This document shows positions 1-64,000 of a stretch of DNA of 64,000 bases, piece after piece. A model generated the notes under the pieces. That model had not been told where the DNA came from. It ran no database searches and saw only the letters and a program-made list of their open reading frames with translations. The stretch covers positions 2,337,041 through 2,401,040 of the forward strand of contig NZ_CP087952.1 in assembly GCF_028752835.1 (NCBI RefSeq). Reading direction: 5' to 3'. Both the position numbers and the translations under genes were made by a program. The stretch is from Desulfosarcina sp. BuS5. GTDB lineage: Bacteria > Desulfobacterota > Desulfobacteria > Desulfobacterales > BuS5. Positions within the stretch are counted from its first letter, which is position 1. Each line of letters begins with the position of its first letter.

Positions 1-129
1 GATGCCGAGGGTGTTTCAGGAGGAACTATTCTTGGCGACGGGGGTATTGCCCTGATAGTGGATGTCCCGAAAATAATTCAATGCGCAGAGGAAGAAGAAA
101 AAGCACCTAAAGTATATTTAAGTACTTAA
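1..129 (+). CDS. cheA: CheA chemotaxis histidine kinase, C-terminal end (cut by window edge)
   Basis: Reading frame 1 is open from the left edge to a TAA. The 42 visible residues contain GGTILGDGGIALIVDV, which matches the closing strands of the CheW-like regulatory domain at the end of CheA kinases; that domain docks CheW and receptors. A short Glu/Lys-rich tail follows. The position directly upstream of CheR-, receptor-, CheW-, CheD- and CheB-type genes supports CheA over a free CheW, but the kinase core lies outside the window, so a CheW or CheV ending cannot be formally excluded. Confidence 0.7.
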   Translation, partial: DAEGVSGGTILGDGGIALIVDVPKIIQCAEEEEKAPKVYLST

Positions 130-318
130 AGTATTTAAAGTACTTAAAGTGCCTAAAGCAAGTGAAACGCAATATTGGCCTGAAGTAGTTGCAGAGGCAA
201 AAACGTTGCCCTGGGAGCAGGTAAAAACAGAGCGCGAAGAATGTGGTGAATTACTGGCCATTTTTACTTCGATTTCTAAAAAACTTTAGACACTTTAAAT
301 ACTTTAGACATTTTAGGC
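116..318. repeat. Two opposed arrays of 9-bp TAAAGT units
   Basis: Five head-to-tail 9-bp units of the form nnTAAAGTn run from 116 to 160 (for example CTTAAAGTA at 125, TTTAAAGTA at 134, CTTAAAGTG at 143). Four units in the opposite orientation (ACTTTAGAC, ACTTTAAAT, ACTTTAGAC, ATTTTAGGC) run from 283 to 318. The two arrays could pair across about 120 bp. The left array overlaps the cheA stop; the right one lies upstream of the CheR-like gene and removes any clear Shine-Dalgarno there. I do not know the function. Confidence 0.6.
149..289 (+). CDS. Possible small ORF between the repeat arrays
   Basis: A GTG-initiated frame of 46 codons runs from inside the left 9-bp array to a TAG inside the right array. 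Its composition looks protein-like (WPEVVAEAKTLPWEQV, GELLAIFTSISKKL) rather than random, but it has no visible ribosome binding site and I recognise no family. It may be a real small protein, the remnant of a longer gene cut by the repeats, or chance. Confidence 0.2.
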   Translation: MPKASETQYWPEVVAEAKTLPWEQVKTEREECGELLAIFTSISKKL

Positions 319-329
319 GCTTTTTTATC

Positions 330-935
330 ATGGCTTTCACATATTTTTTCAGAGACATGCAGACCCTGGAAGCGATTCGCGATTATGCGCTTCCGGCGTT
401 AAAATCACGCAGGTATATCAATATCTGGGATGCCGGGTGTGCGATGGGGCAGGAGCCATATTCTCTTGCTATGGTTTTAAGGGAAAACATGGTACGGATG
501 ATTTTCAGAAATGTAAAAATATATGCAACGGATATCGACGGCAGCAATCTGTTCGGGAAAATAATAAGGGACGGCAAGTATCCGGGTGAGCAGGTCAGGA
601 GAATTCCAAAAGAGATCTTCGCCAAATACTTTTCTCCGAACGGGAAACCGGACCATTTCATAATCGCCGATGAGATAAGAAAATCCGTTGAATATCAAAA
701 ACACGACCTGCTGACCCTGAGACCTGTGCGGAATAATTTCGGGCTGATTGTCTGTAAAAATGTTCTACTGCATTTTAAGGAAGCGGAAAGGATTAACGTC
801 ATCAACATGTTTCATGAAGCACTTTCCGAAGGCGGTTTTTTAGCAGTCGAACAGACGCAGAAGATACCTGAAAAGATGAAAGATTTATTTGAGCCTGTCG
901 CAGCGAATGTGCAGTTGTTCCGGAAAAAAGGATAA
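330..935 (+). CDS. Short CheR-like SAM-dependent methyltransferase
   Basis: The protein begins with MAFTYFFRDMQTLE, equivalent to the T-x-FFR motif that opens the CheR catalytic domain, and continues with a SAM-binding motif of CheR type (WDAGCAMGQEPYSLAM) and a CKNVLLHF stretch matching the CheR RNVxxYF motif. The usual N-terminal CheR helical domain is absent, giving about 201 residues against 270-290 for the family. A GTG at 243 would extend the frame through the repeat array into non-CheR-like sequence, so ATG 330 is preferred, although neither start has a good ribosome binding site. A second, full-length CheR lies in the same operon, so this paralog may be specialised or decaying. Confidence 0.72.
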   Translation: MAFTYFFRDMQTLEAIRDYALPALKSRRYINIWDAGCAMGQEPYSLAMVLRENMVRMIFRNVKIYATDIDGSNLFGKIIRDGKYPGEQVRRIPKEIFAKYFSPNGKPDHFIIADEIRKSVEYQKHDLLTLRPVRNNFGLIVCKNVLLHFKEAERINVINMFHEALSEGGFLAVEQTQKIPEKMKDLFEPVAANVQLFRKKG

Positions 936-975
936 AAGATTATGACTTCAAGGATCAAGGCGATATTTCCTTGAA

Positions 976-1113
976 ATGTTTAAAAAGTCTTTTAATACAA
1001 TCATAGCCGACAGGGTGCGATATACAGCCGCTGAGTTCTGGAAAAAAATGGGGTTTGTCTACGGGGAAGATGGAAATTATGTTTATCGTAACAGGAGGCT
1101 TGAAACCAAATAG
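976..1113 (+). pseudogene. Possible GNAT acetyltransferase C-terminal remnant
   Basis: A 45-codon frame contains TAAEFWKKMGFVYGEDGNYVY, reminiscent of the last segment of GNAT N-acetyltransferases (A-x-x-F-Y-x-x-x-G-F, then a tyrosine-rich end). Nothing upstream in frame supplies the acetyl-CoA-binding part, so this is probably the tail of a lost gene between the CheR-like gene and the receptor. The match is by eye and short. Confidence 0.35.
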
Positions 1114-1301
1114 AAAATCTATAAAGGAGGTGATACGGAAAAATATAAGCAGTGGCGGTTTTTGAGCGATGAAATTGAAAGAGGATAAAACTGAAGGAGT
1201 TTTGAGCAATGGCGGAAAAAATTGAGAACAATAATTCAGAAGAAACACAAAATGGAAAGAAAAGAAACAAAATCAAAAACAATTCTAAAAAGGAGGAAAT
1301 C

Positions 1302-3887
1302 ATGGCGGACTCAAAGATGAACGCAAGTGTGCTCAATGAGTTTGAAACTTTGTTTGAAAGTATTAAAAAGGGCCGTTTGGATGCCAGGGCGGATCTGGGC
1401 GATACAACCGGTGCTGACAGGGAAATGCTTGAAGGCGTGAACGAAATGCTTGACGCAGTAATCGGCCCGTTGAACGTGACGGCCGAGTATGTAGACCGTA
1501 TTAGCAAGGGCGACATCCCGGAAAAGATCACGGATGATTATAAAGGCGATTTCAATGAGGTCAAAAACAACCTGAACCAGTGCATTGATGCTATTAACCT
1601 CGTGGTTTCTGATGGTCTGCTGCTGGTTGAGGCGACGCAGGAAGGCAAGCTGGACACGCGCACTGATGCAAGCGGGCACGCGGGTGCCTTCCGCGAGATT
1701 ATCGAAGGGTTCAATAAATCCATGGACGCCGTTATCGCTCCTTTGAACGTAATGGCCGAGTATATGGTCCGCATCGGCAAGGGCGATATCCCGGAGAAGA
1801 TCACGGATGATTATAAGGGTGATTTTAATGAGGTCAAGAACAACCTGAACCAGTGCATTGATGCTATTAACCTCGTGGTTTCTGATGGTCTGCTGCTGGT
1901 TGAGGCGACGCAGGAAGGCAAGCTGGACACGCGCACTGATGCAAGCGGGCACGCGGGTGCCTTCCGCGAGATTATCGAAGGGTTCAATAAATCCATGGAC
2001 GCCGTTATCGCTCCTTTGAACGTAATGGCCGAGTATATGGTCCGCATCGGCAAGGGCGATATCCCGGAGAAGATCACGGATGATTATAAGGGTGATTTTA
2101 ATGAGGTCAAGAACAACCTGAACCAGTGCATTGATGCTATTAACCTCGTGGTTTCTGATGGTTTGCTGCTGGTTGAGGCGATGCAGGAAGGCAAGCTGGA
2201 CACGCGCACTGATGCAAGCGGGCACGCGGGCGCCTTCCGCGAGATTATCGAAGGCTTCAATAACTCCATGGACACCGTTATCGGGCCTTTGAACGTAATG
2301 GCCGAGTATATGGACCGCATCAGCAAGGGCGACATCCCGGAGAAGATCACTGATGATTACAAGGGTGATTTTAACGAGGTCAAGAACAACCTGAACCAGT
2401 GCATTGATGCTATTAACCTCGTGGTTTCTGATGGTCTGCTGCTGGTTGATGCGATGCAGGAAGGCAAGCTGGACACGCGCACTGATGCAAGCAGGCATGC
2501 AGGCGCCTTCCGCGGGATTATCGAAGGCTTCAATAACTCCATGGACGCCGTTATCGCTCCTTTGAACGTAATGACCGGGTATATGGACCGCATCGGCAAG
2601 GGCGACATTCCGGAGAAGATCACTGATGATTATAAGGGTGATTTTAATGAGGTCAAAAACAACCTCAACGTCTGTATTAATGCCCTGAACGGTTTGATTG
2701 ACGAATCCGCCCGTCTGGCAGATGGTGCAGTTGAGGGTAAACTCGATGTACGCGGAGATGCCAGTAAGTACATGGGCGAGTTCGGCAAGATCATTCAGGG
2801 TGTAAACAACACGCTTGATGCGATTATTGGCCCTTTGAATGTAGCGGCCGAGTATGTGGACCGGATCAGCAAGGGCGACATCCCGGAGAAGGTCACCGAT
2901 GATTACAAGGGCGACTTCAACGAGATCAAGAATAACATCAACATGATGATAGAAAATCTTACCCGTTTTGCAGTCGATGTGCAGTCAGCCGCTGATCAGG
3001 TCGCTTCAGGCAGCGAGCAGATCAGTTCAGCCGCTCAGCAAATGTCCCAGGGAGCGACCGAGCAGTCGGCAAACGTCGAGGAGATCTCAAGCTCCATGGA
3101 GGAGATGAACAGCGCTGTAAACCAGAATGCGGACAACGCAAAGGAGACCGCCTCCATTGCCAAAAAGGCCGCCACCGACGGAAAGGAAGGAGGAAATGCC
3201 GTAGAAGAGACGGTTCAGGCCATGAAGAGCATTGCCGACAAAATCGGGATTATCGAAGAGATAGCCAGGCAGACCAACATGCTGGCTCTTAATGCGGCTA
3301 TTGAGGCGGCAAGGGCGGGTGAATATGGTAAGGGTTTTGCCGTGGTTGCAGCGGAAATCCGCAAACTTGCCGAGCGCAGCCAGGATGCGGCAAAGGAGAT
3401 CAGCACCGTTTCGGCAAGCAGCGTGGAGATAGCGGAAAAAGCCGGCAAGCTTCTCGAAGAGATCGTGCCCGGCATTCAGAAAACAGCCGAGCTGGTGCAG
3501 GAAATAAACGCTTCAAGCGCTGAGCAGGCGCGCGGAATTGACCAGACCACCAAGGCGATTCAGCAGTTAGACCAGGTGATACAGCAGAGCGCAAGCGCTA
3601 CTGAGGAGATGGCTTCGACCTCCGAGGAACTCGCCGGCCAGGGGGAACAGCTCAGGGGAACCGCGGCGTTTTTCAAGGTAAGCGGCAATGGTTCTGAAAA
3701 TTCGGGGCAGTTAAAAACCGGACGTGCCGTAGCAAAAGCCGGAAATGCGCTTAACAAAACAGCTTCTCACGCAAGCCACGCTGCCGGACAAATTGTTAAC
3801 AGCGGCGCGGTATTTGTAAACAAAAAGGAAAATGGGATTTCTCTGGACATGAATGACGCAGCCGACGCTCAATTCGAGAGGTATTAA
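1302..3887 (+). CDS. Soluble poly-HAMP methyl-accepting chemotaxis protein
   Basis: A cytoplasmic receptor of 861 residues that should signal to CheA through CheW. No transmembrane segment is visible. The N-terminal two thirds consist of alternating HAMP-like segments: the GDIPEK motif occurs six times, spaced 91 residues apart, alternating with [10 protein letters not shown]-type segments, so about twelve HAMP modules. The C-terminal third is a standard MCP signalling domain with the tip motif around [13 protein letters not shown]. The last residues, QFERY, fit the aromatic-x-x-aromatic pentapeptide that tethers CheR/CheB in some receptors. ATG 1302 has AGGAGG five bases upstream; an in-frame ATG at 1209 also has GGAG and would add 31 Lys/Asn-rich residues. 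CheW starts 29 bp after the stop. Confidence 0.93.
1538..2623 (+). repeat. Four tandem 273-bp HAMP-coding units
   Basis: Within the receptor gene, 273-bp units start near 1538, 1811, 2084 and 2357. The units at 1538 and 1811 encode identical residues and are, by eye, almost base-for-base identical; the later two are slightly diverged. The first and sixth units of the wider array (around 1470 and 2840) are more diverged. This points to recent unit duplication or unequal crossing over in the middle of the array. Confidence 0.9.
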
Positions 3888-3916
3888 ACCAACGGGATAA
3901 AGGAGGAGGACGTATT

Positions 3917-4504
3917 ATGAACGACAACGCAGCAACTGAAATCGCTCAGTACCTTACCTTTGGCCTGGGCGAAGAAGAATTCGCGCTGGAACTTTCAAAG
4001 GTGCGTGAGATTATGGATTATACAACTATTACCAGGGTCCCCAGAATGCCTCAATTCTTGAGAGGAGTTATTAATCTGCGGGGCAACGTAGTGCCTGTAA
4101 TCGATCTTCGTTTAAAACTTGGGATGAGCGCAACAGAAAAAACGGTGGATACATGTATTGTGATTATGGAAATTATGGTCGACGGCGAAGCTGTTGACAT
4201 GGGAGCACTGGCCGATTCCGTGCAGGAGGTAATCGAACTTGATCCTGCCGAGATTGAACCGCCTCCCAGGCTTGGAACAAAACTCAACACCGAATTTATC
4301 CAGGGCATGGGCAAACGGGATGACAAGTTTCTGATTATTCTCAATATCGACAAGGTGCTCGCCGGTGATGAGCTGGAGTTAATTCATGATAAAAGTGAAA
4401 GCTCAGTGATGGATATGGCAAAACATACTGTTGAAACTGAAGCACTGCCTCCGGACACGAGCTTTGCGACAACTCCGGCCGGGAATGTGCCGCCGGGCTT
4501 ATAA
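3917..4504 (+). CDS. cheW: CheW chemotaxis coupling protein
   Basis: A 195-residue protein with the CheW fold: a YLTFGLGEEEFALEL opening, the RVPRMPQFLRGVINLRG central motif that contacts receptors and CheA, and a later TEFIQGMGKRDDKFLIILNIDKVL strand pair. Residues after about 160 are an extra acidic/Pro-rich tail. It links the upstream poly-HAMP receptor to CheA. ATG 3917 is preceded by AAAGGAGGAGG, a very strong ribosome binding site. A second CheW lies at 16080. Confidence 0.95.
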   Translation: MNDNAATEIAQYLTFGLGEEEFALELSKVREIMDYTTITRVPRMPQFLRGVINLRGNVVPVIDLRLKLGMSATEKTVDTCIVIMEIMVDGEAVDMGALADSVQEVIELDPAEIEPPPRLGTKLNTEFIQGMGKRDDKFLIILNIDKVLAGDELELIHDKSESSVMDMAKHTVETEALPPDTSFATTPAGNVPPGL

Positions 4505-4508
4505 AATA

Positions 4509-5072
4509 ATGATGTCTGCAAAGAAAGAGGTCAGTATTCATATAGGCGAGCTGTACGCAGCCAGGGATTCCACGGTAATAAAAACAACCCTTGGCTCATG
4601 CGTTGCAGCCTGCCTGTATGACCCGGCAAGCCGGATCGGCGGCATGAATCATATCCTTCTTCCTGGAAAACCTGATATGAAACATTTTAGTGAGAATGCC
4701 AGGTACGGTATAAACGCCATGGAACTTCTGATCAACAGGATTATGGAGTTGGGCGCCTGCCGTCATCGAATTGTTGCCAAGGTTTTTGGCGGAAGCCATC
4801 TTTTCCCATCAATTTCAGAAGAAAACGGAACAGGCAAAAAAAATATAACGTTTGTCATGGAGTTTCTGAAGAGAGAAAAAATCAAGGTCATAAGCAAAAA
4901 CATCGGGGGTCATGATTCCAGAAGGATATATTTTCATGTGGATACGGGTGATGTATTCCTTAAACGCACCGAGTCGGTAAATTATTCAAAAATTGTCATG
5001 AAAGAACGGGAATATCTCGAAAGAATCAAAGATGAAGTCAAAAATCAGGGAGAGGTAACGCTGTTTGACTGA
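4509..5072 (+). CDS. cheD: CheD receptor glutamine deamidase
   Basis: The protein (188 residues) carries the CheD signature TTLGSCVAACLYD with the presumed nucleophile Cys31 and, 17 residues on, His48 in GGMNHILLP. This is the same spacing as the Cys27/His44 pair of Thermotoga CheD. CheD deamidates or demethylates receptor glutamines and often works with CheC, which I do not see here. Its ATG lies 4 bp after the cheW stop with no separate Shine-Dalgarno, suggesting translational coupling. The frame is open upstream into cheW, but that part is out of frame with CheW and not CheD-like. Confidence 0.92.
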   Translation: MMSAKKEVSIHIGELYAARDSTVIKTTLGSCVAACLYDPASRIGGMNHILLPGKPDMKHFSENARYGINAMELLINRIMELGACRHRIVAKVFGGSHLFPSISEENGTGKKNITFVMEFLKREKIKVISKNIGGHDSRRIYFHVDTGDVFLKRTESVNYSKIVMKEREYLERIKDEVKNQGEVTLFD

Positions 5073-5186
5073 AGATATCACGGTTCCTGCCCCTGGCTGC
5101 CGGCTGCGTAAAGCCTGTAATATTAGACCGGTGCATTAACTGATGGAGGAATTTTCACAAGGAAAAAACAATAAGGAGATCAATAT

Positions 5187-6127
5187 ATGCAAAGCGGTGT
5201 GGCTGCTGAATCAGCGTTTAAAAATATCTCTATGTCAGACCGGCTGTTTAAACGTTTTGGTGAGTTTATTTATAAAGAATGCGGCATCAAACTTCCGCCT
5301 GCCAAAAAAACCATGCTCACCGTCAGGCTTTTCAGGCGGCTGCGTGCCCTTGGCATGAATTCGTTCGGCCAATACTATGACTACGTATGCAGCCCGGAAA
5401 GCCGCAGTGGGGAGCGTATACGGATGATCGATGCTGTCAGCACAAACAAAACGGATTTTTTTCGTGAGCCGGCGCATTTTGACATTTTGGGAAGACAGGC
5501 GCTGCCGGATCTTGTCGGTTCAATGCATAATGGCAGCCGCAAAAAGCTGAATGTCTGGAGCGCAGGCTGTTCCAGCGGAGAAGAACCTTATACGCTGGCC
5601 ATGGTACTGTCGGAATTTTTTACTGAAAGACAAAACAAAGCTCAGGCTGATGCGAAATCGCTCACCCGACCACTCGACCAGTTTTCCATACTCGCAACCG
5701 ACATCTCCATACAAGTGCTGGAAACTGCGAAAAAAGCAATCTATCCAAAGCAAATGGTTAACCCTGTCCCTCCCATGATGAAACGAAAATATCTTATGCA
5801 TGGCACCGGATCACAGAAAGAGTTCTATCGGATGGTACCTGAATTGCGCAGCCGAATAACCTTTCAGAGGCTCAACTTTATGGAAAATAATTTCGGAATA
5901 CGGATGCTCATGGATATTATATTCTGCCGTAATGTCATAATTTACTTTGACCGGCAGACCCAGATCAAGTTGTTTGAAAAATTTTATAATCAGCTTGCCC
6001 CGGGAGGATATCTTTTTATAGGTCATTCGGAATCACTTCACGGAATTAACAACCGGTTCCGTCTTGTTGCAACCACTACGTACAAAAAACCTGGTAAGGC
6101 AACCGGTACCAACACAAAAACGGAGAG

Positions 6128-6131
<4 letters not shown>
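5187..6131 (+). CDS. cheR: CheR chemotaxis protein methyltransferase
   Basis: Full-length CheR of 314 residues: an N-terminal helical domain (about 15-75), a TNKTDFFRE motif (86-94), the SAM-binding motif NVWSAGCSSGEEPYTLAM (122-139), a PxxMKRKYL element, and the CRNVIIYFDR motif with GYLFIGHSESL near the end. It methylates receptor glutamates with SAM. ATG 5187 has AAGGAG about eight bases upstream. The stop overlaps the start of the next gene (ATGA), so they are translationally coupled. Compare the truncated CheR-like protein at 330. Confidence 0.95.
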
Positions 6132-8465
<2,334 letters not shown>

Positions 8466-8468
<3 letters not shown>

Positions 8469-8487
8469 TAAGGAACGGGAACGAAAT
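8466..8487 (+). repeat. REP-like GGAACGGG(G/A)ACGAAAT sequence after cheB
   Basis: Directly after the cheB stop the sequence reads AAGGAACGGGAACGAAAT. Closely related sequences sit right after the stops of the receptor gene ending at 18545 (inverted pair) and the hybrid kinase ending at 21607. This is a dispersed extragenic repeat that marks gene ends in this genome. Confidence 0.5.
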
Positions 8488-8584
8488 AATTTCCTCAAGC
8501 AGGCGCATAGATTTGGAGACGAAATAATACCAGATTGCTAAAAACGGCTGTCAACGTCGATAGCCCAAATTAACTTCAATCATT

Positions 8585-9136
8585 TTATTCGGCTGTCTTG
8601 TTGTTTTGATTTACATCGGAATCAATGAATAGCTCTTTCTCTAACTGCCGCAATGTTTCTTCAAGAACAGGGAGTCGTTGTTTGTCTTTAGAATCTTTGG
8701 AAGTTCTTTTAAGTTCTATCAGCATCTTAATATCAAGAACACGAAGGGTATGACCTCTGAATTCAATTTCTACTGTGTGCTTAAAAAGATCTTCATAGGT
8801 TTTCCCCTCTTCAATAAAAGCTAAAACATCAAGTGGGCCTATACGGGTTGAAAAAAATGCATGTCCCATCTCCGCAAAGTCTTTTTCCTTTGGCTTTATA
8901 ATTTTATTGTCCGGACGACGATATATTGCGTCAATTGATTTTAAAAATGTGAAGAGTTTTGAAATATTCTCAGAAGACCGGTTATGCACAATATCCACAT
9001 CCATCGTTGTAACCGGAGCTCCCTGAACGACCGCAGCAAGACCACCAACAAGAATAAACTTGACATCTGCCTTTATGAGGCCTTCAATTATTGCGCTTAG
9101 GTCCACGCTTGTTGTTCTTTTGCCGTTGGTATGCAT
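8585..9136 (-). CDS. MNT-type nucleotidyltransferase (putative toxin-like)
   Basis: 183 residues with an NTase core near residues 25-55: VGGLAAVVQGAPVTTMDVDIV gives the G-G and D-x-D metal-binding motif of polymerase-beta-type nucleotidyltransferases. The C-terminal half is helical and charged. Such proteins often act as toxins or antitoxins or as AbiEii-like elements. It lies on the minus strand, convergent with the chemotaxis operon, and overlaps by 53 bp the small upstream gene at 9084-9269, which points to a two-gene unit. I cannot say which member is toxic. Confidence 0.7.
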   Translation of the reverse strand: MHTNGKRTTSVDLSAIIEGLIKADVKFILVGGLAAVVQGAPVTTMDVDIVHNRSSENISKLFTFLKSIDAIYRRPDNKIIKPKEKDFAEMGHAFFSTRIGPLDVLAFIEEGKTYEDLFKHTVEIEFRGHTLRVLDIKMLIELKRTSKDSKDKQRLPVLEETLRQLEKELFIDSDVNQNNKTAE

Positions 9137-9269
9137 TTCTTAATTCCAAAATAGTATCTACTGCGTTATCGTTTGCCCGCAGCCGCTCCTCTGGTGACAG
9201 GTTAAGAAACATGGCAACCAATCCTTTGTCAACACCTAAACTATTCTTGTTTTCCATTTTTTCGTCCAT
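9084..9269 (-). CDS. Small partner protein of the nucleotidyltransferase
   Basis: 61 residues, charged, with an SPEERLRANDNAVDTILELRNAYQ helix typical of small proteins encoded before nucleotidyltransferase genes. It is read from the minus strand and overlaps the following gene. I do not recognise a named family. Role as cognate partner is inferred only from position and overlap. Start could also be the next Met, five codons in. Confidence 0.5.
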   Translation of the reverse strand: MDEKMENKNSLGVDKGLVAMFLNLSPEERLRANDNAVDTILELRNAYQRQKNNKRGPKRNN

Positions 9270-9284
9270 AAAACATCTATTTGC

Positions 9285-9345
9285 TTATATAGCTTTCAGA
9301 TAACTACCCGATTTTAAAATTTAGCACAAGGCCAAAGGGAGTAAA
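9285..9345 (+). repeat. Half copy of the palindromic mini-element found in neuD
   Basis: The stretch beginning ATATAGCTTTCAGATAA and continuing CACAAGGCCAAAGGGAG resembles the left arm and core of the 103-bp palindrome at 36341-36443 (ATAGATTTTCAGATAATT, CACAAGGCCAGAGGAAGG). The right arm is absent; the sequence runs instead into a half copy of the MITE family. It is a decayed element by eye. Confidence 0.45.
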
Positions 9346-9371
9346 GCATATCATAATACAACTCCAAATAA

Positions 9372-9436
9372 AGGTTCGCGCAAAAATAAGAAGTTAGAAA
9401 TTTTACGTGTTGAGGCGTCTGGCTGGCAAGGCGCGA
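9372..9436 (+). mobile_element. Left-arm fragment of the 157-bp MITE family
   Basis: AGGTTCGCGCAAAAATAA followed by TGTTGAGGCGTCTGGCTGGC matches the left arm of the complete MITE at 43982-44138 (GGGTTCGCTCAAAAATAA, TGTTGAGGCACCTGGCTGGC). No right arm follows. The remaining 9437-9958 stretch is AT-rich and shows no gene I can support. Confidence 0.5.
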
Positions 9437-10016
9437 GCCCCAAGCAGGCAATTAGACTGAAGTTCCCGAAGCAGAACAGACGTAACTTGCTGCTGTTAAA
9501 AAAAATTAAAATCGTGGTGTGACGTTACTGACTACACTAAATTTTTCAATGTTGTCAGCAGGTTGTTTGATTTATCTTTGATTGAAGATACACACTTTTT
9601 TTATTAAGTTAATAATTATTGGCTCGAATTTAAACATCTTTTAAAAATTTTCTTGATTCGGGCATTAATTTTTTGTAATGTTTTTATTCAACATGGCCTA
9701 TACTTGCAACCCAACTTCCCAAAAATTATATCTGTTTTAAATTCATTTAAAGTCCCATCAATTGGGTGTTTGTGAAAACACTATAGAATTTTCGGCATCC
9801 TTCAAATTTAGTTTACACTTTTAGTGGAAAAGAGTTAAGAGTAGATACGTTAACCTTGACAGGATGCCGCCGATATGTGTCGCGAGAATTATGTGCGTAT
9901 TTAAAACTGCATGATGCCTTAAATAGAACTCTTTTTGTGAAATTTGAAGGTATTTATAATGACCGGAAAACCAACTTATGACAAATCGAAACCGGGAAGA
10001 ATAAAAGCTGAAAAAC

Positions 10017-10078
<62 letters not shown>

Positions 10079-10116
10079 GTCTAATAATCGCCCTTTTAGC
10101 TGTCTGCTGTTTTCTA

Positions 10117-11895
10117 TTGTACTATTTTCATTACGTCCTTGAAATCGGCACTGGTTTTACCCACTTCTTCTATGTTCCAATAATCCTGGCATCGTTATGG
10201 TGGCAGAGGAAAGGTTTGGGCGTAACCCTGTTGTTGGCCATTCTTCTGCTTTTTACCCACTATTTCTTGCGAGATCCTATAGGGGCCGGCAATGATTATT
10301 TTCGGGCGTTTATGTTTGTGTCTGTCGGTTTTGTAGCGGCTCTGGTAAGTGAGAGAATTGTGAAGAAAAATGAAAGCCTGCGGGAGAGTGAGGGAAAATT
10401 CAAAAGCCTGTTTGAGAATATGAAAAGCGGAGTTGCCGTATATGAGGCAGAGAACAACGGAAAGGATTTCATCTTTAAGGATTTAAACAAGGCAGGAGAG
10501 CAGATAGACAAAATTGCCCGCGGAGAGCTTATCGGCAAAAGTGTCCTGGAGATTTTCCCTTCTATAAAAGATTTTGGCCTTTTCGACGTGCTCCAACGAG
10601 TATGGAAAACAGGACAGCCGGAACATCATCCAATAACTATATATAAAGATGAAAGGATAACCGGCTGGAGAGAAAACGATATCTACAAATTGCCTTCAGG
10701 CGAAATAGTCGCTGTTTATGATGACGTTTCCGAACGTAAGCAAATGGAGGAGGCGCTCCAGAAGAACGAAAGAAATCTTTCCATAACACTCAATTCAATA
10801 GGAGATGCAGTTATAGCAACAGATACCAAAGGCCGCGTTACACGAATGAACCCGATTGCAGAAAAGCTTACCGGCTGGAATTTGTCTGAGGCAAAAGGAC
10901 GTCCTCTCATCGAAGTATTTAACATTATAAATGAGGAAACTCGTAAACAAATGAAGAGCCCTGCTGAAAAAGTAATGCGGGAAGGAACTATCGTTGGTCT
11001 GGCTAACCATACAGTCTTGATCTCGAAAAACGGCACAGAGACTCCTATTGCAGATAGTGGCGCGCCGATTAAAAACGATCAAGGCGATATCTTTGGTATT
11101 ATATTGGTTTTTCGCGATATTTCAGAAAAAATAGAAGCTGAGAAGCAAAAGAAGAAATTAGAGGCTGAAGCCATGCGGACCGGTCAATTAGTGTCGATTG
11201 GTGAAATAGCGGCCGGCGTTGCCCATGAGATCAATAACCCCATAAATTCAGTTATAAACCTGGCCCAGATATTGCTTGATGAATGTAATAGCGAAAGTTC
11301 GGAATATGATATTGCCGGACGGATTATCAAGGAGGGTGACCGTATTGCCAATATTGTCAGCAACCTCCTTTCTTTTGCACGGGGCAACATGGAAAAAGAA
11401 AAAAATTTGGTAAACCTGTCTGAAATCATCTCTGATACGCTTGTTCTGGCAAAAGTCCAGATGCAAAAGGATCAAATAGAGTTAAGGGTCAATATTCCTT
11501 TAAATTTGCCCAAAATTATTGCAAACCCACAACAGATTCAACAGGTTTTCCTGAATCTCATAATCAATGCGCGATATGCCTTGAACCAAAAATATTCCGG
11601 GACGCATGAAAATAAAATACTTGAGATCCTGGGTGAAGAAGCAACTATTGATGATTGCCCCTATGTCCGGGCCATTTTTCAGGACAACGGCATAGGGATA
11701 CCCGCCAATGAAATTAAAAAGGTTATAAACCCGTTTTATTCAACCAAACCCACCGGCATAGGCACCGGCCTGGGCTTGAGCATCAGCCATGGCATTATCA
11801 GTGATCATGGCGGTTATATAAGAATTGAAAGCACCGAGGGTGAATTTACCAGGGTAATAATCGATCTTCCGGCTTCCGGCAAGGAGAAGAGATGA
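10117..11895 (+). CDS. Membrane PAS histidine kinase, partner of the sigma-54 regulator
   Basis: Visible order: about three hydrophobic helices (up to residue 75), PAS (about 95-205), PAS (about 220-340), HisKA with phospho-His in AGVAHEINNPINSV (about residue 371), HATPase_c with NLIINARYA, DNGIGIP and GTGLGLSI motifs. The frame is open upstream to the poly-A tract, and residues before 10117 (ISLIIALLAVCCFLL) form part of the first membrane helix, so TTG 10117 is not the true start. The natural start is probably ATG 9959 (MTGKPTYDKSKPGR then a Lys run), reachable if the tract were one A longer or two shorter. The stop overlaps the next start by 4 bp, pairing it with the response regulator. 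Confidence 0.88.
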   Translation: MYYFHYVLEIGTGFTHFFYVPIILASLWWQRKGLGVTLLLAILLLFTHYFLRDPIGAGNDYFRAFMFVSVGFVAALVSERIVKKNESLRESEGKFKSLFENMKSGVAVYEAENNGKDFIFKDLNKAGEQIDKIARGELIGKSVLEIFPSIKDFGLFDVLQRVWKTGQPEHHPITIYKDERITGWRENDIYKLPSGEIVAVYDDVSERKQMEEALQKNERNLSITLNSIGDAVIATDTKGRVTRMNPIAEKLTGWNLSEAKGRPLIEVFNIINEETRKQMKSPAEKVMREGTIVGLANHTVLISKNGTETPIADSGAPIKNDQGDIFGIILVFRDISEKIEAEKQKKKLEAEAMRTGQLVSIGEIAAGVAHEINNPINSVINLAQILLDECNSESSEYDIAGRIIKEGDRIANIVSNLLSFARGNMEKEKNLVNLSEIISDTLVLAKVQMQKDQIELRVNIPLNLPKIIANPQQIQQVFLNLIINARYALNQKYSGTHENKILEILGEEATIDDCPYVRAIFQDNGIGIPANEIKKVINPFYSTKPTGIGTGLGLSISHGIISDHGGYIRIESTEGEFTRVIIDLPASGKEKR

Positions 11896-13577
11896 AATCT
11901 AAAATTCTGATTGTTGATGACGAGGAAAACTTAAGATTCAGCCTGGAAAGATTTCTTTTGACTGCCGGATATGAGGTGGCGACCGCTGAAGATTACGATG
12001 TAGCCATGGCCAGGATAAATGAAACGAATTTAGATTTGATATTCTCGGATATTATCTTAAAAGGCAAGACCGGAATTGATATCCTGCAGGCGGTAAAGGA
12101 AAGAAACCTGCAATCTCCGGTTGTGTTGTTTACCGGCGCCCCCAATATTGAAAACGCTTCAGAGGCTGTCCGGCTGGGTGCATTTGACTATCTTCCCAAA
12201 CCGGTACGGCAGGAAACATTGTTGCGGGTTGCCAAATCAGCTTTGCATCATAAGGCTCTGATTGATGAGAAAGAGAGCTACCGCGCAAACCTTGAAGCTA
12301 TTTTCAAAAGCGTCAAAGATGCTATTATTACTGTGGATCAAGAGTTGTCGGTTATCGAAGTCAATGATACTGCCGGAAAGATATGCGGAATTTTCCGGGA
12401 TGCGGCCATCGGCAAGGCCTTTAATACTTTGCTGAAAGGGTGCCATGGAAAATGCCTTGAAATCATGAAAGAAACTATCAGGAAAAAACAGCCTGTTGAA
12501 GCGCGTCGGGTTGAATGCCATCGCAAAGACCGGCCGGAGCAGGTTGTATCCCTGACCGCATATCCACTTTTAAATCGCCGGAACCTGTTTTCAGGGGGAA
12601 TCCTGGTGGTCAGAGATGAAACCCGCCTGGATAATCTGGAGCGAAATCTGAAAGAACGTCAACAGCTTCATAATATTATCGGCAAGAGCGTGAAAATGCA
12701 GAAGGTTTATTCTCTCATAAAGGGACTGACCGATGTTCAGACCGGAGTTTTGATTACCGGAGAAACCGGAACCGGCAAGGAACTGGTTGCAGAGGCGCTC
12801 CACCATCAAGGAGTGCGCAAAAATAAAACACTTGTAAAGGCCAACTGTGGAGCCCTGTCGGAGGATTTGCTGGAAAGTGAACTTTTTGGACATATCAGGG
12901 GCGCATTTACCGGCGCTGTGAGAGATAAGATCGGCCTGTTTCAAAGAGCCGATGGTGGAACCATTTTTCTGGATGAAATCGGTGAGACTTCACCCCGGGT
13001 ACAACTGCGCCTGCTGAGGATCCTTCAGGAAATGGAATTTCAGCGTGTGGGAGATTCAACCCCGATCAAGGTGGATGTGCGGGTGGTTGCCGCTACCAAC
13101 AAAAATCTCCGTGAAGAAGTAAGACTTGGCAGGTTCCGGGAAGACCTTTATTACCGTTTAAAGGTGGTGGAAGTAAGCATGCCTCCGCTCAGGGATAAAC
13201 GGGATGATATACCTCTTTTAGTTGAGCACTTCCTTAAAAAGTTCAACCGCAAGTTCAACAAAAAAAATATTACGATTTCGGAAGATGTGCAGAAGATATT
13301 TATGGAATATTCCTGGCCGGGTAATGTCAGGGAGCTGGAACATGCGCTGGAGCATGCATTTATCCTTTGCAGCAGGGAAACTATTGTCGTCGATCATTTG
13401 CCGCCTGAATTAAAGGTTCTCAATGCCCCTAAAGGAGAAGAGGACGATTATTGCCGGATCATCCTTCATGCTCTTGAGCAGACCCGCTGGAACAAAACCG
13501 AGGCAGCCCGTTTACTGGGGATAAGCCGGCAAAGTTTATATAGAAAAATCAAAGCTTTCAGGATTATGAAAAACTGA
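11892..13577 (+). CDS. NtrC-family sigma-54 activator with PAS domain
   Basis: 561 residues: receiver (Asp53 in IFSDIILKG, Lys103), PAS (about 133-245) containing several cysteines (GCHGKC), AAA+ sigma-54 interaction domain with Walker A GETGTGKE (290-297) and the sigma-54 contact loop GAFTGA (337-342), and a Fis-type helix-turn-helix ending (WNKTEAARLLGISRQSLYRKI). It should be phosphorylated by the overlapping upstream kinase, bind enhancer sites and drive sigma-54 promoters. Two matching palindromes and a sigma-54 promoter lie just downstream. The PAS cysteines could add metal or redox sensing; that is inference. Confidence 0.95.
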   Translation: MKSKILIVDDEENLRFSLERFLLTAGYEVATAEDYDVAMARINETNLDLIFSDIILKGKTGIDILQAVKERNLQSPVVLFTGAPNIENASEAVRLGAFDYLPKPVRQETLLRVAKSALHHKALIDEKESYRANLEAIFKSVKDAIITVDQELSVIEVNDTAGKICGIFRDAAIGKAFNTLLKGCHGKCLEIMKETIRKKQPVEARRVECHRKDRPEQVVSLTAYPLLNRRNLFSGGILVVRDETRLDNLERNLKERQQLHNIIGKSVKMQKVYSLIKGLTDVQTGVLITGETGTGKELVAEALHHQGVRKNKTLVKANCGALSEDLLESELFGHIRGAFTGAVRDKIGLFQRADGGTIFLDEIGETSPRVQLRLLRILQEMEFQRVGDSTPIKVDVRVVAATNKNLREEVRLGRFREDLYYRLKVVEVSMPPLRDKRDDIPLLVEHFLKKFNRKFNKKNITISEDVQKIFMEYSWPGNVRELEHALEHAFILCSRETIVVDHLPPELKVLNAPKGEEDDYCRIILHALEQTRWNKTEAARLLGISRQSLYRKIKAFRIMKN

Positions 13578-13595
13578 ACAGCCCGCATTATAGCA

Positions 13596-13615
13596 ATGTT
13601 ACAATTTGTAACCTG
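13596..13615. promoter_or_regulatory. Enhancer-like palindrome 1 (GTTACA-n3-TGTAAC)
   Basis: ATGTTACAATTTGTAACCTG: a 15-bp perfect inverted repeat (13598-13612) that recurs with few changes at 13766-13785. It starts 18 bp after the activator stop codon and about 290 bp upstream of the sigma-54 promoter, a plausible distance for a bEBP enhancer. Confidence 0.6.
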
Positions 13616-13765
13616 AATTTTGTAAGGCTGTTATTTTACGGCATATTCTCCCTCACCCTGCCCTGCCAGGGAAGCTTTTTCAAGAAAAGCTCAGTCCGGC
13701 CATGTTTTGTCTAACATATTAAAATTGCAGCAACATTATACTTACGACTTCAATCCTTTCCTGTG

Positions 13766-13785
13766 ATGTTACACTCTGTAACCTG
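13766..13785. promoter_or_regulatory. Enhancer-like palindrome 2 (GTTACA-n3-TGTAAC)
   Basis: ATGTTACACTCTGTAACCTG matches palindrome 1 at 17 of 20 positions, including ATGTTACA and TGTAACCTG flanks. Its centre is about 129 bp upstream of the sigma-54 -12 GC, the usual enhancer distance. Two near-identical sites in 170 bp argue for a bound dimer pair. Confidence 0.62.
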
Positions 13786-13890
13786 TAAACCCCGACTATC
13801 ACATTCAAGCCACTCCCCCTCCCTTTCCCTCCTGCTATAACCAATAGTTATTATTATAAAAAGTTTAATTCAAGCTGCTTTGTATCTTTC

Positions 13891-13906
13891 CGGCATATCT
13901 TTTGCG
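13891..13906 (+). promoter_or_regulatory. Sigma-54 promoter
   Basis: CGGCAT-ATCTT-TTGCG fits the -24/-12 pattern TGGCAC-N5-TTGCW: GG at 13892-13893 and GC at 13904-13905 with exactly ten bases between. It is 53 bp before the small protein gene at 13959 and downstream of two enhancer-like palindromes and an NtrC-type activator gene. Confidence 0.65.
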
Positions 13907-13958
13907 TAATAAAAGGACAAGGGGTCGCTCAAAACAAATTTCATACTTTGAGGTATAG

Positions 13959-14174
13959 ATGCAGATGAATGGAACAGACAACAGCAATAACCAAAAAAAA
14001 CTGGACCGCATCTGTCCTTTTATTCAAAACCCTCACAAGGACTGCCATTGCGTAGATATGAACAGTCGCAAGGTAAATGATGTAATATATTACTGTCAAA
14101 AAAATTTTAAAAAATGTAAAATCTATAAAAGGCTTTTAAAGGAGAGACAGCATGCCCAGAATACTGGTTGTTGA
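13959..14174 (+). CDS. Small Cys-rich protein, first gene of the sigma-54 operon
   Basis: 71 residues with seven cysteines, five of them in the middle segment (CPF, CHC, YYC, KKC), a pattern suggesting a metal-binding or Fe-S mini-domain. No membrane helix or signal peptide. ATG 13959 follows TTGAGG. The last 23 bases overlap the start of the next gene, so translation is coupled to the sensor kinase. I do not recognise a named family. A redox or metal accessory to the receiver-kinase is possible but unproven. Confidence 0.6.
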   Translation: MQMNGTDNSNNQKKLDRICPFIQNPHKDCHCVDMNSRKVNDVIYYCQKNFKKCKIYKRLLKERQHAQNTGC

Positions 14175-16092
14175 TGACGAGGAAAACATCCGCTTTTCAT
14201 TCAAACATTTTTTGACGGCGGCAGGGTATGAGGTTGTCACAGTAACCCACCCGATTGATGCCAGGGCTATTCTGTCAGCCAATGAGTTTGATGTGGCGAT
14301 AATCGATCGGATATTGTCAGATGGGCAAAACGGGATTGATCTCGTGAAATATATCAGAGCTGTCCAGCCCTTTTGCGAGCCGGTCCTGATGTCCGGATAC
14401 CCCAGCTTCAGTTCGGCCGCCGAAACACTCCAATTTGAGACCTTTGCCTATCTGGCCAAACCGGTGAAACAGGAAAAACTCTGTCGCGTTGTGGCGGAAG
14501 CAGTCCACAAAAGCAAGGCCAAAAAGAATTCAGGACATTTCAAAAGCGTTCTTCAATCAATTTTTCATTCTTCGCCGAATGCGATAGCCATTTGTGACCT
14601 TTCCGGCCGGGCCAGATTTGTCAACCCCTCTTTTACCCGGATATTCGGATACGATAAAAAAGAAGTGATCGGGAAACATATCGACTACATCCCCGCCTGG
14701 GATCAGCAAAAGACTGAATCCGAGATAGCCGACCTCCGCATGGAAAAATTCGTTCCGGAAAGGGAAACTCAAAGATTGACAAAAAATGGTCAACTGATTG
14801 ATGTAACCATTAACCAGTCGGTCTGCCGGGACAGTCAAGGGAAAGCGACCGACATCTTATTTATCATCCGTGATGTTACAGACAAAAGGGAGATAGAAAA
14901 GCAATTCCAGCATGCGCAAAAGATGGAAGCCATCGGCATCTTGGCAGGAGGCATTGCCCATGATTTTAACAATATCCTCATGCTTATGCTGGGGCGTGCC
15001 GAGTTGGCCCTGATGGATATGCCTGAAGACAGCCCGGCCCGAAAAAATCTGGAAACAATCCTGAAGGCCGGCAAGCGTGCCAGGGACCTGACAAGACAGA
15101 TTCTGGCCTTCAGCCGGAAGGCTGGACATGCAAAAAAGCCGGTTCAAATTTCCCTCATCATCAAGGAGTCTCTCAAACTGCTGGAGGCAGGACTTCCGGA
15201 CAGCATTGAGATTAAGCAGAACATCAGCACAAACTGCGGAACCATTTTGGCCGATCCGACCCTGATACACCAATTGATCATGAATCTTTGCACTAATGCC
15301 TATCATTCTATGCGCGAAAAAGGCGGTGTTATAGAGATAAACATGCAAGATGTGGATTTTGAATCCCGGGATTCCCGGATCGACCTGGCGCCCGGGCCAT
15401 ACCTGCAGTTGACCGTAAGTGACACAGGGCACGGCATGGATAAGGATACGATGGATCATATCTTTGAGCCATATTTTACCACCAAGGCGGTTGGCGAAGG
15501 AACCGGCCTGGGCCTGTCAGTGGTACATGGAGTCATAAAAAGCCACGGAGGCGCGATCACAGTCACAAGTGAAGTCGGCAAGGGGAGCACGTTCCAGGTC
15601 TATTTTCCCAAAATAAAGAACGTCTTAACAAAAAAAACAAAAACTGTCGAAGCGGTATGCGGGGATAAAGAAAACATATTATTTGTGGATGATGAAGCAG
15701 AGATTGTTCTTGTGATGCAGCAGATGCTGGAGCATCTCGGTTACACCGTCACGGCGCGGACCAACGGCATGGAGGCGCTGGAGGCTTTCCAGGCACACCC
15801 GGACAAGTATGATCTGCTCATCACCGATCAGTCCATGCCCGGGATGACAGGCCTCCGGTTGGCTGAGGAAGTCACGCGCATCCGGGCTGATATTCCCATA
15901 ATCCATCTTACCGGTGTATGTGAACAAACAACTGCGGGTGATGCCACAAAAAAAATTATTAGCGAGTCTATCTCCAAGCCTGTGAATATGGAAGAACTTG
16001 GTAAGGCGATCCGGCGGGCGCTGAAACCCGGGCGCAGGTCAACAAATAACGAAAGCAAACAACAGGGAGGTGAGAAACAATGGATAAATTAA
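14152..16092 (+). CDS. REC-PAS-kinase-REC hybrid sensor protein
   Basis: 646 residues: N-terminal receiver (Asp52 in VAIIDRIL), PAS (about 130-250), HisKA with phospho-His270 (GGIAHDFNN), HATPase_c (NLCTNAYHS, DTGHGMD, GTGLGLSV), and a second receiver (Asp559 in LLITDQSMPG). The N-terminal receiver resembles that of the upstream NtrC regulator (both start with ILVVDDEEN-type sequence), so the two may be related by duplication. Ribosome site AAAGGAGAG precedes ATG 14152. It is co-directional and overlapping with the small Cys-rich gene before and CheW after, suggesting control of a receptor-CheW unit. Confidence 0.93.
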   Translation: MPRILVVDDEENIRFSFKHFLTAAGYEVVTVTHPIDARAILSANEFDVAIIDRILSDGQNGIDLVKYIRAVQPFCEPVLMSGYPSFSSAAETLQFETFAYLAKPVKQEKLCRVVAEAVHKSKAKKNSGHFKSVLQSIFHSSPNAIAICDLSGRARFVNPSFTRIFGYDKKEVIGKHIDYIPAWDQQKTESEIADLRMEKFVPERETQRLTKNGQLIDVTINQSVCRDSQGKATDILFIIRDVTDKREIEKQFQHAQKMEAIGILAGGIAHDFNNILMLMLGRAELALMDMPEDSPARKNLETILKAGKRARDLTRQILAFSRKAGHAKKPVQISLIIKESLKLLEAGLPDSIEIKQNISTNCGTILADPTLIHQLIMNLCTNAYHSMREKGGVIEINMQDVDFESRDSRIDLAPGPYLQLTVSDTGHGMDKDTMDHIFEPYFTTKAVGEGTGLGLSVVHGVIKSHGGAITVTSEVGKGSTFQVYFPKIKNVLTKKTKTVEAVCGDKENILFVDDEAEIVLVMQQMLEHLGYTVTARTNGMEALEAFQAHPDKYDLLITDQSMPGMTGLRLAEEVTRIRADIPIIHLTGVCEQTTAGDATKKIISESISKPVNMEELGKAIRRALKPGRRSTNNESKQQGGEKQWIN

Positions 16093-16592
16093 CGGAAAAA
16101 ATGGACCAGGAGGTAAAATCCACGATCAACAGGCAGGGAAAATATTTAACCTTTAGCCTGGCCGAGGAGGAATACGGTATCGGTATCCTGAAGATCAAAG
16201 AGATAATCGGGATGATGCCGATTACAACTGTACCTCAGACCCCTGATTTTATAAAAGGCGTCATCAATTTAAGAGGCAAGGTTATTCCTGTGACGGATTT
16301 GCGGATCAGGTTCGGGATTGATCCCGGTGATTACACGGAACGTACCTGTATTATAGTAGTGGAGATCGAAAGAGAAATCGCCACGCTTCAGATAGGAATA
16401 GTGGTCGATTCCGTATCAGAGGTACTGAACATCACAGATAAGGATGTCGAGGATACCCCGACTTTTGGAATAAAACTTAAGACGGATTATATCCTCGGTA
16501 TGGCCAAGATTGATGACGGCGTGAAGATTCTGCTTGATATAGATAGAGTGCTGAATGCTGAAGAAATGGCCGAACTTGCAAAAGCGGCATAA
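16080..16592 (+). CDS. cheW: CheW chemotaxis coupling protein, second copy
   Basis: 170 residues with the CheW layout: YLTFSLAEEEYGIGILKIKE opening, TTVPQTPDFIKGVINLRGK receptor/CheA contact motif, and GMAKIDDGVKILLDIDRVL ending. It diverges clearly from the CheW at 3917. ATG 16080 has GGGAGGTGAG upstream and overlaps the end of the sensor kinase by 13 bp. It is followed 39 bp later by a transmembrane receptor, so it probably couples that receptor to a CheA encoded elsewhere, perhaps the one at the left edge. Confidence 0.95.
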   Translation: MDKLTEKMDQEVKSTINRQGKYLTFSLAEEEYGIGILKIKEIIGMMPITTVPQTPDFIKGVINLRGKVIPVTDLRIRFGIDPGDYTERTCIIVVEIEREIATLQIGIVVDSVSEVLNITDKDVEDTPTFGIKLKTDYILGMAKIDDGVKILLDIDRVLNAEEMAELAKAA

Positions 16593-16631
16593 TTATAAAT
16601 AGAATAAAAACAATAACAAAGAGGATTGAAT

Positions 16632-18545
16632 ATGTTTAAAAATATGAAAATCGGGACAAAAATAGCTGCTCTTGCGGTCATACTGATTTTTCTCGGAACA
16701 TTTGAAGCTCTTACCGGGTACATTGGACTCTCCAACGTGGTAAACCGGGTAGAGAAAGCAGATGACGTTAATCGCCTGGTAAAGGGAATAATGGCAGCCA
16801 GGCAGCAGGAAAAAAATTTTATCATACGCGGTGACAAATCATATATTAATAAAGTATCCGAACAGGTCGAAGCAGTTAAAAAGCAAGCCGCTGAAACCAG
16901 GGTCAAATTTGATCAGAAAATCAATAAAGATCGGATGGATCAGGTGGTAAACGCAGTTAGTGCGTATTCAGCGACATTTAAAAATTATGTTGCGCTGGAA
17001 GAAGAAAAAACAGTCATAATGAAAACCATGCAGTCAAATGCGATGGAAGCCATTGCCCAGGCATATGCTATCCTGGCTGACCAGAAAGCGCAGCTTGCCA
17101 AAGTTGAATCGCAAAACGAGGCTCTTCGGGCCGATAAGCTGGCTAAAGTGGATGACGCCAACCGTTTAATAAAATGGTTTCTCGATGCGCGCAAAAACGA
17201 AAAAAAGGCGATAATTTCGGGGGAGCAGAAGTACAAGGATGCCTTAGACAAAAATATATCCGAAATTCTTGCGCTTGGCAGGGATTTAAAATCGCGTTTT
17301 AAATTTGAAAAAAATATCAGGCAGATCGATAACCTGGTTGCGGCGGTAAACGCTTATGCCGTTGCTTTTTATAATTTTACCGATCAGATAAAAAAGCAGA
17401 CTGAGGCTGATGAACAGATGGTCACGGCAGCAAGGGAAGCTCAAAAAGTTTGTGAGGATGCCAGCAAAGACCAGAAGGCCAAAATGACGGATCAAATTAC
17501 ATCCGCCAATACTATACTAATTGCTGTGATCGTGGTCGCATTGATTACCGCCTTTCTACTTACCTTTTTTATTGTCAAAAGCATAACCGCGACTCTACAC
17601 CGTGTAATAAACGGTTTGACGGAAGGCGCAGAACAGGTTGCTTCCGCATCCGGGCAGATATCATCTGCCAGCCAGTCCCTGGCAGAAGGAGCATCCGAGC
17701 AGGCAGCGTCGATCGAGGAGACGTCCGCATCACTTGAAGAGATGTCTTCCATGACCAAACAAAACGCGGACAATGCAGGCCAGGCTGATAGCCTGATGAA
17801 AGATACCAACCAGGTGGTATCAGTCGCCAACCAGTCCATGACAGGCCTTATCTCTTCCATGGAAGAAATTTCAAAGGCCAGCGACGAGACCCAGAAGGTG
17901 ATTAAAACAATTGATGAGATAGCCTTCCAGACCAACCTGCTGGCATTAAACGCAGCAGTTGAAGCGGCCAGGGCCGGCGAAGCAGGCGCAGGGTTTGCCG
18001 TGGTGGCCGAGGAAGTAAGAAATTTGGCCTTACGTTCCGCCGAAGCTGCCAAAAGCACGGCGGTATTGATTGAAGGAACCATAAAAAAAGTAAAGGAAGG
18101 CTCTGAGCTGGTGAACAGTACTAATGCTGAATTTACCAGGGTCGCTGATAGTACATCCAGGGTGGGCGAACTGGTGGACGAAATCTCGGCAGCTTCCAAT
18201 GAACAGGCCCAGGGAATCGAACAGGTGAATGCTACCGTAACCGAGATGGATAAGGTGACCCAGCAAAACGCGGCCAATGCCGAAGAGTCAGCCAGCGCCT
18301 CGGAAGAACTGAACGCTCAGACTGAAGAGATGCGGAGCATGGTCGGTGAACTTATGGCAATGGTAGGAGGCGGCAGAGACACAGATTCTTCCATGATTAA
18401 ATCCCGGAAAAAGAGTACTCATAAAACCATTACCGCTCCGGCCCAAAAAGCCGCCGATAGAAAGCTTACAACAAACAAATCCAGTGAAATCAACCCGAAT
18501 CAGGTCATACCGCTGGATGACGATGATAATTTTACAGATTTTTAA
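16632..18545 (+). CDS. Transmembrane methyl-accepting chemotaxis protein with helical sensor domain
   Basis: 637 residues: membrane helix 1 (about 10-31), a large periplasmic helical region of about 260 residues, helix 2 (about 290-315, [20 protein letters not shown]), short HAMP-like linker and an MCP signalling domain with tip [15 protein letters not shown]. The periplasmic part contains two related segments ([16 protein letters not shown] and [16 protein letters not shown]), matching the bimodular helical (HBM-like) sensor architecture that binds small organic acids in some receptors. The protein ends NFTDF, an aromatic-x-x-aromatic CheR/CheB tether. ATG 16632 with GAGG upstream is preferred to TTG 16626. 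Confidence 0.94.
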
Positions 18546-18548
18546 CTA

Positions 18549-18602
18549 TTTCGTCCTCGTTCCTAATGAACGGGGACGTTAATTCGTCCTCGTTCCTAAC
18601 GT
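18549..18602 (+). repeat. REP-like inverted repeat after the receptor gene
   Basis: CGTCCTCGTTC and GAACGGGGACG form a hairpin with an 11-bp stem and one mismatch, followed by a further CGTCCTCGTTCC half unit. The same units (GGAACGGGGACGAAAT) follow the stops at 8468 and 21607. It may act as a transcript 3' end or REP element; there is no strong T run, so I do not call a terminator. Confidence 0.6.
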
Positions 18603-18677
18603 TCAAATTCTTTCCTGGTTTGGTGTTATAATGGCCGAAGATAGAATAAAGCCATATTCCTAAAACTTTATTTCACA

Positions 18678-18693
18678 TGGCATAAACATTGCT
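18678..18693 (+). promoter_or_regulatory. Sigma-54 promoter upstream of the PhnD-like hybrid kinase
   Basis: TGGCAT-AAACA-TTGCT matches TGGCAC-N5-TTGCW with only one change in the conserved blocks; GG (18679-18680) and GC (18691-18692) are ten bases apart. The start codon is 116 bp downstream. No copy of the GTTACA palindrome is seen nearby, so a different activator, or more distant sites, may be used. Confidence 0.7.
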
Positions 18694-18808
18694 TTATCTT
18701 TTAAGATAAAACTTCTCTCCCAAAAATCTTGAATTTTAATCTATAAGCTCGCTCAGGTAAGCGTAGACTACGAAAATAACTTCTATAATCGAGAAGGATT
18801 AAAATTTT

Positions 18809-21607
18809 ATGTCTGTATTTAAAATAAAAAAGCCCCGCATACGTATCGGGATTTTTTTTATATTGGGAATATTTTTTTTGTCTATTCTATCGACACCCTG
18901 CGCTAAGGAAGCAGCCGAGTCTGTCAGGATAGGCGTGCTGGCCAAGCGCGGGGCAGACCTGTGTTTGCAAAAATGGGGGCCGACGGCCGGATATCTGACT
19001 CAAAAAATACCGGGATATTCTTTTGAAATTGTTACCATGGATTTTGATTCGGTCTATTCAACAGTTCAGCAAGCCAGGGTTGATTTTATTATAGTTAATC
19101 CCTCTTTTTACGTTGGACTTGAATTAAAGCATAATGTTAGCCGGATTACCACATTAAAAAACCTGTGGAACGGTAAAATAGCCACAGAATTCGGCGGAGT
19201 AATTTTTTGCAGGGCCGACCGCAATGATATCCGGCAAATCGCCGATCTCAAGAACAAAATATTTATGGCGCCCGACAAAAATTCTTTTGGCGCATGGCAA
19301 GCCGGCCGGCTGGAGCTGAAAAAGCATGGCATTGATCCTTATCACGATTTTAAGAATTTGCGTTTTGGCGGCACACATGACGCGGTTGTTTACGCTGTGC
19401 GCGACGGTAAGGTAGATGCCGGTTCCGTAAGGACAGACGCTCTTGAACGTCTGGCAAAAGAAGGCAAAATCAATCTAAAAAATTTCTTTATAATTAATGA
19501 ATACAAAGATAAACTTTTTCCCTTTGTTCATTCGACCCCGCTTTATCCTGAATGGCCGTTTGCCAAAGTAAAACATACATCCAACGATCTGGCCGAAAAG
19601 GTTGCGGCCGTCCTTTTGAAGATGCCCTCTGACAGCCCTGCTGCAATGGCCGCTAAATGCGCAGGCTGGACAATTCCCAGTAATTACCAGCCGGTGCATC
19701 AATGTCTGAAAGCGCTGCGAATCGGCCCATACAAAGATTACGGCAAAATGAGCATCCAGGAAATGTTCCGGCAACACTATTACTGGTTTTTCGGAGTCAT
19801 AGCAGCCTTTATTGTTCTGTTGTTGATGTTTCGATTTTATCACGATATCAATAAAAAACTTAATGCCGCCCTGGCCGACCGGGAAGAAGAAATAATTAAG
19901 CAAAAACAAATTCGGGACGATATGGCGGAAATGAACATTACTTTGGAACAGGCTATTGATCGAGCCAACCGGATGGCCGTAGAGGCCGAGGCCGCCAGTA
20001 TATCTAAAAGCGAATTTTTGGCCAATATGAGCCATGAAATCAGAACTCCCATGAATGCAGTGCTCGGTTTTTCCGAAATGCTGCTTGATACCGGTCTTGA
20101 TGAAGAACAGCGTGATTATGTCAGCACCATTCAAAGAAGCGGCGAATCCCTGCTTTCCTTAATTAACGATATTCTTGATTTTTCCAAAATCGAGGCCGGC
20201 CATCTCGATTTTGAGGAGATCGACTTTGATCCGGAACTTCTGGCCTATGATGTCTGCGAACTGATCCGCCCCAGGATCGGATCAAAACCGATCGAAATTT
20301 TGTGCCGCATCGGGGAAAGCATACCTGCCATTGTAAAAGGAGATCCGACCAGGTTCCGGCAGGTACTGATCAACCTTATGGGCAATGCCCCAAAGTTTAC
20401 CGAATCCGGCGAAATTGAGTTAGCCCTTGATGTTGAAGAAGAAAATAGTAACCGGATAAAACTTCATGCAGCAATAAGGGATACCGGCATCGGTATTCCC
20501 GAAGATAAACTTGAAACCGTTTTTGAGCCATTCAAGCAGGCCGACGGTTCAACCACAAGAAAATATGGCGGCACAGGTCTGGGTCTGGCCATCTGCAAAC
20601 AGATCTCGGAGCTTATGGACGGAAAGGTCTGGGCGGAAAGCAAAGCAGGCCAGGGTTCTGTTTTTCATTTCAGCGCCTGGCTGCAAAAGTCGGAAGAAAA
20701 AGAGCTTAAAAAAATTACGCCGGTATCTCTATCCGGTAAAAAAGCCATTATTGTTGATGACAACCTGACAAATCTGGAGATTTTAGCTCATTCCTTAAAA
20801 ATGCTCGACCTTGAATCTGTCGCCCTGAATCAAGGCGAAGATGTTCTTCCGGCCTTAAAAAACGCCATTAAAGCAGGTGTTCCTTTCGAGCTTGCCTTTC
20901 TGGATATACAGATGCCGGGCATGGACGGCTATGAATTAGCCAAACAGATCCGCAGCGCCGCAGAAATACCTATCAAAGACCTGCCTCTTGTCGCGCTTTC
21001 TTCTTTAATGGGACGGGATTCCGGTAAATGCGAAGAGGCCGGATTTAACGGCTTCCTCAGCAAACCGATTCAAAGAAAAAAACTGCATAATATGCTGAAA
21101 AAAATCATGGGAGAAAAAGCAGATAAAAACATAAAAGAGAACGCAGCAGAACCCAGGATCGCTACTCAACACACTGTCCGGGAGGAGATGAAACAATCGG
21201 CGCGGATACTTCTTGCAGAAGATAACCCGGTTAACCAGAAACTGGCAAACCTGATGCTGAAAAAGGCAGGGTATAAAGTTGAAGTAGCCAATAACGGCAA
21301 AGAGGCCTTTGAAAAATATACCGTCGCGCCTGCGAATTTTAACCTGATTTTTATGGATCTCCAGATGCCCGGGATGGATGGAATTGAAGCAACCGGGGCT
21401 ATTCGGGATTGGGAAGAAACATTTGCGGATCAAAGCCCGGAAGGCATGGAAAAAACGAAACATATTCCGATCATCGCCATGACCGCCAACGCCATGAAAG
21501 GCGACCGGGAAATGTGCCTTGAGGCCGGCATGGATGACTATATTGCAAAGCCGATTAAAAGAGAGCTTGTCTTTGATATGATCAAAAAATGGGTGTTGGA
21601 AGGTTAG
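18809..21607 (+). CDS. PhnD-like periplasmic sensor hybrid histidine kinase
   Basis: 932 residues: signal/anchor helix (12-30), a periplasmic phosphate/phosphonate-type solute-binding domain (about 38-310; [38 protein letters not shown]), second membrane helix (325-345), coiled linker, HisKA with phospho-His409 ([12 protein letters not shown]), HATPase_c (GTGLGLAI), and two receivers ([13 protein letters not shown] and [13 protein letters not shown]). PhnD-type sensor domains bind oxyanions or small ligands; the ligand here is unknown. Read alone, from its own sigma-54 promoter, with a REP-like sequence after the stop. No output domain or HPt is visible, so its target lies elsewhere. Confidence 0.95.
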
Positions 21608-21623
21608 GAACGGGGACGAAATT
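21604..21623 (+). repeat. REP-like GGAACGGGGACGAAAT after the hybrid kinase
   Basis: TAGGAACGGGGACGAAATTC begins at the stop codon of the hybrid kinase. It is the same unit seen after 8468 and as an inverted pair after 18545. Confidence 0.5.
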
Positions 21624-21665
21624 CAGAAAAAAAGTATATTTTTCTTGACACCTGCACATCAATAT

Positions 21666-21680
21666 GTTCAATCTCTGAAC
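21666..21680. promoter_or_regulatory. Possible operator palindrome upstream of the MarR-like gene
   Basis: GTTCA-ATCTC-TGAAC is a perfect 5-bp inverted repeat with a 5-bp centre, 176 bp before the winged-helix regulator gene. A TTGACA lies about 20 bp upstream, but no convincing -10 is spaced from it. Operator role is only a suggestion. Confidence 0.25.
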
Positions 21681-21855
21681 GAATAAATAAAACCTATCTT
21701 GTTTTTCAGTTAAGACAATTAAAACAATTTTAACCTTTCCGGATTTATTCTTGTAAAGCTGTTCCCTGAAGCCGGTCAATAATTATTGTGTAACCTGCCG
21801 GGCGGAGCTATAGACTTTGGTGCGAAGGCAGAGCCTGTGAATGAGGTAAATACAT

Positions 21856-22443
21856 ATGGACCATGAAAACATTTGCACCCTGAAGCTTCTTGAAGAAATT
21901 GAAAAAGGTCATGTACCCAGCCAGCGTGAACTGGCAAAAAAACTGAACATATCCCTGGGACTTGTCAATTCATTTATAAAACGTTTGGCCGCCAAGGGTT
22001 ATTTAAAGCTGAGGACAGTTCCGAAAAATCGAATAAAATATATTCTTACACCAGCCGGAGCTGCCGAAAAAACAAGACTATTTTGTAAATATATTCAATA
22101 TTCGTTTCGGTTTTATAAAAATGCCCGTAAAATTTTCAAAAAAATATTTTCAGGTTTTGAAGCTGAGGGGAATAGACGTGTAATTTTTTACGGCGCAAGC
22201 GATTTTGCGGAAATAGCTTATCTTTCGCTAAAAGAGTCCGGTATTCATTTGGTTACGGTTGCAGATGAGTTGAAAGCAGGAGAAAATTTTTTCGACATAA
22301 AGATAGTAGATCCTGTAAATATAGACTCTTTTGTATTTGATAAAATTCTTATAACGGCAATAGAATCAAGAGATACTGCACTGGAAAAAATTTTAATATC
22401 AGGTATCTCAAACAGCAAGGTTACTATGCCGGATTATAGATAG
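21856..22443 (+). CDS. EPS-associated MarR-type winged-helix regulator
   Basis: 195 residues. The first 75 form a winged helix (VPSQRELAKKLNISLGLVNSFIKRLAAKGYLKLRTV), like MarR-type regulators that sit at the head of exopolysaccharide loci. Residues about 105-195 form a second, Rossmann-like domain (RRVIFYGASDFAEIAYLSL) resembling the sugar-nucleotide-sensing or CoA-binding-like domain fused to such regulators in some EPS clusters. ATG 21856 follows TGAGGTAAAT. It precedes the surface-glycan island and may control it. The second domain is less certain than the first. Confidence 0.75.
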   Translation: MDHENICTLKLLEEIEKGHVPSQRELAKKLNISLGLVNSFIKRLAAKGYLKLRTVPKNRIKYILTPAGAAEKTRLFCKYIQYSFRFYKNARKIFKKIFSGFEAEGNRRVIFYGASDFAEIAYLSLKESGIHLVTVADELKAGENFFDIKIVDPVNIDSFVFDKILITAIESRDTALEKILISGISNSKVTMPDYR

Positions 22444-22549
22444 TGCCTATCCTTAAATAAAGGTTATTTAAAAAAATACATCTAAAAAATCTCAACATCT
22501 CATGCAATCATTTCTTCATAAGGTAAAATTACTAATCAGGAAAAATATT

Positions 22550-23134
22550 ATGAATATTCAAATGCAAAACAACCGAATCTTTCTTGCCATACCCGGCAGG
22601 CGACGGCTTTTAATTTTTTTGATTTTCTTTTTCAGCCTGCTTGCTTTACTCTTTTTGAATGAGGGTATCGGCAGGTGCCAGGGATGGTCGGACATAATAA
22701 TCCGCCTTTTGCCGGACGACTCATTTGCTGTTATAGAGAAAAACAACCAGGCAATAAAAATACGGCATTGCCCCCACCACGACACAAACGGGCGGCTTGA
22801 TGAAGAGCAGTTGATCTATGTCTTGGGGACTATAGATAGAGAAACATGGATCGACCCGGCTAACAAGGCCATTGCCAGGAAACACCTGGAAAAGCACTAT
22901 AATAAGTTTATAAAAAAAGTTATCAAAAAAGGACTGGAAAAACCGGTAATTATTAATTCTGACAGCCTCACCGAACTGGTGGCGCTCCCCCAGATCGGTC
23001 CTGTACTGGCAGTAAGGATTGTTGAGTACAGAAATACTCATTCCAGCTATCAAGCAATTGAAGATATAAAAAAGGTCGAAGGGATCGGTCAGGGAATATT
23101 TGATGCGATAAGATATTATATCAAAACAGATTAA
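22550..23134 (+). CDS. ComEA-like helix-hairpin-helix protein, membrane-anchored
   Basis: 194 residues from ATG 22550 (AGGAAA upstream). A short basic N-terminus and one hydrophobic helix (about 17-38) anchor it; the C-terminal 60 residues are a tandem helix-hairpin-helix (LVALPQIGPVLAVRIVEYR, IKKVEGIGQGIFDAIRYYI), as in ComEA and EPS-locus HHH proteins. The middle region has HCPHHD, a His/Cys cluster of unknown use. ComEA binds DNA at the cell surface; in glycan loci this domain appears without competence genes, so role here is open. A further ATG at 22502 lacks a ribosome site. Confidence 0.75.
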   Translation: MNIQMQNNRIFLAIPGRRRLLIFLIFFFSLLALLFLNEGIGRCQGWSDIIIRLLPDDSFAVIEKNNQAIKIRHCPHHDTNGRLDEEQLIYVLGTIDRETWIDPANKAIARKHLEKHYNKFIKKVIKKGLEKPVIINSDSLTELVALPQIGPVLAVRIVEYRNTHSSYQAIEDIKKVEGIGQGIFDAIRYYIKTD

Positions 23135-23173
23135 TCAGGGGGGCAAGGAAAAATAATCTGATTGTGAGATGCC

Positions 23174-23205
23174 AAAATGTGAAGTTATTTTTTACCGAGC
23201 CCTTA
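23174..23205 (+). mobile_element. Right-arm fragment of the 157-bp MITE family
   Basis: AAAATGTGAAGTTATTTTTT then GAGCCC and TTA matches the right end of the complete MITE (AAAATGTAAAGTTATTTTTG, GAGCCC, TTA at 44111-44141). A weak left partner (GGGGGCAAGGAAAAATAA) lies about 40 bp upstream, so this may be a shrunken copy. Confidence 0.4.
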
Positions 23206-23298
23206 ATTAGTGCTTGAACGAAAACTAAAAACAGATACTATTTCGGGTAGTTAAACATTATTCAAGAAACGAAGATTTTCGAAATGCTGTTAGCATTT

Positions 23299-23360
23299 AG
23301 CCGTTAGCTATTAGCTCAAGGAATTATCTGTTTGATTTTAAAAGCTAACAGCTAATGGCT
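23299..23360. repeat. Inverted repeat AGCCGTTAGCTATTAGCT / AGCTAACAGCTAATGGCT
   Basis: Two 18-bp arms (23299-23316 and 23343-23360) pair with two mismatches around a 26-bp loop, upstream of the DUF4338 gene. It may be a transcript hairpin or a remnant of the element that carried the downstream transposase genes. Confidence 0.6.
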
Positions 23361-23442
23361 CAAAAACCTCAATTTGAAAAATACCCTTAACCTACCGGAA
23401 ATATGACAATTTTAGCTTTTAGTTCAGGCGCTAATTAGGCTG

Positions 23443-24240
23443 ATGAGATTACCAGTAAAAGAAAAAAATGCCATTATCGGTAACCGTTCACGGGCAATAA
23501 TCGTTTATGGTGTTCTTAAAGATATGATCTGCCGAAGCCTGCTGCTTCTTTTGGAATCAAAGGGTTTTATTAAACTGCCTGCCCGAAAATGTACCCCTCC
23601 CAACCCTCTTGCAAAGCGAAAAAAAACATCCTGGGTAATAGTCGATAAAACTCCTGTTCATTGTTCTGTCGAAGACCTGTTTCCTATAAAACTTGACCAG
23701 GTTCGCAGAACTTCTTTTGAGAAGATATTCAATGGTCTTGTAAGTGAGTACCATTATCTTGGTTATACTCAACCAGTTGGGGAGCATCTCAAATATATTG
23801 CATTTTCTCATAATCGCCCTATTGCGTGTTTGGCATGGGGGTCAGCGCCATGGTATATTGGAGCACGAGATCGTTTCATTGGCTGGAGCAAAAAGATTAG
23901 AGAGAACAATCTTCATCTAATCGCCAACAATCTCCGTTTTTTGATCCTGCCATGGGTTCAAGTCCCTTGTTTGGCATCATATTTATTGGCATTGAACCGT
24001 CATCGCTTGTTACAAGATTGGAAAACTTTATATCATCATCCGGTTTATCTGCTTGAAACCTTTGTTGACACAGAGCGCTACCGCGGTACCTGTTATAAAG
24101 CGGATAATTGGATCTGTGTGGGGCAGACAACCGGTCAGGGCAAGCTCAGCAAATCAAAGCAACCACTACTTTCCAAAAAGGCTGTTTATGTTTATCCCTT
24201 GACTAAAAACTTTCGCAGGGAGTTATGTCATGACGCATGA
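23443..24240 (+). CDS. DUF4338 / DruA-like protein in an IS66-type element
   Basis: 265 residues with the DUF4338 pattern (VSEYHYLGYTQPVGEHLKY; CLAWGSAPWYIGARDRFIGW; NNLRFLILPWV; ETFVDTERYRGTCYKADNW). The family is known from DruA of the Druantia defence system and from transposon-borne relatives. Here the direct overlap with an IS66 transposase and lack of other Druantia genes indicate the transposon-associated form, not defence. Biochemical role is unknown; a role in transposition is inferred. Length and ends look complete. Confidence 0.8.
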   Translation: MRLPVKEKNAIIGNRSRAIIVYGVLKDMICRSLLLLLESKGFIKLPARKCTPPNPLAKRKKTSWVIVDKTPVHCSVEDLFPIKLDQVRRTSFEKIFNGLVSEYHYLGYTQPVGEHLKYIAFSHNRPIACLAWGSAPWYIGARDRFIGWSKKIRENNLHLIANNLRFLILPWVQVPCLASYLLALNRHRLLQDWKTLYHHPVYLLETFVDTERYRGTCYKADNWICVGQTTGQGKLSKSKQPLLSKKAVYVYPLTKNFRRELCHDA

Positions 24241-25538
24241 TGAAGCATTGGCTTTGTATAATGCCGGGCTGAAAGTTACGGTCAAAATCCTGTGTGATTT
24301 AAGCAATACTATTGAATTTCAGGAAGAACAGATAAAGGCTTTGGAGGTCAAGGTTGCCAAGCTTTCAAAAAACTCATCCATACATACTAACTGTTTGCCC
24401 TGTATGCGATGGGGAAGTTCATATAATTGATGCGCCTCCTCGTATTATCCAACAAATGGAACTGCCGGAGCTGCCGATAATCAAAGAAGAACATCGTTCG
24501 TATCCGGTATGGTGCGAGAAATGTCAGCAAATTCATTACATGCCTTTTCCTGCTAATATAGTCAAGGAAGGGCTCTTCAAAGAGCGCTTGACAGCCTTGG
24601 TTGCCTATATGAAAAATGTCTGTCATGCATCGTTTTCCACAATCAGAAAATTTATCCGAGACGTCCTTGGAGAAAATGTTTCCCGTGGATATCTGCGAAA
24701 AGTAATTGAAAAAGTAAGTCAGTCCCTGGAAGCGCCATACAGTGAATTGCTCAATCGTTTACCTTTCGAGGAAGCAGTAAATGTCGATGAAACCGGCCAT
24801 AAGGAAAACAAAGACAAGTTTTGGACATGGGTTTTCAAGGCTGAAATGTATGTGCTGTTCAAAATCGACAAGTCCCGTGGATCAAAAATTTTAATTGATG
24901 TTTTGGGTAAAGAGTTCAACGGAGTACTGGGTTGTGATTATTTTTCGGCGTATCGCAAGTATATGAAGGATTTTAACGTTACTATACAGTTTTGTATCGC
25001 CCACTTGATTCGGGACATCCGGTTTTTAACAACTTTGCCAGATAAAGAAACAAAAGCATATGGCGAAAAACTTCTGGATGAAGTCCGAAATATGTTCAAG
25101 GTTATTCATGATCGTGACAATATAATCCCGGAAGACTTCACCAATGCTCTTGAAAAGGCTAAGGCAAGAATTATTACAGCAGCCTTGGAGGATGTTCCGA
25201 GTCGACTGAATAAAGACGGTAAAGAAGAAAAACGGGAAGCCAAAAATATGGCCAACCGATTCCGCAAGCATGGTAAAGAATATTTTGAATTTATCACAAC
25301 TCCCGAAATAGGCCCTACCAACAATGTGGCAGAACAGGCAATCCGATTTATCGTAATAGATCGTTACGTAACTCACGGTACACGCAGTATCAAAGGACGA
25401 AAAAGTTGCGAACGGTTATGGACTGTAATTGCAACATGCGCATTACAAGGCCGATCAGCATTCAATTTTATATTGGAAGCAGTTAAGGCGTACTTCAAGA
25501 ATGATCCCGCCCCATCCCTTATACCTGATACCTCATAG
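24230..25538 (+). pseudogene. IS66-family transposase, frameshifted by internal deletion
   Basis: The first ~50 codons (24230-24380) give the IS66 N-terminal helix ending KLSKNSS, where intact members continue with a Pro/Ser/Lys linker and a CxxC zinc region. Here the linker is missing and the reading frame changes near 24378; the rest (TVCPVCDGEVHII onward) continues in another frame to 25538. The DDE core is intact: VNVDETG, GVLGCDYFSAY and NNVAEQAIR. So a deletion, not a point mutation, disabled it. The protein could still be made by frameshifting, but the linker loss argues against function. Confidence 0.8.
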
Positions 25539-25865
25539 TGAATTTACGATAGGAATCCCTCGGAATCAGTCTATTAAAAAACCTGGAGTTGATTTGACAT
25601 TCCGCCACTGCGTGATCGACTGGCCACTGATTTCGAATATTCCGTGTATATTTCGCAGAGGACAATCATAGGTGATGCGCTTATTCTTACACTGATCATG
25701 AAATGAGAACGAGATTTCCTAAGTAGTGATCAAATGCAAGAATTTCTTTTTTTGTCTCTTTATAATCCAACATCCTCATCAAAGATGAATCGGTAGGCGT
25801 AGTAGTATATCCCTAAGATTTTTTCATCCTTGAAGACAGCGATACTATATACCGTTTATTCATAG
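25539..25865. other. No gene recognised
   Basis: 327 bp between the IS66 transposase and a TumE-like fragment. Short frames on both strands carry stops and show no family I recognise. It may contain the outer end of the IS66-type element and the lost 5' part of the TumE-like gene. Confidence 0.4.
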
Positions 25866-26219
25866 GCCCAACCATTTCCTGCCATTCCAATATTTGAAGG
25901 GGGCATTTATACCCGTGAACGGTTACAATCTTTTCATGTTTCTCTCTATGATCAAGAAGGAGAGAGGCTTCGGTTTAAGGCGCAATTAACGTTCACGAAC
26001 GACTCGAAGCTCTTCATAAAAGAATATGTTTTTGAAAATAAAGAGAGAAAGTATGCTTATCATTGGACAGATACCTCTGGAAATCTAATCTGTCATTGGG
26101 ACAATGCAAATCATTGGCCAGGTATTTCGACTTCTCCGCACCACAAACATACTGGAAATAAGGAAAATGCCCTGAATTCCAGGAAGGAAAAATTTTTCTT
26201 GACAGAGATGAATATTTGA
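25866..26219 (+). pseudogene. TumE-like (DUF6516) toxin fragment fused to a transposase tail
   Basis: The frame opens after a stop at 25863 and has no start codon. It encodes a TumE-like core: a VSLYDQEGERLRFKAQL strand, FIKEYVFENKERKYAYHW, then WDNANHWPGISTSPHHKH, the Trp-Asp-Asn...His-His-Lys-His ending of that toxin family. After ALNSRKEKF the sequence becomes the 3' end shared with the REP transposase at 27900-27992. So an N-terminally truncated toxin has been joined to a repeat at the C-terminus. Non-functional most likely. Confidence 0.6.
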
Positions 26220-26262
26220 AAGTAATATTGCAAATAAACTAAATAGCAAACAACGTCCCCTA
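26165..26262 (+). repeat. Short copy of the transposase 3'-end block
   Basis: From CCCTGAATTCCAGG the sequence jumps to GGAAAAATTTTTCTTGACAG and runs through AATAGCAAACAACGTCCCCTA, identical by eye to the 3' end of the transposase gene at 27900-27992 but with its middle missing. Other copies end at 32115 and 33905. Confidence 0.7.
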
Positions 26263-26293
26263 TTATCCCTCTACTATTTAAGGAGATGGAACC

Positions 26294-26674
26294 ATGAAAG
26301 GTATGAAAGCAAAGAGGGTAAGATTTAAGATTGGTAGTTTATGGGAAAGTCCGGCACTACATATACTATTAACCGAAGAAAACGATGTGGTTGTTGCCCG
26401 CTGTCTGGATTTTACAGTTTCTTCCCACGGTAAAGATGATAAAGATGCTTTAAAAGCATTAGCTGATTCCATAAAGGAATATGTTTTAACCGCGGTAGAA
26501 CACGATGCTGTTAATACAATTTTTGACCCAGCGCATGGCAAATATTGGAGGATGTATAACGAATTGGAAACCAAACAGTCCTCCAAAAGTCTGGAGATGT
26601 CTATAAAAAAATCATTAATGTCTATTCCCAATGATAATCTCCAGCAATCAACTGCCGAAATAAACTATGCCTAA
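26294..26674 (+). CDS. hicB: HicB-like antitoxin
   Basis: 126 residues with the HicB-type partial RNase-H-like fold: LHILLTEENDVVVARCLDFTVSS, then helix DALKALADSIKEYVLTAVE. The remainder is charged and lacks an obvious DNA-binding helix, unlike some HicB. It overlaps the next gene by 8 bp, a normal toxin-antitoxin arrangement although here the antitoxin comes first. ATG 26294 follows AAGGAGATGG. HicB normally binds and blocks HicA and represses the operon. Confidence 0.7.
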   Translation: MKGMKAKRVRFKIGSLWESPALHILLTEENDVVVARCLDFTVSSHGKDDKDALKALADSIKEYVLTAVEHDAVNTIFDPAHGKYWRMYNELETKQSSKSLEMSIKKSLMSIPNDNLQQSTAEINYA

Positions 26675-26885
26675 GCCGTTAGAATTAAGGAAAGTAATAA
26701 AAGTACTCAAGAGATACAGCGTTGTTTATATGACAGGCAAAGGCAGGCACCCTAAGTTTTATGATTCTGAGACACATAAGACTTACCCCATTAAATCACA
26801 TGGCAAAAAGACGCTTATTTTGTCATATGCACTTGATGATCTGATAGAAAAATTTGATCTACCTGCAGACGTTTTTGATAGATAA
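26667..26885 (+). CDS. hicA: HicA-like mRNA interferase toxin
   Basis: 72 residues with the double-stranded RNA-binding-like HicA fold: KVIKVLKRYSVVYMTGKGRHPKFYDSETHKTYPIKSHGKKTLI. The GRHPKF His corresponds to the catalytic His of the family (usually G-S-H-x-x-Y/F). HicA cleaves mRNA when free of HicB. Starts inside the end of the antitoxin gene and ends 4 bp before a transposase start. Confidence 0.75.
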   Translation: MPKPLELRKVIKVLKRYSVVYMTGKGRHPKFYDSETHKTYPIKSHGKKTLILSYALDDLIEKFDLPADVFDR

Positions 26886-26889
26886 CTTT

Positions 26890-27972
26890 ATGCCACGCCA
26901 AGCCAGACTTGATGCCCCCGGTGTCCTTCAACATGTAATGGCACGGGGAATTGAACGCAGCAAAATCTTTTGTGATGATAAAGATCGCTCTTCCTTTCTG
27001 GAACGACTTGCTGTGATTCTTGAGGAAACACAAACCCAATGTTACGCATGGGCATTGATCCCGAACCACTTTCATCTGCTTTTACGTACTGGCCCGACGC
27101 CGCTTAGCACCGTGATGCGTCGACTTATGACCGGATATGCAGTAACATTCAATATTCGTCATCGGCGAAGCGGGCATCTTTTCCAGAATCGTTATAAATC
27201 TGTTGTCTGTGAAGAAGACCCTTATCTGCAGGAACTGATTCGTTACATTCATCTCAACCCGCTCAGAGCAAAGCTGGTCAAGGATCTGAAAGAGTTAGAC
27301 AAGTATCTTTGGACTGGCCATAGCGCTTTGTTGGGGAAAAGAAAAAACCCGCTCATCCCAAAACAAGCAGATCAACCAAATAGAAAATCCGTAATCCCCA
27401 ATCCGAAATCCGAAATGAGTTTGGCCGAGAGGACAATTCAGGACGTTCTTCGATATTTCGGCGAAAGCTTTAAGGTTGCTCGCAGAAGGTACCGCCAGTT
27501 TGTTAAGAATGGAATAGATCAAGGAAAATGCCCTGAATTCCAGGGAGGTGGCCTGGTCAGGAGTGCCGGTGGAGAAAAAGCAGGCCTTCTCGGACGAAGG
27601 AAGGAAGAACGCGAAAAGGGAGACCAGCGAATTTTGGGTAGTGGTGATTTTGTGGGTGATGTTTTAAGGAAAGCTGGAGAACAGCTTGAAAGTATGACGA
27701 AAAAAAGGATGTCCCTGGATGAGATAATAGCCATTGTGGCTAATTCAACAGAAACATCCATCGAAGATTTAAAATCCACTGGTCGAAAGAGAAAGCTTGC
27801 CCATGCTCGTGCGGTGATAGCTTATGTAGCGATCAGGAATTTGGGATATATGGGTATTGAGGTGGCTGAAGCTTTATCGTTGAGTCCCTCGACAGTCAGT
27901 CAAAATGTCGAGAAAGGAAAAATTTTTCTTGACAGAGATGAAGATTTGAAAGTAATATTGCAAATAAACTAA
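26890..27972 (+). CDS. REP-associated tyrosine transposase (Y1) with DnaA-like C-terminal domain
   Basis: 360 residues. The N-terminal half is a Y1 HUH transposase: MPRQARLDAPGVLQHVMARG opening, PNHFHLLL metal-binding HUH motif (His-Phe-His), GHLFQNRYKS, and YIHLNPLRA with the catalytic Tyr. Residues about 270-355 resemble the DnaA C-terminal helix-turn-helix (MSLDEIIAIVANSTETSIEDLKS, then RARAVIAY-type helix and LSPSTVSQNVEKG), found in many of these proteins. ATG 26890 is used, because upstream codons are not family-like. It is the only transposase of this kind here that looks complete. Its 3' end is copied at several places. Confidence 0.88.
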   Translation: MPRQARLDAPGVLQHVMARGIERSKIFCDDKDRSSFLERLAVILEETQTQCYAWALIPNHFHLLLRTGPTPLSTVMRRLMTGYAVTFNIRHRRSGHLFQNRYKSVVCEEDPYLQELIRYIHLNPLRAKLVKDLKELDKYLWTGHSALLGKRKNPLIPKQADQPNRKSVIPNPKSEMSLAERTIQDVLRYFGESFKVARRRYRQFVKNGIDQGKCPEFQGGGLVRSAGGEKAGLLGRRKEEREKGDQRILGSGDFVGDVLRKAGEQLESMTKKRMSLDEIIAIVANSTETSIEDLKSTGRKRKLAHARAVIAYVAIRNLGYMGIEVAEALSLSPSTVSQNVEKGKIFLDRDEDLKVILQIN

Positions 27973-27999
27973 ATAGCAAACAACGTCCCCTATTCCGTC

Positions 28000-28023
28000 C
28001 CTATGTATGGTGTCCCCTGAATT
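28000..28023 (+). repeat. REP-like end TATGGTGTCCCCTGAATTCC
   Basis: TATGTATGGTGTCCCCTGAATTC lies behind the transposase and matches the right ends of the defective derivatives at 30510, 31838, 42320 and 47297. It may be the REP target of this transposase. Confidence 0.7.
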
Positions 28024-28043
28024 CCGCAAAAGGAGCAATCAAT

Positions 28044-28274
28044 ATGCAGGCCATGAAAAGAATTGTTAAAAGTGATACAGCCGAGATAACAATAAAAATA
28101 CCCGAAGAATTCAAAGGCAAAGAAATAGAAATTATTATTTTGCCTCTTGAAAGCACTAAAAATATTTTTACTAAAGTTAGCAAAAAAGAAAGATTGAGAG
28201 GACTATTTTCCGTTTCTAAAGGGGTGTTACCTGCTGATTATAAATTTGACAGGGAAGAAGCTCATGAAAGATGA
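28044..28274 (+). CDS. Small antitoxin, partner of PIN toxin
   Basis: 76 residues, start after AAAAGGAG. The first half (AEITIKIPEEFKGKEIEIIILPL) is a beta-rich, AbrB/DUF2281-like stretch; the second half is charged and could wrap the toxin. It overlaps the following PIN gene by 11 bp. Assignment as antitoxin rests on size and position. Confidence 0.65.
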   Translation: MQAMKRIVKSDTAEITIKIPEEFKGKEIEIIILPLESTKNIFTKVSKKERLRGLFSVSKGVLPADYKFDREEAHER

Positions 28275-28680
28275 AATTTTTATAGATTCAAACATCTTAA
28301 TTTACTCTGTTTCACAAAATCTGTCAAAATGTCAGACATCAAGAGAACTATTGTTGAAGCATGTTGACAGGATAACAGTAAGCTCTCAAGTGATCAATGA
28401 GTTTATAAATGTATGTATTAAGAAAAGCATATTGGATTTAAGTGATACATTTGAAAAATCAAATGAATTTATGGAGATTTTCAGATTTGCTGTAATTACA
28501 AAGAGTGACATAAGGTTGTCAATGGATATTAAAAAGAGATATAAATTTTCCTATTGGGACAGTCTCATTATAGCATCAGCTTTGGAAAACAATTGTTCAA
28601 TTCTCTATTCGGAAGACATGCAACATAGCCAGGTTATAGAAAATAATTTGAAGATTATAAATCCTTTTGAAATGGGTTGA
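28264..28680 (+). CDS. PIN-domain RNase toxin (VapC-like)
   Basis: 138 residues from ATG 28264 with the PIN acid set: IFIDSNILIY (Asp), NEFIN (Glu), SYWDSLIIASALE (Asp) and ILYSEDMQHSQ (Asp). PIN toxins cleave RNA using Mg2+. The start lies inside the antitoxin gene. All four expected acidic positions are present, so it should be active. Confidence 0.82.
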   Translation: MKDEIFIDSNILIYSVSQNLSKCQTSRELLLKHVDRITVSSQVINEFINVCIKKSILDLSDTFEKSNEFMEIFRFAVITKSDIRLSMDIKKRYKFSYWDSLIIASALENNCSILYSEDMQHSQVIENNLKIINPFEMG

Positions 28681-28751
28681 AAGGGCGCTGGGTATGGGCT
28701 TGGGGTGACAAAGGATGATGGGGTGGTTGAACAGAATCGGGGGCTTTTTTT

Positions 28752-28819
28752 GAGTCTGCGAGTCAAAGAGTCATGAGTCGTTGTGACTCTTAGAATCCCG
28801 ACTCTCCGACTCCCGACTC
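28752..28819. repeat. Four GAGTC followed by four GACTC
   Basis: GAGTC occurs at 28752, 28760, 28768 and 28775, and its complement GACTC at 28784, 28800, 28808 and 28815, giving a palindromic array of short clustered words just upstream of the pseudogene at 28835. It can fold as a hairpin with many registers. Confidence 0.75.
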
Positions 28820-28834
28820 TAAGGAGATACATGA

Positions 28835-29120
28835 ATGTTCAGAGACAAAACACTTCTTATAACGGGTGGTACCGGTACCTTTGGTAATGCTGTTTTACAG
28901 GCATTTCTTGATACAGGCATAAAAGAAATCCGTATTTTTTCCCGTGATGAAAAAAAGCAGGATGACACGCGCAAGGAACATGCTGATTCAAAGTTGAAAT
29001 TTTATATCGGCAATGTCCGTGATTCAAGCAGCCTGCGGGATGCAATGACCGGAGTTGATTTTATGTTCCATGCAGCAAGCTTTGAAGCAGGTGCCGTCTT
29101 GTGAGTTTTTTCATTTGACT
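28835..29120 (+). pseudogene. UDP-GlcNAc 4,6-dehydratase/epimerase (PseB/CapE-like), broken
   Basis: The first 80 residues (KTLLITGGTGTFGNAVLQAFL; IRIFSRDEKKQDDTRK; LKFYIGNVRD; GVDFMFHAA) closely fit PseB/CapE-type dehydratases that start nonulosonate or capsule sugars. After HAA the frame shifts: the alternative frame reads ALKQVPSCEFF, the expected family continuation, then the similarity ends near 29116. So the gene has a one-base frameshift and has lost its C-terminal three quarters. It is the first sign of nonulosonate genes in the island. Confidence 0.8.
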
Positions 29121-29141
29121 TATCAGGGGATGGCGGGTAGT

Positions 29142-29171
29142 CTGTATGCAATTAATACAATTACATACAGA
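29142..29171. promoter_or_regulatory. Possible toxin-antitoxin operator
   Basis: TCTGTATG and CATACAGA form a perfect 8-bp inverted repeat with a 15-bp AT-rich centre, 23 bp upstream of the antitoxin start at 29194. Position and symmetry suit autoregulation by a ribbon-helix-helix antitoxin. Confidence 0.4.
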
Positions 29172-29193
29172 ACGTAAGGACGAGGTGAACATT

Positions 29194-29496
29194 ATGGCTA
29201 AGACCGTAACTACGCGTTTAGCCGATGGGTATGTTAAAAAAATCGATGAAATGGCCGCGCGAAAAGGTATTGACCGTTCGGCCTTATTGCGATCCTTTTT
29301 TCTCGGTGCCTTAAAAGAACATACTATACGTGATTCTCTGGAAGACTATAAGGCCGGCGCAACAACCCTCTGGGAGGCAGCTCAGCGCTGTAATCTGTCG
29401 CTCTGGGAAATGATTCGGGAAGTAAAACGCGCTCACATTCATACTTCCTATGACTTGAAAGAATTCGAAAAGGACTTGAGGGCGCTCAATGGATAG
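29194..29496 (+). CDS. Ribbon-helix-helix / UPF0175-like antitoxin
   Basis: 100 residues from ATG 29194 (GAGG upstream; an upstream in-frame ATG at 29146 sits in the inverted repeat). The start KTVTTRLADGYVKKIDEMAARKGIDRSALLRSFF looks like a CopG-type ribbon-helix-helix; a second helical part (AGATTLWEAAQRCNLSLWEMIREVKR) resembles UPF0175. It overlaps the PIN-like gene by 8 bp. DNA-binding antitoxin that probably represses its own operon. Confidence 0.7.
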   Translation: MAKTVTTRLADGYVKKIDEMAARKGIDRSALLRSFFLGALKEHTIRDSLEDYKAGATTLWEAAQRCNLSLWEMIREVKRAHIHTSYDLKEFEKDLRALNG

Positions 29497-29998
29497 GGTC
29501 GTTTCCAACGCCACGCCACTCATATATTTAGCCAAGGCAAATCAACTGAGCCTTCTCCAGGGTATGGTCAAGCAGGTATTTATCCCTGAAGCTGTCTACC
29601 GGGAAGTAGTCATTGAAGGCAAGCGTCTGGGAGAAAAAGATGCTTATAGTGTTGAAAGAGCTATCAAACAAGGGTGGATGGTAGTTCAAGGTATCAAGAT
29701 TATCTATCCTGTTGAGATCATAATCCATCCTGGCGAGGCAGAAGTTATCTCTCTGGCCAAAGAAAAAGGGATTGAAGTAGTGCTCATTGATGACGCCAAG
29801 GGCAGAGCTGCTTCTGAACTGGCAGACCTCAGACCTGTCGGCACTCTGTGGTTGATCTTGAAGGCTGTCAAAAATCACTTACTTAACTTTGATCAATTTT
29901 TGTCTACCCTTGAGGATATTGTTAAGTCTGGATTTTATCTCAAAGAAGAAGTTTATCTAAAAGCTGTTCGCAAGGCCAGGGACTTATCCGGCAATTAA
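29489..29998 (+). CDS. DUF3368 PIN-like toxin
   Basis: 169 residues with the DUF3368 layout: VVSNATPLIYLAKANQL opening, IPEAVYREVV, GEAEVISLAKEKGIEVVLIDDAKGRAASE. This is a PIN relative with Asn/Asp acidic residues retained (IDDAKGR). It is usually paired with UPF0175 antitoxins, as here. Ends cleanly before the transposase derivative at 30040. A disabled copy of the same pair type is at 44297-44741. Confidence 0.8.
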   Translation: MDRVVSNATPLIYLAKANQLSLLQGMVKQVFIPEAVYREVVIEGKRLGEKDAYSVERAIKQGWMVVQGIKIIYPVEIIIHPGEAEVISLAKEKGIEVVLIDDAKGRAASELADLRPVGTLWLILKAVKNHLLNFDQFLSTLEDIVKSGFYLKEEVYLKAVRKARDLSGN

Positions 29999-30039
29999 AA
30001 CAACCCCCGGTACCATACAGAATCGGAAGCTTTTTTTTA

Positions 30040-30510
30040 AATTCGGGGGACACCATACCTATTTATTGTTGACTATAAATTGCAATTATCCTCTGAAAGA
30101 CTATGGCAAAAATAGTAAGAGTGGTACCGGGGATGCCACATCATATCACTCAAAAAGGGGAAAGACGGTTACAAACCTTTTTTTCTGATCAGGATTATAT
30201 TGCCTATATCGATTTGATGAATGAATGAATGGTGCGATACCCGTGGAGTAGAAATATGGTCCTACTGCCTGATTTCTAATGCATTGGACATGGAGCCGTG
30301 CTTTAGCTCATACTAAGGATTGGGCTCGATTTTTGTCGGAAAGTATTACAGCAAAAATACGGAGTCGATTGCAAAAACATGAGAGAACCGGTCGGCCAGC
30401 CGGCCGAATATCCCATTTATTGAAAAATTGGAAAAATCGTTGGGTGTGACGCTAAAACCTAAAAAACCGGGATGAAAACCGAAGAAATAGGTATGGTGTC
30501 CCCTGAATTC
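30040..30510 (+). mobile_element. Defective REP-transposase derivative, copy 1
   Basis: Starts AATTCGGGGGACACCATACC and ends GGTATGGTGTCCCCTGAATTC, near-perfect inverted ends. Inside is the 5' part of a Y1 transposase (MAKIVRV...MPHHIT from 30103) fused by deletion to its 3' part (KKPG... end). It is degenerate: the first frame has a duplicated 4-bp step (ATGAATGAATGAATGG) and the centre is about 50 bp shorter than in copies 2-4. The HUH motif and catalytic Tyr are missing. Confidence 0.85.
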
Positions 30511-30582
30511 CCTGTAGGGCTTGGGGCTTGGCAAAAAAATAACCAATGACAGCAAAGCAATTGACTAATAACAACGGAGCAA

Positions 30583-30828
30583 ATGACCATGCTAAACAAA
30601 TCCCAGTATGAAAAGCGTATCTTAGGTGAAATACGATCATTGCCGGAAGAAGCCCTTCCTAAAATAGTTCGACTACTTTCATTGATCAGAGAGGAATTTG
30701 TAGCCCCGGAATCAAGATTTCCATTAGGCGAGGAAGACATAAGCCATGAGAAAACAAAAAAGTTGCTTTCTACTTCTAAAGGCAATTGGGCAGTGGATGT
30801 TATTGCGGACAGGGAAGACAGGATATGA
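30583..30828 (+). CDS. Small antitoxin, partner of PIN toxin
   Basis: 81 residues. YEKRILGEIRSLPEEALPKIVRLLSLIREEF forms a helical N-terminal part; the C-terminal half (SHEKTKKLLSTSKGNWAVDVIADREDR) could occupy a PIN active site. Its TGA overlaps the toxin ATG by four bases. Recognised by context rather than by a named family. ATG 30583 follows CGGAGC; the Met two codons on is equally possible. Confidence 0.6.
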   Translation: MTMLNKSQYEKRILGEIRSLPEEALPKIVRLLSLIREEFVAPESRFPLGEEDISHEKTKKLLSTSKGNWAVDVIADREDRI

Positions 30829-31301
30829 AAGCTACTTATTTTTGTGACACTTCAGCGATTATAAAATTGTACCATGCCGAGATTGGCACAGAATATGCGG
30901 AATCTATTTTCAGTGATAAGCAATGTATACTTATTATTTCCGAATTAACACTTGTAGAATTTGATTCTTCTGTATCGAAGAAAGTCAGGACTGGCGATAT
31001 AACAGAGTCTGCAAAAAATGAGGCAATAAAAAATTTTAAAAAGGATTGCCAAGATAGATTTCTCGTTAATCCCTTAAATTCAAGGATAATAAGAAGCGCC
31101 AGAAAGCTTATCAACAAGCATGGAAACAATCTTTCCATTAGAACACTCGACGCGTTACAATTGGGATCATGTCTCGTTGAAGAACAGGAAGGTCTGCATT
31201 TTGTGTGTGCCGACTCGCGCTTAAACAAGATTTGCAAATTAGAAGGCGTATCCACTATTAACCCGGAAACAATTGACAGGCGAAGCCCAATTGACCAATG
31301 A
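30825..31301 (+). CDS. PIN-domain RNase toxin
   Basis: 158 residues with PIN motifs: ATYFCDTSAIIKLY (Asp), LTLVEFDSSVSKK (Glu), IRTLDALQLGSCLVE (Asp) and FVCADSRLNKIC (Asp). Type II toxin of the VapC kind, cleaves RNA. Start overlaps the antitoxin stop (ATGA). Complete by length and motifs. Downstream directly follows copy 2 of the defective transposase derivative. Confidence 0.82.
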   Translation: MKATYFCDTSAIIKLYHAEIGTEYAESIFSDKQCILIISELTLVEFDSSVSKKVRTGDITESAKNEAIKNFKKDCQDRFLVNPLNSRIIRSARKLINKHGNNLSIRTLDALQLGSCLVEEQEGLHFVCADSRLNKICKLEGVSTINPETIDRRSPIDQ

Positions 31302-31320
31302 TTGCAAATTTCAACAATTA

Positions 31321-31838
31321 AATTCGGGGGACGCCATACTATTTATTGTTGACTATAAATTGCAATTATCCTCTGAAAGGCTATGGCAAAAATAGTAAGA
31401 GTGGCACCGGGGATGCCACATCATATCACTCAAAGAGGAAACAGACGGTTACAAACCTTTTTTTCTGGTCAGGATTATATTGCCTATATCGATTTGATGA
31501 ATGAATGGTGCGATGCCCGTGGAGTAGAAATATGGTCCTACTGCCTGATGCCTAATGCATTGGACATGGAGCCGTGCTTTAGCTCATACTAATGCTGGCA
31601 AAGATAAGCTTGCGAAAACACAATTTTTAATTCAATTGGTAGATAAGGATTGGGCTCGATTTTTATCGGAAAGTATTACAGCAAAAATACGGAGTCGATT
31701 GCAAAAACATGCGCGAACCGGTCGGCCAGCCGGGAATATCCCATTTATTGAAAAATTGGAAAAATCGTTGGGTGTGACGCTAAAACCTAAAAAACCGGGA
31801 CGAAAACCGAAGAAATAGGTATGGTGTCCCCTGAATTC
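31321..31838 (+). mobile_element. Defective REP-transposase derivative, copy 2
   Basis: 518 bp with ends AATTCGGGGGACGCCATACT and GGTATGGTGTCCCCTGAATTC. The frame at 31383 (69 codons) opens as a Y1 transposase and breaks at SYCLMPNA, where the family has PNHVH; the second frame from 31555 gives the C-terminal KHARTGRPAGN...KPKKPGRKPKK end. The same internal deletion removed the HUH and Tyr motifs in all four copies. Confidence 0.9.
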
Positions 31839-32096
31839 CAGGGAGGTGGCCTGGTCAGAAGTGCCGGTGGAGAAAAAGCAGGCCTTCTCGGGCGAAGGAA
31901 GGAAGAACGCGAAAAGGGAGACCAGCGAATTTTGGGTAGTGGTGATTTTGTGGGTGATGTTTTAAAAAAAGCTGGAGAACAGCTTGAAAGTATGACGAAA
32001 AAGTTGAGTCCCTCGACAGTCAGTCAAAATATCGAGAAAGGAAAAAATTTTCTTGACAGAGATGAAGATTTGAAAGTAATATTGCAAATAAACTAA
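31836..32096 (+). pseudogene. Partial transposase 3'-end block (DnaA-like tail remnant)
   Basis: From CCAGGGAGGTGGCCTGGTCAG this repeats the 3' third of the transposase gene at 26890-27972, joined exactly to the end of derivative copy 2. The segment coding for the first helix of the DnaA-like domain is deleted (KKLSPSTVSQNIEKG follows SMTKK directly). Remnant without own start. Confidence 0.8.
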
Positions 32097-32107
32097 ATAG
32101 CAAACAA

Positions 32108-32145
32108 CGTCCCCTATGGCATTTTCCGTCCCCTATGGCATTTTC
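32108..32145 (+). repeat. Perfect 19-bp tandem duplication
   Basis: CGTCCCCTATGGCATTTTC occurs twice head to tail (32108-32126, 32127-32145), next to the transposase 3'-end block and upstream of hicB. Confidence 0.85.
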
Positions 32146-32166
32146 CGACTTTTGGAGAAGATAATT

Positions 32167-32358
32167 ATGGAATTCAACATCTTTTATAAAAAGAACAACG
32201 ACTGGTTTATTGGGCATATCCAAGAATACCCTGATTATGAAAGCCAAGGTAGAAGTTTGGATGAATTGAGAGAAAATCTGATAGAAATCTATAATGATAT
32301 CAATGAAGGCTTAGTCCCGGATGCTGAACCTTTTCAGCTAATGGAAGTCGCAATTTGA
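32167..32358 (+). CDS. hicB: HicB-type antitoxin, short
   Basis: 63 residues: FNIFYKKNNDWFIGHIQEYPDYESQGRSLDELRENLIEIYNDI is the classic HicB partial RNase-H-like fold (strands and long helix). No C-terminal DNA-binding domain. ATG 32167 is preferred over 32116 because the upstream codons derive from the 19-bp duplication. A HicA gene overlaps its stop. Confidence 0.8.
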   Translation: MEFNIFYKKNNDWFIGHIQEYPDYESQGRSLDELRENLIEIYNDINEGLVPDAEPFQLMEVAI

Positions 32359-32528
32359 AAAGGAAAGCATTGCTGCGAATAATTAAATCAAACGGTTGCA
32401 TCTTTGTTCGCCATGGAAGCAATCATGATTGGTATAAAAATCCCCAATCAGGGAAAAGTCAACCTATAGCAAGGCATGCCGAAATAGAAGATGGGCTCGC
32501 CAAAAGAATAATTAAAAGACTATCTTAG
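32355..32528 (+). CDS. hicA: HicA toxin, small, TTG start
   Basis: 57 residues in the frame TTG 32355 to TAG 32528, overlapping the hicB stop. RKALLRIIKSNGCIFVRHGSNHDWYKNPQSGKSQPIARHAEI gives the HicA fold with catalytic His in GSNHDWY and the P-I-x-R-H-x-E-I strand. It is shorter than 60 residues and has a TTG start, so simple gene calling may miss it. Functional pairing with the upstream hicB is strongly suggested by the overlap. Confidence 0.8.
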   Translation: MKRKALLRIIKSNGCIFVRHGSNHDWYKNPQSGKSQPIARHAEIEDGLAKRIIKRLS

Positions 32529-32693
32529 AGAAGCAACTCACTTATTCTTTAGAATATCCTTAACATGGTGGACAGAGGGTCGGGCCAAGCTAACAACATA
32601 TAATAATTGATAATATGATGAAACCAATGCCCTATTTTCGGCCTATATGGTCGTTTGTATAGTCAAAAAGGGGATTATAGCCGGTAACCACCC

Positions 32694-33501
32694 ATGGCAA
32701 AAGCGAAAAGACATTATATCCCGGGTCAAATTTGGCATCTTACCCATCGGTGTCATAAACGAGAGTTTTTGCTCAAATTCTCGAAAGACCGTCATCGTTG
32801 ACTCCAGTGGCTCTATGAAGCGAGAAAGCGGTATGATTTGACGATTTTGAATTACACGGTCACATCGAACCATATTCATTTACTCGTAGTGGACGATGGG
32901 AAACGAGATGTAATTCCGAAGTCAATTCAACTTGTGGCAGGGAGGACAGGCCAGGAATACAACCAAAGGAAGAAACGTAAAGGAGCATTTTGGGAGGATC
33001 GCTATCATGCAACAGCCATTGAAAATGGCAAGCATCTGATCCGTTGTCTCATTTACATTGACTTGAATATGGTGAGGACCGGGGTCATAGCTCACCCATC
33101 TCAATGGCCTTTTTCCCGGGTACAACGAAATTCAGAATCCCAAAAGGGAAAACATCCTGAAACATTATGAAAAGTTGAGGGAATTGCTATCAATTGATTC
33201 CTATGATCTGCTGAAAGAGTATCACAGAGGCTGGGTTGGAGAGTATCTGGATACTGGCGGCAACAACCGGGATGACAAATGGACAAAGAGTATTGCGGTC
33301 GGCAGTAAAGGATTTGTTGAGGAAATGAGATTTTTGTTGGGTGCAATGGCAAAAGGAAGAAAGTGTCTAAAAGCAGAGGAAGGCTGCCAGTTGCGAGACC
33401 CTTCCTCACCCTATAAGGCTCATTTTGACATCAAAAACGAAGATATAGGGGCAAATAACACCTACTATTGGGATATAAATGATGAGTATTCAATAAGATA
33501 G
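32694..33501 (+). pseudogene. Y1 REP-type transposase, one stop codon and one frameshift
   Basis: From ATG 32694 the frame reads MAKAKRHYIPGQIWHLTHRC...LLKFSKDRHR, then an in-frame TGA (32799), then LQWLYEARKRYDLTILNYTVTSNHIHLLVVDDG with an intact HUH motif, and CLIYIDLNMVRTGVI with the Tyr. Near 33113 a one-base insertion (CCCGGG) shifts the frame; the continuation (GYNEIQNPKRENILKHYEKL...) runs to 33501. So a nearly complete member of a second Y1 subfamily, inactivated by two small lesions. Confidence 0.85.
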
Positions 33502-33502
33502 C

Positions 33503-33905
33503 GTGGCCAGACCCCCTTTGCACCCCGAAAAGGGAGACCAGCGAATTTTGGGCAGTGGTGATTTTGTGGGTGATGTTTTAAGGAAAGCTGGAGAACAGCT
33601 TGAAAGTATGACGAAAAAAGGGATGTCCCTGGATGAGATAATAGCCATTGTGGCTAATTCGACAGAAACCTCCATCGAAGATTTAAAATCCACTGGTCGA
33701 AAGAGAAAGCTTGCCCATGCTCGTGCGGTGATAGCTTATGTAGCGATTAGGAATTTGGGATATAGGGGTATTGAGGTGGCTGAAGCTTTATCGTTGAGTC
33801 CCTCGACAGTCAGTCAAAATGTCGAGAAAGGAAAAATTTTCTTTGACAGAGATGAATATTTGAAAGTAATATTGCAAATAAACTAAATAGCAAACAACGT
33901 CCCCT
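33503..33905 (+). pseudogene. Partial transposase 3'-end block with DnaA-like domain
   Basis: Repeats the end of the transposase at 26890-27972 from KGDQRILGSGDF through MSLDEIIAIVANSTETS and SPSTVSQNVEKG to the stop (33886), then AATAGCAAACAACGTCCCCTA. No HUH domain. Joined to the second transposase pseudogene upstream and to a derivative end downstream. Confidence 0.8.
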
Positions 33906-33913
33906 ATTACCAC

Positions 33914-33956
33914 CGGGACGAAAACCGAAGAAATAGGTATGGTGTCCCCTGAATTC
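33914..33956 (+). mobile_element. Right-end fragment of the defective transposase derivative
   Basis: CCGGGACGAAAACCGAAGAA followed by ATAGGTATGGTGTCCCCTGAATTC equals the last 43 bp of copies 2-4. It sits 20 bp before legB, replacing whatever promoter legB once had there. Confidence 0.8.
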
Positions 33957-33975
33957 CCCAGTTTTAATTAAAACT

Positions 33976-34995
33976 ATGACAATAAAAATTGCAGGAAAAA
34001 AAATACTTGTCACGGGCGCTGATGGATTTATCGGATCCCACCTTACTGAAGAGCTTGTGAAACAGGGCGCGGATGTTCGAGCCTTTGTTTTATACAATTC
34101 CTTTAATTCCTGGGGATGGCTGGATCATTCTCCTCAAAAAATACGTAGCGAGATGGATATTTTTTCAGGTGATATACGTGATCCTTATGGCGTTAAAAAG
34201 GCCATTAAAGGGTGCGATATCATATTCCACCTGGCTGCGCTGATAGCAATTCCATATTCGTATCATTCGCCCGATACCTACGTGGATACCAATATCAAAG
34301 GGACATTGAATATTGTTCAGGCTGCAAGAGAACTAGAGGTAGAGAAAATGATACATACTTCCACAAGCGAAGTTTACGGCACTGCTCAATATGTCCCCAT
34401 AGATGAAGGTCATCCGCTTCAAGGGCAGTCTCCATATTCGGCTTCCAAAATCGGGGCGGATCAAATTGCCATGTCCTTTTATAATTCTTTCGGCACTCCG
34501 GTATCTATTATACGCCCTTTTAATACTTACGGTCCCAGGCAGTCAGCCCGCGCAGTGATACCGACAATTATAACCCAGATAGCCAAAGGAAAAAAAAGAA
34601 TAAGACTTGGAGCGCTTGAACCGACGCGTGATTTTAATTATGTAAGAGATACTGTGCGCGGCTTTATTGCAATGGCCGAATCCGACAGGGTTTTAGGTGA
34701 GGTGGTAAATATCGGAAGTAATTATGAAATTTCCATTGGTGAAACAGTAAACCTGATCGCGGATATTATGAAAAGTAATATTATTGTTGAGACAGACAAG
34801 CAGCGGGTTCGGCCTGGAAAGAGTGAGGTAGAACGGCTGTGGGCGGATAACAGCAAAGCTAAGATCCTCCTGACAGGGTGGGAACCTCAATACAGCGGAC
34901 GCGACGGTTTCAGGGCGGGGCTGAAAGAGACTGTGGAGTGGTTCACAGCTCCTGAAAATATTGATAAGTACAAAGCTGACCTTTATAATATATAA
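33976..34995 (+). CDS. legB: LegB-type NAD-dependent sugar-nucleotide 4,6-dehydratase
   Basis: 339 residues, extended SDR. Nucleotide-binding GADGFIG (14-20), TSTSEVYG (Thr130-Ser131-Glu132), catalytic YSASK (Tyr154, Lys158), and RPFNTYGPRQSARAVIPT, typical of LegB. LegB converts GDP- or UDP-N-acetylglucosamine to the 4-keto-6-deoxy sugar, first committed step of legionaminate synthesis. Complete. Upstream lies a transposase-derivative end; LegC follows after 150 bp. The sequence alone does not decide UDP versus GDP substrate, but a CBS-nucleotidyltransferase in the window (PtmE-like) favours GDP. Confidence 0.88.
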   Translation: MTIKIAGKKILVTGADGFIGSHLTEELVKQGADVRAFVLYNSFNSWGWLDHSPQKIRSEMDIFSGDIRDPYGVKKAIKGCDIIFHLAALIAIPYSYHSPDTYVDTNIKGTLNIVQAARELEVEKMIHTSTSEVYGTAQYVPIDEGHPLQGQSPYSASKIGADQIAMSFYNSFGTPVSIIRPFNTYGPRQSARAVIPTIITQIAKGKKRIRLGALEPTRDFNYVRDTVRGFIAMAESDRVLGEVVNIGSNYEISIGETVNLIADIMKSNIIVETDKQRVRPGKSEVERLWADNSKAKILLTGWEPQYSGRDGFRAGLKETVEWFTAPENIDKYKADLYNI

Positions 34996-35145
34996 ACATA
35001 GGCAGTCTTGAAAGCCTTATAGTCTCCCTGCCTTTCAGCTTCTAACTTAATGATATACTATGAGCGGTTATAGTTTGAGTTTTTTATATTCACCGCAACG
35101 CCGCAAAAAGCGCAATTTGTGACCTTTCAAGGTATAAATAACAAA

Positions 35146-36324
35146 ATGGCATATATGGACAAAACATCCAATTTCCCCGAAACTATTCTAACAGTATTAA
35201 AAGATGTCCTTCCCAAAGATCGTAAGTTCATCCCCTTACATGAGCCGAAGTTTAATGGTAAAGAAATAGAGTATGTAACGGCTTGCATTGATTCAACATT
35301 TGTATCCTCCGTCGGTAAGTACGTAGATAAATTTGAAAAAATGCTTGAGGAATATACAGGCGTAAAAAAAGCTGTCGCCGTAATGAACGGCACTTCGGCC
35401 TTGCATATTGCGCTTAAACTGGCAAATGTCCGGCAGGGAGATGAAGTAATCATGCCTGCTCTTACATTTGTGGCTACGGCCAATGCGGTTTCGTATTTGC
35501 AGGCCGTGCCTCATTTTGCAGATATTGATGAAAAAAGATTAGGGATTGATCCTGTAAAGCTTAAAGAATATTTGGAGGATATAGGAGATATCAGAGAGGA
35601 AGAATGCTATAATAAGAAAACAGGAAAACGAATTAAGGCAGTTTTGCCTGTACATGTATTCGGCCATCCCGCAGAACTCGATTTTTTGAATGCTATCTGT
35701 GAAAAATTTAAACTCACGCTTATCGAGGATGCAGCGGAATCTCTTGGTTCATTTTATAAGGGGCGGCATACCGGTAACTGGGGAAAACTTTCTGCTTTAA
35801 GTTTTAACGGGAACAAGATCATAACCACAGGCGCTGGCGGGGCCATACTGACAAATGACGAGACCCTGGGCATTCAGGCAAAACATATAACTACTACGGC
35901 AAAAAATCCTCACAAATGGAATTTTTCCCATAATCAGATCGGTTATAATTATCGCATGCCTAATATTAATGCTACGCTCGGCTGCGCCCAATTGGAACGG
36001 CTTGAATATTTTGTGGAAAAAAAACGTACCCTGGCAAAAAGATATATGACCGCTTTTAATGAAATTGACGGGGTCCGGTTTGTTGCTGAACCTGAAGATT
36101 CCAGAAGTAATTACTGGTTAAATACTATCCTCCTTGATAAAAAGCATGCCAATCTCCGTGATTTAATACTGAAAACCACCAATACAGCCGGCATCATGAC
36201 CCGCCCGGCCTGGAAATTAATGCCTTCCCTTCCCATGTATGAGCATTGCCCCGGGATGGATTTAACTGTAGCTGAGAAAATGGAAAAAAGAATTATAAAC
36301 ATCCCAAGCAGCGCTGATTTATGA
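35146..36324 (+). CDS. legC: LegC-family PLP aminotransferase
   Basis: 392 residues, DegT/DnrJ/EryC1 fold. IDSTFVSSVGKYVDKFE and NGTSALHIALKLANV give the substrate and PLP phosphate sites; LIEDAAESLGSFYKGRHTG is the Asp/Ala motif; LSFNGNKIITTGAGG contains the PLP Lys224. LegC aminates the LegB 4-keto product. ATG 35146 gives the usual start; GTG 35119 would add nine residues. The stop overlaps the ATG of the neighbouring broken neuD (36322). Confidence 0.88.
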   Translation: MAYMDKTSNFPETILTVLKDVLPKDRKFIPLHEPKFNGKEIEYVTACIDSTFVSSVGKYVDKFEKMLEEYTGVKKAVAVMNGTSALHIALKLANVRQGDEVIMPALTFVATANAVSYLQAVPHFADIDEKRLGIDPVKLKEYLEDIGDIREEECYNKKTGKRIKAVLPVHVFGHPAELDFLNAICEKFKLTLIEDAAESLGSFYKGRHTGNWGKLSALSFNGNKIITTGAGGAILTNDETLGIQAKHITTTAKNPHKWNFSHNQIGYNYRMPNINATLGCAQLERLEYFVEKKRTLAKRYMTAFNEIDGVRFVAEPEDSRSNYWLNTILLDKKHANLRDLILKTTNTAGIMTRPAWKLMPSLPMYEHCPGMDLTVAEKMEKRIINIPSSADL

Positions 36325-36600
36325 AGGACAATATTATTCTATAGATTTTCAGATAATTAATTTCACAAGGCCAGAGGAAGGAAGGCGTATTGTAATACTT
36401 CGATGACCGATAACGCAGTGAAATTAATTATGTGAACATTTATATTAGGCGGCGGCGGGCATTATAAGGCTTGCATCGATGTCATTGAACAGGACGGCAG
36501 GTTCAGGATAGCCGGCATTGTCGATCTGCCGGATAAATTACAGAACAGAGTGCTTGATCATCAAATCTTTGCATCCGATAAGGATCTGCCCTTCCTGTTG
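36322..36600 (+). pseudogene. neuD: NeuD/LegH-type acetyltransferase, N-terminal part, interrupted
   Basis: ATG 36322 overlaps the legC stop and encodes MKDNII; then a 103-bp palindromic element (36341-36443) brings a stop. After it the expected NeuD continuation appears (ILGGGGHYKACIDVIEQDG, FRIAGIVDLPDKLQ, VLDHQIFASDKDLPFLL) up to about 36600, where it switches to unrelated sequence. NeuD-type enzymes N- or O-acetylate nonulosonate precursors. A separate C-terminal fragment lies at 39613-39828, so the gene has been both interrupted and torn apart. Confidence 0.78.
36341..36443. mobile_element. 103-bp palindromic mini-element inserted in neuD
   Basis: Arms of about 26 bp, including a perfect AATTAATTTCAC (36355-36366) / GTGAAATTAATT (36418-36429), flank a core with CACAAGGCCAGAGGAAGG. 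It separates MKDNII from ILGGGGHYKAC of neuD. A half copy is at 9285-9345, which supports mobility. Confidence 0.7.
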
Positions 36601-37374
36601 GCGGCTGTTCTTCTTGTAGTAAAAGATGGTGTTATTCAAAGCGTGGCGCCGCAATACCGCACTGATGCTATTCTCAGAAGAATTAATCAGGATCGGTATC
36701 CGATGACAGGGATGACATCCGAACTGACCTGCTTGACAGCTATGACCGTTTGATGGCATTTGTCACAAAGCACCTGCCTGATCCTTTTTATCTGGAAAAG
36801 GACCGTCGTATCAGTTTAAGAGACCGGATTTTCAGGGAAGTTGTTACCAATATACTGATTCATCGGGAATATATCAATGGATTTCCTGCAAAATTTATAA
36901 TTGAGAATCACCAGATAAGAACGAAGAATGCCAATCGTCCACATGGTCACGGCATGATCAACCCTGCGGATTTTACTCCTTATCCCAAAAATCCGGTTAT
37001 CGCTCGTTTTTTCAAAGAGATCGGTCGGGCTGATGAACTAGGTTCCGGTGTCAGGAACCTTTTTAAATATACCCGGAATTATTCAGGCGGTGTGGATCCT
37101 CAATTAATTAGCAGATATTTTCAGAATAGTTATTCCTACCCCCCAAGCTGCCCCCCAGGATATTGTAAGCCGGATGATAGCTTTTTGCCGTACAGCAAGA
37201 ACTGCTAAGGAAATGATTGATTATTTGGGATTAAAAGACAGAAAACATTTTAAGACCGAAGTTTTGAACCCCCTTATTAACCAAAAAAAATTAGCGATGA
37301 AGTTTCCGGATAAACATGGAAGTCCGAAACAAAAATATTATTCGCCAAATATCAGTCCTTCAAAAACCGTTTGA
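36601..37374 (+). pseudogene. AlbA_2/HATPase-type ATP-binding regulator, C-terminal fragment in several frames
   Basis: The pieces IQSVAPQYRTDAILRRINQDRY (to about 36700), then in another frame DRDDIRTDLLDSYDRLMAFVTKHLPDPFYLEKDRRISLRDRIFREVVTN, IHREY, NANRPHGHGMINP and KNPVIARFFKEIGRADELGSGVRN, and then a small helix-turn-helix part (TAKEMIDYLGLKDRKHFKTEVL...), follow the order of RecG-related ATP-binding transcriptional regulators. N-terminus is missing and at least two frameshifts are present. Non-functional insert between neuD parts. Confidence 0.75.
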
Positions 37375-37536
37375 ATGATTTTATCAAAAAGATGAAGCAA
37401 GCTTTGCGTGAGAAGAGACAGGGGGACGTCCTTAAATAATCAAACAACTTTCTTGAATCCTCTCACAGAAATTGTTCAGAAGTCGCTTGATAAGTGAGAG
37501 GGGTTAGTGAAACATTAATATCCCGTTGTTGTTTTC

Positions 37537-37565
37537 TTGACAATACTTCTGTTATTAGATAAAAT
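37537..37565 (+). promoter_or_regulatory. Sigma-70 promoter of the phd-PIN operon
   Basis: TTGACA (37537-37542), 17-bp spacer, TAAAAT (37560-37565): perfect -35, one-off -10, ideal spacing. It lies just before the operator palindrome and the antitoxin ribosome site. Confidence 0.7.
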
Positions 37566-37566
37566 A

Positions 37567-37592
37567 TAAACTATATCAATTAGCATAGTTTA
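37567..37592. promoter_or_regulatory. Antitoxin operator palindrome
   Basis: TAAACTAT and ATAGTTTA, a perfect 8-bp inverted repeat with a 10-bp centre, sits two bases after the -10 box and before AAAGGAGG. Typical place for a Phd/YefM-family autorepressor. Confidence 0.6.
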
Positions 37593-37607
37593 AAAGGAGG
37601 ATAAAAT

Positions 37608-37895
37608 ATGTCATTAAAGGTAGTTACGGCACTTAATGCCCGGCAGAAGTTCGGCACAATAATGAATGCTGTGTCATTAAAAAACGATCAGTATATTGTT
37701 GAGCGTAAGGGGATGCCTATGGTGGCAATTATTCCGATCAAGAAATTCAAGCAAATGGATAAGGCCAGGCAGCGGTTCTTTAGTAATATGTCGAAAATCA
37801 GTAATTCTTTTGTCGGAGAAGACCTGGGAAAGCTTGATGATATTTTGGCAGAAGCAACACAGGCAGCTAAACAGGTCGAATGTCGTCGAGGATAA
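37608..37895 (+). CDS. Phd/YefM-family antitoxin
   Basis: 95 residues: TALNARQKFGTIMNAVSLKNDQYIVERKGMPMVAIIPIKKF is the Phd/YefM DNA-binding fold. The C-terminal part (about 55-95) should bind the toxin. AAAGGAGG precedes ATG 37608; promoter and operator-like palindrome are directly upstream, so autoregulation is well supported by position. The toxin starts 3 bp after its stop. Confidence 0.85.
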   Translation: MSLKVVTALNARQKFGTIMNAVSLKNDQYIVERKGMPMVAIIPIKKFKQMDKARQRFFSNMSKISNSFVGEDLGKLDDILAEATQAAKQVECRRG

Positions 37896-37898
37896 AAT

Positions 37899-38348
37899 TT
37901 GAAAATCGTTGTCGATGCCAATCTTTTTGCCAGCGGCCTGATCAAACCGAATTCAAATCCCTGCAAAATTCTTAATTTAATCAAGCAGAATGAAGTAGAA
38001 TTGATTCTGTCGCCAGCTATCATAAAAGAGATAAAACGTATTTTGCTCTATCCCAAGCTTCAAAAATATCACCGCAAAACCGCACAGGAAATTGATGCAT
38101 ACTTTGAAGATATCTTAATGTTTGCCTGGATTGTTGAAGGAGAGGGGATAGTTGATATAATTAAAGACGATCCTTCAGATAACAAATATTTGGCGTGCGC
38201 TTATGAAGGCGAAGCGGATTATATCGTCTCTGGTGACCACCATTTATTGGATATAGAAACTTATGAGGGGATTGAGATTCTTAAAGTGAAAGCGTTTTTG
38301 AGCGTTTGGGAAAAAGAATGGGAATCAAAGGATTTGCCGGAAAGATAG
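37899..38348 (+). CDS. PIN-family toxin (long type)
   Basis: 149 residues from TTG 37899 (KIVVDANLFASGLI). PIN acids: VVDANLF (Asp), PAIIKEIKR (Glu), DDPSDNKYLACAYEGEADYIVSGDHHLLDI (several Asp). This is the 'putative toxin-antitoxin system toxin component, PIN family' type, with the D-x-x-D-N-K-x-L-x-C/A-A signature. The same type recurs, broken, at 42592 and 45150. This copy has no interruption. Confidence 0.82.
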   Translation: MKIVVDANLFASGLIKPNSNPCKILNLIKQNEVELILSPAIIKEIKRILLYPKLQKYHRKTAQEIDAYFEDILMFAWIVEGEGIVDIIKDDPSDNKYLACAYEGEADYIVSGDHHLLDIETYEGIEILKVKAFLSVWEKEWESKDLPER

Positions 38349-38430
38349 GGGGGAGAGAAAACTGGAAGATGGGAAGGTAAGAGGGATAGAAGATAAGAAT
38401 GGGAGAAGATGAGAAGGGAAGAGGGTAAAA
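38346..38430 (+). repeat. Purine-rich tract
   Basis: Over about 85 bp the plus strand is nearly all G and A (GGGGGGAGAGAAAA, GGGAAGGTAAGAGGGATAG, GGGAGAAGATGAGAAGGG). It spans the gap after the PIN toxin gene. It could form unusual structures, but no function is indicated. Confidence 0.6.
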
Positions 38431-38540
38431 TCGATCCACAGATTACCCCGATGAAATAGAAAGAAAAAAGGCATTTCATGGGGCAGGCGCAGATTACACA
38501 GAAATGACTTAATGCATATGAAACAGATTATTAGGGGAAA

Positions 38541-38885
38541 ATGACGGATCAGAGAGCATACAAGATAATTGGCTGTGCCATGGAGGTTCATAAAGAATTG
38601 GAGTGTGGGTTCCTTGAAGCTGTATATCAAGAGGCGTTGGGAAGGGAATTCAAGGTTCAGGAGATTCCATTTAAATCGCAGCCGACTATACAAATTTTCT
38701 ACAAAGGGCAACCTCTGAACAAAACATATCAACCTGACTTTGTGTGCTATGATGAAATAATCGTAGAGATCAAGGCCATTTCAAGTTTGTCTGGAATTGA
38801 GAAAGCACAGCTAATCAACTATTTGAAAGCGACGGGCATTAAAGTAGGACTTTTGATTAACTCAACTTTCGGAGTTATTTTTTAA
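38541..38885 (+). CDS. GxxExxY family protein
   Basis: 114 residues: YKIIGCAMEVHKELECGFLEAVYQEALGREFKVQEIPF, containing the defining G-F-L-E-A-V-Y motif, then YQPDFVCYDEIIVEIKAIS (Asp...Glu-x-Lys, a PD-(D/E)xK-like core) and QLINYLKATGIKVGLLIN. These small proteins are common in accessory regions; their role is unknown, a nuclease-like fold is inferred. The last ten residues (STFGVIF) deviate from the family, so the end may have been trimmed by the neighbouring IS fragment. The upstream CACAGATTACACAG-type sequence often accompanies this gene. Confidence 0.8.
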   Translation: MTDQRAYKIIGCAMEVHKELECGFLEAVYQEALGREFKVQEIPFKSQPTIQIFYKGQPLNKTYQPDFVCYDEIIVEIKAISSLSGIEKAQLINYLKATGIKVGLLINSTFGVIF

Positions 38886-38924
38886 AAATAAATACAGTTT
38901 AAATAGTTGAAATAACTAAAAATA

Positions 38925-39602
38925 TTGACAAGATTCGTTATCTATGATATGTATTATTTAACCCAAAACAACCAAATCAAAGAGGGGAAGAAACTCCGGT
39001 TGAAAGACCTCTATGGCAAGCTAAAGAAAAAAAGAGGAAAGGCCAAAATCAAAGCCAGTGTCCTTGTCATATTGCCTGACGGGAAAAAAGCAAGAATCAT
39101 TTTTGTCCCTTGTGACAAAAAACGGGGTTGGCTCGCTCTTTTATCAACAGATATTTCCATAGCTGATGAAGAAATAATAAGGCTATACGGCAAACGCTGG
39201 GACATCAAAGTGTTTTTCAAAATGTGCAAGCAACATCTGAAACTGGTCAAAGAAATCCAAATCCGGAACTATGATGGTTTAATCGGACACACTTCTCTGG
39301 TAATGGCCAGATACAATATATTGAGCCTGTTCCAAAGAGAAAGCGTTGACCAACGGTCTTTTGGAGATTTATTCAGAGCTTGCAATGAAGAATTGTCCAG
39401 CATAACTTTCATTGATACCCTGAAGAGGATAATGCAACTGGCCATGGCTGCACTACGCAATGCTCATAATTTATCTGAGAGGATCATAAACTCCATTCTC
39501 GACCTGATAATGGGGGAAGCTATTGCATATTTCGGCCTTAATAATAGCCCAATGCCCCAATTGGAGGGGGGACAGAGATTAATTTGCTCCTCCGAAAGTT
39601 GA
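38925..39602 (+). pseudogene. IS4-family transposase, C-terminal fragment
   Basis: Continuous frame with the second half of an IS4-type DDE transposase: RGWLALLSTDISIADEEIIRLYGKRWDIKVFFKMCKQHLKL. The IS4 signature Y-x2-R-x3-E-x6-K is recognisable but the catalytic Glu is Lys here (RWDIK instead of RWDIE), and the part holding the first two catalytic Asp residues is missing. The 3' end runs into neuD-side sequence. Dead on two counts. Confidence 0.75.
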
Positions 39603-39612
39603 GTGTATAATA

Positions 39613-39828
39613 AATACCAGGGCGCTTGTGGAACATGATGCTGTAATAGAGAATCATTGCCATATATCGACCGGAACCCTCATAAACGGAGGTTCCAAAA
39701 TCGAATCCGGAACTTTTTTCGGCAGCGGCTCGGTTTGCCGCGAAAATATTACAATTGGTAAAAAATCTTTTATCGGTATGCAAAACAGGATATATAAAAA
39801 TCTTCCTGCATACACGGTTATAAAATAA
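39613..39828 (+). pseudogene. neuD: NeuD-type acetyltransferase, C-terminal fragment
   Basis: ALVEHDAVIENHCHISTGTLINGG and KIESGTFFGSGSVCRENITIG form the left-handed beta-helix hexapeptide end of NeuD, then a stop at 39828. The N-terminal part is at 36322-36600; about 75 middle residues are missing and 3 kb of accessory genes lie between. It is followed directly by the first neuB copy, the usual neuD-neuB order. Confidence 0.78.
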
Positions 39829-39853
39829 ACAATTTTCAATACAGAAGATTTTT

Positions 39854-40931
39854 TTGGAAAAAACATATATCATAGCAGAAGCCGGGATTAATCATAATGG
39901 CGATCTTGAGCTGGCCAGGCAGATGATTGATGTGGCTGTTGACGCAGGCGCAGATGCCGTAAAGTTTCAAACCTTCAAGGCGGAAAAGGTTGTAAGCAGA
40001 TTCGCTCCAAAGGCGGAATATCAGAAAAAGGCCACTAATGCAGATGAATCCCAGCTTGAGATGATAAAAAAACTGGAGCTTGATGCGGCGGCCCACCACA
40101 TGCTTATCGATTACTGCGCCAAGAAGAATATCCGTTTTTTATCCACTCCGTTTGACCTTGAAAGCATAGACCTGCTAAATGAGCTTGGCTTTGATATTTT
40201 TAAAATACCATCCGGTGAGATTACCAACCTCCCCTATCTTCGAAAAATCGGAAAATTGAAAAAAAAAGTAATCATGTCTACAGGAATGTCTGATCTTGGA
40301 GAAATTGAGGATGCTCTGCTGATTCTGATGAAGGCCGGAACATCGGCTGAAAATATAACCATTTTACACTGCAATACGGAATACCCGACACCAATTGAGG
40401 ATGTGAACCTTAAGGCCATGCAAATGATTGGCGCTGCGTTTCCCGGCATAAAGATTGGTTATTCCGATCATACCCTCGGAATAGAAATCCCCATTGCCGC
40501 CGTGGCCATGGGAGCAACAATTATCGAAAAGCATTTCACTCTTGATAAAAACATGAGCGGCCCTGACCATAAGGCATCTCTTGAACCGGATGAACTTAAA
40601 GCCATGGTTTGCGCCATCCGCAATATCGAAAAAGCCCTTGGCGCTGGCATTAAAAAGCCCAGCTCTTCAGAACTGAAAAAACAAGCCTATTGCCCGCAAA
40701 AGCATTGTAGCGGCAAGAAATATCCGCAAAGGTGAACCATTCACTGAAGAAAACCTGACAGTAAAACGTCCCGGCACAGGGATTAGCCCAATGCGGTGGG
40801 ATGAGGTGATCGGACAGGTCGCTCAAAAAGACTATAAAAAGGATGAACTGGTGAAAAATTTCCACCGGTTCAATAGGCTGAAGCATTCTACGGTTAATCC
40901 GAAAGCCTGGCCTCACAAACCCACATTTTAA
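39854..40931 (+). pseudogene. neuB: NeuB/LegI-type nonulosonate synthase, copy A, frameshifted
   Basis: TTG 39854 opens EKTYIIAEAGINHNGDLELAR and the protein follows NeuB to SSSELKK, where a run of six A (40676-40681) replaces five in the intact copy at 51323-52327 and shifts the frame; translation stops at 40735. Restoring the frame gives the SAF/AFP end (GEPFTEENLTVKRPGTGISPMRWDEV). At 40843-40850 the sequence then joins the ORF6N gene of copy B through an 8-bp repeat, with 200 bp missing. NeuB condenses a 6-deoxy-mannosamine derivative with PEP. The TIM barrel alone may remain, but loss of the antifreeze-like domain argues against activity. Confidence 0.85.
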
Positions 40932-40943
40932 AAAAGAATTGAT

Positions 40944-41790
40944 ATGAGCAAAGAAAATAAAATCCAATTGTTTCAAGAGCAAAGCGTAAGAACACATTGG
41001 GATGAAAAGCAAGAAAAATGGTTTTTTTCTATTGTGGATGTTATTGCAATTTTAACGGAGCAAAAAGATTATCAAGGAGCAAGAAATTACTGGAAAGTAT
41101 TAAAACATAGACTTGTGAAAGAAGGAAACGAAACGGTTACAAATTGTAACCGTTTGAAAATGATTGCCAAAGATGGCAAAATGCGAATGACTGATGTAGC
41201 AGATACTCAACAGCTATTACGTCTTATCCAATCTGTTCCATCGCACAAAGCAGAACCTTTTAAAATCTGGTTGGCAAAAGTAGGGGCACAGCGGATAGAC
41301 GAAATAGAGGATCCCGAACTATCTTTTGAACGTGCTATGGAAACCTATCTTGCAAAAGGATACTCCACAGGGAGTGGATAAACCAGCGCCTGAAAAGTAT
41401 TGAAGTTAGAAAAGAACTAACAGACGAATGGCAAGAAAGAGGAATGAAACAAGGCTTGGAATACGCCATTTTAACCAATGAACTCACTCAAGCCTGGGCC
41501 GGCAAAAATGTAAAAGAATACAAGAAATACAAAGGGCTTTAAAAAGGAAAACCTGCGAGATAATATGAGCAACCTTGAACTGGTTTTAAATATGCTTGCA
41601 GAAGCTTCTACAGCAGAAATATCGAAAGAAAAGATACCAAAAGGATTAGAAGAAAATAAGGATATTGCTCGTAAAGGTGGTAATGCTGCTAAAAAAGCAA
41701 GATTGGAGATTGAAAAACAAACAGAAAAACCAATTGTAACGACTAAAAATGCAAACAACCTTTTAGACAAACCTAATCATAAAAATATTG
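40944..41790 (+). pseudogene. BRO-N family phage antirepressor-like protein, frameshifted
   Basis: The first 140 residues (KIQLFQEQSVRTHWDEKQEKWFFSIVDVIAILT; NYWKVLKHRL; ETVTNCNRLKM; DVADTQQLLRLIQSVPS) fit BRO-N proteins related to prophage antirepressors. At about 41361 two extra bases cause a stop after KGYSTGSG; the alternative frame continues with the expected REWINQRLKSIEVRKELTDEW and later SNLELVLNMLAEASTAEIS. The tail is cut at 41790 by a transposase derivative. A 25-bp perfect palindrome lies inside it. Confidence 0.8.
41131..41155. repeat. 25-bp perfect palindrome inside the BRO-N gene
   Basis: AAACGGTTACAA, one A, then TTGTAACCGTTT: twelve-base arms pair perfectly. It encodes the family's conserved Thr-Val-Thr-Asn-Cys-Asn segment, so codon conservation may explain part of it. 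Confidence 0.8.
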
Positions 41791-41801
41791 AGAATGGCGG
41801 A

Positions 41802-42320
41802 AATTCGGGGGACACCATACCTATTTATTGTTGACTATAAATTGCAATTATCCTCTGAAAGGCTATGGCAAAAATAGTAAGAGTGGCACAGGGGATGCCA
41901 CATCATATCACTCAAAGAGGAAACAGACGGTTACAAACCTTTTTTTCTGATCAGGAATATATTGCCTATATCGATTTGATGAATGAATGGTGCGATGCCC
42001 GTGGAGTAGAAATATGGTCCTACTGCCTAATGCCTAATGCATTGGACATGGAGCCGTGCTTTAGCTCATACTAATGCTGGCAAAGATAAGCTTGCGAAAA
42101 CACAATTTTTAATTCAATTGGTAGATAAGGATTGGGCTCGATTTTTGTCGGAAAGTATTACAGCAAAAATGCGGAGTTGATTGCAAAAACATGCGAGAAC
42201 CGGTCGGCCAGCCGGGAATATCCAATTTATTGAAAAATTGGAAAAATCGTTGGGTGTGACGCTAAAACCTAAAAAACCGGGACGAAAACCGAAGAAATAG
42301 GTATGGTGTCCCCTGAATTC
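41802..42320 (+). mobile_element. Defective REP-transposase derivative, copy 3
   Basis: 519 bp, ends AATTCGGGGGACACCATACC and GGTATGGTGTCCCCTGAATTC. Inner frame starts at 41865 and carries the same deletion at MPNA as copies 2 and 4; a later TGA (GCGGAGTTGATTGC) breaks the second frame, shared with copy 4. It is inserted in the tail of the BRO-N pseudogene. Confidence 0.9.
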
Positions 42321-42335
42321 CCACAGGAGGATAAT

Positions 42336-42545
42336 ATGCCAAAATTAAAAGAAATTGATATTAATTATGAACAAGTACGGGATTTGGTTTATCAATTGGC
42401 CTTTGAAAAGAAGATGGCTCTTATAAAGGAAATTATCAAAGACAGGCGCTATCAGGAGAATTTTTACCGTTTTACGGAATCATTAGTAAAAAAGTATGAT
42501 ATCCCTAATATGAATGAATCGGAACTGGATGCCTTTCTTGCATGA
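42336..42545 (+). CDS. Small antitoxin of a disabled PIN pair
   Basis: 69 residues from ATG 42336 (AGGAGG upstream): INYEQVRDLVYQLAFEKKMALIKEIIKDRRYQENFYRFTESLVKKYDIP, helical, typical of small antitoxins found before PIN genes of this type. No stop or frameshift. The adjacent toxin gene is interrupted, so the antitoxin may now be an orphan. Confidence 0.6.
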   Translation: MPKLKEIDINYEQVRDLVYQLAFEKKMALIKEIIKDRRYQENFYRFTESLVKKYDIPNMNESELDAFLA

Positions 42546-42591
42546 AAAAAACTTTTTGGTGTAATTCTTATTCTGAGGATATGTGGTTACA

Positions 42592-43011
42592 ATGATTCAT
42601 AGAATAGTTATTGATACGAATATTTACATTTCAGCAATATTTTAAGGTAGGAAGCCTCGCTCAGTTGTGGATTTAGGCCGCAATGGTCAAGTATCGATAT
42701 TTACATCATTGCAAATAGAGAAGGAAATAAACAAAAAGCTAAAAACTAAATTTGGACTTTCTGATGAAGAAGTTGCTCAAATTCTTTTTGACTTTTCAAC
42801 ATTTACTTTGCCTATCAAAATTTCTCAAAAAATAACAGTTATTGATGATGATCCGGATGATGATAAATTTATCGAATGTGCTGTAGCATCTCGGGCAGGC
42901 TTTATTATTTCAGGGGATAAGCATTTGTTAAATCTGAAAGAGTATAATGGAATAAAAATCATGAAAGCCACAGACTTCCTGCGCCTCTGCGGTGAAATAA
43001 TAAAAAAATGA
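42592..43011 (+). pseudogene. PIN-family toxin with in-frame TAA
   Basis: ATG 42592 reads IHRIVIDTNIYISAIF, then TAA (42643) where the family has a Phe-Gly/Gly, then continues in the same frame GRKPRSVVDLGRNGQVS... to DDDPDDDKFIECAVASRAGFIISGDKHLL. Only one base change is needed to restore it. A product starting downstream (42667) would lack the first catalytic Asp. Its stop overlaps the start of the nucleotidyltransferase pseudogene. Confidence 0.75.
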
Positions 43012-44221
43012 AAAACATAACCATACACCCACAAGCCACCATAAAAGAAGCCATGGAAGCCCTGGATAAGACCGCTGAAAAGGTGCTTCTTGTGGTTGAT
43101 GAAAACCAGGCACTGATCGGCACTCTGACTGACGGCGATCTCAGACGCCATATTTTAAAAGGGAGGGATTTAACCGACATTATCGAAAATGCCTTTTACA
43201 CAAATCCGGTTTTTATATTTCAGGAAGATTTTGATCCGGATAAAATCAAATCTGTTTTTCTGAAAAATAAAATTAACCTGATTCCTGTTTTGGACAAAAA
43301 CCGCAGGGTGGTGAATTTCATAACCTGGGAAAAGGCGTTTGGAAATAACAAAAAGTCGGGAAATCAAAAACTGGATATCCCTGTCGTCATCATGGCCGGG
43401 GGCAAGGGGTCACGCCTTGATCCGTTTACCAAGGTCCTCCTTAAACCGCTTATCCCGCTTGGTGATAAAACCGTAATTGATCGTATTATCGATAATTTCA
43501 GAATTTATGGTATTTATAAATTTCATTTGACAATCCACCACATGTCAAAAATTATTCGTGCCTATTTTGAGGAAAAAAATCCGAAGAATTTACCGAGGAG
43601 GATGAACCCGGGGGCACAGCCGGCAGCTTGAAACTGCTTAAGAATAAACTTAACGGACCTTTTTTTGTATCAAACTGTGATATTATTATTGAAGCCGATT
43701 ATGCTGATATCTTTCGCTTTCATACAAAAAACAGTTATGACATCACTCTTGTGGCGTCTGCCAGGCAGTTTAACATTCCATACGGTATCTGTGACTTGAA
43801 CGGCAACGGCAGCCTGAAAATGATTCAGGAAAAACCGGAGTACAATTTTCTTGTAAATACCGGCTTCTATGTATTAAATCCGGGCGTAATAGATTTGATT
43901 CCAGACAATCAGTTGTTTCACATCACCCATTTGATTGACAAGGTAAAAAAAATAACGGCATAATTAGAGTTTATTCGGTTAGGGTTCGCTCAAAAATAAA
44001 TTAGCAATTTTAAGTGTTGAGGCACCTGGCTGGCAAGGCGCGAAAACGCAGGAATATCAAGATATTTCTGCGTTTTCGGAACGTAGCCAGGCGGGATGCA
44101 TCGGCGCTTAAAATGTAAAGTTATTTTTGAGTGAGCCCTTAGTGAAAAAGCCTGGATCGACGTCGGCCAGTGGGCGGAGTACCGAAAAGCGTTGAAGGTG
44201 ATTGAGGAGGTTAGCTCTTGA
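43008..44221 (+). pseudogene. CBS-domain nucleotidyltransferase (PtmE-like), copy A, deleted and MITE-interrupted
   Basis: Compared with the intact gene at 54063-55121, this copy has (1) a 10-bp deletion near 43583 (KNPK-NLPRR) that shifts the frame and stops at 43631, (2) the remaining core readable in another frame to 43963, and (3) a 157-bp MITE at 43982-44138 splitting VYPV from SEKAWIDVGQW. From about 43119 to 44172 (without the MITE) the DNA is nearly identical to the intact gene; before and after these points it is clearly diverged. No function. Confidence 0.9.
43979..44141. mobile_element. 157-bp MITE with TTA target-site duplication
   Basis: Element 43982-44138, flanked by TTA on both sides. 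Termini GGGTTCGCTCAAAAATAA and TTATTTTTGAGTGAGCCC are inverted repeats with two mismatches; the interior is also palindromic (CGAAAACGCAGGAATATC / GATATTTCTGCGTTTTCG, one mismatch). The intact paralog at 54063-55121 shows the empty site with a single TTA, so this is a real insertion. No transposase here uses a TTA target visibly. Confidence 0.92.
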
Positions 44222-44232
44222 GCTGATGAGTT

Positions 44233-44260
44233 GGTAAGCTCATGACCTTATGAACTTACC
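44233..44260. repeat. Hairpin GGTAAGCTCAT / ATGAACTTACC
   Basis: Arms 44233-44243 and 44250-44260, one mismatch, loop GACCTT, between the broken nucleotidyltransferase and the UPF0175 gene. Could be a transcript end or an operator for the downstream pair. Confidence 0.45.
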
Positions 44261-44296
44261 AGCTTACGACCTTATAAAACCTGAAAGGATAAAAAT

Positions 44297-44554
44297 ATGA
44301 ATACCAGGACAATAAACATAACATTACCCTTAGGAGCATTTTCAGCGCTTAAAAAGACGCCGGCTGAATTTGCAAAGGATATACGGCTGACTGCGGCGGT
44401 TAAATGGTATAAGATGGGAGTTGTATCCCAGGAAAAGGCTGCTGAAATAGCCGGATTGTGTCGCGAGAATTTTCTTATGTCGTTATTAAAATTTCAAGTT
44501 TCACCTTTTCAGTACACGGCGGAAGAAGTCCTCCAGGAAGCCGGTTATGAATAA
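44297..44554 (+). CDS. UPF0175 antitoxin
   Basis: 85 residues: INITLPLGAFSALKKTPAEFAKDIRLTAAVKWYKMGVVSQEKAAEIAGLCRENFLMSLLKF is the UPF0175 pattern (two-helix DNA-binding-like part). ATG 44297 has AAAGGA upstream. Intact. It overlaps the truncated DUF3368 toxin gene by 8 bp. Confidence 0.8.
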   Translation: MNTRTINITLPLGAFSALKKTPAEFAKDIRLTAAVKWYKMGVVSQEKAAEIAGLCRENFLMSLLKFQVSPFQYTAEEVLQEAGYE

Positions 44555-44741
44555 AAACCTGGTTATCAATGCCTCTCCCATAATACTGCTCGGGAAAGCC
44601 GTTCTCTTGAAAACAATAAGTCCATTAGCCAGGACGTGGATAATACCGGATGGCGTTATTCATGAAGTTCAGTTCAAAAGATCGATCGATCCATATTTGT
44701 CAGATCTTCCATCTAATTCTGAAGTTGAACGGCGCTCATAA
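44547..44741 (+). pseudogene. DUF3368 PIN-like toxin, truncated
   Basis: LVINASPIILLGKAVLLKTISPLARTWIIPDGVIHEV is a normal DUF3368 start; after about 44 residues the sequence diverges (FKRSIDPYLSDLPSNSEVERRS) and stops. Family members are about 160 residues and carry the second half of the PIN active site, missing here. Toxin lost, antitoxin kept. Confidence 0.75.
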
Positions 44742-44908
44742 ACCCCTTGCGCTCCAAGGGGCGCGGAAAAGACCTGTGGATGCAAAACGCGGTTTAGTTG
44801 GTTTTCATAAGGATGGTTTTGTTTTGTCGAATTTATGATGTTTCGCTGAATAGTTACAACTTACGGATATAACAAAAGAAAACAACTTATATCAAGTGAG
44901 GTTTAATC

Positions 44909-45157
44909 ATGGCAACGCAAATGATTATCAGAGTAGAACCAAGCTTAAAGACTAAAGTCAGTCAGTTAGCAAAAGCCAAGGGGAAAAACCTGAGTGAACT
45001 TGTAAGAGAACTTCTTGAGAAATACACAAAAGAAAGGGACATGAGCGCCTATATCGACAGCCTTTGGGACAGGATAGGGCAAAATTTTTCCAAAAACAAT
45101 ATATCAGAGGCTGATATCGAAGAAGCAATAAAACAGGTACGGTCAAAAAATGCTTAA
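44909..45157 (+). CDS. Ribbon-helix-helix antitoxin
   Basis: 82 residues: TQMIIRVEPSLKTKVSQLAKAKGKNLSELVRELLEKYTKE is a plain ribbon-helix-helix; the C-terminal half (YIDSLWDRIGQNFSKNNISEADIEEAIKQVR) is the toxin-binding type. ATG 44909 follows AAGTGAGG. Intact; overlaps the broken PIN gene by 8 bp. Confidence 0.8.
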   Translation: MATQMIIRVEPSLKTKVSQLAKAKGKNLSELVRELLEKYTKERDMSAYIDSLWDRIGQNFSKNNISEADIEEAIKQVRSKNA

Positions 45158-45569
45158 AGTCGTTATTGACACAAATGTATTTATTTCTTTTTTTTTTGGC
45201 GATGTTCCCAGAGAAATAATTAATCTTTGAAAAAAAGGCAAAATCGTCTTATGCCTATCGCAAGAAATAATTGAAGAGTATCTTGAAGCGCTCAATAGAC
45301 TTAGTTTAAAAGACAAAAAGGAAATTGCTAATTTAACCGGATTATTTGCTGAGGTGTACAATTCAATTTTCACGACAAAAACGCCAAATATAAAAGTCGT
45401 GGATGATGATCCCGACGATAATAAATTCCTGGAATGTGCTGTAGCTCTCGACAGCAAAATTATCATTTCAGGAGACAAACACCTCAAGGAGATCAAAAAA
45501 TACATAGATATTGAAATAGTGCCCCCTAAAGAATTTATTGATCTTTACAGCGGAAAAAATTTTCACTAA
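45150..45569 (+). pseudogene. PIN-family toxin with in-frame TGA
   Basis: ATG 45150 reads LKVVIDTNVFISFFFGDVPREIINL, then TGA (45228), then KKGKIVLCLSQEIIEEYLEALNR and VVDDDPDDNKFLECAVALDSKIIISGDKHLKEI in the same frame to 45569. TGG to TGA would explain the stop (family has L-W/x-K-G-K). PIN acids are otherwise all kept. The poly-T run before the stop (TTCTTTTTTTTTTGG) is another weak spot. Confidence 0.78.
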
Positions 45570-45680
45570 AAATAACCTGGGCGCCTGGTTGGCTCGGTGG
45601 TAACTTAAAAAGGCAAGACTTGTGAAAAACTGTGAGAATGTGAGAAAGGTATGAGAAACAATTGAGGTAACGCAAAAAAA

Positions 45681-46394
45681 ATGTCTATAGATCTTGAACT
45701 GGTATTTCCTGTTAAACAAAGGGAAGCTGCTAACTTCCTGCAAGAACATATTTTCCCAGAGCTTCCCGAAAATCATTTTTTTCTGGTTGGAGGAACAGCT
45801 TTGGCCTTACGCTTTGGCCACCGACAAAGCATTGATCTGGATTTTTTTTCCTTTCCATTCAAAAGTACTTATGATGCAGAGATTGAAAACGTTGACAAAG
45901 TTTTACGGAAACATGATATTTATCACAGAAAGGACATTGTACCAATTGCCGGGCAGTTGCATTGTCAAATCAACAATGTCATGGTTCTGTTTGCTGTGTT
46001 TCAAAACTTCACGGCAGATCAGGAAAGTGAATTCTACAAAGTCCCGCTTTACCCGCCAGAAAAAACCGCTTTTGGTTTTGACACTCTCAGCCTTAAAGAT
46101 TTAGCAGGAATGAAGGCTTTCGCCCGCTGCCATCGTTCAAAAATGAAAGACCTTGTAGATATTGGTGAAATACTAACGCATGCTATTTCTCTACAGGAGA
46201 TTATTGACGTGGCTGAGCGACAATTCGGTTATGACATCTCAGGCAAAGAAATCCTGGAGTCTTGTCTTAATATTGACGATATATTAGATAATACTATTGA
46301 CGAACCGATTGTGTTTTTAAACAACAAAGATACCTCATATTATATTGATCTTCTCAAAATAGAGGTTGCAAAATATTATCATGCAAATATTTAA
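45681..46394 (+). CDS. AbiEii/AbiGii-type nucleotidyltransferase toxin
   Basis: 237 residues: FFLVGGTALALRFGHRQSIDLDFFSF contains the G-G...D-x-D nucleotidyltransferase core, and PLYPPEKTAFGFDTLSLKDLAGMKAFARCHRSKMKDLVDI is the AbiEii helix region with the conserved Lys-Asp. Related proteins transfer nucleotides onto tRNA or proteins as toxins of type IV systems. Ends inside the next gene, so a two-gene unit. All core residues are present. Confidence 0.82.
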   Translation: MSIDLELVFPVKQREAANFLQEHIFPELPENHFFLVGGTALALRFGHRQSIDLDFFSFPFKSTYDAEIENVDKVLRKHDIYHRKDIVPIAGQLHCQINNVMVLFAVFQNFTADQESEFYKVPLYPPEKTAFGFDTLSLKDLAGMKAFARCHRSKMKDLVDIGEILTHAISLQEIIDVAERQFGYDISGKEILESCLNIDDILDNTIDEPIVFLNNKDTSYYIDLLKIEVAKYYHANI

Positions 46395-46746
46395 TACTAT
46401 TCCTACGACAACAATCATTCAGAAAAAACTTCAGGAAAGTTTTCCTGACTTTTTCTGGGATATCGACACGAATAAGTTGGACCTGAAAGATCATTACAAA
46501 CTCATTATCACGCAGATCATAAATTACGGTTCAGTGCAAACAATCAGGCAGGTATTTCAATTGTATAGTCGAGAAGCTATAAGGCAAACATTAAAACATC
46601 CAATCAGAGGCTCCTGGTTTCCCAAGACATATAAAGCCTTTTGTAATTTATTTAATGTTGAGTCAGACAAATCTGCCGTTAATGTAATGTGTGTTCGAAA
46701 AGAAAAAGCGCGTGATAAGGGCAAAGAATTTTTCAAAAACTTATAG
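46381..46746 (+). CDS. Partner protein of the AbiEii-type nucleotidyltransferase
   Basis: 121 residues from ATG 46381: SFPDFFWDIDTNKLDLKDHYKLIITQIINYGSVQTIRQVFQLYSREAIRQTLKHPIRG. It resembles the short proteins encoded beside AbiEii-type genes (DUF6922-like), usually first in the pair; here it comes second, overlapping by 14 bp. Antitoxin role is inferred. Followed by transposase derivative copy 4. Confidence 0.55.
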   Translation: MQIFNTIPTTTIIQKKLQESFPDFFWDIDTNKLDLKDHYKLIITQIINYGSVQTIRQVFQLYSREAIRQTLKHPIRGSWFPKTYKAFCNLFNVESDKSAVNVMCVRKEKARDKGKEFFKNL

Positions 46747-46775
46747 TTTTTTTCTCAATCAGGCGGGGCATGGAA

Positions 46776-47297
46776 AATTCGGGGGACACCATACCTATTT
46801 ATTGTTGACTATAAATTGCAATTATCCTCTGAAAGGCTATGGCAAAAATAGTAAGAGTGGCACCGGGGATGCCACATCATATCACTCAAAGAGGGAACAG
46901 ACGGTTACAAACCTTTTTTTCTGATCAGGAATATATTGCCTATATCGATTTGATGAATGAATGGTGCGATGCCCGTGGAGTAGAAATATGGTCCTACTGC
47001 CTGATACCTGATGCATTGGACATGGAGCCGTGCTTTAGTTCATACTAATGCTGGCAAAGATAAGCTTGCGAAAACACAATTTTTAATTCAATTGGTAGAT
47101 AAGGATTGGGCTCGATTTTTGTCGGAAAGTATTACAGCAAAAATGCGGAGTTGATTGCAAAAACATACGAGAACCGGTCGGCCAGCCGGGAATATCCAAT
47201 TTATTGAAAAATTGGAAAAATCGTTGGGTGTGACGCTAAAACATACTAAAAAACCGGGGCGAAAACCGAAGAAATAGGTATGGTGTCCCCTGAATTC
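46776..47297 (+). mobile_element. Defective REP-transposase derivative, copy 4
   Basis: 522 bp with the same inverted ends and internal deletion as copies 2 and 3; inner frame from 46839. It shares with copy 3 the TGA in GCGGAGTTGATTGC, so these two are closest. It abuts a neuD fragment at 47298, and probably removed the rest of that gene. Confidence 0.9.
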
Positions 47298-47458
47298 CAA
47301 AGGTGCTTGTGGAGCATGATGCCAGAATCGACAATCATTGCCACATTTCAACTGGAGCAATCGTTAACGGTGGAGTGAAAATTGGATCAGGAACGTTTTT
47401 TGGAAATAACTCCATGACACGTGAATGTATCGAAATCTGCGATCGTTGTGCAATTTAG
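47298..47458 (+). pseudogene. neuD: NeuD-type acetyltransferase fragment, second locus
   Basis: KVLVEHDARIDNHCHISTG, then IVNGGVKIGSGTFFGNNSMTRE and a stop at 47458. Same hexapeptide region as 39613-39828 but diverged, so it belongs to another neuD copy whose 5' part was replaced by the transposase derivative. No intact neuD remains in the window. Confidence 0.75.
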
Positions 47459-47494
47459 GATGTGTGCGTGTTGAAGGATTTGGAGGCGTTTTAG

Positions 47495-48649
47495 ATGCTT
47501 GACTTAAATTTTGAGATTCATTTTAAAAAATTGCCCTTATGGAAAGGAGTTATAGAGGAACCCTCTATACCAGAATTTTATCCTTTTAGTTTAGGATGGA
47601 ATGAACGTTATATCTGTCAAACTACTTCTAAGGAAATACTGCGGCAAGTTGTAAAATCATATTCAAAAAATGATTATCAACTTATTACATCGCCTCCAGG
47701 AACCTCATCCTGGGGCAATTCCCGTGGGAACATAGCATTAGAATATATTCGGAATTCATTCGGTTCGTTAAACGGTAAAAAGGTTTTGGATATAGGGGGG
47801 GGGACAACATATATCGGAGAAAAATTGTTATCTATGGATAACATTATAGAATATACCATTATGGATCCTGCGCTCAGTAACAAACCACCTACTCCTAAAA
47901 TAAAAATTTTTAGACAATATTTTACATCAGAGACATGTCCTAAAGAAAATTTTGATTTGATTGTAAGCATGAATTGTTTTGAACATGTACCTGACCCAAT
48001 TGATTTTTTACATACTCTTCGTCAGTTGATTCAGCGGCAAAATGGTAAAGCTATTTTGCTATTCCCAGATACGGAAAAGCAGTTACGAAACGGTGATTTT
48101 AACGTTATTTTACATGAACATTTAAGTTATTTTACAAGAAAATCATTTATAAATCTTGCGGACTTTTGTGGTTTGAAAATAATAGACTGTGCCTCTGATA
48201 ACGATTTGTTTTTCTTTACTTTAGGAGTTAAACAAAAAATTGCCCATAATGTTAGAACTATAGATAATATTTTGTTTAAAGCTGCTGAACAATTTGCCCA
48301 GAATTTTGAATATTTTAATAATATGGTCATATCGCTTATTAATGATAACAAAAAAGTTGCGTTACATGGTGCCTGTAACGGACTTAATAATTTATTAGCG
48401 TTATGTAAGTTCCCTAATAGATTTTATGATCATATCTATGTTTTTGATGGAGATGAAAACAAAACAGGTAAATATCTATCGGTATGTCCAAACCCTATTA
48501 TAAGTGCTGATGATTCAAAATACAGAGAAATCGATTGTGTTATTGTATCAGCTATGTCGTTTTATAATCAAATTAGAGATTTTTTAATTTCATATCATGG
48601 GATAGATTCAGATAATATTTATTCTTTATACCCGTTTAAAAATGAATAA
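47495..48649 (+). CDS. Class I SAM-dependent methyltransferase with C-terminal sugar-nucleotide-type domain
   Basis: 384 residues. SAM motif KVLDIGGGTTYIGEKL (about 92-107), FDLIVSMNCFEHVPDP (motif of methyltransferase 23 type), then a C-terminal part with KKVALHGACNGLNNLLAL and YVFDGDENKTGKYL that resembles the second Rossmann domain of sugar C-methyltransferases. Probably modifies a glycan precursor. First gene of the right-hand operon; the stop overlaps the next start by 8 bp. Substrate unknown. Confidence 0.8.
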   Translation: MLDLNFEIHFKKLPLWKGVIEEPSIPEFYPFSLGWNERYICQTTSKEILRQVVKSYSKNDYQLITSPPGTSSWGNSRGNIALEYIRNSFGSLNGKKVLDIGGGTTYIGEKLLSMDNIIEYTIMDPALSNKPPTPKIKIFRQYFTSETCPKENFDLIVSMNCFEHVPDPIDFLHTLRQLIQRQNGKAILLFPDTEKQLRNGDFNVILHEHLSYFTRKSFINLADFCGLKIIDCASDNDLFFFTLGVKQKIAHNVRTIDNILFKAAEQFAQNFEYFNNMVISLINDNKKVALHGACNGLNNLLALCKFPNRFYDHIYVFDGDENKTGKYLSVCPNPIISADDSKYREIDCVIVSAMSFYNQIRDFLISYHGIDSDNIYSLYPFKNE

Positions 48650-49352
48650 CACTGCTATTACATATTTAAAATTTATTTCTAATCAAATTGGACAGGGAAT
48701 CCCATTGGTAGATTTTCATATCCATACCAATTGGACAGATGGGATTCATTCTGTTCAGGAAATGTATGATGCTGCCTGTGAATTAAATTTGAAATGTATT
48801 CTCTTTAGCGAACATGCCAGAAAATCCAGTATTAGTTGGTTTAGATCATTTACAAGTGAAGTCCGTGCGTTGCCTAAAAAACCTTGTCGAGCTCTTGTTG
48901 GTGTTGAAACGCGCGTTATTGACTTTAATGGCAATATAGAAATTGATAATGACATTATCTCATTGTGCGATTTAGTTATCGGCAGCGTTCATAGATTTCC
49001 AGGAAAAGAGGGAGTTCCTTTGCAGTTTAATGAAGTCTCTCAAAACGAAGCACTTGAAATTGAATTTAAACTTGCAGAGAAACTCCTCGATAATCCGTCT
49101 GTTGAAATTTTAGGTCATCCCATGGGAATGTGTTACAGTAAATATGGCATTACTATTCCAGATAGCAAGATGTATCAACTCATAGAGAAGGCAAAAATAA
49201 AAGGTATAGCTTTTGAAGTAAACTCAAAATATTCTGCGGACCCATTAAAATATGTTAAAATGTGTAGGAATATAGGTGCGTTAATTTCTTTAGGTTCTGA
49301 TGCACATTCAAAAAAAGAAGTGGGGAATATAATTAATGTTTGTAAGGAGTAA
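48642..49352 (+). CDS. PHP-domain metal-dependent phosphatase-like protein
   Basis: 236 residues with PHP motifs: LVDFHIHTNWTDGIHSVQEM (H-x-H), LFSEHARKSS (His), GVETRVI (Glu), GHPMGMCY, and LGSDAHSKKEVG at the end. These give a full set of metal ligands. PHP proteins hydrolyse phosphoesters such as histidinol phosphate; the glycan context suggests a sugar or polyol phosphate. Overlaps the previous gene. Confidence 0.85.
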   Translation: MNNTAITYLKFISNQIGQGIPLVDFHIHTNWTDGIHSVQEMYDAACELNLKCILFSEHARKSSISWFRSFTSEVRALPKKPCRALVGVETRVIDFNGNIEIDNDIISLCDLVIGSVHRFPGKEGVPLQFNEVSQNEALEIEFKLAEKLLDNPSVEILGHPMGMCYSKYGITIPDSKMYQLIEKAKIKGIAFEVNSKYSADPLKYVKMCRNIGALISLGSDAHSKKEVGNIINVCKE

Positions 49353-49361
49353 GAATCAGTA

Positions 49362-50402
49362 ATGGATATTATACGTGTGTTAGTAACTGGAGCTGGCAGT
49401 GGTGTTGGTCAGGGAATAATTAAAGCATTGCGGCTTAGCACATTGCGGCTTCACATAATAAGTTCTGACATATCTTCTTTGAACCCTGCATTATTTAGAA
49501 CTGATGAAGCACTTTTGCTTCCGAAAGTAGAATCCGCAGGCGTACTTGATATTATTATCGAGAGAATTAAAAAGGCCAGTATTGACGTTATAATGATTGG
49601 ATCTGAGTTCGACCTCCACTTTTTTGCAAAGTACCGAGAGTATATTGAAGAAGAAACCGGGGCATTAATTGTCGTGTCGCCTATTGATACCGTTAAGATA
49701 GCAGAGGATAAATGGTTGACTGCAGAATTTTTAAGAAAAAATAATCTACCCTTTGCCGATGCCTATCTTCCGTCTGACTTGGAGGATGCAATGATGGTGG
49801 CTAAAAATTGGGGTTATCCATTTGTTCTTAAGACTCGAAGCGGAACATCAAACCGACATGTTCATATTATTAACAGCCTGGATCAGTTTGGTTTATTTTT
49901 TAAGCAAGTTCCTGATCCGATGCTTCAGAAGTTAATAAATACACCAAGTGAATTTTTGAATCATGAATACACCTGTAGCGTATTCAAATGTTTGGATAAA
50001 AGTATTTTAGGGCCTTTTACTGCACGAAGAACACTTCGCGGAGGCAATTCATGGGTAGTTGAAGTCACGCCTTTTGAGCAGCTCTTTCATCTCCTGATCT
50101 CTATAGGAGGTATGCTTCCGATAATGGGATCTTTAAATATACAATTAATGATAGGAAATAATGGGCCCGTTCCTTTTGAATTTAACGCAAGGTTTTCCGG
50201 GACAACGGCCGTGCGAGCATACTTTGGTTTTAATGAACCTGAAATGGCAATTCGTAATTATTTTTTGAAAGAAAAAGTAAAAACGCCAATTATAAAGCAA
50301 GGGATAGCATTTCGTTATCTGGAAGAAGTCTTTGTTGAGAATGCCAAAGCAGACAATGCAGAGGAATTTTTTACAAAGGGGACTGTATGCACATGGTTTT
50401 AA
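49362..50402 (+). CDS. ATP-grasp ligase
   Basis: 346 residues. N-terminal Rossmann-like part (RVLVTGAGSGVGQGIIKALR), then ATP-grasp with KWLTAEFLRKNNLPFADAYL, GYPFVLKTRSGTSNRHVHI (ATP lysine) and MGSLNIQLMIGNNGPVPFEFNARFSGTTAVRA (metal-binding Glu/Asn). It resembles carbamoyl-phosphate-synthase-like ATP-grasp enzymes in capsule loci that ligate an amino acid or acid to a sugar. Acceptor unknown. Overlaps the next gene by 16 bp. Confidence 0.85.
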   Translation: MDIIRVLVTGAGSGVGQGIIKALRLSTLRLHIISSDISSLNPALFRTDEALLLPKVESAGVLDIIIERIKKASIDVIMIGSEFDLHFFAKYREYIEEETGALIVVSPIDTVKIAEDKWLTAEFLRKNNLPFADAYLPSDLEDAMMVAKNWGYPFVLKTRSGTSNRHVHIINSLDQFGLFFKQVPDPMLQKLINTPSEFLNHEYTCSVFKCLDKSILGPFTARRTLRGGNSWVVEVTPFEQLFHLLISIGGMLPIMGSLNIQLMIGNNGPVPFEFNARFSGTTAVRAYFGFNEPEMAIRNYFLKEKVKTPIIKQGIAFRYLEEVFVENAKADNAEEFFTKGTVCTWF

Positions 50403-51313
50403 AAAAAGTAGGCCTAACTGGTGCCTCTGGAATGGTTGGCCGAGGTATGATTGAAGTTTTAAATAAAAATAATGTTCGCTATATAGCCGCTACCAGATCT
50501 AAAATGGAAGTAATTACTCCACAATCGTCATGGGTTAAGCTGGACCTTGCTAAATGGCAAAATATGGAGAAGCTTGATGAAATTTTTCCGGACGTACAGG
50601 CGTTTTTTCATCTTGGTGCATTGGTTCCTAAAACGGCGGAAGATAACCATGCATATGATCGTATTTTTGATGTGAATGTTCGTTCGTGTTTGTATTTAGC
50701 AAGCTGGGCAACTAAAAGGAACATTCCGCTTGTCTTCTTATCAGGCGCTACTGTTTATGCAAATCCAGAACAAAAAGATATCAAAGAACACGACAAAAAA
50801 ACAACTGGAGGATTTGGTGGCTTTTATGGATACAGCAAACTTTTAGCTGAGAAAACATTGCAATATTTTGTTAAAGATGGTTTAAAACTTTGCATTCTAC
50901 GCCCCTCTTCAATTTATGGATACGGTCTTCCAGAAGATAAGATGATCACAAAATTTCTCTTAATTGCTGCACAAAATGAATCAATAGAACTACAGCCGCC
51001 AACCGATGACAAGGTCAATTTACTTCATTCTTATGATGTAGCAAATGCAATGCTGCAATCCTTGTCAAATAAATCTTGGGGAGTTTTCAATATTGCGGAC
51101 AAAACTTCGTATTCCATTCTTAATATTGCGCAAACTTGTGTCAAAATCGTTGGCAAAGGGCACATTAATTTATTGAAAAGAGAAGAAGCAAGGAAACCGA
51201 TTTCTCGTTTTGGGTTGAATTGTAAGTTAGCTCATAAGGCATTCGATTTTCAAACTACACTGCGCCTTGAAGATGGAATTCGAAAGATGTGGCTTGATAT
51301 CGAAAAAATATAA
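50387..51313 (+). CDS. NAD-dependent sugar epimerase/dehydratase
   Basis: 308 residues, extended SDR: KVGLTGASGMVGRGMIEVL nucleotide site, FHLGALVP, LSGATVYAN, catalytic YGYSK and LRPSSIYGYG. Probably a UDP-sugar epimerase or reductase in glycan synthesis; the exact reaction cannot be told. Starts inside the ATP-grasp gene; neuB begins 9 bp after its stop, so it is part of the same transcript. Confidence 0.85.
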   Translation: MHMVLKKVGLTGASGMVGRGMIEVLNKNNVRYIAATRSKMEVITPQSSWVKLDLAKWQNMEKLDEIFPDVQAFFHLGALVPKTAEDNHAYDRIFDVNVRSCLYLASWATKRNIPLVFLSGATVYANPEQKDIKEHDKKTTGGFGGFYGYSKLLAEKTLQYFVKDGLKLCILRPSSIYGYGLPEDKMITKFLLIAAQNESIELQPPTDDKVNLLHSYDVANAMLQSLSNKSWGVFNIADKTSYSILNIAQTCVKIVGKGHINLLKREEARKPISRFGLNCKLAHKAFDFQTTLRLEDGIRKMWLDIEKI

Positions 51314-51322
51314 AAGTGAAAA

Positions 51323-52327
51323 ATGTGTAACAAAATATTCATTATCGCTGAAGCCGGTGTAAATCACAACGGAAGCCTCGAACTTGCTAAAAAGATGATC
51401 GATGTGGCGGCTGAGGCTAGTGCGGATGCGGTCAAATTCCAGACCTTCAAGGCGGAAAAGGTTGTAGGTAGATTCGCTCCAAAGGCGGAATATCAGAAAA
51501 AGGCCACTAATGCTGATGAATCCCAGCTTGGGATGATAAAAAAACTGGAGCTTGATGCGGCGGCCCACCACATGCTTATCGATTACTGCGCCAAGAAGAA
51601 TATCCGTTTTTTATCCACTCCGTTTGACCTTGAAAGCATAGACCTGCTAAATGAGCTTGGCCTTGATATTTTCAAAATACCATCCGGTGAGATTACCAAC
51701 CTCCCCTATCTTCGAAAAATCGGAAAATTGAAAAAAAAAGTAATCATGTCTACAGGAATGTCTGATCTTGGAGAAATTGAGGATGCTCTGCTGATTCTAA
51801 TGAAGGCCGGAACATCGGCTGAAAATATAACCGTTTTACACTGCAATACGGAATACCCGACACCAATCGAGGATGTGAACCTTAAGGCCATGCAAATGAT
51901 TGGCGCTGCGTTTCCCGGCATAAAGATTGGTTATTCCGATCATACCCTCGGAATAGAAATCCCCATTGCCGCCGTGGCCATGGGAGCAACAATTATCGAA
52001 AAACATTTCACTCTTGATAAAAACATGAGCGGCCCTGACCATAAGGCATCTCTTGAACCGGATGAACTTAAAGCCATGGTTTGCGCCATCCGTAATATCG
52101 AAAAAGCCCTTGGCGCTGGTATTAAAAAGCCCAGCCCTTCAGAACTGAAAAACAAGCCAATTGCCCGCAAAAGTATTGTGGCAGCAAAAAATATCCATAA
52201 AGGTGAATCATTTACAGAAGAAAACCTGACAGTAAAACGTCCCGGCACAGGGATCAGCCCTATGCGGTGGGATGAGGTGATAGGGCAGATTGCTCAAAAA
52301 AATTATGAAGAAGATGAACTGATATGA
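51323..52327 (+). CDS. neuB: NeuB/LegI-type nonulosonate (legionaminate) synthase, intact copy B
   Basis: 334 residues: IFIIAEAGVNHNGSLELAKKMI, FQTFKAEKVV, FLSTPFDLESIDLLNELGLDIFKIPSGEITN, STGMSDLGEIEDAL, HCNTEYPTP, GYSDHTLG and EKHFTLDKNMSGPDHKAS, then the antifreeze-like SAF domain (GESFTEENLTVKRPGTGISP). It condenses PEP with the 6-carbon precursor. Full length, unlike copy A at 39854. From 51443 on it is nearly identical in DNA to copy A; before that diverged. The stop overlaps the start of a broken ORF6N gene. Confidence 0.92.
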   Translation: MCNKIFIIAEAGVNHNGSLELAKKMIDVAAEASADAVKFQTFKAEKVVGRFAPKAEYQKKATNADESQLGMIKKLELDAAAHHMLIDYCAKKNIRFLSTPFDLESIDLLNELGLDIFKIPSGEITNLPYLRKIGKLKKKVIMSTGMSDLGEIEDALLILMKAGTSAENITVLHCNTEYPTPIEDVNLKAMQMIGAAFPGIKIGYSDHTLGIEIPIAAVAMGATIIEKHFTLDKNMSGPDHKASLEPDELKAMVCAIRNIEKALGAGIKKPSPSELKNKPIARKSIVAAKNIHKGESFTEENLTVKRPGTGISPMRWDEVIGQIAQKNYEEDELI

Positions 52328-52871
52328 GCGACATTGTGAAGTTTGAGGACTTACATGACCGCATCCTTGAACTCAGAGACGAAAAAGTCTTGCTGGATGC
52401 TGATGTTGCTCAAATATATGTGGTAGAGACGAGGGATATCAATAAGGCCGTGAGCAATAACCCGGATAAATTTCCAGCGGGTTATGTTATTGAACTCTCA
52501 AAAGCGGAAAAGAATGAACTGGTGGAAAATTTCCACCGGTTCAATAGGCTGAAGCATTCTACTGTTAATCCAAAAGCCTTCCCTGAAAAGGGCTTGTACA
52601 TGCTGGCTACCATCCTCAAAAGCCCGCAAGCGGTTCAGGCCACCTGGCGATAATTGAAACCTTTTCCAAAATGCGAAAACTGACTCGTAATATCAAGACC
52701 CTTTCCAACGTCAAGGACAAACATGAGCAACAAGCCCTGATGAAGAAAAGCGGAGAGATGATTGCTGAACTTCTGGATGATGACCTGCAAACAATCGACA
52801 CGGAAACATCAATAGAACTGAACTTTGCTGTTTTGAAGTTTAAGCACACAATAAAAAAGAAAAATAAATGA
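52324..52871 (+). pseudogene. ORF6N-domain (phage antirepressor-like) protein, frameshifted, inside the neu operon
   Basis: IVKFEDLHDRILELRDEKVLLDADVAQIYVVETRDINKAVSNNPDKFP is the ORF6N domain. After LATILKSPQAVQA the frame stops at 52653; the other frame continues HLAIIETFSKMRKLTRNIKTL...KHEQQALMKKSGEMIAELL, the normal C-terminal part, to 52871. It lies between neuB and neuC with overlaps on both sides (52324 and 52868), as if it were an operon member. A remnant of the same gene follows neuB copy A. Confidence 0.82.
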
Positions 52872-54046
52872 GAAAAATTTGTATTATAACAGGTACCCGC
52901 GCCGAATACGGCCTCTTCTACTGGCTAATGAAAAAAATTCAGGCAGATACCGATCTTGAGTTGCAAATCATTGCTACAGGAATGCATCTTTCTCCTGAAT
53001 TTGGCTTGACATACAAGCAGATAGAAAAAGATGGTTTTCAGGTTAACAAAAAAATTGAAATGCTTCTTTCTTCTGATACGCCTGTTGGAATTTCAAAGTC
53101 AATGGGGCTTGGCATGATTGGATTTTCCGAGGCGTATACCGACCTTAAACCGGATATCGTGGTTCTTCTGGGAGACAGGTTTGAGATTTTTTCAGCGGCT
53201 GCCGCAGCTATGATTGCTCGTATTCCCATTGCTCATCTGCATGGAGGTGAAGTAACTGAAGGTGTGATTGATGAGCCGATAAGACATTCAATTACCAAGA
53301 TGTCTCATCTTCACTTTACGGCTGTTGAAGAATACCGGAAACGTGTTATTCAACTGGGTGAAGATCCTGCAAGGGTATTTAACGTCGGGGGTTTGGGGAT
53401 AGACAATATTAAAAAATTTAAATTGTTGAATCTTAATGAATTTGAAGATTCAATCAATTTTAAACTCGGCCGAAAAAATTTTTTAATCACGTTTCATCCG
53501 GTCACCCTTGAGCATAAAACAGCCGAATGTCAGTTTCTGAATCTTTTGGATGCGTTGGATGAACTTGAAGATACGCGATTTATTTTCACAAAACCTAATG
53601 CCGACACAGAAGGCCGTGTTATAATTAAAATAATTGATAATTATGTTTCAAAAAATAGTCATAAATCGATTGCCTTTGTGACTCTCGGACAACTGAGATA
53701 TTTATCCGCCATGCAGTTTGTTGACGGAGTTGTCGGAAATTCTTCCAGTGGGCTTACCGAAGCACCGACATTTAAAATCGGCACAATTAATATAGGTGAC
53801 CGACAACGAGGGAGAATCAAATCCGCCAGCATAATAGATTGTAAGCCTGTGAAAGAAGCAATCCTGTCCGCTGTCAGAAAACTTTATTCAATGGAATTCC
53901 AGATTAAACTCAAGAACGTCAAAAATCCTTATGGTGAGGGCGGCGCGTCAGAAAAAATTAAAAGAACGCTCAAGGAAATTGACTTGGCAGGTATTTTAAA
54001 AAAAAAATTTTATAATATTAATCAATCACGAATAGCGACAGGATAA
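52868..54046 (+). CDS. neuC: NeuC/LegG-type hydrolysing UDP-N-acetylglucosamine 2-epimerase
   Basis: 392 residues: KICIITGTRAEYGLFYWLMK, LGMIGFSEAYTDLKPDIVVLLGDRFEIFSAAAAA, HLHGGEVTEGVIDEPIRHSITKMSHLHFTA, and GNSSSGLTEAP. These are the UDP-binding and catalytic motifs of hydrolysing 2-epimerases. In legionaminate synthesis LegG releases UDP and epimerises the diacetamido sugar. Complete; absent from copy A, where neuB is followed by a BRO gene. 16 bp later comes the CBS-nucleotidyltransferase. Confidence 0.92.
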   Translation: MRKICIITGTRAEYGLFYWLMKKIQADTDLELQIIATGMHLSPEFGLTYKQIEKDGFQVNKKIEMLLSSDTPVGISKSMGLGMIGFSEAYTDLKPDIVVLLGDRFEIFSAAAAAMIARIPIAHLHGGEVTEGVIDEPIRHSITKMSHLHFTAVEEYRKRVIQLGEDPARVFNVGGLGIDNIKKFKLLNLNEFEDSINFKLGRKNFLITFHPVTLEHKTAECQFLNLLDALDELEDTRFIFTKPNADTEGRVIIKIIDNYVSKNSHKSIAFVTLGQLRYLSAMQFVDGVVGNSSSGLTEAPTFKIGTINIGDRQRGRIKSASIIDCKPVKEAILSAVRKLYSMEFQIKLKNVKNPYGEGGASEKIKRTLKEIDLAGILKKKFYNINQSRIATG

Positions 54047-54062
54047 ACCGTGCGGTAAAAAA

Positions 54063-55121
54063 ATGAAAGATATAACCATACATCCCCGAACTACAGTGAA
54101 AAAGGCTATGGAAGCCCTGGACAAAACAGCGGAAAAGGTGCTTTTGGTAGTTGATAAAAACCGGACGTTGATTGGCACTCTGACTGACGGCGATCTCAGA
54201 CGCCATATTTTAAAAGGGAGGGATTTAACCGACATTATCGAAAATGCCTTTTACACAAATCCGGTTTTTATATTTCAGGAAGATTTTGATCCGGATAAGA
54301 TCAAATCTGTTTTTCTGAAAAATAAAATTAACCTGATTCCTGTTTTGGACAAAAACCGCAGGGTGGTGGATTTCATAACCTGGGAAAAGGCGTTTGGGAA
54401 TAACAAAAAGTTGGAAAATCAAAAATTGGATATCCCTGTAGTCATCATGGCCGGGGGCAAGGGGTCACGCCTTGATCCGTTTACCAAGGTCCTCCCTAAA
54501 CCGCTTATCCCGCTTGGTGATAAAACCGTAATTGATCGTATTATCGATAATTTCAGAATTTATGGTATTTATAAATTTCATTTGACAATCCACCACATGT
54601 CAAAAATTATTCGTGCCTATTTTGAAGAAAAAAATCCGAATTATTCCATAGAATTTACCGAGGAGGATGAACCCAGGGGCACAGCCGGCAGCTTGAAACT
54701 GCTTAAAAATAAACTTAACGGACCTTTTTTTGTATCAAACTGTGATATTATTATTGAAGCCGATTATGCTGATATCTTTCGCTTTCATACAAAAAACAGT
54801 TATGACGTCACTCTTGTGGCGTCTGCCAGGCAGTTTAACATTCCCTACGGTATCTGTAACCTGAACGGCAACGGCAGCCTGAAAATGATTCAGGAAAAAC
54901 CGGAGTACAATTTTCTTGTAAATACCGGCTTGTATGTATTAAATCCGGGCGTAATAGATTTGATTCCGGACAATCAGTTGTTTCACATCACCCATTTGAT
55001 TGACAAGGTAAAAGAAAATAACGGCATAACCGGAGTTTATCCGGTTAGTGAAAAAGCCTGGATCGACGTCGGCCAGTGGTCTGAATACCGTAAGGCATTG
55101 AAGGTTATTGAGAATATCTAA
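54063..55121 (+). CDS. CBS-domain nucleotidyltransferase (PtmE-like), intact copy B
   Basis: 352 residues: two CBS motifs (about 1-115; VLLVVDKNRTLIGTLTDGDLRR, INLIPVLDKNRRVVDFI), then an NTP_transferase core with VIMAGGKGSRLDPFTKVLPKPLIPLGDKT (GGKGSR at 131-136), TEEDEPRGTAGSL and CDIII metal site. This arrangement is that of PtmE, which makes GDP-glucosamine in Campylobacter legionaminate synthesis. A GDP-sugar start is thus likely. It is nearly identical to the broken copy at 43008 from 54174 on. Confidence 0.9.
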   Translation: MKDITIHPRTTVKKAMEALDKTAEKVLLVVDKNRTLIGTLTDGDLRRHILKGRDLTDIIENAFYTNPVFIFQEDFDPDKIKSVFLKNKINLIPVLDKNRRVVDFITWEKAFGNNKKLENQKLDIPVVIMAGGKGSRLDPFTKVLPKPLIPLGDKTVIDRIIDNFRIYGIYKFHLTIHHMSKIIRAYFEEKNPNYSIEFTEEDEPRGTAGSLKLLKNKLNGPFFVSNCDIIIEADYADIFRFHTKNSYDVTLVASARQFNIPYGICNLNGNGSLKMIQEKPEYNFLVNTGLYVLNPGVIDLIPDNQLFHITHLIDKVKENNGITGVYPVSEKAWIDVGQWSEYRKALKVIENI

Positions 55122-55140
55122 ATGATAGAAAGGATGAAAA

Positions 55141-56151
55141 ATGAAAATTATTGCCGAAACCTCATGGCATCACCAGGGAGACTTTGAATTTCTAAAAAAG
55201 CTTGTTTCTGAAATTGAGCGGCATGCCAATGCCACCGATATCATAAAACTGCATGTTACGCTTGATTTAAAGGAATATATGGCGGAAGACCACCCACTTT
55301 TCGATAGCACACGGAAATGTATGTTTGGAAAATTGCAATGGAAAGAAATCATAGAACGAATCCTCTATAGCGATAAAGAGTTGATGCTTCTTTTCAATGA
55401 TACCAAAGCCGTAGAATTTGGGATGGCGTTCAACCCGACTCATGTTGAGATTCATTCGGTATGTCTCAATGATATTAAATTGCTGGATGCCTTAAAACAG
55501 CACTTGACCAGGGAAACCAAAGTCGTCTTAGGTGTAGGAGGTTCGTCACTTTACGAAATTGAAAATGCCATAAATATACTTCAGCATCGAAATATCGTGC
55601 TTATGTTTGGTTTCCAGAATTTCCCGACAAAATACGAAGATATTAATTTTGCCAAAATGCGCAAAATAATGAAACTGTTTCCAGAATTTCAATTTGGCTA
55701 TGCTGACCATACTGCTTGGAATGAGCCCAATAATATATTGATTACATTGCTTGGTGCTGCACTATGTATGGATTACGTGGAAAAACATGTTACAATTGCC
55801 TATGGCGAAGAACGTATTGACTGGTCGGCGGCAGTAAGTATCGATATGTTTAACGAAATTAAGGAGAAAATGGATCTTATTGAGGCGTGTAATGGTGATG
55901 GGTTACTACGCCTTAATAAAGGTGAACAGGATTATTCGATTTTTGGCCCAATGAAAAAAGCCGCTATGCTAAAAAAAGATTTAAAGGCAGGTCAGGAGTT
56001 GGAGAGAGATATGCTTACCTTCAGACGTACAGGGCAGATTTCTGATCTTTCACAGGTCGAGGCTATTGAGAGTATTGGTAAAGTGGTAAACTGCGATTTA
56101 AGAAAGAACCAAGTTCTTTTAGGCTCCCATATTGAAAAAGGAAACAATTAA
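55141..56151 (+). CDS. Second, divergent NeuB-family synthase
   Basis: 336 residues, NeuB fold: KIIAETSWHHQGDFEFLKKL, IKLHVTLDLKEYM, FGFQNFPTKYEDINF, FGYADHTAW, VEKHVTIAYGEERIDWSAAVSID, and a C-terminal SAF domain (AAMLKKDLKAGQELERDMLTFRRTG). Compared with the neuB at 51323, the barrel is divergent in the substrate loops (for example ETSWHHQGD for EAGVNHNGS), so another PEP-condensing substrate is likely. Its stop overlaps the next ATG (TAATG). Confidence 0.85.
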   Translation: MKIIAETSWHHQGDFEFLKKLVSEIERHANATDIIKLHVTLDLKEYMAEDHPLFDSTRKCMFGKLQWKEIIERILYSDKELMLLFNDTKAVEFGMAFNPTHVEIHSVCLNDIKLLDALKQHLTRETKVVLGVGGSSLYEIENAINILQHRNIVLMFGFQNFPTKYEDINFAKMRKIMKLFPEFQFGYADHTAWNEPNNILITLLGAALCMDYVEKHVTIAYGEERIDWSAAVSIDMFNEIKEKMDLIEACNGDGLLRLNKGEQDYSIFGPMKKAAMLKKDLKAGQELERDMLTFRRTGQISDLSQVEAIESIGKVVNCDLRKNQVLLGSHIEKGNN

Positions 56152-57914
56152 TGAAAACGGGCTTTCTTATAATCGGCAGACTGAAATCAACACGATTACC
56201 CAAAAAACTTCTACTCGATATTCAAGGACGTCCCATATTGGCGCATATGTTTGACAGAATAAAACAATGTAAACGTATTAATGAGATCATTCTCTGCACT
56301 TCAACCAATCCTCAGGATGATCCCCTGAAGGATTTGGCAAAACAGGAAAATATTTCTATATTCCGAGGAGATGAAAATGATGTGGTAAAGCGTCTTTATG
56401 ATGCAGCCATGCATTTTAACCTTGATTATATAACGAATATTACTGCTGATTGCCCTTTTGTGGATCATGTTTATACGGATAAGGTCGTCGAGGCTTATGA
56501 AAAGACTGGCGCAGATCTTATTCGAGCTCTAGAATTACCCCATGGTGCATTCTGTTATGGCATCAAACCTGATGCCTTGAAAAAGGTTATTGAAATAAAG
56601 GATAGTAATGATACCGAAGTCTGGGGGCGATACTTTACCGATACTGGACTGTTTGATGTGTTTGATTTGCCAATTACAATTCCTTTGCATCGAAAAAATA
56701 AATTGCGAATGACATTGGATTATCCTGAAGATTATGAATTTTTTAAAAAAGTTTTTGAAGCCCTTTATATACCTGACAAAATTTTCAGCTTGGATGAAAT
56801 TATCAATTATTTGGAGTCTCATCCTGAGGTTGTTGCAATAAATAATGAGGCTGAAAAAAGATTTAAAGCAAGATGGACAAAACAATCCAATATTCAATTA
56901 AAAAAGCGATTTTCAGTGAAAAATGTGGCAATTTTAGGGTCCGGTTCCATTGGACAGCGTCATATTAAAAATTTACAAAACCTGGGTATTAAAAACATTT
57001 GTGCACTACGTACACGCGAAGGCCATTTTCAGAAACTTGAAAAGCAATGCAAGGTCCACGAAGTCGATACATGGGAAGATTTACTGGAATTCAAACCTGA
57101 TGTTGCTATAATTTCCAACCCAACAAGTATGCACGTACAAACTGCCAAAAAAATAATTCCGCATGTACAAGGCATATATATCGAAAAGCCGCTTTCCCAT
57201 TCGCTGGATGGCGTTGATGATCTGCTTGATATGTTAAAGAAATACAGAGTTACTTCTTTTGTCGGATTTAATTTAAGATTTCATCCAGTTATAATAAAGT
57301 GTCATGAATTGATTGATAATTATAAGTTTGGTGAACCTATCTTATTCCAATGCCAGATTGGTCAATATCTGCCTCATTGGCATCCCTACGAAAATTATCA
57401 AAAAGGATATTATGCAAGAAAGGACTTGGGCGGTGGGGTTACATTGACTATGATTCATGAAATAGATATGGCCCTTAGTTTCTTGGGGCCGGCTGAGGCG
57501 GTAAGTTGTTTTTTAAATCAATATAATCAGTTCAAGATTGAAGTGGATTCCATTTCTGATATTATGATTCGCCATAAATCAGGTACTGTCAGTCAAATAC
57601 ATTTGGATTATGTTCAGCAGAATACAAATCGATGCGGCATATTATCATTTGAGCGTGGCTGGATAAAATATGATTTGATTAATCAGGGAATTATTTATTG
57701 TACTGCAGAAATGGATAAACCTGAAAAAGTATTGGAAAATTTTAAGTCAGATTCAAATATTTCCTATATGTCTGAAATGAAGAGTTTCCTTGATTTTACG
57801 GAGCAGTGTCTTTTAAGACATGACCACGATGCTTGGAGTTCTATAGGAAGTCAAAAGGTTGCAAATGCTGCCTTGCAATCATCAAAAAATAATTGTGTTG
57901 TAAATAACGACTAA
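56151..57914 (+). CDS. SpsF-type cytidylyltransferase fused to Gfo/Idh/MocA oxidoreductase
   Basis: 587 residues. Residues 1 to about 245 form an SpsF/KdsB-like CTP transferase (FLIIGRLKSTRLPKKLL, GRPILAHMFDRIKQC, ITADCPFVD). From about 255 a Gfo/Idh/MocA oxidoreductase begins (VAILGSGSIGQRHIKNL, IISNPTSMHV, YIEKPLSHS, MIHEIDMALSFL). Both parts look complete. They are commonly separate genes in nonulosonate loci, so the single protein may couple activation and oxidation of one sugar. It could activate the acid made by the neighbouring divergent NeuB; that is inference. Confidence 0.88.
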   Translation: MKTGFLIIGRLKSTRLPKKLLLDIQGRPILAHMFDRIKQCKRINEIILCTSTNPQDDPLKDLAKQENISIFRGDENDVVKRLYDAAMHFNLDYITNITADCPFVDHVYTDKVVEAYEKTGADLIRALELPHGAFCYGIKPDALKKVIEIKDSNDTEVWGRYFTDTGLFDVFDLPITIPLHRKNKLRMTLDYPEDYEFFKKVFEALYIPDKIFSLDEIINYLESHPEVVAINNEAEKRFKARWTKQSNIQLKKRFSVKNVAILGSGSIGQRHIKNLQNLGIKNICALRTREGHFQKLEKQCKVHEVDTWEDLLEFKPDVAIISNPTSMHVQTAKKIIPHVQGIYIEKPLSHSLDGVDDLLDMLKKYRVTSFVGFNLRFHPVIIKCHELIDNYKFGEPILFQCQIGQYLPHWHPYENYQKGYYARKDLGGGVTLTMIHEIDMALSFLGPAEAVSCFLNQYNQFKIEVDSISDIMIRHKSGTVSQIHLDYVQQNTNRCGILSFERGWIKYDLINQGIIYCTAEMDKPEKVLENFKSDSNISYMSEMKSFLDFTEQCLLRHDHDAWSSIGSQKVANAALQSSKNNCVVNND

Positions 57915-57953
57915 ACAAAGAAAATTAAAATGGGTTAATTACAGGAGATATAA

Positions 57954-58787
57954 ATGATTAGTGAACAATATAGTTTGACAGGCAAAACAGCATTGGTTGT
58001 GGGCGGTCGTGGTTACCTTGGACGTCGGTTTTGCTTAGCTCTTCAAGAAGCTGAAGCTATTGTTTATGCTGCTGATTTGCCGGAAATTTCCAAAGCTGCC
58101 GCTACAGATACCAATACAATTCAGGTGTCAGGTATAAGAAATCTTACCATCGATGTTACAAACGAACAGTCTGTAACATCAATGATTGAAGACATTAAAA
58201 AAGACGTAAAGTCAATTGATATTCTTGTGTATAGTGTTACTGCAAAACCAGATGATTTTTACTATCCTTTTACTGAATGTTCTTTGGAAGGTTGGCAAAA
58301 AATTCTCAGGGTAGAACTGGATGGCTTATTCCTGGTAACAAATAGAGTCGGTTCAGTAATGGAAAACGCTGGGCAGGGAAGTATTATTTTCATATCGTCT
58401 ATATATGGTGTGGTTGGTAACGATCAGCGTATTTATAAAAGGGCTAATCTTGATAATTTATATGGCAGCACGGATGTTAAAAAATTTGATCAAATTTATG
58501 CTCATGCAGGATATGCAGCATCAAAAGGCGCCGTTATTTCAATGACCCGTTTCCTTGCAGCTTATTGGGGAGGGAAAGGCATTCGTGTTAATTGTATAAC
58601 ACCTGGTGGAATAGAGCATCCAGGTGAAAATAAAGCTTTTGTTGAAACTTATTCAAATAGAGTGCCCCTCGGTCGTAAAGCAAAACCGGAAGAGATCAGC
58701 TCAAGTATCATCTATCTTGCATCAGATGCTTCAAGTTATGTTACCGGGCATAATCTTATCATAGATGGAGGGTGGACAATTTGGTAA
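57954..58787 (+). CDS. Short-chain dehydrogenase (PtmA-like)
   Basis: 277 residues, classical SDR: TGKTALVVGGRGYLGRRFCLAL nucleotide site, VYSVTAKPDD (N-A-G position replaced), IIFISSIYGV (Ser), YAHAGYAASKGAV (Tyr-x3-Lys), and IRVNCITPGGIEHP. PtmA-like dehydrogenases occur in legionaminate loci and act in early GlcN supply; this role is inferred from context. ATG 57954 follows AGGAGAT. Complete. Confidence 0.82.
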   Translation: MISEQYSLTGKTALVVGGRGYLGRRFCLALQEAEAIVYAADLPEISKAAATDTNTIQVSGIRNLTIDVTNEQSVTSMIEDIKKDVKSIDILVYSVTAKPDDFYYPFTECSLEGWQKILRVELDGLFLVTNRVGSVMENAGQGSIIFISSIYGVVGNDQRIYKRANLDNLYGSTDVKKFDQIYAHAGYAASKGAVISMTRFLAAYWGGKGIRVNCITPGGIEHPGENKAFVETYSNRVPLGRKAKPEEISSSIIYLASDASSYVTGHNLIIDGGWTIW

Positions 58788-59045
58788 CTGAAGTTTATGT
58801 CGCCAGATGAAAAATCGAATCAGGTTTCAAGTAAATCAAGCAGGACATTGGCAGCAGCAGAAGCCAAACCCGCACCGCGTATGCGGTGATAAATCACATC
58901 AACTTTTCCATAATGACTGTCTCTATTATCTGGATCTATGGCACACGACTCGAAAGCATTTTCGAGCGTCGGCATAAAGTTAAAGGGCGTAACAGTTTCT
59001 CCTTCTCAGATTTGAGACATATCATTGCCAAGATCGCGTTGAGCG

Positions 59046-60392
59046 ATGATTTTAATCTCGTTTGCGACAAAAAACAAAAACTCCCACGCAAATCTTTCGT
59101 GGACGCACTATTGCGCATGGACGGGTGGTCAAACAGTGCACAATTTCGGTAAAAATTCAGTAAAAATACTGCGACGCTTGAAATGGAATGTTGACCATAT
59201 CTTTTGGAAAATAAAGACAGGCATTCTGTTATTTTTCAGAAATATTCATTATGATATTTTTAAACCATATTGGATCAATCCGGAATTAATTGTTTTGTCT
59301 TTGATCCCGGACCATCTGTCATCTGATCCGGATAAAAGAACAAAGCCTGTGCATGACATAGGAAGAATTGCGGATGGTGACTGGGATTTAAAGACTATGC
59401 CGTTTGAGGAACTTGATGTTTTTCAGTCATTCAAAGCTCACTTTATAAATGGAGTAAACTGGAATGATACGGAGTTATACACAAGAATAGCATCCTATTT
59501 TAAAAGAGGCAGTGTTAGAAGCGGATGCGCCAATATCGATGAATTCAATCAAAAATTAAATGATTATGAAAATTTATATCAAAATATTTTAAAAAATGGT
59601 TATCGTTTACAAACGAAAATTAAATCCTCAGGTCCTTTTGGAAATGAGGATGAAATTATCGTCCATATAGCCAGAGACGGCGATTATATTTTTGCTAATG
59701 GCAGACATCGATTAGCGGTTGCCAAGCTTTTAGGCATTGATAGTGTCGCCGTAAAGGTGGGGAAAAGACATAAAAAATGGGTGGAATTTCGTAAAGAGGT
59801 TTTATCGTATGCCGAGGCGAATGGAGGTTCAGTCTATTATCCAATAATGCATCATGACCTGCAGGATATTCCTTCAGTACATGGTTGGACGGCAATGAAG
59901 CTGATAGAGCCTTATATTAAAAAAAATGAGGGTACTATGCTGGATATCGGCGCTCATTGGGGTTTTTTTTGTCATAACTTTGAAAAAGCGGGATATAAAT
60001 GCACAGCCGTCGAGAATGACCCTGAAAATCTTTATTTTTTAAAAAAATTACACCGAGCGGGGAATTGCAGGTTTAAAGTTTTAGAAACCGGAATACTAGA
60101 TATAAATCTTGAAAAAAAATATGATGCGGTAGTTGCCTTTAATGTTTTCCATAGTTTTCTTAAAGAAAAAAGGTTATATGATCGATTTGTCTTATTTTTA
60201 GAAAAATTAAATTGTACCATGCTGTTTTTTCAATCATTTCCAGATGCTGATGTTAAAAAAAGCATAAAAGAATATTATATGAATTATTCTGAAATGGAAT
60301 TCGTTAATTTTATCAAGGAAAAAGGAAATTTTTCAAAAGCCGTGCTTATAGATAATGCTAATGGCAGCGGTATTTACAAGTTTGAACATTAA
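59046..60392 (+). CDS. ParB-like domain protein with C-terminal methyltransferase
   Basis: 448 residues as read, but the first ~45 come from an unrecognised stretch (58788-59150) and are probably not native; no better start codon with a ribosome site is visible. Middle: KIKSSGPFGNEDEIIVHIARDGDYIFANGRHRLAVAKLLGIDSVAVKV, a ParB/Srx-type GxHRL domain. C-terminal: TMLDIGAHWGFFCHNFEKAGYKCTAVENDPENLYFL, a FkbM-like SAM methyltransferase. Such ParB-like plus methyltransferase proteins occur in glycan loci; substrate unknown. I saw no matching transposase for the upstream stretch. Confidence 0.6.
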   Translation: MILISFATKNKNSHANLSWTHYCAWTGGQTVHNFGKNSVKILRRLKWNVDHIFWKIKTGILLFFRNIHYDIFKPYWINPELIVLSLIPDHLSSDPDKRTKPVHDIGRIADGDWDLKTMPFEELDVFQSFKAHFINGVNWNDTELYTRIASYFKRGSVRSGCANIDEFNQKLNDYENLYQNILKNGYRLQTKIKSSGPFGNEDEIIVHIARDGDYIFANGRHRLAVAKLLGIDSVAVKVGKRHKKWVEFRKEVLSYAEANGGSVYYPIMHHDLQDIPSVHGWTAMKLIEPYIKKNEGTMLDIGAHWGFFCHNFEKAGYKCTAVENDPENLYFLKKLHRAGNCRFKVLETGILDINLEKKYDAVVAFNVFHSFLKEKRLYDRFVLFLEKLNCTMLFFQSFPDADVKKSIKEYYMNYSEMEFVNFIKEKGNFSKAVLIDNANGSGIYKFEH

Positions 60393-60406
60393 TTTAAGGA
60401 GAATAT

Positions 60407-61456
60407 ATGCTGAGAGTTGGAATTAATGGTTTCGGAAGAATCGGACGCGCAATATTTCGGATTAATATGGAAAAAAAGTTGTTTAATGTTGTTGAAATTA
60501 ACGATGTTAATCCAAGCATAGATAATATGGCCTATCTTTTAAAATATGATTCTATTTATGGGAGACTTGCAAATAGTATTAAAGGTTGTGGCGATGGAAT
60601 CTGTGTGGATGATAATGCGCCGATCAGGATTTATCACGAGGAAGCCATTGATGGAGTGAAGTGGGAAAAACATGATATTGATGTAGTAATTGACGCGAGT
60701 GGCATCAATGCGAACCTGCAACTTGCCCGCAAGTTAAAGGCGCGCGGGATAAAAAATTGTGTGGTAACCCACTCTCCTGATGATGTAGATATCACAATTA
60801 TTCTTGGAGTTAACGAAGATAAGCTTGATTCTAAAAAAAATTTTCTTATCTCAAGCAGCATCTGTGATGCTAATGCGTTCTCTCCGGTGATGAATGTTCT
60901 GCACAGAGAATTTGGTATTGAACATGGATTTCTGACCACATTGCATCCCTGGCTGGGATTTCAAAATCTTCTTGACGGCCCCTCACGGTCATTTGCTTAT
61001 CCCGGAACGATTCATAAATATTTTGCCCTTGGAAGAGCGTCAACCGAGGCGCTTATTCCCAAAACAACTTCATGCATAACAGCTTCATCCAAGGTGCTTG
61101 ATTTCCTTGATGACAAGTTTCAGTCTCTTTCTTATAGAGTTCCCACTCCAATAGTTTCTTCTGCCGATATTTCGGTAAAATTGACTAAAACTGTAACAAA
61201 GGAATCAATTATTCAGCTTTTTGAGGAAGAAGCAGCAAAACAAACCTTTAAGATTTTTCGTAATAATTTAGAGCCGTTGATTTCCAAAGATTTTACCGGT
61301 TCAGCATATTCCACAATCCTTGATCACAGGTGGACGGATGTTAACAAGTTTAACTATGTAAAACTGATTTTGTGGTACGACAACGAGTGGGGTTATTCTT
61401 CACGAGTTGTGGATTTAGTAGCTTTTTTAGAAGGATTGTATAAAAATAATGAATAA
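60407..61456 (+). CDS. Divergent GAPDH-family dehydrogenase in a glycan operon
   Basis: 349 residues. NAD site VGINGFGRIGRAIFR; catalytic Cys153 in SSSICDANAFSP (usual SCTTN), His180 in TTLHPW; C-terminal WYDNEWGYSSRVVDL as in GAPDH. The altered sequence around the Cys and the place in a surface-sugar operon suggest oxidation or reduction of a sugar aldehyde phosphate other than glyceraldehyde 3-phosphate. AAGGAG upstream of ATG 60407. Overlaps the next kinase gene by 8 bp. Confidence 0.85.
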   Translation: MLRVGINGFGRIGRAIFRINMEKKLFNVVEINDVNPSIDNMAYLLKYDSIYGRLANSIKGCGDGICVDDNAPIRIYHEEAIDGVKWEKHDIDVVIDASGINANLQLARKLKARGIKNCVVTHSPDDVDITIILGVNEDKLDSKKNFLISSSICDANAFSPVMNVLHREFGIEHGFLTTLHPWLGFQNLLDGPSRSFAYPGTIHKYFALGRASTEALIPKTTSCITASSKVLDFLDDKFQSLSYRVPTPIVSSADISVKLTKTVTKESIIQLFEEEAAKQTFKIFRNNLEPLISKDFTGSAYSTILDHRWTDVNKFNYVKLILWYDNEWGYSSRVVDLVAFLEGLYKNNE

Positions 61457-62018
61457 AGATCCGCTTATCATTCTAATAGGAGGCGCATCCGGCACCGGTA
61501 AATCGACCTTATCAAAAAATCTTTCCGAAAGGCTGAATATTATTCATCGGCTAGGAACAGGTTTTGTTCGTGAAATACTACGTTCACAAATTAACATGCA
61601 AGATAATCCCTATATGTTCGGTTTTACTTTTGAACCTTGTGGATTTAAAGATCCTGTCGAAAAATTTGTTAAACAGTCTTCATATATGAAAGATGCAATT
61701 TCAGCCTGTATTGACCGCGCATATGATGAAGGCACATCCCTGATTATCGAAGGCGCGCATATAATTCCCGGACTTATACAGAATAAGAGAATCAGTTTAA
61801 CTGTTTTACTTTATAATCCTTATCTTGATTTACATTTTAAAATGATCAATGGGCCGACTCATTTTAAACGTGTTATATCAGATGACAATTTTGCAATCAG
61901 CCGTAAAATTCAGGATTGGCTTTTGGCAGAAGCCGAAAAGTATAATGTTCCGGTGCTGCAAAGCAGCAATGGCGCCAAGGTTCTTGATGAGATCGTGAAA
62001 CTCTGTCCAGGGTATTAA
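61449..62018 (+). CDS. P-loop kinase, 2-phosphoglycerate-kinase-like
   Basis: 189 residues: IILIGGASGTGKSTLSKNL (Walker A 12-20), RLGTGFVREILRSQI, and a GAHIIPG motif, matching 2-phosphoglycerate kinase-like P-loop proteins of small size. Phosphorylates a small acid or polyol phosphate in the family; here the neighbouring GAPDH-like enzyme suggests an activated acyl or cyclic intermediate. Overlaps with GAPDH-like gene and 4-bp spacing to the cyclase point to one operon. Confidence 0.75.
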   Translation: MNKDPLIILIGGASGTGKSTLSKNLSERLNIIHRLGTGFVREILRSQINMQDNPYMFGFTFEPCGFKDPVEKFVKQSSYMKDAISACIDRAYDEGTSLIIEGAHIIPGLIQNKRISLTVLLYNPYLDLHFKMINGPTHFKRVISDDNFAISRKIQDWLLAEAEKYNVPVLQSSNGAKVLDEIVKLCPGY

Positions 62019-62022
62019 TAAT

Positions 62023-63144
62023 ATGATTATTAGGGAAGCAATTACTGAAAAGCAAAGCGTCGTTTTTTACCTTGACAATTCACCTGATTGTTCAGGGTTA
62101 GAGCAAATTGATGTGTCAGGTTATCAAAAATGTATAGTTATTTGTGATGAATATCTGGAAAAAACATGGTGGCCGATATTAAGAGAAAAACTTGAGAAAA
62201 GAATCAACATATCTCATGTTGAATATTTATCAGCCTCAGAATCGTCAAAAAGTTTGGAATCATATGTTAAACTGGTTGATATTCTGGCAAAATTTCAATG
62301 CAGCAGGGATGACCTTATTGTAGCTGTCGGGGGCGGCACAATTCTTGATGTTGCTGCGTTCCTGGCATCTACTTATATGCGCGGAATTGCAATGCTTATG
62401 CTTCCTACCACGCTTATAGGTCAGGCCGATGCATCAACAGCAGGCAAAACTTGTTTAAACGCAGGCTATTCCAAAAATCTTTTAGGCACTCTTTATTTGC
62501 CTGCTTATGTTTATAATAATGCAGCTATACTTAATACGAATTCATCTTATGACCTTAGACAGGGATTTTCTGAAATTTTTAAGTATGCCCTATTAGGGTC
62601 CCACAAGTTATTAATTTTGCTTAAAGAATACAATAGAACACCCGACAACGACAAGTTGCTTGAAATAATAAAGGAAACCATAAAAGTCAGGATGATGATT
62701 CGCAAGAAAGACCCCCTGGCAAGTAATTTCGGACATACTTTCGGCCATGCTTTTGAGAAATATTCTGATTTTGCAGTAGGGCATGGGGATGCCATAGCTG
62801 TTGGAATTGCCATGGCTTTGGAGCTTAGTGTTATTAAAAAAATAATTTCTGAAAAATTGAAAAATGAAATATTTAGCTTGATGCGCGAATTAAAGCTTAA
62901 CAATAAAGTGGAAAAAGGTATTGATCCTGAAAAAATAACCGAAATTATGCTTAAAGATAAAAAATCATCCAATACTGCTATTAGATTGGTACTGATTGAG
63001 GATATTGCCAAGCCGTTTGAAACCTCCGGCAGTCCTTTTTATTCGGTTAATCCAACATATATGCAAAATTTTTTGTCTGAAATTTTGCATAACGAAATGT
63101 ATTTTCAAAAAAATCATTGGGCTGAATTACGCAAAGGTATTTGA
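62023..63144 (+). CDS. Dehydroquinate-synthase-like sugar-phosphate cyclase
   Basis: 373 residues. NAD site DLIVAVGGGTILDVAAFLASTYMRG; PTTLIGQADASTAGKTCLN; metal ligands Glu184 (GFSEIFKY), His238 and His254 (FGHTFGHAFEKYSDFAVGHGD; spacing 16 as in DHQS). The DEKE-GLR segment before the FGHTFGH motif is shortened (RKKDPLASN), so the substrate pocket differs from AroB. Likely makes a cyclitol from a sugar phosphate. The reaction (DHQ, valiolone or other) cannot be decided here. Follows GAPDH- and kinase-like genes and precedes an SDR. Confidence 0.85.
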   Translation: MIIREAITEKQSVVFYLDNSPDCSGLEQIDVSGYQKCIVICDEYLEKTWWPILREKLEKRINISHVEYLSASESSKSLESYVKLVDILAKFQCSRDDLIVAVGGGTILDVAAFLASTYMRGIAMLMLPTTLIGQADASTAGKTCLNAGYSKNLLGTLYLPAYVYNNAAILNTNSSYDLRQGFSEIFKYALLGSHKLLILLKEYNRTPDNDKLLEIIKETIKVRMMIRKKDPLASNFGHTFGHAFEKYSDFAVGHGDAIAVGIAMALELSVIKKIISEKLKNEIFSLMRELKLNNKVEKGIDPEKITEIMLKDKKSSNTAIRLVLIEDIAKPFETSGSPFYSVNPTYMQNFLSEILHNEMYFQKNHWAELRKGI

Positions 63145-63147
63145 CGA

Positions 63148-63924
63148 ATGAGATTTAAAGACAAGATTTTTGTTGTTACCGGAGGCGGAACAGGTATCGG
63201 CAGTTGTATTGCAAAAGATTTGTGTGCTGAAGGTGGTATAGTAAATATTCTTGGGAGACGCTCCCGGGAACTGGAAAAGATAAAAAATCAAACAGCCGGC
63301 AAAACTGTATGCCAAGGTAAAATAATACCTTATACTTGTGATATATCATCTGCAGAACAGGTTAATAAAATTTTCGACGCTATTCTCAAAACAACAGGTC
63401 CTGTTAATGGTTTGGTTAATAATGCCGGAGTCAATCCTTCCCGTACTGATATTATTAACACAGATGTAACAGCCTGGAAGAATACGCTGGATATTAATTT
63501 AAGTGGAGCTTTTAATTGTTCAAAAGCCGCTGTAAAACAAATGCTGTTGAGTGGAATGGGCAGTATTGTAAACATATCTTCAATAGCAGGGATCAGCGCA
63601 ATGCAAAACAGAACCGCTTATTCAGCAAGTAAAGCCGGTTTAATAGGCTTTGCCAGGGCAATGGCTATTGATTTTGCAAAAAATCAAATCAGGGTGAATT
63701 GTGTGTGCCCCGGATATATTGAAACTAATCTTGTCAGAGAATATCTGAAAAGTTTAAATAAAGAGGAATTCGACAGCCTTGTAAATGCTCACCCATTAAA
63801 AAGGTTAGGCTCTGCAAAAGATATTTCACAAGCAGTTTTATTTTTGTTATCCAGTGCTGCGAATTGGATTACAGGCGCTGTATTACCTGTTGATGGCGGC
63901 TACAGCATGGGCAAGGAGTGTTGA
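63148..63924 (+). CDS. FabG-like short-chain dehydrogenase
   Basis: 258 residues, classical SDR: KIFVVTGGGTGIGSCIAKDL, VNGLVNNAGVNPSR, IVNISSIAGISA (Ser), RTAYSASKAGLIG (Tyr-x3-Lys), VNCVCPGYIETN, LPVDGGYSMG end. All catalytic residues present. Its neighbours make a cyclitol-type sugar plausible; it might reduce or oxidise the cyclase product. 3 bp after the cyclase stop. Confidence 0.85.
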   Translation: MRFKDKIFVVTGGGTGIGSCIAKDLCAEGGIVNILGRRSRELEKIKNQTAGKTVCQGKIIPYTCDISSAEQVNKIFDAILKTTGPVNGLVNNAGVNPSRTDIINTDVTAWKNTLDINLSGAFNCSKAAVKQMLLSGMGSIVNISSIAGISAMQNRTAYSASKAGLIGFARAMAIDFAKNQIRVNCVCPGYIETNLVREYLKSLNKEEFDSLVNAHPLKRLGSAKDISQAVLFLLSSAANWITGAVLPVDGGYSMGKEC

Positions 63925-63928
63925 ATTA

Positions 63929-64000
63929 ATGATAAAAACCGCTATTATTTTAGCTGCCGGCATAGGCGTACGTTTGCGTCCATTGACTCTTGATACTCCA
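63929..64000 (+). CDS. Sugar-phosphate nucleotidyltransferase, 5' end (cut by window edge)
   Basis: 24 visible codons, MIKTAIILAAGIGVRLRPLT, show the NTP_transferase start (L-A-A-G-x-G-x-R-L-x-P-L-T). It would activate a sugar or cyclitol phosphate made by the preceding genes. Spacing of 4 bp after the SDR stop suggests the same operon. Class not decidable from the fragment. Confidence 0.75.
   Translation, partial: MIKTAIILAAGIGVRLRPLTLDTP

Follow-up and report, generated by a model that had tools for sequence, protein, structure and literature searches.

A predicted two-component sigma-54 switch next to a chemosensory operon in Desulfosarcina sp. BuS5

Our analysis of a 64,000-nucleotide stretch of the genome of Desulfosarcina sp. 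BuS5 (hereafter the window) suggests with good confidence, on the basis of sequence comparisons, that it carries a self-contained two-component sigma-54 switch for an adjacent chemosensory operon. We infer that a membrane kinase (10117-11895) would phosphorylate an NtrC-type regulator (11892-13577) whose Fis-type helix-turn-helix (HTH) would bind the two GTTACA-n3-TGTAAC palindromes that closely follow its own gene. The stretch from the palindromes to the promoter would loop, perhaps aided by IHF, and the GAFTGA ATPase would open the RpoN holoenzyme at 13891-13906, leading to transcription of an operon for a small cysteine protein, a hybrid kinase, CheW and a chemoreceptor. A single signal would in this way provide the sensory equipment of the cell with an additional receptor, coupling protein and kinase; a che operon, with CheA by our own reading, lies a few kb upstream of the locus. 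The original prediction of a kinase/activator pair switching on a chemosensory module is favored as regards the paired sites, the sigma-54 promoter and the adjacent operon, given the conservation of the sites and of a promoter-like element, the association of the site type with the recognition helix and the operons of two close relatives (G049 and G002). It is probably wrong as regards the hybrid kinase as partner of the activator, and the operon comes without its own CheA, CheY, CheR and CheB.

Gene organization of the locus

All genes of the locus point in the same direction, on the forward strand. The first one (P0006, 10117-11895) codes for a membrane-anchored PAS-PAS-HisKA-HATPase histidine kinase. 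Its exact start is uncertain because a near-unbroken run of A, at about 10045-10105, sits between two reading frames, the upstream one ending there and that of the kinase opening behind; the run is either an assembly artefact or a real poly-lysine stretch. The kinase gene overlaps the activator gene by 4 nt, and in many loci the activator homologue is immediately preceded by a homologous kinase. This histidine kinase, encoded upstream of the activator gene and overlapping it, is most likely the cognate kinase, and not the hybrid kinase of the target operon.

The activator P0001 (11892-13577) is a REC-PAS-Sigma54_activat-Fis HTH response regulator with a GAFTGA loop and the recognition helix SRQSLYRK. 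The NtrC-type assignment made originally was upheld by matches above cut-off to PF00072, PF00158 and PF02954, together with a PAS and an AAA lid domain, and by the GAFTGA motif itself, which is kept in 50 of 62 homologues, the other 12 having variants such as GSFTGA, GAFSGA, GSFSGA, GAYTGA and GAFTDA. P0001 does not belong to the NCBIfam NtrC equivalog (TIGR01818), for which it scores 397.9 against a cut-off of 558.6. It was also rejected as a member of PrdR (NF041552), a model that aligns over residues 1-556 with 340.8 bits against a curated cut-off of 795. The genome as a whole has 19 strong and 4 weak Sigma54_activat matches, P0001 included.

The predicted target operon begins with a 71-aa cysteine protein (P0002, 13959-14174), followed by a REC-PAS-HisKA-HATPase-REC hybrid kinase (P0003, 14152-16092), CheW (P0004, 16080-16592) and a methyl-accepting chemotaxis protein (MCP) with an HBM sensor domain (P0005, 16626-18545). 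The order and nature of these genes had been anticipated correctly, with Pfam support for the last three. We infer a single operon because the genes overlap or are closely spaced: the cysteine protein gene overlaps that of the hybrid kinase, which in turn overlaps that of CheW, and the receptor gene starts 33 nt later. Pfam searches of the target operon found no CheA, CheY, CheR or CheB, only CheW, MCP and the hybrid kinase beside the cysteine protein, so that it does not code for a complete chemosensory system (CheA and CheY with receptor and CheW). A separate upstream cluster in the window contains, according to Pfam, an MCP (1209-3887), CheR (5187-6131) and a receiver-kinase (6128-7357), to which our own reading of the sequence would add CheW, CheD and CheB, with a putative CheA just outside the window (L047 gene 17).

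Downstream of the operon, the next gene (18809-21607) codes for a hybrid kinase with a phosphonate-binding-type periplasmic domain and is preceded by a canonical sigma-54-like site, TGGCATAAACATTGCT (18678-18693), near which GTTACA-n3-TGTAAC was not found. REP- or MITE-like repeats TTCGTCCTCGTTCC occur at 18550-18563, 18583-18596 and 21607-21620. In locus L092, an element of this type with inverted ends separates the first palindrome from the stop codon of the activator gene.

Two rare palindromes and the recognition helix of the regulator

The predicted activator sites are a distal palindrome, GTTACA-ATT-TGTAAC (13598-13612), and a proximal one, GTTACA-CTC-TGTAAC (13768-13782), symmetrical and assigned to neither strand. 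They are contained in two 20-mers that read ATGTTACAATTTGTAACCTG (13596-13615) and ATGTTACACTCTGTAACCTG (13766-13785) in the window. Both have the perfect GTTACA-n3-TGTAAC core at the coordinates originally given; the identity between the two 20-mers had been put at 17 of 20 bases and is actually 18, with two differing positions. The palindrome centers are 170 nt apart and lie 287 nt (distal) and 117 nt (proximal) before the promoter GG.

Three perfect copies of the palindrome occur in the window. With up to two mismatches there are four matches against 1.68 expected; such loose matches are near chance expectation, so that only perfect copies are informative. The whole genome (4,175,088 bases, two contigs) contains three perfect palindromes and five with one mismatch, and a reversed control pattern gives two matches at up to one mismatch. 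Beyond the pair at the locus, the one further perfect copy in the 4.18-Mb genome (window 41136-41150) was rejected as a regulatory site, lying within a coding sequence that we read as BRO-like. The genome-wide palindrome search proposed with the original prediction did not turn up another perfect site in non-coding DNA; all it gave was a similar layout after a different activator gene. There, a one-mismatch match (C1:604951) stands directly behind the activator gene, which has its own sigma-54-like element. No sigma-54-like element was found in the 1 kb examined around the matches at C1:942997 and 3290470. The match at 1967790 lies about 0.7 kb to the downstream side of a minus-strand sigma-54-like match (1968494), and none of the sigma-54-like matches listed for the genome is within 35 kb of that at 3944303.

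Homologues of the activator were found in 13 of 40 genomes at E ≤ 1e-100 and in 55 of 389 genomes of the order at E ≤ 1e-150 (65 matches), our genome being included in both counts. We compared 72 loci, comprising 49 of these 65 matches, one from the 40-genome search and others reached through the cysteine protein. In 62 of them, one masked locus having been excluded beforehand, the homologue spans at least 450 residues; one has too little downstream DNA, leaving 61.

Between the window and two relatives with 88% identity, the arm bases of the palindromes are invariant at 23 of 24 positions, compared with 164 of 285 other bases (Fisher p 1e-4). Both palindromes are present in these two close relatives; five loci that are more distant have them as well, accompanied by a sigma-54-like element. 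At least two palindromes (at up to two mismatches) occur in 8 of the 11 loci whose regulator has the helix SRQ[SNH][LI]YR, window included, versus 1 of the 50 others (Fisher p 5e-7, a value that ignores kinship). The three same-helix loci without the site pair are L096, with one weak site, and L100 and L103, with none. The spacing between palindromes is not constant (170, 169, 168, 170, 230, 139, 131 and 120 nt), and the two-site spacing of classical NtrC promoters is narrower than the 120-230 bp seen here. More generally, among loci with R-Q in the helix, 13 have GTTAC sites, 2 have TGTGYC sites and 5 have neither, versus 2, 17 and 22, respectively, among loci without R-Q. In a tree built without the HTH, GTTAC sites appear in several places, and only two independent pairs are supported, the sign test being not significant. 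We thus rejected the helix-site covariation as independent proof of binding; the association, with its few independent events, is consistent with direct binding by the regulator.

It seems improbable that the palindromes are instead bound by another DNA-binding protein, either a second activator or a repressor, with the NtrC-type regulator acting elsewhere. Candidates would be at hand, given the 18 other strong Sigma54_activat matches in the genome, and cross-binding is conceivable, as similar paired repeats (GTTGCAAAATGTAAC / GTTGCAAAGTGTATC and CGGCATTCAATTTGCA) come after the activator gene whose AAA domain is at C1:604018. Against this, the palindromes follow a P0001-type regulator gene in several families with different downstream operons, and the site type goes with the recognition helix of that same regulator, although over few independent events. 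Binding by P0001 itself is the reading we retain. The layout behind the other activator gene (G000:C1:603577-605137; L199:1078-2638) resembles that of the window also in its order: GTTGCAAAATGTAAC and GTTGCAAAGTGTATC come first, then CGGCATTCAATTTGCA and then a gene that we read as UspA-like.

The sigma-54-like promoter and the intergenic region

The sigma-54-like promoter CGGCATATCTTTTGCG (13891-13906, forward strand) has the GG-N10-GC structure claimed for it, with GG at 13892-13893, GC at 13904-13905 and exact spacing. It fits the broader TGGCAC-N5-TTGC context except for the base before GG, which is C where the consensus has T. The genome encodes RpoN, with one PF04552 match of 208 bits. 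When we searched the 600 nt after the activator stop codon for the pattern [TC]GGC[AC][CT]N5TTG, a sigma-54-like element was present in 43 of the 61 loci, window included, and absent from 18. The controls gave 1 of 61 on the reverse strand, a mean of 1.7 and a maximum of 5 in 50 dinucleotide shuffles, and 8 of 209 downstream of other genes (at least 250 aa).

The base that follows TTG in these 43 elements is A in 19, C in 14, T in 8 and G in 2, the sigma-54 consensus being C; in this they are unlike the published consensus of D. vulgaris, tTGCt, as given in the accessible part of PMC4641369. The two closest relatives of the window have GA (TTGA), not GC (TTGC), at the -12 element, and 11 of the 16 promoter bases are invariant among the three close sequences. 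The A-rich -12 elements of the activator loci are possibly weaker or differently opened promoters. Across our own genome, 82 sigma-54-like matches have C (50), T (12), A (11) or G (9) after TTG, and many of them must be due to chance. GA at -12 is also found in TGGCATGCATATTGAA, which follows another activator gene of the same genome (G000:C1:92619-94259, L200) that by our own reading has no receiver domain; the genes behind it read as rubredoxin/desulfoferrodoxin-like.

Between the activator gene and that of the cysteine protein there are 381 nt, which contain, between the two palindromes, an inverted repeat AGCTTTT-tcaag-AAAAGCT (13673-13691, forward strand). This repeat is largely kept in the three close sequences, with an altered 3' arm in L002, and is possibly the terminator of the kinase-activator transcript. 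It is a better terminator candidate than the palindromes, which were rejected in that role as they have no T-run.

That intergenic stretch with its inverted repeat parts the genes and speaks against the operon being transcribed mainly by read-through from the kinase and regulator genes, or from a sigma-70-type promoter, with the sigma-54-like element minor or decayed. The co-directional genes, the C before GG and the TTGA in place of TTGC in the two closest relatives would all fit such a scenario; however, no sigma-70-like site is listed on the forward strand from 12636 to 14092 and most loci have a similar element after the activator gene, making it quite unlikely. Even less credible is the idea that the repeats play no part in regulation and are RNA or mobile-element features, such as terminator stems or REP-like repeats. 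This might be suggested by the TTCGTCCTCGTTCC copies nearby at 18550 and 18583 and by the element in L092, but the palindromes are short, have no T-runs, are nearly unique in the genome and are largely confined to those loci whose regulator is of the matching class (8 of 11 versus 1 of 50). We keep to a predicted sigma-54 promoter served by putative regulatory palindromes.

As for IHF, the sequence WATCARNNNNTTR, which we take to be its consensus, is found without mismatch in 9 of the 42 regions of the family (100 shuffles: mean 0.62, maximum 4) and with at most one mismatch in 24 of 42 (shuffles: mean 10.9, maximum 18). No perfect WATCARNNNNTTR was found in the window, and we do not assign an IHF site to it in spite of the enrichment in the family. 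An uncertain, degenerate IHF-like match, TATAACCAATAGTTATTATT (13836-13855, reverse strand), lies near the place where some relatives have WATCARNNNNTTR. IHF has been reported at sigma-54 promoters of D. vulgaris, according to the accessible part of PMC3897727.

Different operons behind the same predicted switch

Chemosensory genes follow the switch in the window and in its two close relatives. In G049, whose activator is 88% identical, the promoter precedes a hybrid kinase, CheW and an MCP, and the cysteine protein is absent. The kinase core of G049 is 77% identical to that of the window over 517 residues, while no match to its N-terminal sensor part was found in the window. In G002, a receiver protein and CheW come after the promoter before the contig ends.

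In more distant relatives, by contrast, the same palindromes precede non-chemosensory operons, a point on which the original prediction needs correcting. They stand before a TRAP transporter operon in L093, before an aminotransferase and an aldehyde dehydrogenase in L095 (models just under their cut-offs) and before a 199-aa protein without an NCBIfam match in L094. In L098, they precede TorC-like, TorD and TorA/BisC-family proteins, with scores above the curated cut-offs for TorD (153.5 vs 132) and for two S/N-oxide reductase models (1110 vs 1017.6 and 1005 vs 909) and below the cut-off for TorC; L113 has a gene set that, from our reading of the sequence, is arranged in much the same way. In L096, the locus with one weak palindrome, the first 321 residues of a reading frame resemble the N-terminal half of sulfoacetaldehyde acetyltransferase (600.6 vs 620, below cut-off), and an aminotransferase comes after it. 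These differing operons at the same palindromes imply that the target changes while the cassette of kinase, activator and sites stays.

A family of small cysteine proteins

The first protein of the target operon, P0002, has no recognizable relatives among described families: Pfam returned none, NCBIfam a single match at E 0.11, PHROGs a best E of 0.032 and a PDB profile search a best E of 0.14, its weak matches being taken for chance. Among 27 members of the family searched against Pfam, four touch SUKH_6 (best E 0.02), two SMI1_KNR4 (best 0.0046) and single ones seven other families (best 0.0027); these identities were rejected, the matches being weak and scattered and read as chance. The AlphaFold2 model of P0002 is poor (mean pLDDT 61, pTM 0.39). 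C19, C29 and C53 are nevertheless present in all 27 aligned members, and Y30, C46 and Y56 in at least 90%.

Searches for the protein gave matches in 11 of 194 genomes of the order and, by profile, 10 of 395 of the phylum (our own genome included in each), and in 7 of 148 genomes of a second phylum, where the starting genome was already a known carrier; L177, which comes from that genome, is labeled Nitrospirota. No copy was found in the named genomes and plasmid records searched. Of 36 distinct matches, one with two stops (G192:C196:6363) was set aside, and the neighbors of the remaining 35 were counted by tblastn.

In 19 of the 35, from two phyla, the cysteine gene lies directly behind a regulator matching P0001, on the same strand and with at most one small gene in between; these regulators are that of the window itself and others with 36-62% identity to P0001. 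The kinase gene upstream is visible in 18 of these 19 loci, the exception (G038) having only 1.5 kb of sequence. In six further cases (G192:C196, G155, G059:C16, G083, G881:C16 and G877) the regulator is in the same cluster but not adjacent, and ten (G192:C173, G059:C50, G105, G019, G289:1385466, G541 twice, G370, G881:C7 and G908) have no such regulator in their cluster, G059:C50 and G019 offering less than 2.5 kb of upstream sequence. At an assumed background of 5%, the chance of at least 18 of 35 standing behind the regulator would be 8e-15, for loci that are not independent. A sigma-54-like element lies 11-102 nt ahead of the called start of the cysteine gene in at least 15 of the 35, and in 14 there are same-strand matches to MCP or CheW no more than 5 kb away.

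Four pairs of relatives show 16, 16 and 40 changes at the three codon positions, and 24 codons differ synonymously and 31 do not, a pattern that looks as expected for a coding gene; among the three closest sequences this excess is missing (4, 5 and 2 synonymous against 12, 9 and 3). A second small cysteine motif, C...PYVPS..EL..YC......CP, occurs in L192 (77 aa) and L195 (189 aa): in one setting it stands by itself after an activator gene, in the other it opens a protein that has a receiver-like match. In L045, L042 and L041, a very large protein of 1266-2724 aa that appears to be secreted is encoded after the cysteine gene; two or more of the three are repetitive by eye.

We tentatively speculate that a histidine kinase, an NtrC-type activator and a sigma-54-driven cysteine protein form a widespread module, found in at least two phyla, of which the cysteine protein is the typical output. 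This protein might act as an adaptor for redox or metal sensing, exerting feedback on the kinase or linking it with chemoreceptor arrays, and unannotated genes of this sort might underlie some of the 'small RNA' targets reported after activator genes in Desulfovibrio. We found no description of the protein, or of such a regulon or module, in a literature search that covered a minority of the subscription journals.

Relation to known regulatory systems

In NtrC/NtrB-glnA and other classical enhancer-dependent promoters, paired enhancer sites, a GAFTGA ATPase and an RpoN promoter act together, sometimes with IHF between them. The window likewise has paired sites, a GAFTGA ATPase and an RpoN-type promoter; it differs in the position of its site centers, 287 and 117 nt before GG and 170 nt from each other, and in a regulator that scores under the NCBIfam NtrC cut-off. 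PrdR-type regulators (NF041552) are alike in the length of the alignment, but P0001 is not one of them. In the Che3-CrdA system of Myxococcus, chemosensory proteins control an NtrC-type activator. The window also joins a chemosensory cluster and such an activator, with the direction reversed, as here the activator is predicted to control the chemosensory genes.

The closest parallels come from D. vulgaris. According to the accessible parts of the two studies concerned, genes of enhancer-binding proteins (EBPs) are in many cases co-localized with their own sigma-54 targets (PMC4641369), and seven response regulators have adjacent operons among their targets (PMC3333781). The target assigned to DVU0679, directly after its own gene, is an sRNA, and that assigned to DVU0653, likewise directly after its gene, is an ncRNA or 'missing gene annotation' (PMC4641369, PMC3333781). 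The locus studied here resembles these sigma-54 regulons, as described in the same parts of both papers, in its NtrC-type regulator, in sites that in D. vulgaris are mostly palindromic and in a sigma-54 promoter adjoining the regulator gene; unlike the targets of DVU0679 and DVU0653, its target is a cysteine protein with a chemosensory operon. Neither GTTAC nor TGTAA appears as a string in the main text of PMC4641369 or PMC3333781.

The mechanism is hence of an already known type, that of EBP genes beside their sigma-54 targets in Desulfovibrio, to which our work adds the cysteine protein and the occurrence of the switch before unrelated operons. The locus offers a compact, testable regulon in a Desulfobacterales-type genome, and it points to a small protein family, without any description that we could find, tied to a kinase-activator cassette in two phyla. 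Natural data for linking residues of the recognition helix to DNA sites are available in the many homologous loci whose sites are readable. One and the same cassette of kinase, activator and sites appears before operons as different as those for chemosensing, a TMAO-reductase-like system, a TRAP transporter, and an aminotransferase with an aldehyde dehydrogenase.
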